Shown one piece after another: positions 1-22,169 of a DNA stretch of 22,169 bases. Within the stretch, counting starts at the first letter, position 1. Each line of letters begins with the position of its first letter. Made by a program: the position numbers and the translations under genes. The stretch is from Fusobacteriota bacterium. GTDB taxonomy: Bacteria; Fusobacteriota; Fusobacteriia; JAPLKR01. Where the stretch lies: the NCBI GenBank assembly GCA_026387965.1, contig JAPLKR010000026.1:1199-23367 (forward strand), in the 5' to 3' direction. A model generated the notes under the pieces. That model saw only the letters and a list, made by a program, of their open reading frames with translations, did no database searches and was not told the origin of the DNA.

Positions 1-957
1 GCCTAAAGTCTCTACTGCTGGAAGTTTTCGTATAAGCGCATGTCTTCTCAACATTTTCTGAGCTCCAAGTGCTAAAGTAATGGTTACAACTGCTGGAAGC
101 CCTTCTGGTACTACCGCTACCGCTACCGAAACAGCTGTAAGTAGCATTTCATCAAAATGGGCTCCACTTGCAAAGCCAATTATCATTATAACTACCGCAC
201 ATACAACGCCAATTATTGCAAGCTGTTTTCCTATTCTATCTAGTTGTTTTTGCAAAGGAGTTTGCTGCTTTTCAATATTTTGCAGCATCGTTGCAATTTT
301 TCCAAGCTCAGTTTTCATACCCGTTTCAGAAACAATCGCTTTTCCTCTTCCATAAGTTACAATTGTTCCCATATATACGCTGTTTTTTCTATCTCCTAAA
401 GCCAATCCTTCTTCTGAAAGTTTCTCAGAGTGCTTCTCAACTGATTCTACTTCTCCAGTAAGCATAGATTCTTGAGTTTTTAAATTAATACTTTCAATTA
501 TTCTCGCATCTGTGGGAACTAAATTGCCTGTTTCTAAAATAATTATATCACCAGGAACTAGTTCAATCGCTAAAATCTCTTGTTCTATGCCATCTCTTAT
601 CACTCTTACTTTTGGAACAGAGAGTTTTTTAAGCGCAACCATCGCCTTTTCCGCACGTGCTTCCTGCGTAACACCTAGTAGTACAAAAAGCACTACTATT
701 GCAAGAATCGCAATAGCTTCAACTCTATCACCTAAAAAAAGCGAAATCACTGCAGCTAAAATCAAAATAATTACCATTGCATTTTTCACTTGGTCTAAAA
801 TAAGTTCTGATAACTTTCGACTCTCACCTTCTTCGATTTTATTCGCTCCATAGTGGCTTAGCCTTTTTTCACACTCACTTTGGCTTAATCCTTTAATTGA
901 GCTTTCTAGATTAACCATACACTCATCAACACTACACCGATACCACTCTTTTTGCAT
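1..957 (-). CDS. P-type cation-transporting ATPase, SERCA/PMCA-like, N-terminal part (cut by window edge)
   Basis: The reading frame is open from an ATG at 957 to base 1 (319 residues) and continues outside the window. It is the N-terminal half of a P2-type ATPase that pumps a cation, most likely Ca2+, across the cytoplasmic membrane. Visible in order: an N-terminal cytosolic segment of the cation-ATPase type; two membrane helices at about 60-76 and 80-96; the actuator domain with the conserved TGE loop at 167-169; two more helices at about 245-262 and 270-290; and the ion-binding motif PEGLP at 284-288. It ends in AVETLG, just before the place where the phosphorylation motif DKTGT is expected. 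The AGGAG site at 963-967 overlaps the stop of the upstream kinase gene, so the two are probably translationally coupled. Ca2+ is inferred from family resemblance; Mn2+ or another cation is possible. Confidence 0.9.
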   Translation of the reverse strand, partial: MQKEWYRCSVDECMVNLESSIKGLSQSECEKRLSHYGANKIEEGESRKLSELILDQVKNAMVIILILAAVISLFLGDRVEAIAILAIVVLFVLLGVTQEARAEKAMVALKKLSVPKVRVIRDGIEQEILAIELVPGDIIILETGNLVPTDARIIESINLKTQESMLTGEVESVEKHSEKLSEEGLALGDRKNSVYMGTIVTYGRGKAIVSETGMKTELGKIATMLQNIEKQQTPLQKQLDRIGKQLAIIGVVCAVVIMIIGFASGAHFDEMLLTAVSVAVAVVPEGLPAVVTITLALGAQKMLRRHALIRKLPAVETLG

Positions 958-965
958 TATGTCTC

Positions 966-1877
966 CTATAGTTCCTTTAGTCTAATTTTTTCATAAATAT
1001 TATCTATTTCTTCACTATCAAATAAAGTTTTTGAGGTCACTGCATTCACACTCATTGCAACACCGTAGCGAAAGCTCTTTTCCAAACTATAGCCTTTTCT
1101 TAAACTATATACCATTCCAGCAACTAAGGAATCTCCTGCACCCACACTATTTTTAGGCTCTATTGATGGAACAAATGCCATGGTATTTTTAGATTTAGTT
1201 ATTAATATGGCGCCTTCACTCGCAAGTGATACCACAACATTTTGAGCACCTAATTCAATCAACTTGTTCCCATAATATATTAGTTGATCTAAATGCGAAA
1301 TTTTCACATTAAATAACGTTTCTAATTCCGAAAGGTTAGGCTTTATAAAAAGCGGTTTATATACCAAGGTGGAAAGCAAGGCGTCATCGGTTGTGTCAAC
1401 TACAAAATCAATTTTTTTACCTTTAAGTTTTTCCATAATTTGCACATATATATCACTTGAAAACACCTGCGCCACTTTTCCACATAATAGTACCAAATCT
1501 CCATCTTTAATTTGTGAAAGCGATGCAAAAAATAGGGTCAACTCTTCTTGCGTTATCGCTGGATTCACACCATTTATCTCATATTCAGCTTCAGATTTTA
1601 TTTTCACATTTACTCTAGAACGGTCCCTCGTATGAATAAAATCTGTTAACACGTCCTCGTTTTTCAAACTCTCTTCAATATATCTTCCTGTAAAGCCACC
1701 TACAAACCCTAATATTTTAGTTGGTATATCAAGATAAGTTAGTACCCGCGCTACATTAATTCCTTTTCCTCCAGGATACATAAACTCCTCTACTGAATTT
1801 GAAGAACCTTCTACATCGAATTCAGTAGTAAAAATAACGTAATCAATGGAAGAATTGAGCGAAATTGAATAGATCAT
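966..1877 (-). CDS. pfkB: PfkB-family sugar-phosphate kinase (1-phosphofructokinase / tagatose-6-phosphate kinase type)
   Basis: This is a 303-residue cytoplasmic kinase of the ribokinase/PfkB superfamily, full length for the FruK/LacC group. It shows the N-terminal signature GGKGINVARVL (about 36-47) and the C-terminal ATP/catalytic signature NSVGAGDSLVAG, with the predicted catalytic base Asp249. The family phosphorylates fructose 1-phosphate or tagatose 6-phosphate to the bisphosphate, feeding glycolysis. The usual partner genes (fructose PTS, lac/gat genes, a DeoR regulator) are not in view, so the substrate cannot be decided. The start at 1877 follows a purine-rich GGGAGG site and a good promoter. 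The next gene, a cation ATPase, begins 8 bases after its stop, an unusual pairing for this kinase. Confidence 0.88.
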   Translation of the reverse strand: MIYSISLNSSIDYVIFTTEFDVEGSSNSVEEFMYPGGKGINVARVLTYLDIPTKILGFVGGFTGRYIEESLKNEDVLTDFIHTRDRSRVNVKIKSEAEYEINGVNPAITQEELTLFFASLSQIKDGDLVLLCGKVAQVFSSDIYVQIMEKLKGKKIDFVVDTTDDALLSTLVYKPLFIKPNLSELETLFNVKISHLDQLIYYGNKLIELGAQNVVVSLASEGAILITKSKNTMAFVPSIEPKNSVGAGDSLVAGMVYSLRKGYSLEKSFRYGVAMSVNAVTSKTLFDSEEIDNIYEKIRLKEL

Positions 1878-1900
1878 CCCGCCTCCCTTCTAATATATCC

Positions 1901-1929
1901 ATTATACTATTAATTAAGAATTTTGTCAT
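1901..1929 (-). promoter_or_regulatory. Sigma-A type promoter of the pfkB-ATPase operon
   Basis: On the minus strand ATGACA (-35, bases 1924-1929) is followed after 17 bases by a perfect TATAAT (-10, bases 1901-1906). The start codon lies about 23 bases beyond the -10 box, so the 5' leader is very short. Confidence 0.85.
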
Positions 1930-1935
1930 AAGAAA

Positions 1936-1954
1936 AGTTATAATTCTTATAACT
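1936..1954. promoter_or_regulatory. Palindrome next to the -35 box, possible operator
   Basis: AGTTATAA, three bases, then TTATAACT: perfect 8-bp arms. It ends 6 bases upstream of the -35 box of the kinase promoter, a position suited to an activator or repressor. No regulator gene is adjacent; the role is inferred from position and symmetry. Confidence 0.5.
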
Positions 1955-1969
1955 ACTCAAAATATTTGG

Positions 1970-2020
1970 ATTACCTCAATTGTCAAATTAAGCTGCACTA
2001 TATTTGACAATTGAGGTAAT
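1970..2020. repeat. 19-bp perfect inverted repeat
   Basis: The arms at 1970-1988 and 2002-2020 are perfectly complementary over 19 bp, with a 13-base loop. Neither strand has an oligo-T run after the hairpin, so it is not a standard intrinsic terminator. It lies between the chitinase terminator and the kinase promoter. It could be an operator, an RNA structure or the remnant of a small element. Confidence 0.8.
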
Positions 2021-2050
2021 TTAAAAAGAAAACTCTTTAGTCGAATTTTG

Positions 2051-2090
2051 AAAAATATAAAACTAGCATCTATTTCTAGATACTAGTTTT
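2051..2090 (-). terminator. Intrinsic terminator of the chitinase gene
   Basis: Minus-strand hairpin with 14-base arms at 2077-2090 and 2059-2072, pairing throughout with one G-T wobble and a GAAA loop, followed by TATATTTTT. It begins 7 bases after the chitinase stop codon. Confidence 0.85.
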
Positions 2091-2096
2091 TTCCGC

Positions 2097-5000
2097 TTAT
2101 TTGATTCCTAAAGCTTTTGCTGTTGCTTGTCCCGTTGCCCAAGGAGCATGTGAATAGCCCTGCGTTAACATGCCGTTGGTTATATTAAGTGCATCCCAAT
2201 CTACACTCCAGTTCATATACGCGCTAACTGATGTTGCATTTGCAGCCATTTGAATAGCCGCTTTTTGAATTAACTCAGGAGTTGCAGTATAGAGTAAATC
2301 TCCACCAGCTGCCCCTTCAGTAGCCGGAATACCTAACCCAAATTTACTTGCTGGAATTTGAATTCCGATGGATCCATTCGCTTTAAATCCTTCGTTTGTT
2401 GTGGCAGCCCAAGCAAGTGCAGTTAAAAACTTATCCATACCATCGCCCGGTACTACTCTTTTATAAAATCCAGATACATCTTTTTCTGGACCAGTCGGCC
2501 CATTAGCGCCCCCTTGATTATAAGATTGCGGCCAGATATAGTTAATATTATCTAACCCTATCGCATTAATTAAGTCAATATAGAACGAGCTTTGAAGTGT
2601 ATGCGATGCCCATTGACCTGAACCATATGTATACGGAACTATGTAACACCATTCGGGAGCCATTGTAATCCAAAAATTTTGTCCTTTACTTCTGTAATGA
2701 GTTGCAATTGTCTTAACAGCTTCTCCTAAATATTGAGCACCTGTTGCAGATCCACCTTCTAAGTCAATATCTATTCCTTCAAATCCGTATTCATTAATAA
2801 TTTGTTCAATCTGTGTCACAAATTTTGCTTCATCTGCTTGAGATTTCATGACATTGGTAAAATGTTCTCCTCCTAGAGATACAATCACTTTTTTTCCTTG
2901 AAGTTTTGTGCTTATAATCATCTGCTTAAGTTGAGCTGAAGTATAAGTCGCCGGTGATGTTGACCCAGGATTTTTAAAAGCTAGTTCATAGTTTCCATCT
3001 GTTCCAGTCACTATAAATGCCGTAATAATCGTATTATATGAATTATCTATTTTGTCCATATCAACTACCTTCGAATCAATTTGTTTTCCAGCTGTTGGAT
3101 AAGAAGTGTTATTACCCCATAAACTCCAAAATGATGCATTTACAACACCCTTTGGTAGCGGAGGCACCTCTTCCGTTGTTTTAGCAGTAATTTTTTCTGT
3201 CGCTATTGTTGCACCTTTACTATCTAACGCCGTTACAGTAATACTATAACTTGTATTCGCTGTTAAATTTGATATCGTTTTAGTTAAAGGTTCACTGCTT
3301 TTCACATTCGATGTCGTTACTAGTGGCATTGACGTAACAGTATAGTTTACTGATCCAGGAATCGCATCCCATTTTACGGAAACAAAATCTTTTCCTACAC
3401 TTGAAAGAGATAAATTCAATTCTGCTATTTTATTTGTCGTGAGCGGTACAACATCACTTGCACCGACAACAACACCTGTTGAATTCATACTCTTAACTTG
3501 GAAGTTATAAGCGGTATTTGGCAATAATTTTTTTGCCATATAACTTAATGTAACTTGCGGTTGACTTGCTACACCATTTTGAATCACAGTATAACTCGTT
3601 GCATCTTTGACTGCGACCCATGTGAAATTAATTGAATCTGCCGCTATCATACCTGTCGTTAAATTAATCTTACTCACTACAGGGCCTGGCGGGGGTCCTG
3701 ATATGTTATTTTGAATTGCCACTAAATCTGATTTTATGTTACTATTTTGTGGTCCTACAGCCCAATACATAACACCTATACCATTATCGCTTGCATATTT
3801 TGCTTGAATTCCAATTTGCTCTGAAGGTTCAACATAGTTTGAATTTTCCGGATCCCATTGCTTTGCTCCATCTAGTCCTAAAACTATTTTGCTTGGAGAA
3901 ACATATTTCGAGAAATTTGCAATAGCGCCTTTGAACCCAAGAGTGCTCGCTACTTGTGGATCAACATATTTTGAACCAGCATCATATGCCATGATATTTA
4001 CCCAGTCCACTTTAGACATTACTGCTTGATTTTTAAGTAGTGGTAGCATTTCCCCTGCATGAGCTGATACACCTATCCCATTATATAAAGGCGTAAATGT
4101 ATTGGAATTTGCATCATCAGCTGCTGTTGAAACGCACGTAATTGAAATATATTTGTTTGGCATTTTTGCTTTAAATGCTGTAATAAATTTTCCTACATTG
4201 GTAAGCGCTGCTTGAGGGAATGCACCACCAGATTCTAAATCTAAATCAATTCCATCGGGCTGTACTGTTCCAAGTTTTATATTATTAGTTACCCACCATC
4301 CTTGATTTTTATAGGCAGGATAGTTAGTGTTTAAAATAGTAGCAATATTATTCACTAGATCGTTTATGTCCGAATCGCTAGCAGTTGCAAAAAACGATTC
4401 CCAAACAGAATTATAAGTAGCGCCTCCAAGCGAAAGCATCACTTTTGAATTTGGATTATCATATTTAAATTTTGTCCAATTCCAATACTGATTCGCAACA
4501 CTTTGACCACCCTCTTCAGGAATCTTCATTGAACCATTCACATCTGAAATAGTTTTTGAAGTAATATTAAAAAACGATAAATTAATCACATTTACATTAC
4601 TTGGAAGTAATTCTGAAAAATTCAATGTAGACGCCCATGTAGCATAGTATACTTCAAATATATTCGAAGTCACCGGAGTTGTTCCAGAAGCTGTTTTTAA
4701 CGTAGCACTGCCTGATGCCACTATAGCTCCTGAAGCATTATAAGCTATTACTTGATAGTTATAGTTTGTATTCTCTGCTAAACCTGTATCATTGAAACTT
4801 GTTGTCGATAGTAATGTTTTAGAGATACTACCATCACGAAGTACTGTATACGTTGATACCCCACTTGGTGCAGTCCAAGAAAGCTCAATACTTGTTGTGG
4901 TTTTTGATTTCGAATTTAAAGTCAAAATTTGTTGAATTTTAGTTGTGACCGAAGTTTCTTCGCTTGTTGCTAAAACTTTACCACTCGCATCTACTGCTTG

Positions 5001-6500
5001 AATTTTTAGTGTATACTTTGTATTTTGCAGTAAACTTTTTAAAGAGTAAGTCAATGTAGAAATAGAAGCCACTTGAGTATTATTAGAAAATATCAAATAT
5101 TTATTAGTTCCTTCCACAGTATTCCATGAAAAATCAATTGAAGTTATCCCTATTTCAGAAAAAGTTATATTCAAATTGGAGATATTCCCTGAAGTTGTAA
5201 ATGATTTTACATCACTTGTTCCGATGACACTCCCACTTACGTTATTTGCTGTAACATATACAGTATAGTTTTTTGACGCTTCTAAATTAATGAATGAATA
5301 AGTTAACGGTGAAGGTGAAGTAACTGTTCCCACTTTCGTACTTCCTAAATAAAGTGTATAACTACTAGCATTCGCAACACCTGACCAAGAAATATCTGCT
5401 TGTTTTGCAGCAACCGTTCCTAAAGTAATTACTGGCTTTGTTTCTATCGGTGTAGCCCCTATATCTGCAAGCGTCACTGAAGTCGCTTTATTTAATACAT
5501 TATTCACACTAAATGCAAAAGATACTATAGAGCCATTTGATAAATTTTTAGCACTTAAGAGCGAATTATTTGAAAATGTAATATACATCACATTATTAGC
5601 TACTTTTGTTGTGTACAAACTCGAGTCTATCCATGGCGATATATTCACGGCTGTTCCAGAAAATGTGGCCCCACTTGGCAAGGTAATGGTTACCACTTTG
5701 TTTTGAAGATTTGTATTAACCGAATCAGCGTATTTTAACGCTATTGTTCTGTACCATACATCGCCATTATCTGAAAATGTTGTGTTGTATACTTTTGGAA
5801 ATGGTGGCGATGCCGCATCTTGTGTCGTGAATGTAGCGCCATCACTTGTTGATAAAGTTTTGCCTGTGCTATCTAACGCGACTACATAACTCGTGTAATT
5901 TGTAGAAGCTAGTAAACTACTTAAAACTGTTCCTAGTGTTTGTACAGAAAGCTTTTTTGTGTTATTTACATATACATCATAACTAACTGCCCCAACAACG
6001 GCTGTCCAAGTAAGGTTCGCTTGGCTACTATTAACAGCTCCTATAGTGATAATAGGCTTTGTTATCACTGGCGGTGGTGCACTTCCTGCATCCATTAAAC
6101 TCACTGATACCGCTTTGCTTGTAACATTGCTTACATCCATACTAAAAGAAATCTGACTCCCTTTAGTAAGCTTTCTACTAATTAAATCTGCACTGTTTGA
6201 AAAAGTAACCGTCATGACGTTACTTTCAACTTTTACTGTGTAGAGATCTGCAGCCACCCACGGCGAGATATTTATACTCGCACCTGCAAAATTATTTCCC
6301 GTTGGCAGCTTAAGTGTAACTGTCTTATTTTGAAGTGTTGTATCAACACTATCATTATAAGTTACCACAATTGTTCTGTACCAATTCCCCACATTGTCGG
6401 AAAATGTCGTGTTATAAGTTTGCCCTTGCGCAAAAGAAATCCCAAACAAAGTAAAAAATACAAACAACATTAAAGTAATGAGCAAATTTTGTTTTTTCAT
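2097..6500 (-). CDS. Secreted multidomain chitinase with two GH18 catalytic domains
   Basis: This is a 1467-residue exported glycoside hydrolase expected to cleave chitin or a related N-acetylglucosamine polymer outside the cell. In order: signal peptide 1-24 (cut after SFA); module A1 about 28-140; Fn3-like 147-228; module A2 about 237-350, roughly half identical to A1 by eye; Fn3-like 354-437, 440-521 and 523-604; GH18-1 about 613-935 with SLGG and DGIDLDLE (acid Glu756), then MAYD; Fn3-like 942-1023 and 1025-1109; GH18-2 about 1117-1467 with SLGG, GIDIDLEGG (acid Glu1248) and a ChiD-like SYNQGG segment. The start at 6500 is preferred over an ATG 33 bases upstream, because AAAGGAG sits 6 bases before it and the signal peptide begins there. 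No sortase motif, S-layer module or C-terminal anchor is seen, so free release is likely. It has its own promoter and terminator, hence is monocistronic. Confidence 0.93.
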   Translation of the reverse strand: MKKQNLLITLMLFVFFTLFGISFAQGQTYNTTFSDNVGNWYRTIVVTYNDSVDTTLQNKTVTLKLPTGNNFAGASINISPWVAADLYTVKVESNVMTVTFSNSADLISRKLTKGSQISFSMDVSNVTSKAVSVSLMDAGSAPPPVITKPIITIGAVNSSQANLTWTAVVGAVSYDVYVNNTKKLSVQTLGTVLSSLLASTNYTSYVVALDSTGKTLSTSDGATFTTQDAASPPFPKVYNTTFSDNGDVWYRTIALKYADSVNTNLQNKVVTITLPSGATFSGTAVNISPWIDSSLYTTKVANNVMYITFSNNSLLSAKNLSNGSIVSFAFSVNNVLNKATSVTLADIGATPIETKPVITLGTVAAKQADISWSGVANASSYTLYLGSTKVGTVTSPSPLTYSFINLEASKNYTVYVTANNVSGSVIGTSDVKSFTTSGNISNLNITFSEIGITSIDFSWNTVEGTNKYLIFSNNTQVASISTLTYSLKSLLQNTKYTLKIQAVDASGKVLATSEETSVTTKIQQILTLNSKSKTTTSIELSWTAPSGVSTYTVLRDGSISKTLLSTTSFNDTGLAENTNYNYQVIAYNASGAIVASGSATLKTASGTTPVTSNIFEVYYATWASTLNFSELLPSNVNVINLSFFNITSKTISDVNGSMKIPEEGGQSVANQYWNWTKFKYDNPNSKVMLSLGGATYNSVWESFFATASDSDINDLVNNIATILNTNYPAYKNQGWWVTNNIKLGTVQPDGIDLDLESGGAFPQAALTNVGKFITAFKAKMPNKYISITCVSTAADDANSNTFTPLYNGIGVSAHAGEMLPLLKNQAVMSKVDWVNIMAYDAGSKYVDPQVASTLGFKGAIANFSKYVSPSKIVLGLDGAKQWDPENSNYVEPSEQIGIQAKYASDNGIGVMYWAVGPQNSNIKSDLVAIQNNISGPPPGPVVSKINLTTGMIAADSINFTWVAVKDATSYTVIQNGVASQPQVTLSYMAKKLLPNTAYNFQVKSMNSTGVVVGASDVVPLTTNKIAELNLSLSSVGKDFVSVKWDAIPGSVNYTVTSMPLVTTSNVKSSEPLTKTISNLTANTSYSITVTALDSKGATIATEKITAKTTEEVPPLPKGVVNASFWSLWGNNTSYPTAGKQIDSKVVDMDKIDNSYNTIITAFIVTGTDGNYELAFKNPGSTSPATYTSAQLKQMIISTKLQGKKVIVSLGGEHFTNVMKSQADEAKFVTQIEQIINEYGFEGIDIDLEGGSATGAQYLGEAVKTIATHYRSKGQNFWITMAPEWCYIVPYTYGSGQWASHTLQSSFYIDLINAIGLDNINYIWPQSYNQGGANGPTGPEKDVSGFYKRVVPGDGMDKFLTALAWAATTNEGFKANGSIGIQIPASKFGLGIPATEGAAGGDLLYTATPELIQKAAIQMAANATSVSAYMNWSVDWDALNITNGMLTQGYSHAPWATGQATAKALGIK

Positions 6501-6606
6501 TCTCTTCTCCTTTAAAATTTTTTTTAGTTCCACCCACTAACGTAATTAATTCCAATCATTTGTTTAAATTTACAGTATAACTATTTTTGGTAGATGTTAT
6601 AAAAAA

Positions 6607-6635
6607 ATAATATCACACAAAAAACACTTTTGCAA
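6607..6635 (-). promoter_or_regulatory. Probable promoter of the chitinase gene
   Basis: On the minus strand TTGCAA (bases 6630-6635), 17 bases, then TATTAT (bases 6607-6612), with TG one base upstream of the -10 box (extended -10). The leader would be about 100 bases. A second -10-like TATACT at 6574-6579 has no convincing -35. Confidence 0.6.
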
Positions 6636-6936
6636 TAACATTATTTCTTATTGACCAACTATACATCGATGTGTGTTATTTCGGTGAAATACAAATAACG
6701 ATAGTATACCAATAAAGTACGGTGTTTTCTGTTATTATTTCTCCACTTAATATTACCTAAAACTTGAGTAAATATTTCCAAAAATACTAATTTTATTTTA
6801 CGTAAAAATTATCTTTTTCTAATTTTTATGAGTTATTTTCAAACTAAAGTGATGAAATTTATACATATTTTAGTTAATTATGTTCTTAGTTTGATTTTAA
6901 AGTTAAAAACAAATTAAAATCTAGGTGAAAAACTAT

Positions 6937-6967
6937 TTAACTTTATTTTCATTTATGATATGATAAT
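6937..6967 (+). promoter_or_regulatory. Weak candidate promoter of the OPT gene
   Basis: TTAACT (6937-6942), 16 bases, TATGAT (6959-6964). The -10 area contains ATGATATGATAA (6955-6966), a 12-base string also present in the lysR promoter. The -35 match is poor and neighbouring -10 choices are possible. Confidence 0.35.
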
Positions 6968-7024
6968 ATAAGTATTATGTATTCACGTTAGTACAAATTA
7001 TTACTATATTTTGGAGGATAAAAA

Positions 7025-9067
7025 ATGAGAAAAAAGCTACCAGAGTCGGCGTATAGACCTCTGAAAACTGGTGAGGTTTTCGAACCCATCATGTCACCAA
7101 AGGAAAATTATAGAGAAGCTACACTATTTAGTATTATTCCTGGAATTTTCTTCACAATAATTTTCACATTTGCTTTAATGTTTTTATCATTTAAACTTGG
7201 ACTTGGAATATCTGCCGATGTTCCTGTCGCTATTATTGGACTCGGTATGGCAACCACTATGAGAAGAACAAATGCTTTAGGGGAAGTCGTGGTTATGTTC
7301 TCAATGCCATACACTGCGAGCGGTATCATGGTAACAGGAACATTCTTACTTCCAACATTTGTTATCCTTGGAATGCATATCAACTACATTGATGTATTCT
7401 TTACAATCATTTTAGGTGGATTCTTAGGCATGATTATCGGTATCATCTACCGTGACTATTTTTGTAACAAAATGCACGGAATATTGCCATTCCCGGGAAG
7501 TTTTGGTACAGCAGAGATGCTAGTTGCCGCTGAAGGTGGCAGTGCTAAAGTGCTTATCATCAGTGGTATCATCGGATTTTGTTACGATTTAATTACACAA
7601 TGCATCGGCCTTTGGAATGAAGTTTTCTCAACAAGCTCATTTAAATGGGGAAATGCCCTAATGGTTAATGATAAGATGAATCTTCAATTAGACGTTTCAG
7701 CAGCATTTTTAGGCGTCGGTTATTTTACAGGGATTCGCTACTCTTCAGTTATCGCAGCAGGAGGTATTTTGGGAAGTTTTGTCCTAACTCCTCTAATCGC
7801 TATGATTGTTGCTCCGGGCCATTCTCCTGAATTTATTTCAATGACTACTGGTAAAATTTATTCTGGATATATTAAAACCATCGGTGTTGGTGCTCTAGTT
7901 ACCGCCGGTATTGTCTCTCTAATCACAATGCTTGGGGTTATTAGAGGAGCTATCGGTGATGTGTTTAAACAACTCATTAAGCCATCTGGACTTGGAGAGA
8001 GTAAAATAAGAACTGAGAAAGACCTATCACCAAAAACACTTGGGTATGGAATTATTATTGTACTCATAGCAACAGCTCTATTTATATTCTTTAGAATTGC
8101 TAATCACAATATTCTTTTTACGCTCGTTGCAATGGTTATTATTATTGTATTTACAATCGCATTCTCAATTATTGCTTCTCTTGCATTAGCTTACACAAGT
8201 AACGAGCCAGTATCGGGCATGACAATTTTAATGCTCTTGGTTGCAGCACTTGCATTTATCGCTATTAAAGTTCCTGAACACGATATTGCCCTCTTAACAC
8301 TCATGGTTGCATGTATTGTTATCACTATGCTTGGACAGGCGGGATATGTTGTAGGACTTTTCAAAGAGGCTCAATTACTTGGTTCAACACCAAGAACCCT
8401 ACAAATATGGGGACTCGTTTCTATCGTAATATCAGCACCCATTATCATCGCAGGCTTTCTTCTACTCGATAAGGCGTTTGGATTTGTAGGAACGGCTCAT
8501 CCTTTAGCAGCACCGCAAGCCAACGCATTTGCAAGTGTACTCACACCATTTATCTCTGGGCAACCTGCTCCATGGATTCTTTATGGAATTGGTGCTGCCA
8601 TTACAATAGTAATGTTCATGTTAAATGTGCCTATTATCCCATTTGCAATGGGGCTATACCTTCCAATCTCGCTTGTAATACCATTCTTTGTAGGTGGAGT
8701 TGTTTCATGGTTTGTTGGAAGTAGAAGCAAAGACGCTCAAGTCAACGCCGCTAGAAAATCCCGTGGAGTGGTTATCGCCTCTGGACTTATTGCCGGTGGT
8801 TCTCTTGCCGGATGTGCCACGGCCGTTCTCGCCGTTATGGGAATCAATCCTATGAATAGCACTTTTATCTCTAATTGGCAAAATACCAATGCCTCTCAAA
8901 TTTTAGGGCTTGTTGCTCTTATTTGCTTAATTATGTTTGTTGTTACTTATGCCTCTAAAGCTAAAGTAACCCGAGAAATTTTCAACAAACCAAAACGAAA
9001 ATTAACTCGAGAAGATATCAATAAAGCATTTGATATTGAAGCTGAAGGATTCGAAATTATTGACTAA
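7025..9067 (+). CDS. OPT-family oligopeptide/metal-chelate transporter
   Basis: This 680-residue integral membrane protein matches the OPT (oligopeptide transporter / yellow-stripe-like) family in length and pattern. About 14-16 hydrophobic segments span the sequence. An early helix runs into a conserved LGLGISADVP stretch (compare LGLKVGLTISASIP-like segments in bacterial OPT proteins), and LPFPGSFGTAEMLVAAEGG near residues 155-175 corresponds to the family's P-F-P...AE segment. Members import small peptides or metal-ligand complexes, usually by proton symport; the substrate here is unknown. The start has GGAGG 7 bases upstream. It is transcribed alone, facing away from the chitinase, and ends at a bidirectional terminator. 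The charged C-terminal tail (about 645-680) should be cytosolic. A link to chitin use is not supported by operon structure. Confidence 0.9.
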   Translation: MRKKLPESAYRPLKTGEVFEPIMSPKENYREATLFSIIPGIFFTIIFTFALMFLSFKLGLGISADVPVAIIGLGMATTMRRTNALGEVVVMFSMPYTASGIMVTGTFLLPTFVILGMHINYIDVFFTIILGGFLGMIIGIIYRDYFCNKMHGILPFPGSFGTAEMLVAAEGGSAKVLIISGIIGFCYDLITQCIGLWNEVFSTSSFKWGNALMVNDKMNLQLDVSAAFLGVGYFTGIRYSSVIAAGGILGSFVLTPLIAMIVAPGHSPEFISMTTGKIYSGYIKTIGVGALVTAGIVSLITMLGVIRGAIGDVFKQLIKPSGLGESKIRTEKDLSPKTLGYGIIIVLIATALFIFFRIANHNILFTLVAMVIIIVFTIAFSIIASLALAYTSNEPVSGMTILMLLVAALAFIAIKVPEHDIALLTLMVACIVITMLGQAGYVVGLFKEAQLLGSTPRTLQIWGLVSIVISAPIIIAGFLLLDKAFGFVGTAHPLAAPQANAFASVLTPFISGQPAPWILYGIGAAITIVMFMLNVPIIPFAMGLYLPISLVIPFFVGGVVSWFVGSRSKDAQVNAARKSRGVVIASGLIAGGSLAGCATAVLAVMGINPMNSTFISNWQNTNASQILGLVALICLIMFVVTYASKAKVTREIFNKPKRKLTREDINKAFDIEAEGFEIID

Positions 9068-9068
9068 T

Positions 9069-9102
9069 AAAAAAGCCAGTGGAAAATTCCACTGGCTTTT
9101 TT
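9069..9102. terminator. Bidirectional terminator between OPT and res
   Basis: GCCAGTGGAA and TTCCACTGGC flank two bases, with A6 before and T6 after, so the hairpin works on both strands. It follows the OPT stop directly and lies just beyond the res stop on the other strand. Confidence 0.92.
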
Positions 9103-9105
9103 GTT

Positions 9106-12042
9106 TTATTCACTTCCAAGATTTTTATTAATAATCTCTTTTATTTTGCTCTTTTTAAATTGTGTCTCAAATTTAATTTTTATTCTATTTTCAAAAAGTT
9201 TTTCAGCACATTTTATCTTCATCTTTTCATCATCTAAAAGGCCTGAATATTCTTTATCTTTTGATTCGATTATAAGATTTAGTGTTTCTTTACCATCACT
9301 GAATTTTACTACATATGCAAAATCTGGTGAATATGAGAGTCCTCCAACCACTGGAATTTTAATACTATTTTTAGGTATCTTAGAAAATACAACAACTTCT
9401 CTAATACTCTCTTTCATATTCTCTTTTTCCATATCACTATCAAAAAAAAGTCCCTCAAGTAAGAAGTTTTCTGCCACACTCTCGTCTTTATCCCCAATTA
9501 ATACCCCTACATTATGACTAGGTATTTCTGAAAGTACACTTCCATTACTATCCGTATACATCGTTGGATGAATTTTTGTATATACATTATCGTAAGAGAC
9601 AAACATATTGGTTAAACTATGAGAAATTAAAAAATCTCGATGAAATTTTATCAACTTTCTAACAGTTGTATGGCTTAAATACCTATTTAAATCAAATGTT
9701 TTTTCTCTAACGTCTGTTTTAATTTGAGTATACCCATTTTCATCTAAATGCAAAAACATTTTATGAAGAGTCTGAATAGGCGTTTTCATACCTTTTTCTA
9801 AAGCAAGTAAAAACTCATAATAACTTAAATGAGAGAGTGAATATCTCACATTGGATATAGAGTCCATTTTTCGTGCTGTTATCGTTTCACCTTTTTCTAA
9901 CCGTTGACTATTCAACTCAATACCAACAGTTTCAAACTGTTCTTTTTCACGAAATTCCACTATCATTGTATTGAGTAGTGTTTGGTACTCATCATCACTT
10001 TTAAAATCATATCTTATAAGCGCTTTTTGATTAATCTCTTCCCATAACTTTTGAAGTTCACCATATTTTTCAGTCCTTACTCTCACCATCTGCTTTGGTG
10101 TTTTACTACTTTTAACCTTATTTTGGTCTACTGTTTCAAACACTAAAGAAAATTTATTTTTTATCTGCATAAAGCCATCATTGATATATTCTTTTTTTGA
10201 GTTAATCCATTTATTTGATAAAAGTTCAATTAACAAAGCTTCTTCATTTTTTCCATATACTTCTGCTATTTTAGAAAGCACTATTTCATCAAGAATTTTA
10301 CTATTTTCTTTTACTACGCTACTGTTATTAATACTTTGAAGTAGACTGCTCACAAACTCTTTCTCTTCAAAATCCACAAAATAGTGCAAATAGTGGTCTT
10401 TCTCCTTTACTCTATTCATGTATTCATTGACTGGTATTCGAAGTCCTCGTCCCACCTCTTGCAATTTATTGGTATCACTTCCACTCCCACGCAATTTACA
10501 AATCACAAATATATTGGGATTATCCCATCCCTCACGCAGTGTCCATTTAGAAAAAATAAATCTCAAAGGATTATCAATATCTAAAAGGGTCTCTTTATCG
10601 TGAAGAATTTGATTCACCTCTTTTTCAACCTCTTCATCTTTGATAGCATTATCTTTTGAAAAATATCCACCATGACATTGGCTTAACATTTTCAAACTCT
10701 CTTGTAAATAGCTTTTATACTGTGAATAGTGTGTTTTTTCTATTCTTTCACGAATTTTTTGCTCTAATATTCTTTCAAATAAAATTTTTATATGAGCCTC
10801 TTGTGGATTTTCATTTCTATACGAGCTAATAGAATCAATGAAAAATAGTGACATGGTCTTAATACGAGGAATAGCGCACATATTTTTTTCTTCTATTTCA
10901 AAATGTTTCTCAATCGCTTCTCGTATCATCTTCTCTTGTAGTGTCTCACTAAATTTATATGGGTTTAATTTATCCTTCTTTTTTATTTCCATTCCGTTGC
11001 TTAGTTGTATTACCGACGTATTCATATTTTGAATTTTAAGTCCACCCATTTCAGTGTGAATAAGACTTAAATCATCCCCCTGAGAGAGTTCGAATTTTTT
11101 CACCTTACCAAAATTATTGAGGTAATGAAAGGTTGCACTTTTCCCCTCTAAGCTTGTAAGCTCAACCCACTCATTTTGACCTTCTGGGTATTCTTCCATA
11201 TTCACAACCAGACCTTTAACCAAATCGGTATTAAAAGCTTGAATGGCATTCAGAGAGTAAAGTAAATCTCTATAGTCACTATCAAAAGTTGCACCATAAC
11301 GAATGATATACTGTGGTGAAAATTTCAATAAATTTTTCCATGTTTTATTGTCGCTTTTAAATTTATGCGGCTCATCAATTATCATGATACTCTCTGTTGA
11401 TGCTATGGCATTTACGCATGAGTTAAATTCACCATCAAGAGAATTATCGTATTGAACTGTTTGAATGGTATCGCTATTAATCATTCCTTGATTAATCACT
11501 AAAACATATAAATATTTTTTATCCTGTCTATCTCCCTTTACAAACTCTTTAATTACTCTAGGAAAATCACTGGATTTTTTCTTTTTCTTTTTGGTATCGC
11601 TCTCCACTACCAAACACTCTAACTCTTTTCCCTGATAAAGCTGTTTAAAATGTATTCTTGCACTCTCACTTTTCAGAAAATTGACTGTTCCCGCTTTAAT
11701 TGAAAGGGTTGGTACAACAATGATGAATTTATTCACACCATACTCTTGGTTGAGTTTGAACATAGTATTGGTATAAGTATACGTTTTACCTGTTCCTGTC
11801 TCCATGTGAATATCTAATATCAGTGGCTCATTCTCTTTATATTTTTTATCCACACTCTCTACACCATTTTTCTTACGAATATTTACAATATTGCTATTAA
11901 TTGCTTCTCTCTCCAAAACCAAATTAAAATTGGCATGTCTGTTATCATTTTTTCCTATTCCTACACCTTGAAAACACTCTAAAACAGCATGAGTTGCCGC
12001 TTCTTGGTGTGGAAGCTTTTCTTCAAAATTGAGTTTTTTCAT
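9106..12042 (-). CDS. res: Type III restriction endonuclease subunit (Res)
   Basis: This is a 978-residue cytoplasmic ATP-dependent restriction subunit that acts in a complex with Mod. The N-terminal helicase core has Walker A in METGTGKT (80-87), a DEAD-box variant DEPH (223-226), a WTLREGWDNPN segment near 505 and an arginine-finger motif EVGRGLRIP near 530. The C-terminal nuclease has a PD-(D/E)xK pattern with Pro906-Asp907 and Glu926-Ser927-Lys928. All key residues are present and the length is normal for Res, so it looks intact. The ATG comes two bases after the mod stop, with AGGCGG inside the mod 3' end, indicating translational coupling. A run of six lysines at 151-156 is encoded by A-rich DNA. 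Reduced Mod in a phase-off state could leave Res without its partner. Confidence 0.95.
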   Translation of the reverse strand: MKKLNFEEKLPHQEAATHAVLECFQGVGIGKNDNRHANFNLVLEREAINSNIVNIRKKNGVESVDKKYKENEPLILDIHMETGTGKTYTYTNTMFKLNQEYGVNKFIIVVPTLSIKAGTVNFLKSESARIHFKQLYQGKELECLVVESDTKKKKKKSSDFPRVIKEFVKGDRQDKKYLYVLVINQGMINSDTIQTVQYDNSLDGEFNSCVNAIASTESIMIIDEPHKFKSDNKTWKNLLKFSPQYIIRYGATFDSDYRDLLYSLNAIQAFNTDLVKGLVVNMEEYPEGQNEWVELTSLEGKSATFHYLNNFGKVKKFELSQGDDLSLIHTEMGGLKIQNMNTSVIQLSNGMEIKKKDKLNPYKFSETLQEKMIREAIEKHFEIEEKNMCAIPRIKTMSLFFIDSISSYRNENPQEAHIKILFERILEQKIRERIEKTHYSQYKSYLQESLKMLSQCHGGYFSKDNAIKDEEVEKEVNQILHDKETLLDIDNPLRFIFSKWTLREGWDNPNIFVICKLRGSGSDTNKLQEVGRGLRIPVNEYMNRVKEKDHYLHYFVDFEEKEFVSSLLQSINNSSVVKENSKILDEIVLSKIAEVYGKNEEALLIELLSNKWINSKKEYINDGFMQIKNKFSLVFETVDQNKVKSSKTPKQMVRVRTEKYGELQKLWEEINQKALIRYDFKSDDEYQTLLNTMIVEFREKEQFETVGIELNSQRLEKGETITARKMDSISNVRYSLSHLSYYEFLLALEKGMKTPIQTLHKMFLHLDENGYTQIKTDVREKTFDLNRYLSHTTVRKLIKFHRDFLISHSLTNMFVSYDNVYTKIHPTMYTDSNGSVLSEIPSHNVGVLIGDKDESVAENFLLEGLFFDSDMEKENMKESIREVVVFSKIPKNSIKIPVVGGLSYSPDFAYVVKFSDGKETLNLIIESKDKEYSGLLDDEKMKIKCAEKLFENRIKIKFETQFKKSKIKEIINKNLGSE

Positions 12043-12044
12043 CG

Positions 12045-14006
12045 CTACCGCCTAACTTCCATTTTTATGGTAGCACTCTTTTTATTATTATAATTTTCGA
12101 TATTCTCTTGAAGTTCCATAAAGTATCGGCTCTCTGTGCCACTAAATCCATAAAGTACCACACGGGTGATATTAAATTCTCTCTCTTCATCAATTCTCTC
12201 TAATAGTGCTTTTACTACAAAACTAGAACTTATGGTGTCAATCAAGTAGAGTACCTCTCCCACTTTATACGCTTGATAGGAAATATTGGCAAGTTTACCA
12301 AATACCTCTTGCTCCCAGTTGAAAATATACTCTTCGATAGAGGCACTAAGTGAACACCCATCTTGAAGTTTAAACGTATGAACAATATCTCTTTTTTGAG
12401 TTTCAGTGAGTACCTCTCCTGTATCAAAATTGAGTGTTGGAGAAAATGCTTTTAAACTCTCTTCATCTAAACTTTGAAGTTTTTCTTCCACTTTATACAC
12501 ACTAAAATCCAGTTGGTCTATCACTTTCTCATCAGTAACGCTAAACTCCTCTATCATCTTTTTATTGGCTCTTTTGATGCGTTCAATCCCAATAGATGTT
12601 ATATTGGTTGGTAAGTTGTTGTCAATGCAAAAAGAATAAGCAGGTTTGGATTTATCTATCTCCTCTTCCAGTTGCACCATTATCCATTTTCTACTCCCCA
12701 TTTTCCCTGTATTTTTATACACTTCTAAATTAAGTTGATTGACTGCGTGAGCAGTCGTTGCTGAACCTGAAAAGAAGTCGAGAATAAGGTCTGAAGAATT
12801 ACTATTTCCACTACTGCTATATTGTATCAATTTCTTTACAAATTGTGCTGGCTTAGGATTTGAAAATAATTCATCTCCAAATATTTCTTGTAATTCTCTT
12901 GTTCCAACTTGGTTCAAATATTCATTATCTGCTGAAAACAGTGTAGATACAGGGTTAAATGTTGTCTGTAATTCATTTTTATATCTTTTAAAAATAAATC
13001 CTCTATAGTTTTTTTTATGATTTTTTTTGAAAAGAATTTTACCATTTTTTATGTATTCTTCTAATGATTTTTTTGAAAAAGCCCAAAATCTTCCTCTTGG
13101 TGGATAGTCAACTTTTCCAGTATATGGATTAATTATTTCAAAATAAGTAGTTTCACCTCCACTTTTTGCACTTGGGTCACCTGATGTCCATTCACCATTT
13201 TCATCATTATCTGGATTAGAATAATCATCGAAAGTTTTTAATTCCCCCTCTAAAAAAACCTCTGTCTTTATTTTTGAAAAACAAAATAATAATTCGTGTT
13301 GCATATTTATTCCACACCCTTCATCACCAGTCATACTTTTTGTTTTTCTAATAATTTCCGCAACAAAATTCTCTTCTCCAAATATCTCATCACACAGCAA
13401 TTTCAACTGTGCTTGTTCATTGTCGTCAATGGATATGAATATCACTCCATCGTCTTTGAGAAGTCTTCTTGCGAGTACCAATCTTGGGTACATAAAAGTA
13501 AGCCAAGCAGAGTGGGTATTGCTTTTCCCCTCCCATTTCAGGATGCGTTCTTTCTCATCCTCTTTAATGATACCACTCACAACCAATTTTGAAAGCTCTC
13601 TCTCGCTCAGTCGTCTATCATCATTATAAACAAAATCACCATTTTGGGTATTATAAGGTGGGTCAATGTATATCATTTTTACTTGTTCTTTGTAAGCTAA
13701 ATTCAAATGACGTAAAACCTCAAGATTATCCCCCTTAATATAGATATTCTCTGACTCTACTTTTCTCTCTTCTGATATGTGCGTTCTTGGCTCTAAGTTT
13801 GCTAAATGCCTAGCGTAGCTCTTTCCAAGAAAATTCAAACCATAAGCTTCATTAAAAAACTTCGTATTAGAATCTAATATTTCTTGAAATTTTTCTAAAT
13901 TAAAGTTCCCAGATACATCAAACACTTCAGGGAACTCTTTTTTTAATAGTGATAGTTTTGGATTAACTACTTCATCTGCTCTGCTCTGCTCTGTAGAATT
14001 TGTCAT
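12045..14006 (-). CDS. mod: Type III DNA-adenine methyltransferase and specificity subunit (Mod)
   Basis: This is a 653-residue beta-class N6-adenine methyltransferase, the specificity and modification subunit of a type III system. Motif IV is IDPPYNTQNGD (Asp115-Tyr118) and the AdoMet motif I is DFFSGSATT (410-418), in the IV-before-I order typical of Mod. The target-recognition region should lie between them, about 220-380. The ATG at 14006 has AGGGGTG upstream and an extended -10 promoter. Codons 6-11 run through a CAGAG pentanucleotide repeat (three units plus CAG on the coding strand); one unit fewer or more leads to an in-frame stop within a few codons, the pattern of phase-variable mod genes. 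The central part is more A/T-rich than the ends and has two A8 runs, compatible with exchange of the recognition domain. Confidence 0.94.
   Translation of the reverse strand: MTNSTEQSRADEVVNPKLSLLKKEFPEVFDVSGNFNLEKFQEILDSNTKFFNEAYGLNFLGKSYARHLANLEPRTHISEERKVESENIYIKGDNLEVLRHLNLAYKEQVKMIYIDPPYNTQNGDFVYNDDRRLSERELSKLVVSGIIKEDEKERILKWEGKSNTHSAWLTFMYPRLVLARRLLKDDGVIFISIDDNEQAQLKLLCDEIFGEENFVAEIIRKTKSMTGDEGCGINMQHELLFCFSKIKTEVFLEGELKTFDDYSNPDNDENGEWTSGDPSAKSGGETTYFEIINPYTGKVDYPPRGRFWAFSKKSLEEYIKNGKILFKKNHKKNYRGFIFKRYKNELQTTFNPVSTLFSADNEYLNQVGTRELQEIFGDELFSNPKPAQFVKKLIQYSSSGNSNSSDLILDFFSGSATTAHAVNQLNLEVYKNTGKMGSRKWIMVQLEEEIDKSKPAYSFCIDNNLPTNITSIGIERIKRANKKMIEEFSVTDEKVIDQLDFSVYKVEEKLQSLDEESLKAFSPTLNFDTGEVLTETQKRDIVHTFKLQDGCSLSASIEEYIFNWEQEVFGKLANISYQAYKVGEVLYLIDTISSSFVVKALLERIDEEREFNITRVVLYGFSGTESRYFMELQENIENYNNKKSATIKMEVRR
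13976..13993. repeat. Pentanucleotide tandem repeat at the mod 5' end
   Basis: CTGCT repeated three times plus CTG on the plus strand (CAGAG units on the mod strand). It begins 11 bases before the end of the mod start region (ATG at 14004-14006). As the unit is five bases, any single-unit slippage shifts the mod reading frame. Confidence 0.9.
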
Positions 14007-14042
14007 TATTTCACCCCTCTGTCAAGCTTTTTCATCTAACTT

Positions 14043-14051
14043 ATTATACCA
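14043..14051 (-). promoter_or_regulatory. Extended -10 promoter of the mod-res operon
   Basis: TGGTATAAT on the minus strand is a perfect extended -10 element (TGn plus TATAAT). The best -35-like sequence, TTGTAT, is 19 bases away and weak. The element lies directly after the peroxiredoxin terminator, so the operon is insulated. Confidence 0.65.
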
Positions 14052-14070
14052 TTTTTAACCTGTTCTTATA

Positions 14071-14101
14071 CAAAAATAGACTCTCAAAATTTGAGAGTCT
14101 A
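14071..14101 (-). terminator. Intrinsic terminator of the peroxiredoxin gene
   Basis: Minus-strand stem TAGACTCTC / GAGAGTCTA with an A/T loop that can extend the pairing to 12 bp, followed by TTTTTG. It begins 13 bases after the gene's stop. Confidence 0.88.
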
Positions 14102-14114
14102 AAATCAATTATCT

Positions 14115-14714
14115 TTACAGTGCGTCGTAAACGTTGCCCACCATTTTTTCACTAGGCATTAATGTCTTCCCGCCTGGAATCCATTTTGCTGGACATACTT
14201 CATTTGGGTGCTCACTCACATATACACACGCAGAAAACTTTCTTAAAAGTTCTGTCGCGCTTCTTCCAACATTATAGTACGCTACTTCTGACGATACTAA
14301 TTGTCCTTGAGGATTGATGATAAATGTACCTCTTAGAGCAAGTCCTGACGCTTCATCATACACTCCAAAATGCTTAGATACTTTTCCAGTAGGGTCCGCT
14401 GCCATTGGATATTTTACATTAGAAAGAAGTTTTTCTGAATTTCTCCAAGCAAAGTGCGCAAACTCAGTGTCTGTTGAAACAGATACCACCTCTGCTCCAA
14501 GCTTTTTAATACTTCCATACTGCTCTGCTAAATCTGAAAGCTCAGTTGGACATACAAATGTAAAATCCGCTGGATAGAACACCAGCACAGTCCACTTACC
14601 CGCTGCCTTCGCCTCTTCTAAGCTAAATTTTTCAAAAACACCTGAAATTGGATTATATGTTGCCATTTCAAAATTATCTACCATTTGTCCTGTTAAAACT
14701 ACTCTATTTTCCAT
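14115..14714 (-). CDS. Typical 2-Cys peroxiredoxin (AhpC/Prx1 family)
   Basis: This is a 199-residue cytosolic thiol peroxidase that reduces hydrogen peroxide and organic peroxides. The peroxidatic cysteine Cys55 sits in FTFVCPTE, and the resolving cysteine Cys174 in EVCPAKW near the C-terminus, the typical 2-Cys arrangement. The conserved Arg128 region (LRGTFIINP) is present, and the length is normal. The start has GGAGG 6 bases upstream. No ahpF reductase gene is adjacent, so reduction probably depends on thioredoxin or a distant reductase. It has its own strong promoter and terminator, although no terminator separates it from the lyase gene upstream, so some read-through from that operon is possible. 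No clear PerR box was identified. Confidence 0.95.
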   Translation of the reverse strand: MENRVVLTGQMVDNFEMATYNPISGVFEKFSLEEAKAAGKWTVLVFYPADFTFVCPTELSDLAEQYGSIKKLGAEVVSVSTDTEFAHFAWRNSEKLLSNVKYPMAADPTGKVSKHFGVYDEASGLALRGTFIINPQGQLVSSEVAYYNVGRSATELLRKFSACVYVSEHPNEVCPAKWIPGGKTLMPSEKMVGNVYDAL

Positions 14715-14752
14715 TTATGACCTCCGATTTACTGAATATCTCTTATATCTGA

Positions 14753-14781
14753 AGTATACAATTCTTTACTTTTTTTGTCAA
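14753..14781 (-). promoter_or_regulatory. Sigma-A type promoter of the peroxiredoxin gene
   Basis: Minus strand TTGACA (14776-14781), 17 bases, TATACT (14753-14758): a perfect -35 box and a 5 of 6 -10 box at ideal spacing, about 40 bases before the start codon. Confidence 0.88.
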
Positions 14782-14801
14782 GATATTTTTAATGGCCGAT
14801 A

Positions 14802-16025
14802 CTATTTACAGTGTTCTTCAAGCGAGCTATGCTTTCCATCCCAAACTACTTCTCTAAAATATTTTGGATCACTTAACCCTTCCGTATTAATCAACAGTAT
14901 TCGCGATTCTAACCCAAGTTCTAATTCCGATTTTATGTCACAATATTTATCATTTTCTAAAAGAAGGGAAAGTAATCCCATTGTAAGTCCACCAGATGCA
15001 CCCGATGTGATAGGCGACTCCTTTACTGAAGCTAAAATTCGCATTCCACGCGCGTGTACCTCTTTAGAACATCTAAAAAAATAATCTGCATGACTTTTTA
15101 TTACATCCCACGCTACTTCATTGATTGCTCCATGTGAAAGCCCTAACGCTTTAAGTTCTAACGACTCTGTGCCTTCAAATTCACTATGAGGTGTTCCATC
15201 AGCTTTCTGTGCAGAGTAATAAATCGAACTATCATTTTCATTTTCTACCAAAATAATTTTTGGCATATTCTTCGGCAGACTATTTTTGATAAGCCCAATA
15301 ACAGACGCAGCTAAAGAACCAAGGCCCGCTTGAACAAAAATATGAGTGGGGGCACTTTCACCAATTTTTTCAAAAGTTTCTTTCACTTCAAGCATAAGCG
15401 TCATATACCCTTGCATTATCCATACAGGAATATTTTTACCTGTTTTCCAAGTGGTATCTTGCACGACTTCCCAAGCATTTTTTTGAGCATCTTTTAAAAG
15501 TTCTACAATCACTTCAGAATATGGTTTATCAAAAACCTTAACTTCAGCACCTTCTTTTTGAATCATCTCTATTTGGTAACGTGACACATTACTCGTTGCA
15601 TATACCATTGCTTTATGCCCAATCTCTTTTGCCGCCCATGAAACAGGCACTCCAAACCCTCCATCAGTAGCTGTGGCAAAGGTGATTTCTTGAGTAATTG
15701 CTTTTACTTCTGGAATGTAAAAATATCCAAAGCTCACATCAGAAATATCCTTTCCAATTCTTTCAGAAAGAATTTTACCCATAGCATAAGTTCTTCCTAA
15801 GCTTTTAAATGACTCCTCTTCAAATCTTATACTTTCATCCTTTAGATAAATATTTTTCACATTAAAATGCTCTGAAAGGGAAGCAAGCGAATGTAGGGGC
15901 GTAACACTATAACGATAAATTGATTTATGAAATTTTAACGCTTTCTCCGCTTCCTCTATTGTGAAATATTCTAATGCACTGCTCACTTCATTTTTCATAC
16001 TATTTTTTAGCCATTTAATTGCCAT
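14802..16025 (-). CDS. Diaminopropionate ammonia-lyase-like fold-II PLP enzyme, divergent active site
   Basis: This 407-residue cytosolic enzyme resembles the DpaL/YgeX family, which turns 2,3-diaminopropionate into pyruvate and ammonia. Family marks are LKDESIRF (61-68), the PLP lysine Lys74 in ESFKSLG, the acid/base Asp121 in ATATDG, WEVVQDTTW with Asp190, IPVWIMQGY, the glycine loop QAGLGS (232-237), and the C-terminal EGLSDPKYFREVVWDGKH. The segment after Asp121 is unusual: where the family has TDGNHGRG, this protein has TDGGFGVP, losing the Asn that normally contacts the PLP ring. This may mean a different substrate or reaction. The start has AGGAGG overlapping the stop of the preceding mini-gene, indicating coupling. 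It is the last gene of the lysA operon. Family placement is strong, exact activity uncertain. Confidence 0.85.
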   Translation of the reverse strand: MAIKWLKNSMKNEVSSALEYFTIEEAEKALKFHKSIYRYSVTPLHSLASLSEHFNVKNIYLKDESIRFEEESFKSLGRTYAMGKILSERIGKDISDVSFGYFYIPEVKAITQEITFATATDGGFGVPVSWAAKEIGHKAMVYATSNVSRYQIEMIQKEGAEVKVFDKPYSEVIVELLKDAQKNAWEVVQDTTWKTGKNIPVWIMQGYMTLMLEVKETFEKIGESAPTHIFVQAGLGSLAASVIGLIKNSLPKNMPKIILVENENDSSIYYSAQKADGTPHSEFEGTESLELKALGLSHGAINEVAWDVIKSHADYFFRCSKEVHARGMRILASVKESPITSGASGGLTMGLLSLLLENDKYCDIKSELELGLESRILLINTEGLSDPKYFREVVWDGKHSSLEEHCK

Positions 16026-16033
16026 TTATCCTC

Positions 16034-16186
16034 CTATTTCTTTTTCTTATTTTCTAACTCTTCTCGTTCATCTTCAAGTTTTTTCATGTAATCTAAAAAT
16101 TTTCCAGGATTATTTTCCATTTTTCTTTTTAATAGAGCAACAATTATCATTATTACAATGGCACAATATATTAGCAATGTAACCAA
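16034..16186 (-). CDS. Small membrane protein (50 residues, TTG start)
   Basis: Reading from a TTG at 16186, with a perfect GGAGG 6 bases upstream, gives 50 residues and a TAG stop whose bases begin the ribosome binding site of the lyase gene. One hydrophobic helix (about 3-19) is followed by KRK and a highly charged tail ending KKKK, predicting N-out/C-in topology with a cytosolic, possibly helical tail. It fills the gap between lysA and the lyase gene, 32 bases after lysA. I do not recognise the family. Its size and form resemble small accessory subunits of some transporters, which is only an analogy. The ribosome binding sites on both sides and the tight packing support a real gene; the TTG start is inferred. 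Confidence 0.72.
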   Translation of the reverse strand: MVTLLIYCAIVIMIIVALLKRKMENNPGKFLDYMKKLEDEREELENKKKK

Positions 16187-16218
16187 ATTATTCCTCCATT
16201 CTTAACTTAGTAATCTTA

Positions 16219-17505
16219 TTATAGTGAAATATCACAATCATGAGTCAGCAAGTCTTCATATGTTTCTGGTTTTACTAGCTCTATCACTTTTCCCTCTTTC
16301 AAAAGAAGTACTTGTGGTCTTCTAAAACGGTTGTAATGACTAAACATAGAAAAATTATAAGCGCCTGTTGAGTGGATCATTAAAATATCTCCAATTTCTG
16401 CCTTTTCAAGTTCAATATCTTTTATCAAAATATCCCCTGTTTCACAAAATCTTCCCGCTATAGTTACGTACTCTTTCTCATTTTTTTCTCGACTATGAAT
16501 TACCGTTGCACTATATTTTGATTGATAAAGAGCCACACGCATGTTGTCAGCCATACCACCATCAATAAATAAAAATTTACGAATCTCTTTTATGTCTTTT
16601 TGAGCTCCGATTCGATAAATTGTATGACCTGCTTCTGCTATGAGAAAACGTCCCGGTTCAATTATAATTTTTGGTCTTTTATATCCAAATTCCTTAAATT
16701 TTTCTTCAAGTTTTTTCATCATAGGATCAATAAAAAATTGCAAAGATTTTGTTAAATTAGAATTTTCATAAACGATACCAAAGCCGCCCCCCATATTGAG
16801 CTCTTGCATCTCTATTTGCAGCTCTCTATTTAAATCGCATACGAGTGTAGCCATAACTGTAGCGGATTTTTCATAGATCGTGTGATTTTGAATTTGAGAA
16901 CCAATATGAGAGTGTAGACCAACAAACTCTAAATTTTTGCACTCTATAATGTGTTTAATAACCTTTACCAATGAGCCTTTTTCGAGTAAAAAACCAAATT
17001 TCGTATCTAATTGCCCAGTGGTAATGTAGCGATGTGTGTCAATATCAATACTTTCAAGGTGTGGTGATACACGTAACAATACTTTGATTTTTTTGTTTAA
17101 CATCGAGGCAACTTCAATTAAATTTTCAAGTTCAATCTCATTATCCACTACAATTCTACCAACACCATAAATAAGGGCATCTGTTAACTCTTCTCGTGAT
17201 TTATTATTTCCATGAAATAATACTCGCTTCATATCAAAACCACTTCTATGTGCCGTAAAAAGCTCTCCCCCTGAAACAACATCTAAGCCAAACTTAAATT
17301 TTTTTACTATTTGGCACATACTCTTACAAAGGAATGCTTTACTGGCATAATACACATCCACATTTTTATATTTTTGCGTAAAATCTTCCTCTAACTGCTC
17401 TACTTTTTGTAAAATACCCTCCCATGAAATCAAGTAAGCAGGAGTCGGATACTTTTTTGCTATTTCTAAGATATTACACCCATCTAAATACTTATAACTT
17501 TTCAT
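16219..17505 (-). CDS. lysA: Diaminopimelate decarboxylase (LysA) family protein
   Basis: This is a 428-residue fold-III PLP decarboxylase of normal length. The family reaction is meso-diaminopimelate to L-lysine plus CO2, in the cytosol. The PLP lysine lies in YYASKAF (about 52-58), followed by HSHIGSQ, the phosphate-binding loop GGGFGI, EPGRFL, MADNMRVALY (substrate Arg and Tyr kept; the usual Pro after Arg is Val), CETGD and TGAYNFSMFSHYNRF, all as in LysA. The start has a GAGGG site. It opens the operon with the mini-protein and lyase genes and is divergent from an amino acid antiporter. No other lysine-pathway gene and no lysine riboswitch are present, so a catabolic or D-amino acid role, as described for the LysA homologue DokD of Salmonella, is an alternative. 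Confidence 0.87.
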   Translation of the reverse strand: MKSYKYLDGCNILEIAKKYPTPAYLISWEGILQKVEQLEEDFTQKYKNVDVYYASKAFLCKSMCQIVKKFKFGLDVVSGGELFTAHRSGFDMKRVLFHGNNKSREELTDALIYGVGRIVVDNEIELENLIEVASMLNKKIKVLLRVSPHLESIDIDTHRYITTGQLDTKFGFLLEKGSLVKVIKHIIECKNLEFVGLHSHIGSQIQNHTIYEKSATVMATLVCDLNRELQIEMQELNMGGGFGIVYENSNLTKSLQFFIDPMMKKLEEKFKEFGYKRPKIIIEPGRFLIAEAGHTIYRIGAQKDIKEIRKFLFIDGGMADNMRVALYQSKYSATVIHSREKNEKEYVTIAGRFCETGDILIKDIELEKAEIGDILMIHSTGAYNFSMFSHYNRFRRPQVLLLKEGKVIELVKPETYEDLLTHDCDISL

Positions 17506-17543
17506 TTTCCCTCGTTCTGCATTAAAATTATTTTTCTAAAAAT

Positions 17544-17549
17544 ATTATA
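17544..17549 (-). promoter_or_regulatory. -10 box of the lysA operon promoter
   Basis: A perfect TATAAT on the minus strand about 40 bases before the lysA start. The expected -35 area (TAGTAT at 17 bases) is poor, so an activator may be needed. Confidence 0.5.
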
Positions 17550-17631
17550 GCTTATTTAAAGAAAAAATACTATGCGTTTCACTACATCACTTAAGTAATA
17601 TCTCTTAATAATGATTTATACTTTCATCTCA

Positions 17632-17660
17632 TTGACTAAACTAAAAATTTATCATATAAT
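17632..17660 (+). promoter_or_regulatory. Sigma-A type promoter of the antiporter gene
   Basis: TTGACT (17632-17637), 17 bases, TATAAT (17655-17660), about 35 bases before the start codon. The -10 box lies inside the 33-bp palindrome at 17644-17676. Confidence 0.88.
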
Positions 17661-17676
17661 TTATATGATAAATTTT
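17644..17676. promoter_or_regulatory. 33-bp perfect palindrome over the antiporter promoter, likely operator
   Basis: Sixteen-base arms pair perfectly around a single central T at 17660. Each arm carries TTATCAT/ATGATAA. The palindrome covers part of the spacer, the whole -10 box and the expected transcription start, so a bound regulator would block the polymerase. The divergently coded lysA promoter is about 95 bases away. Confidence 0.72.
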
Positions 17677-17694
17677 AAATAATTAGGAGTTTTC

Positions 17695-19083
17695 ATGCAA
17701 GAATCGAATCAAAAAAGAGTCCTTGGCGTTTTCACTGTTGCCATGCTCAGTGTATCTGCAATATTAAGTCTCAGAAATGTACCCATTATGGCAACACTCG
17801 GTTTTAAATGTATCTTCTTTTACGGCCTTGCGGCACTCTGTTTTTTAATCCCTTCTGCATTTGTTGCTGCCGAACTCTCTACACGTGCAAATACCAATGG
17901 TGGTGTCTACTCCTGGGTAAAGATGGCACTCGGTGAAAAAGCTGGTTTTGTAGCCATTTGGATGGAATGGATAAATAATGTTATTGGTTTTCCAGCGACA
18001 CTTTCAACGATCATAGCAACATTCACTTATGTCGCATTTCCAAATCTTCTCTCTCATAAATTTGCATTTTTTATCTGTATTATGGTTGTTTTTTGGGGGT
18101 GTACTTTTTATAATTTCACATCGGTTCGAATTGCTACTGGCTTAAATATCATCGGCGCACTATTTGGTATGATACTGCCTGGTGCACTCATTATTATCCT
18201 TGGTTTGGTTTGGGTTGCAACAGGACATCAAAGTGCGTTAACAAATTTCAGCATCATTCCGCATTTTTCAAATAATAATTTTGTTCTTTTTATTAGTGCA
18301 ATTTCGGGATATTCCGGTATGCAAATTCTGGCCTTCCATGCTAAAAATGTTAAAAACCCAAAACGAACTTTTCCAATCGCTATTGTTTTGAGTTTTGTCA
18401 TTATTCTAGTGCTCAGCATTGTTGCCTCTATTAGTGTAGCGCTCGTTGTTCCTGCTGATAAACTTAATATTATGAATGGACTTATTGAAGGATTCTACTA
18501 TTTTTTCAGTACTTTTCATCTTGCTTTTCTCACAAAACCTCTCGCCCTCTGCCTAGTCATCGGTTCAGTTGCCTCTCTAAGCGCTTGGATGCTTGGCCCT
18601 GCTAGAGCTATCTCAGTTGTGGCACAAGACGAACTGCTTCCCAAAATAATGGCTTATAGAAATAAAAATGATATGCCTGTAATTGTTCTAATTGTACAAG
18701 GGGTTATTGGCACAATCTTAGCGTCACTGTTTCTTTTCCTGCCTTCAATGCAAATGGCATTTTGGATTTTAGTTGCCCTTACATCCCAATTCACTATATT
18801 TATGTATATATTAATTTTCATCTCAGCTATCAAACTTCGTTATCAAAAGAACCATATTAGAGATAATGAAAGTTTTCAAATCCCTGGTGGAAAGCCGCTT
18901 CTTTGGATTGTTGCTCTCGTTGGAATTATTACATGTTGTATCGGATTTGTATTCGGCCTCATACCGCCGAATTTATCGGCACAAGGCTTCTCAACTAGTA
19001 TGTATATCACCATTATGGCACTCGGCGATATTGTCATAATATTTATTCCTATATTGTGGATACAATTAACACATAAAAAATAA
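17695..19083 (+). CDS. APC-superfamily amino acid antiporter (glutamate/GABA antiporter type)
   Basis: This is a 462-residue cytoplasmic-membrane protein with about 12 hydrophobic helices, normal for APC permeases. The N-terminal part (SLRNVPIMATLGF, then AAELSTRANTNGGVYSWV and the following W-rich helix) follows the pattern of the glutamate/GABA antiporter group, as does LAFHAKNVKNPKRTFP around residues 216-231. Members exchange an amino acid for its decarboxylation product or related amine; the substrate here is unknown. AGGAG lies 5 bases before the ATG. It is divergent from lysA and followed by a short terminator and a lysR gene. Neighbouring PLP enzymes suggest it supplies or exchanges their substrate or product. 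This is inference from context. Confidence 0.9.
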   Translation: MQESNQKRVLGVFTVAMLSVSAILSLRNVPIMATLGFKCIFFYGLAALCFLIPSAFVAAELSTRANTNGGVYSWVKMALGEKAGFVAIWMEWINNVIGFPATLSTIIATFTYVAFPNLLSHKFAFFICIMVVFWGCTFYNFTSVRIATGLNIIGALFGMILPGALIIILGLVWVATGHQSALTNFSIIPHFSNNNFVLFISAISGYSGMQILAFHAKNVKNPKRTFPIAIVLSFVIILVLSIVASISVALVVPADKLNIMNGLIEGFYYFFSTFHLAFLTKPLALCLVIGSVASLSAWMLGPARAISVVAQDELLPKIMAYRNKNDMPVIVLIVQGVIGTILASLFLFLPSMQMAFWILVALTSQFTIFMYILIFISAIKLRYQKNHIRDNESFQIPGGKPLLWIVALVGIITCCIGFVFGLIPPNLSAQGFSTSMYITIMALGDIVIIFIPILWIQLTHKK

Positions 19084-19089
19084 CATTAT

Positions 19090-19111
19090 CCCCATTCATT
19101 GGGGTTTTTTT
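19090..19111 (+). terminator. Probable short terminator after the antiporter gene
   Basis: CCCC, a 7-base loop, GGGG, then T7. The stem is only 4 bp but all G-C, and it begins 6 bases after the stop codon. Confidence 0.65.
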
Positions 19112-19131
19112 ATGTGAAATTTAATTCTATA

Positions 19132-19160
19132 TTTACACACTTATCATTATATGATATGAT
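19132..19160 (+). promoter_or_regulatory. Promoter of the lysR-type gene
   Basis: TTTACA (19132-19137), 17 bases, TATGAT (19155-19160), each 5 of 6 to consensus, about 35 bases before the start. The spacer and -10 box lie inside the inverted repeat at 19139-19164. Confidence 0.72.
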
Positions 19161-19164
19161 AAGT
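19139..19164. promoter_or_regulatory. Inverted repeat in the lysR promoter, possible autoregulatory operator
   Basis: ACTTATCAT, eight bases, ATGATAAGT: perfect 9-bp arms. The half-site TTATCAT/ATGATAA is the same as in the antiporter palindrome, although the spacing is 8 rather than 9. Confidence 0.55.
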
Positions 19165-19195
19165 AAAATTAATACATTAATATCCCGGAGGTTTT

Positions 19196-20092
19196 ATGAA
19201 CTTAAATAATGCCCAAACATTTTATACTGTAGCAAAGTATAAGAGTTTTACAAAAGTCGCAACACTTCAAAACGTAACCCAAGGAGCTATTTCAACTCGA
19301 ATAAAAAATTTAGAGCTCGAAATCAAAACTATTCTCTTGATTCGAAACAACTCCGAAGTAATTCTAACTCCTGATGGTGAGAAACTTTTTTTTATTATTG
19401 AAAAAATGCTGTTTGAAGTTAATGATTATGAGGCAGCACTGGCAAAATCAATTGCACATCATACCGTCCAACCTCTTCTAATTGGAATTTCTAGTAAAGC
19501 TTCAAAAAGTCATTATTATCATAAACCTTGTGCGGCACTTTACTCTCATAGTGGTCCCCCTATTATTGTACATGATTCTTTAAAAAATATTTTTGAAAAA
19601 TTAAAAAATAATGAAATTGATGCTATTTTCACAGCACGTTATCAAGTTCCAAAATTTGAAAAATTCAAAATTGGGCAATTTACACTGACTCTGTGCGCTA
19701 ATTCTAAATTCAATTTTGATGAAGATTATGAATTTATTTATCCAAATTATTTTTTTCTAACTGGTTCTTCTCCAACTAGCGAAGAGATTTTTCCAGATGG
19801 ATCAGATTTTGAGTTTCAAAATTCAGAAGTGATTAAAAGAGTTAAAGGGCTCTTCTCACTTCATCCGCAAAAAGAAGCTTCACCGTTCTTAGACGATTTT
19901 ATTTATCTTGAGCTGATAAAAACAAAAAAGAATATTCTTACACTACTGCCCGATTTCTTAATTGAGGAGGGGGTGCGAAAAAAAGAGTTAAAACTTATCC
20001 ATGTTGTAGATTTGTATCCAATTTTTTGCTACCATAAACCCGATATTGATTGGAAGCTTCGTGAAAAATTACTTGCATTAAGACAGCTATAA
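19196..20092 (+). CDS. LysR-family transcriptional regulator
   Basis: This is a 298-residue DNA-binding regulator of normal LysR length. Residues 1-60 form the winged helix-turn-helix (NNAQTFYTVAKYKSFTKVA, then TQGAISTRIKNLE with the recognition helix, and LTPDGEKLF). The rest is an effector-binding domain with weak similarity to the usual periplasmic-binding fold. GGAGG lies 4 bases before the ATG. The gene follows the antiporter on the same strand but has its own promoter. Shared half-sites suggest that it binds both its own promoter and the antiporter promoter, with an amino acid or amine as co-effector; this is inference. It ends at a bidirectional terminator. Confidence 0.93.
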   Translation: MNLNNAQTFYTVAKYKSFTKVATLQNVTQGAISTRIKNLELEIKTILLIRNNSEVILTPDGEKLFFIIEKMLFEVNDYEAALAKSIAHHTVQPLLIGISSKASKSHYYHKPCAALYSHSGPPIIVHDSLKNIFEKLKNNEIDAIFTARYQVPKFEKFKIGQFTLTLCANSKFNFDEDYEFIYPNYFFLTGSSPTSEEIFPDGSDFEFQNSEVIKRVKGLFSLHPQKEASPFLDDFIYLELIKTKKNILTLLPDFLIEEGVRKKELKLIHVVDLYPIFCYHKPDIDWKLREKLLALRQL

Positions 20093-20093
20093 T

Positions 20094-20126
20094 AAAAAAA
20101 ATCACAGGAAAGCCTGTGATTTTTTT
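20094..20126. terminator. Bidirectional terminator between lysR and the ABC permease gene
   Basis: ATCACAGG, loop AAAG, CCTGTGAT, with A7 before and T6 after, so it can work for both converging genes. It touches the stop codon of the ABC permease gene. Confidence 0.92.
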
Positions 20127-21426
20127 ATTCATATCTAAGTGCATCTATAGGGTTAAGTTTTGAAGCCTTTCGTGCTGGATACACGCCAAATACAATTCCT
20201 ATTACAGTTGAAGTTACAAAGGCAAATATGATGGCATTTATACTTAGCAGGGGTGGTGCATGAGTCAGTTTGGCAACAAATACACTACCAAAATATCCAA
20301 ATATAATTCCAAGTATTCCACCTATTATGGTAATAATTACTGCTTCTATTAAAAATTGAAATAATATGTCACTATTTTTAGCTCCAATAGCTTTTCTTAT
20401 TCCAATTTCTCGTGTCCTCTCCGTTACGGTAACAAGCATAATATTCATTACGCCAATTCCTCCTACAAAAAGTGAAATGGCTGCTACAAAACCTACAAAC
20501 GCCGTGATTTTATTAAGCATCCCTACAAAGGAACTCGCATTTTGAGCTGTTGGTTGAGCTGAATATTTATCTGAAGTTGTTCTATGTGATTTAGCTAGAA
20601 GCTGTGATATTTGACTTCCCGCTTGCCCTATATCCGTATTTGGTGCTAGCTTTACATAATACGAATCTACGTTCGGCTGCCATTTATATTGAAGCATTTT
20701 TCCAATCGGAATATCGACAAAATACTGTCCACCACCTTTGAAAATTTTAATAATATTCGCATAAGGATTAGGAATCACACCTATGACAAGAAAAGTGGCT
20801 AAATTATTACTGTTAAGTGTTACTGAAATCATTTTTCCAACAGCGTTTGGTGTGCCAAAAAGTTGTGTTGCAAGCATATCATCAATAACCGCAAAGTTCT
20901 TTTTATTCTCATATTTATTATAAAATCTTCCATACTCTGGAACCGTTGATTGAATAGCAAAATATGATTGTTCTACACCTTGAAAATTGGCATAAATTCC
21001 ACCCATTCCCCCGGATGAATCACCCATAGAAGAGCTCGCTCCTCTCTCTCCCCCATTTTCTGATTCACTTGATGCAACATTTACTCCAGAGCCAGCTTGT
21101 ACTGACACCTGTCCATAGGAAAGCAGTGGCGACACATACAACACACCTTCTACTTGCTTAATAACTTGACCATCATGCATTGTCATTAAATCTGTTTGAT
21201 TCATATTTTCGTTTGGTGGAAGATTCATATTCATTTGAACTTGAATAACATTCATTCCCATTTTATTTAAATCTTGTTCAACAGCATGTTTTACACCATT
21301 TCCCACCGAAGTAATCAAAATTACTGATCCAATTCCAATAATAATTCCAAGCATCGTTAGAAGTGTACGAAGCTTGGACTTCCAAATATTTTTAAGGGAA
21401 GTTTTAATGGTTTCATTGATATTCAT
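20125..21426 (-). CDS. MacB/FtsX-family ABC transporter permease
   Basis: This is a 433-residue membrane subunit of a type VII (MacB-like) ABC system. A first helix is at about 20-42; a large extracytoplasmic MacB-type domain spans about 45-305; and three helices lie at about 308-332, 357-383 and 397-416, with the cytosolic coupling segment ERTREIGIRKAIGAK (336-350). Such systems do not carry substrate through the membrane but drive export of peptides, drugs or toxins, or signalling, by mechanical movement. A Gly/Ser-rich stretch at about 112-143 in the outer domain is longer than expected and may be a flexible insertion. The start lies one base after the ATPase gene stop. Compare yknZ of Bacillus, whose order of adaptor, ATPase, permease is the same. 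Confidence 0.92.
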   Translation of the reverse strand: MNINETIKTSLKNIWKSKLRTLLTMLGIIIGIGSVILITSVGNGVKHAVEQDLNKMGMNVIQVQMNMNLPPNENMNQTDLMTMHDGQVIKQVEGVLYVSPLLSYGQVSVQAGSGVNVASSESENGGERGASSSMGDSSGGMGGIYANFQGVEQSYFAIQSTVPEYGRFYNKYENKKNFAVIDDMLATQLFGTPNAVGKMISVTLNSNNLATFLVIGVIPNPYANIIKIFKGGGQYFVDIPIGKMLQYKWQPNVDSYYVKLAPNTDIGQAGSQISQLLAKSHRTTSDKYSAQPTAQNASSFVGMLNKITAFVGFVAAISLFVGGIGVMNIMLVTVTERTREIGIRKAIGAKNSDILFQFLIEAVIITIIGGILGIIFGYFGSVFVAKLTHAPPLLSINAIIFAFVTSTVIGIVFGVYPARKASKLNPIDALRYE

Positions 21427-22122
21427 CTACTTGTCCCCACTTTCCTTAATATTGGGAATATCTGAAATTATTTCACCATCGGAAAATCTTACAATTCGCT
21501 TGCTATAACTCGCTACACTCGTTTCGTGGGTAACAACAATTATCGTTTTTCCTTCTCTACTTAAACTTTCAAATACTTCCATAATATCTTTTTCAGATTT
21601 GCTATCTAAATTCCCCGTTGGTTCATCAGCAAGAATAATACTTGGATGATTTGCAAGCGCTCTAGCTATTGCAACACGCTGTTTTTGACCTCCAGAAATT
21701 TCATTTGGAGTATGTTTCATTCTATCGCCCAATCCCACTTTAGTAAGTAACTCTTTTGCTCGACTATTACGTTCTGATTTTGCAATTTTTGCATACATCA
21801 TTGGCATTTCTACATTTTCAAGTAGCGTTAGATTATTGAGCAAATTAAACGATTGAAATACAAAACCTATTTTTTTACCCCTAATATTAGAGAGATGCTT
21901 ATCTTTTAGACTTGAAACGTCAATTCCATCTAAAGAATAACTCCCTTCAGTGGCTGTATCTAAACATCCCAAAATATTCATTAAGGTTGATTTTCCACTT
22001 CCTGAAGCACCCATTATTGCAACATACTCTCCTTCAGCAATATGAAGGTTAACATTTTTAAGTGCATCAACGCGAATTTCACCCATTTGATATATTTTTG
22101 CAATGTCTACTAACGTAATCAT
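21427..22122 (-). CDS. ABC transporter ATP-binding protein (MacB/LolD/YknY type)
   Basis: This 231-residue cytosolic ATPase powers the neighbouring permease. It has Walker A GASGSGKST (38-46), Q-loop Gln90, signature ISGGQ (142-146), Walker B ILADEP (163-168) with Glu167, and H-loop His199. All catalytic residues are intact and the length is normal for the single-domain LolD/MacB family. The ATG overlaps the stop of the upstream reading frame by four bases (ATGA), and the permease gene follows without a gap, so the three are one translationally coupled operon. The substrate cannot be told from the ATPase. Confidence 0.95.
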   Translation of the reverse strand: MITLVDIAKIYQMGEIRVDALKNVNLHIAEGEYVAIMGASGSGKSTLMNILGCLDTATEGSYSLDGIDVSSLKDKHLSNIRGKKIGFVFQSFNLLNNLTLLENVEMPMMYAKIAKSERNSRAKELLTKVGLGDRMKHTPNEISGGQKQRVAIARALANHPSIILADEPTGNLDSKSEKDIMEVFESLSREGKTIIVVTHETSVASYSKRIVRFSDGEIISDIPNIKESGDK

Positions 22123-22169
22123 TTACTCCCCACTTTTAAAGAATTCGAAGAGGCTGATTTAGTAACACT
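22119..22169 (-). CDS. C-terminal end of an upstream gene, probably the ABC system's adaptor protein (partial)
   Basis: The last 16 codons of an open frame end in TGA inside ATGA, the start of the ATPase gene. The visible residues (SVTKSASSNSLKVGSK) are a polar tail and carry no family motif. The guess of a membrane-fusion (HlyD/YknX-like) protein rests only on the usual gene order of MacB/Ykn operons. Confidence 0.5.
   Translation of the reverse strand, partial: SVTKSASSNSLKVGSK

Follow-up and report, generated by a model that had tools for sequence, protein, structure and literature searches.

A complete type III restriction-modification operon

The window analysed here, a stretch of 22,169 nucleotides from a Fusobacteriota genome of 1.79 Mb in 141 contigs, carries two adjoining genes, mod and res (Table 1), with res starting 2 bases past the mod stop codon. 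Mod matches Pfam N6_N4_Mtase and T3RM_EcoP15I_C, is called MTase_III by PADLOC (2e-141), and matches the solved Mod structures PDB 6k0w and 4zcf. With DPPYN at residues 115-119 and FFSGS at residues 411-415, it has the beta-class motif order (DPPY, then FxG) together with the EcoP15I C-terminal domain that define type III (EcoP15I) methyltransferases. Res matches NCBIfam PRK15483 over its length (4e-286), as well as PADLOC REase_III and Pfam ResIII and RE_endonuc, and so provides the adjoining helicase and endonuclease domains of a type III system. Judged from sequence, both genes are intact and the locus is a complete EcoP15I-type type III restriction-modification operon. In the mod leader, a ribosome-binding-site-like AGAGGGG directly precedes the ATG and a TATAAT lies about 40 bases upstream; a consensus promoter scan detected no -35/-10 pair on the mod strand.

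Elsewhere in the window, positions 2097-6533 (minus strand) encode a protein of 1478 aa in which two stretches belong to glycosyl hydrolase family 18 and fibronectin type III repeats also occur. By eye its start resembles a signal peptide, and it is probably a secreted chitinase-like enzyme.

Table 1. Features of the mod-res locus (window positions)
Feature	Position	Strand	Basis or remark
mod, type III DNA adenine methyltransferase, 653 aa	12045..14006	-	Pfam, PADLOC and PDB matches
res, type III restriction endonuclease subunit, 978 aa	9106..12042	-	NCBIfam, PADLOC and Pfam matches
Pure 19-bp pentanucleotide tract, (CAGAG)3.8 on coding strand	13975..13993	-	Codons 5-11 of mod; present count in frame (ON)
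mod leader	14007..14050	-	Read from sequence
Terminator-like 11-bp stem-loop followed by T run	14077..14101	-	Between mod and upstream peroxiredoxin gene

A pentanucleotide repeat in the first codons of mod

The coding strand of mod opens ATG ACA AAT TCT ACA GAG CAG AGC AGA GCA GAT GAA, and the repeat within it begins at base 14 of the gene, reading CAGAGCAGAGCAGAGCAGA on the coding strand and (TCTGC)3.8 on the plus strand. The initial annotation had recognised CAGAG three times plus CAG here; the tract is as described, while the codon range given for it, 6-11, starts one codon too late. The exact 15-mer of three CAGAG units occurs only once in the genome.

We computed the reading frames for changes of -3 to +3 units. 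Loss of one or two CAGAG units brings a stop at codon 10 and gain of one or two a stop at codon 15, whereas mod stays open at -3, 0 and +3 units, with products of 648, 653 and 658 aa respectively; mod thus contains a non-triplet repeat within its open reading frame that yields early frameshift stops in two of every three counts. These frames bear out what had been worked out by hand, namely that losing one unit leaves a 9-codon product ending right behind the tract, that gaining one leads to a stop a few codons on, and that either change would turn Mod off while the present count is ON. The next in-frame ATG lies only at codon 111. GTG28 and TTG57 are also in frame, and translation of a shifted mod might restart weakly at one of them, which counts against OFF switching.

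How much weight the frames can bear depends on how often such stops arise. Of 280 ORFs in the same genome, 36% meet a stop within 10 codons in each of the two shifted frames, and the share rises to 86% when the limit is set at 30 codons. Because early off-frame stops are so common, the frame logic of the mod tract is not diagnostic: stopping on a shift is ordinary behaviour for any non-triplet unit.

Chance, codon use and conservation at the tract

As a background for period-5 tracts we used 621 kb of stretches from the same genome. Tracts of at least 17 bp were absent from 6 Mb simulated under a fourth-order Markov model of this genome, and those with a self-match run of at least 14 numbered four in the 621 kb of real sequence against none in about 5 Mb of simulated sequence. 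For periods 4, 6 and 7, no tract with a self-match run of at least 14 was found in the 621-kb real sample. The mod tract therefore exceeds what base composition predicts, yet it has counterparts elsewhere in the genome, where five-base tracts are mildly over-represented and some are long enough for instability.

Codon use points in the same direction. GAG, CAG and AGC, as used in the tract, are minority codons in this genome, and the five synonymous choices made there have a joint probability of about 0.0014 under local codon usage, which suggests that the repetition is at the DNA level. The encoded peptide, EQSRA(D), belongs to an N-terminal tail in which eight Mod homologues share no conserved residue, the first invariant residues being L21 and P26; a conserved protein sequence at this position, which the initial annotation had named as evidence against a switch, is accordingly not what the homologues have.

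Other repeat tracts in this genome and in related genomes

The best phase-variation candidate in the sampled part of the genome is a different tract, (TATAA)12, which spans 60 bp (L154:8823-8882, G000 contig C57) and forms overlapping TATAAT boxes. It precedes a LysR-family gene (7943-8788, minus strand), lying 35-94 bases ahead of the gene's start. A shorter TATAA tract (21 bp, 4.2 copies) is found upstream of a gene reading like a ribonucleotide reductase. Another repeat, (TAGTG)5.8, occupies 29 bp (L046:2769-2797, G000 contig C2) in the PAS-like part of a PAS/HD gene, probably a decayed sensor gene, whose coding sequence is now split over several frames.

The genome holds a second type III mod-res locus (L031:2060-5795, contig C47), which we considered as a second switch and rejected: it is a decayed copy, with a truncated res and a mod that shows no repeat at the site of its frameshift. 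Short interspersed repeats lie between the two genes of that locus (4446-4571).

Within Fusobacteriia more widely, two mod genes carry a mid-gene poly-G tract just after DPPYNTG. One has G9 (L017, near position 1467), is OFF at present and would be ON at G7 or G10; the other has G12 (L030, near 1458), is likewise OFF, and would be ON at G10 or G13, such that a single additional G would restore either gene. The presence of such genes in two genomes makes it likely that type III mod phase variation occurs in the class, with another kind of tract. At the matching place a further contig (L002) ends in a run of 77 C, which such a tract may have produced as an assembly artefact.

The GAGCA unit in viral contigs

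CAGAG and GAGCA are the same unit in different register, and a scan of viral contigs for (GAGCA)4 returned 81 stretches. When 82 GAGCA tracts were classified against the longest sense frame, 33 lay inside it, 25 near its 3' end and 14 at its 5' end; that most are inside or near the 3' end indicates that the unit expands for reasons besides phase variation. Neither a gapped pattern designed for other tract lengths nor the published primer for modS of Streptococcus suis had a match in the viral contigs.

One viral sequence (L139:1251-1329) has GAGCA x15.8 straight after an ATG, ahead of a DNA-methyltransferase-like ORF with a DPPFG motif, and at the present count this ATG and the ORF are in different frames. 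Three other viral contigs have homologous ORFs in which a GAGCA tract occupies the same place but differs in length among the relatives, measuring 124 bp in L130, 49 bp in L119 and 54 bp in L111.

Is the mod tract a switch?

Taken together, we consider the mod tract a candidate switch of a known kind that is probably low-rate or dormant. More specifically, we give about an even chance to the reading that it belongs with the repeat-controlled type III mod genes already known, as a contingency locus that is now ON and either switches at a low rate or is latent. Under this reading, replication slippage by one or two units would shift the frame of mod into the early stops described above. A type III Res needs Mod for DNA binding, and methylation and restriction would consequently be lost together when mod is OFF, and gene regulation might be affected; both activities would come back on if the count changed by three units or reverted to the one seen now. 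The tract itself may be left over from a longer one that has shortened, or may be starting to grow into one. That the gene looks like a switch on paper stands, and is strengthened by an intact type III mod-res pair and by a unit and a location like those of proven phase-variable mod genes; the further step in the initial annotation, to a phasevarion, is still conjectural.

Tract length bears most directly on rate. Surveys of phasomes have required at least 5 copies for pentanucleotides (PMC6321876, PMC5953494), and a GAGCA[6] tract in S. suis LSS66 was called highly stable (PMC6265453). At 3.8 copies the mod tract is below the five-copy cut-off, and we therefore do not claim mod as a phase-variable mod gene. 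At this length slippage should be rare, in agreement with the earlier expectation of a low rate, and it is for this reason that a low-rate or latent locus is the best account. The count comes from one genome, the sole member of its family among the 100 genomes searched; a search by genus likewise returned this genome alone.

A serious contender, to which we assign somewhat less than an even chance, is that the tract is a chance or neutral low-copy microsatellite, in which a few slippage duplications have accumulated in a tolerant N-terminal tail while mod is expressed constitutively, with no meaningful switching. The length below survey cut-offs fits this well, as do the commonness of off-frame stops in this genome, the expansion of GAGCA as in-frame linkers within phage genes, and the occurrence of four pentanucleotide tracts in the 621-kb sample, one of them in the fragmented and probably decayed sensor gene. 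It would nevertheless leave two things as coincidence: that the tract falls within codons 1-11 of a mod gene, and that its unit is identical to that of modS. The (TATAA)12 tract also demonstrates that repeats of five bases are able to lengthen in this genome.

At the opposite extreme, the locus could be an active phasevarion, with a tract that varies at high rate in nature, a consensus that happens to be the short ON allele, and a Mod that controls a regulon. Its anatomy matches that of modS and of the Neisseria mod, and relatives in the class have poly-G mod tracts in OFF states, yet the low copy number speaks against it and we regard it as distinctly unlikely. Least probable of all, and in our view very improbable, is that the repeat has been selected for its peptide tail (EQSRA) or for an effect on early translation and not for switching. 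Codon choice in early codons can affect initiation, and the tract occupies just such codons; EQSRA linkers also recur in phage proteins. Against this, the tail has no residue common to the homologues.

Returning to the reading of the tract as a contingency locus, a broader and rather doubtful extension is that this deep-branching lineage of Fusobacteriia employs a set of pentanucleotide contingency loci (CAGAG in mod, TATAA x12 before the LysR gene, and the PAS gene) and that the mod tract expands and contracts in nature, which would make it a fusobacterial type III phasevarion with the S. suis unit. Our literature search, whose coverage did not extend to the main survey of type III mod repeats, found no described fusobacterial phasevarion. 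If the tract varies, a fusobacterial lineage would join the known type III phasevarions, and the GAGCA unit would be in use in a phylum unrelated to S. suis. If it does not, the locus is a warning that a non-triplet repeat of 3-4 copies near a start codon will always resemble a switch on paper.

Comparison with known mod genes

In domain content (N6_N4_Mtase plus T3RM_EcoP15I_C, with an adjoining Res) the system resembles the Mod-Res of EcoP15I and EcoP1I, Mod identity being about 36-39%; it differs from the EcoP15I-type relative L044 in that the latter has no repeat tract at its 5' end. The nearest relative found is a plasmid mod from Ilyobacter polytropus, also in Fusobacteriia, which is 46% identical and is likewise followed by res, but whose 5' end lacks a simple repeat. 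The proposed search for homologues with longer tracts found none among the nearest relatives and one further afield, in Neisseria gonorrhoeae. The mod gene there (L040), probably modB, encodes a 37% identical EcoP15I-type Mod, and its pentanucleotide tract likewise leads directly into the conserved LKKxFP block, though the unit is CCAAC and, at 11.8 copies, is present three times as often.

The closest parallel in the repeat itself is modS of S. suis, a type III mod gene with GAGCA(n) near its start, in which ON/OFF switching has been proven by Western blot and methylome at 17-21 copies (PMC8125046), and tract length varies across 41 strains (PMC6265453). As in modS, the tract described here is near the 5' end, its unit is identical apart from register, and one of three frames is ON. 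Characterised S. suis strains have 17-28 copies (PMC8125046, PMC6265453) against 3.8 here.
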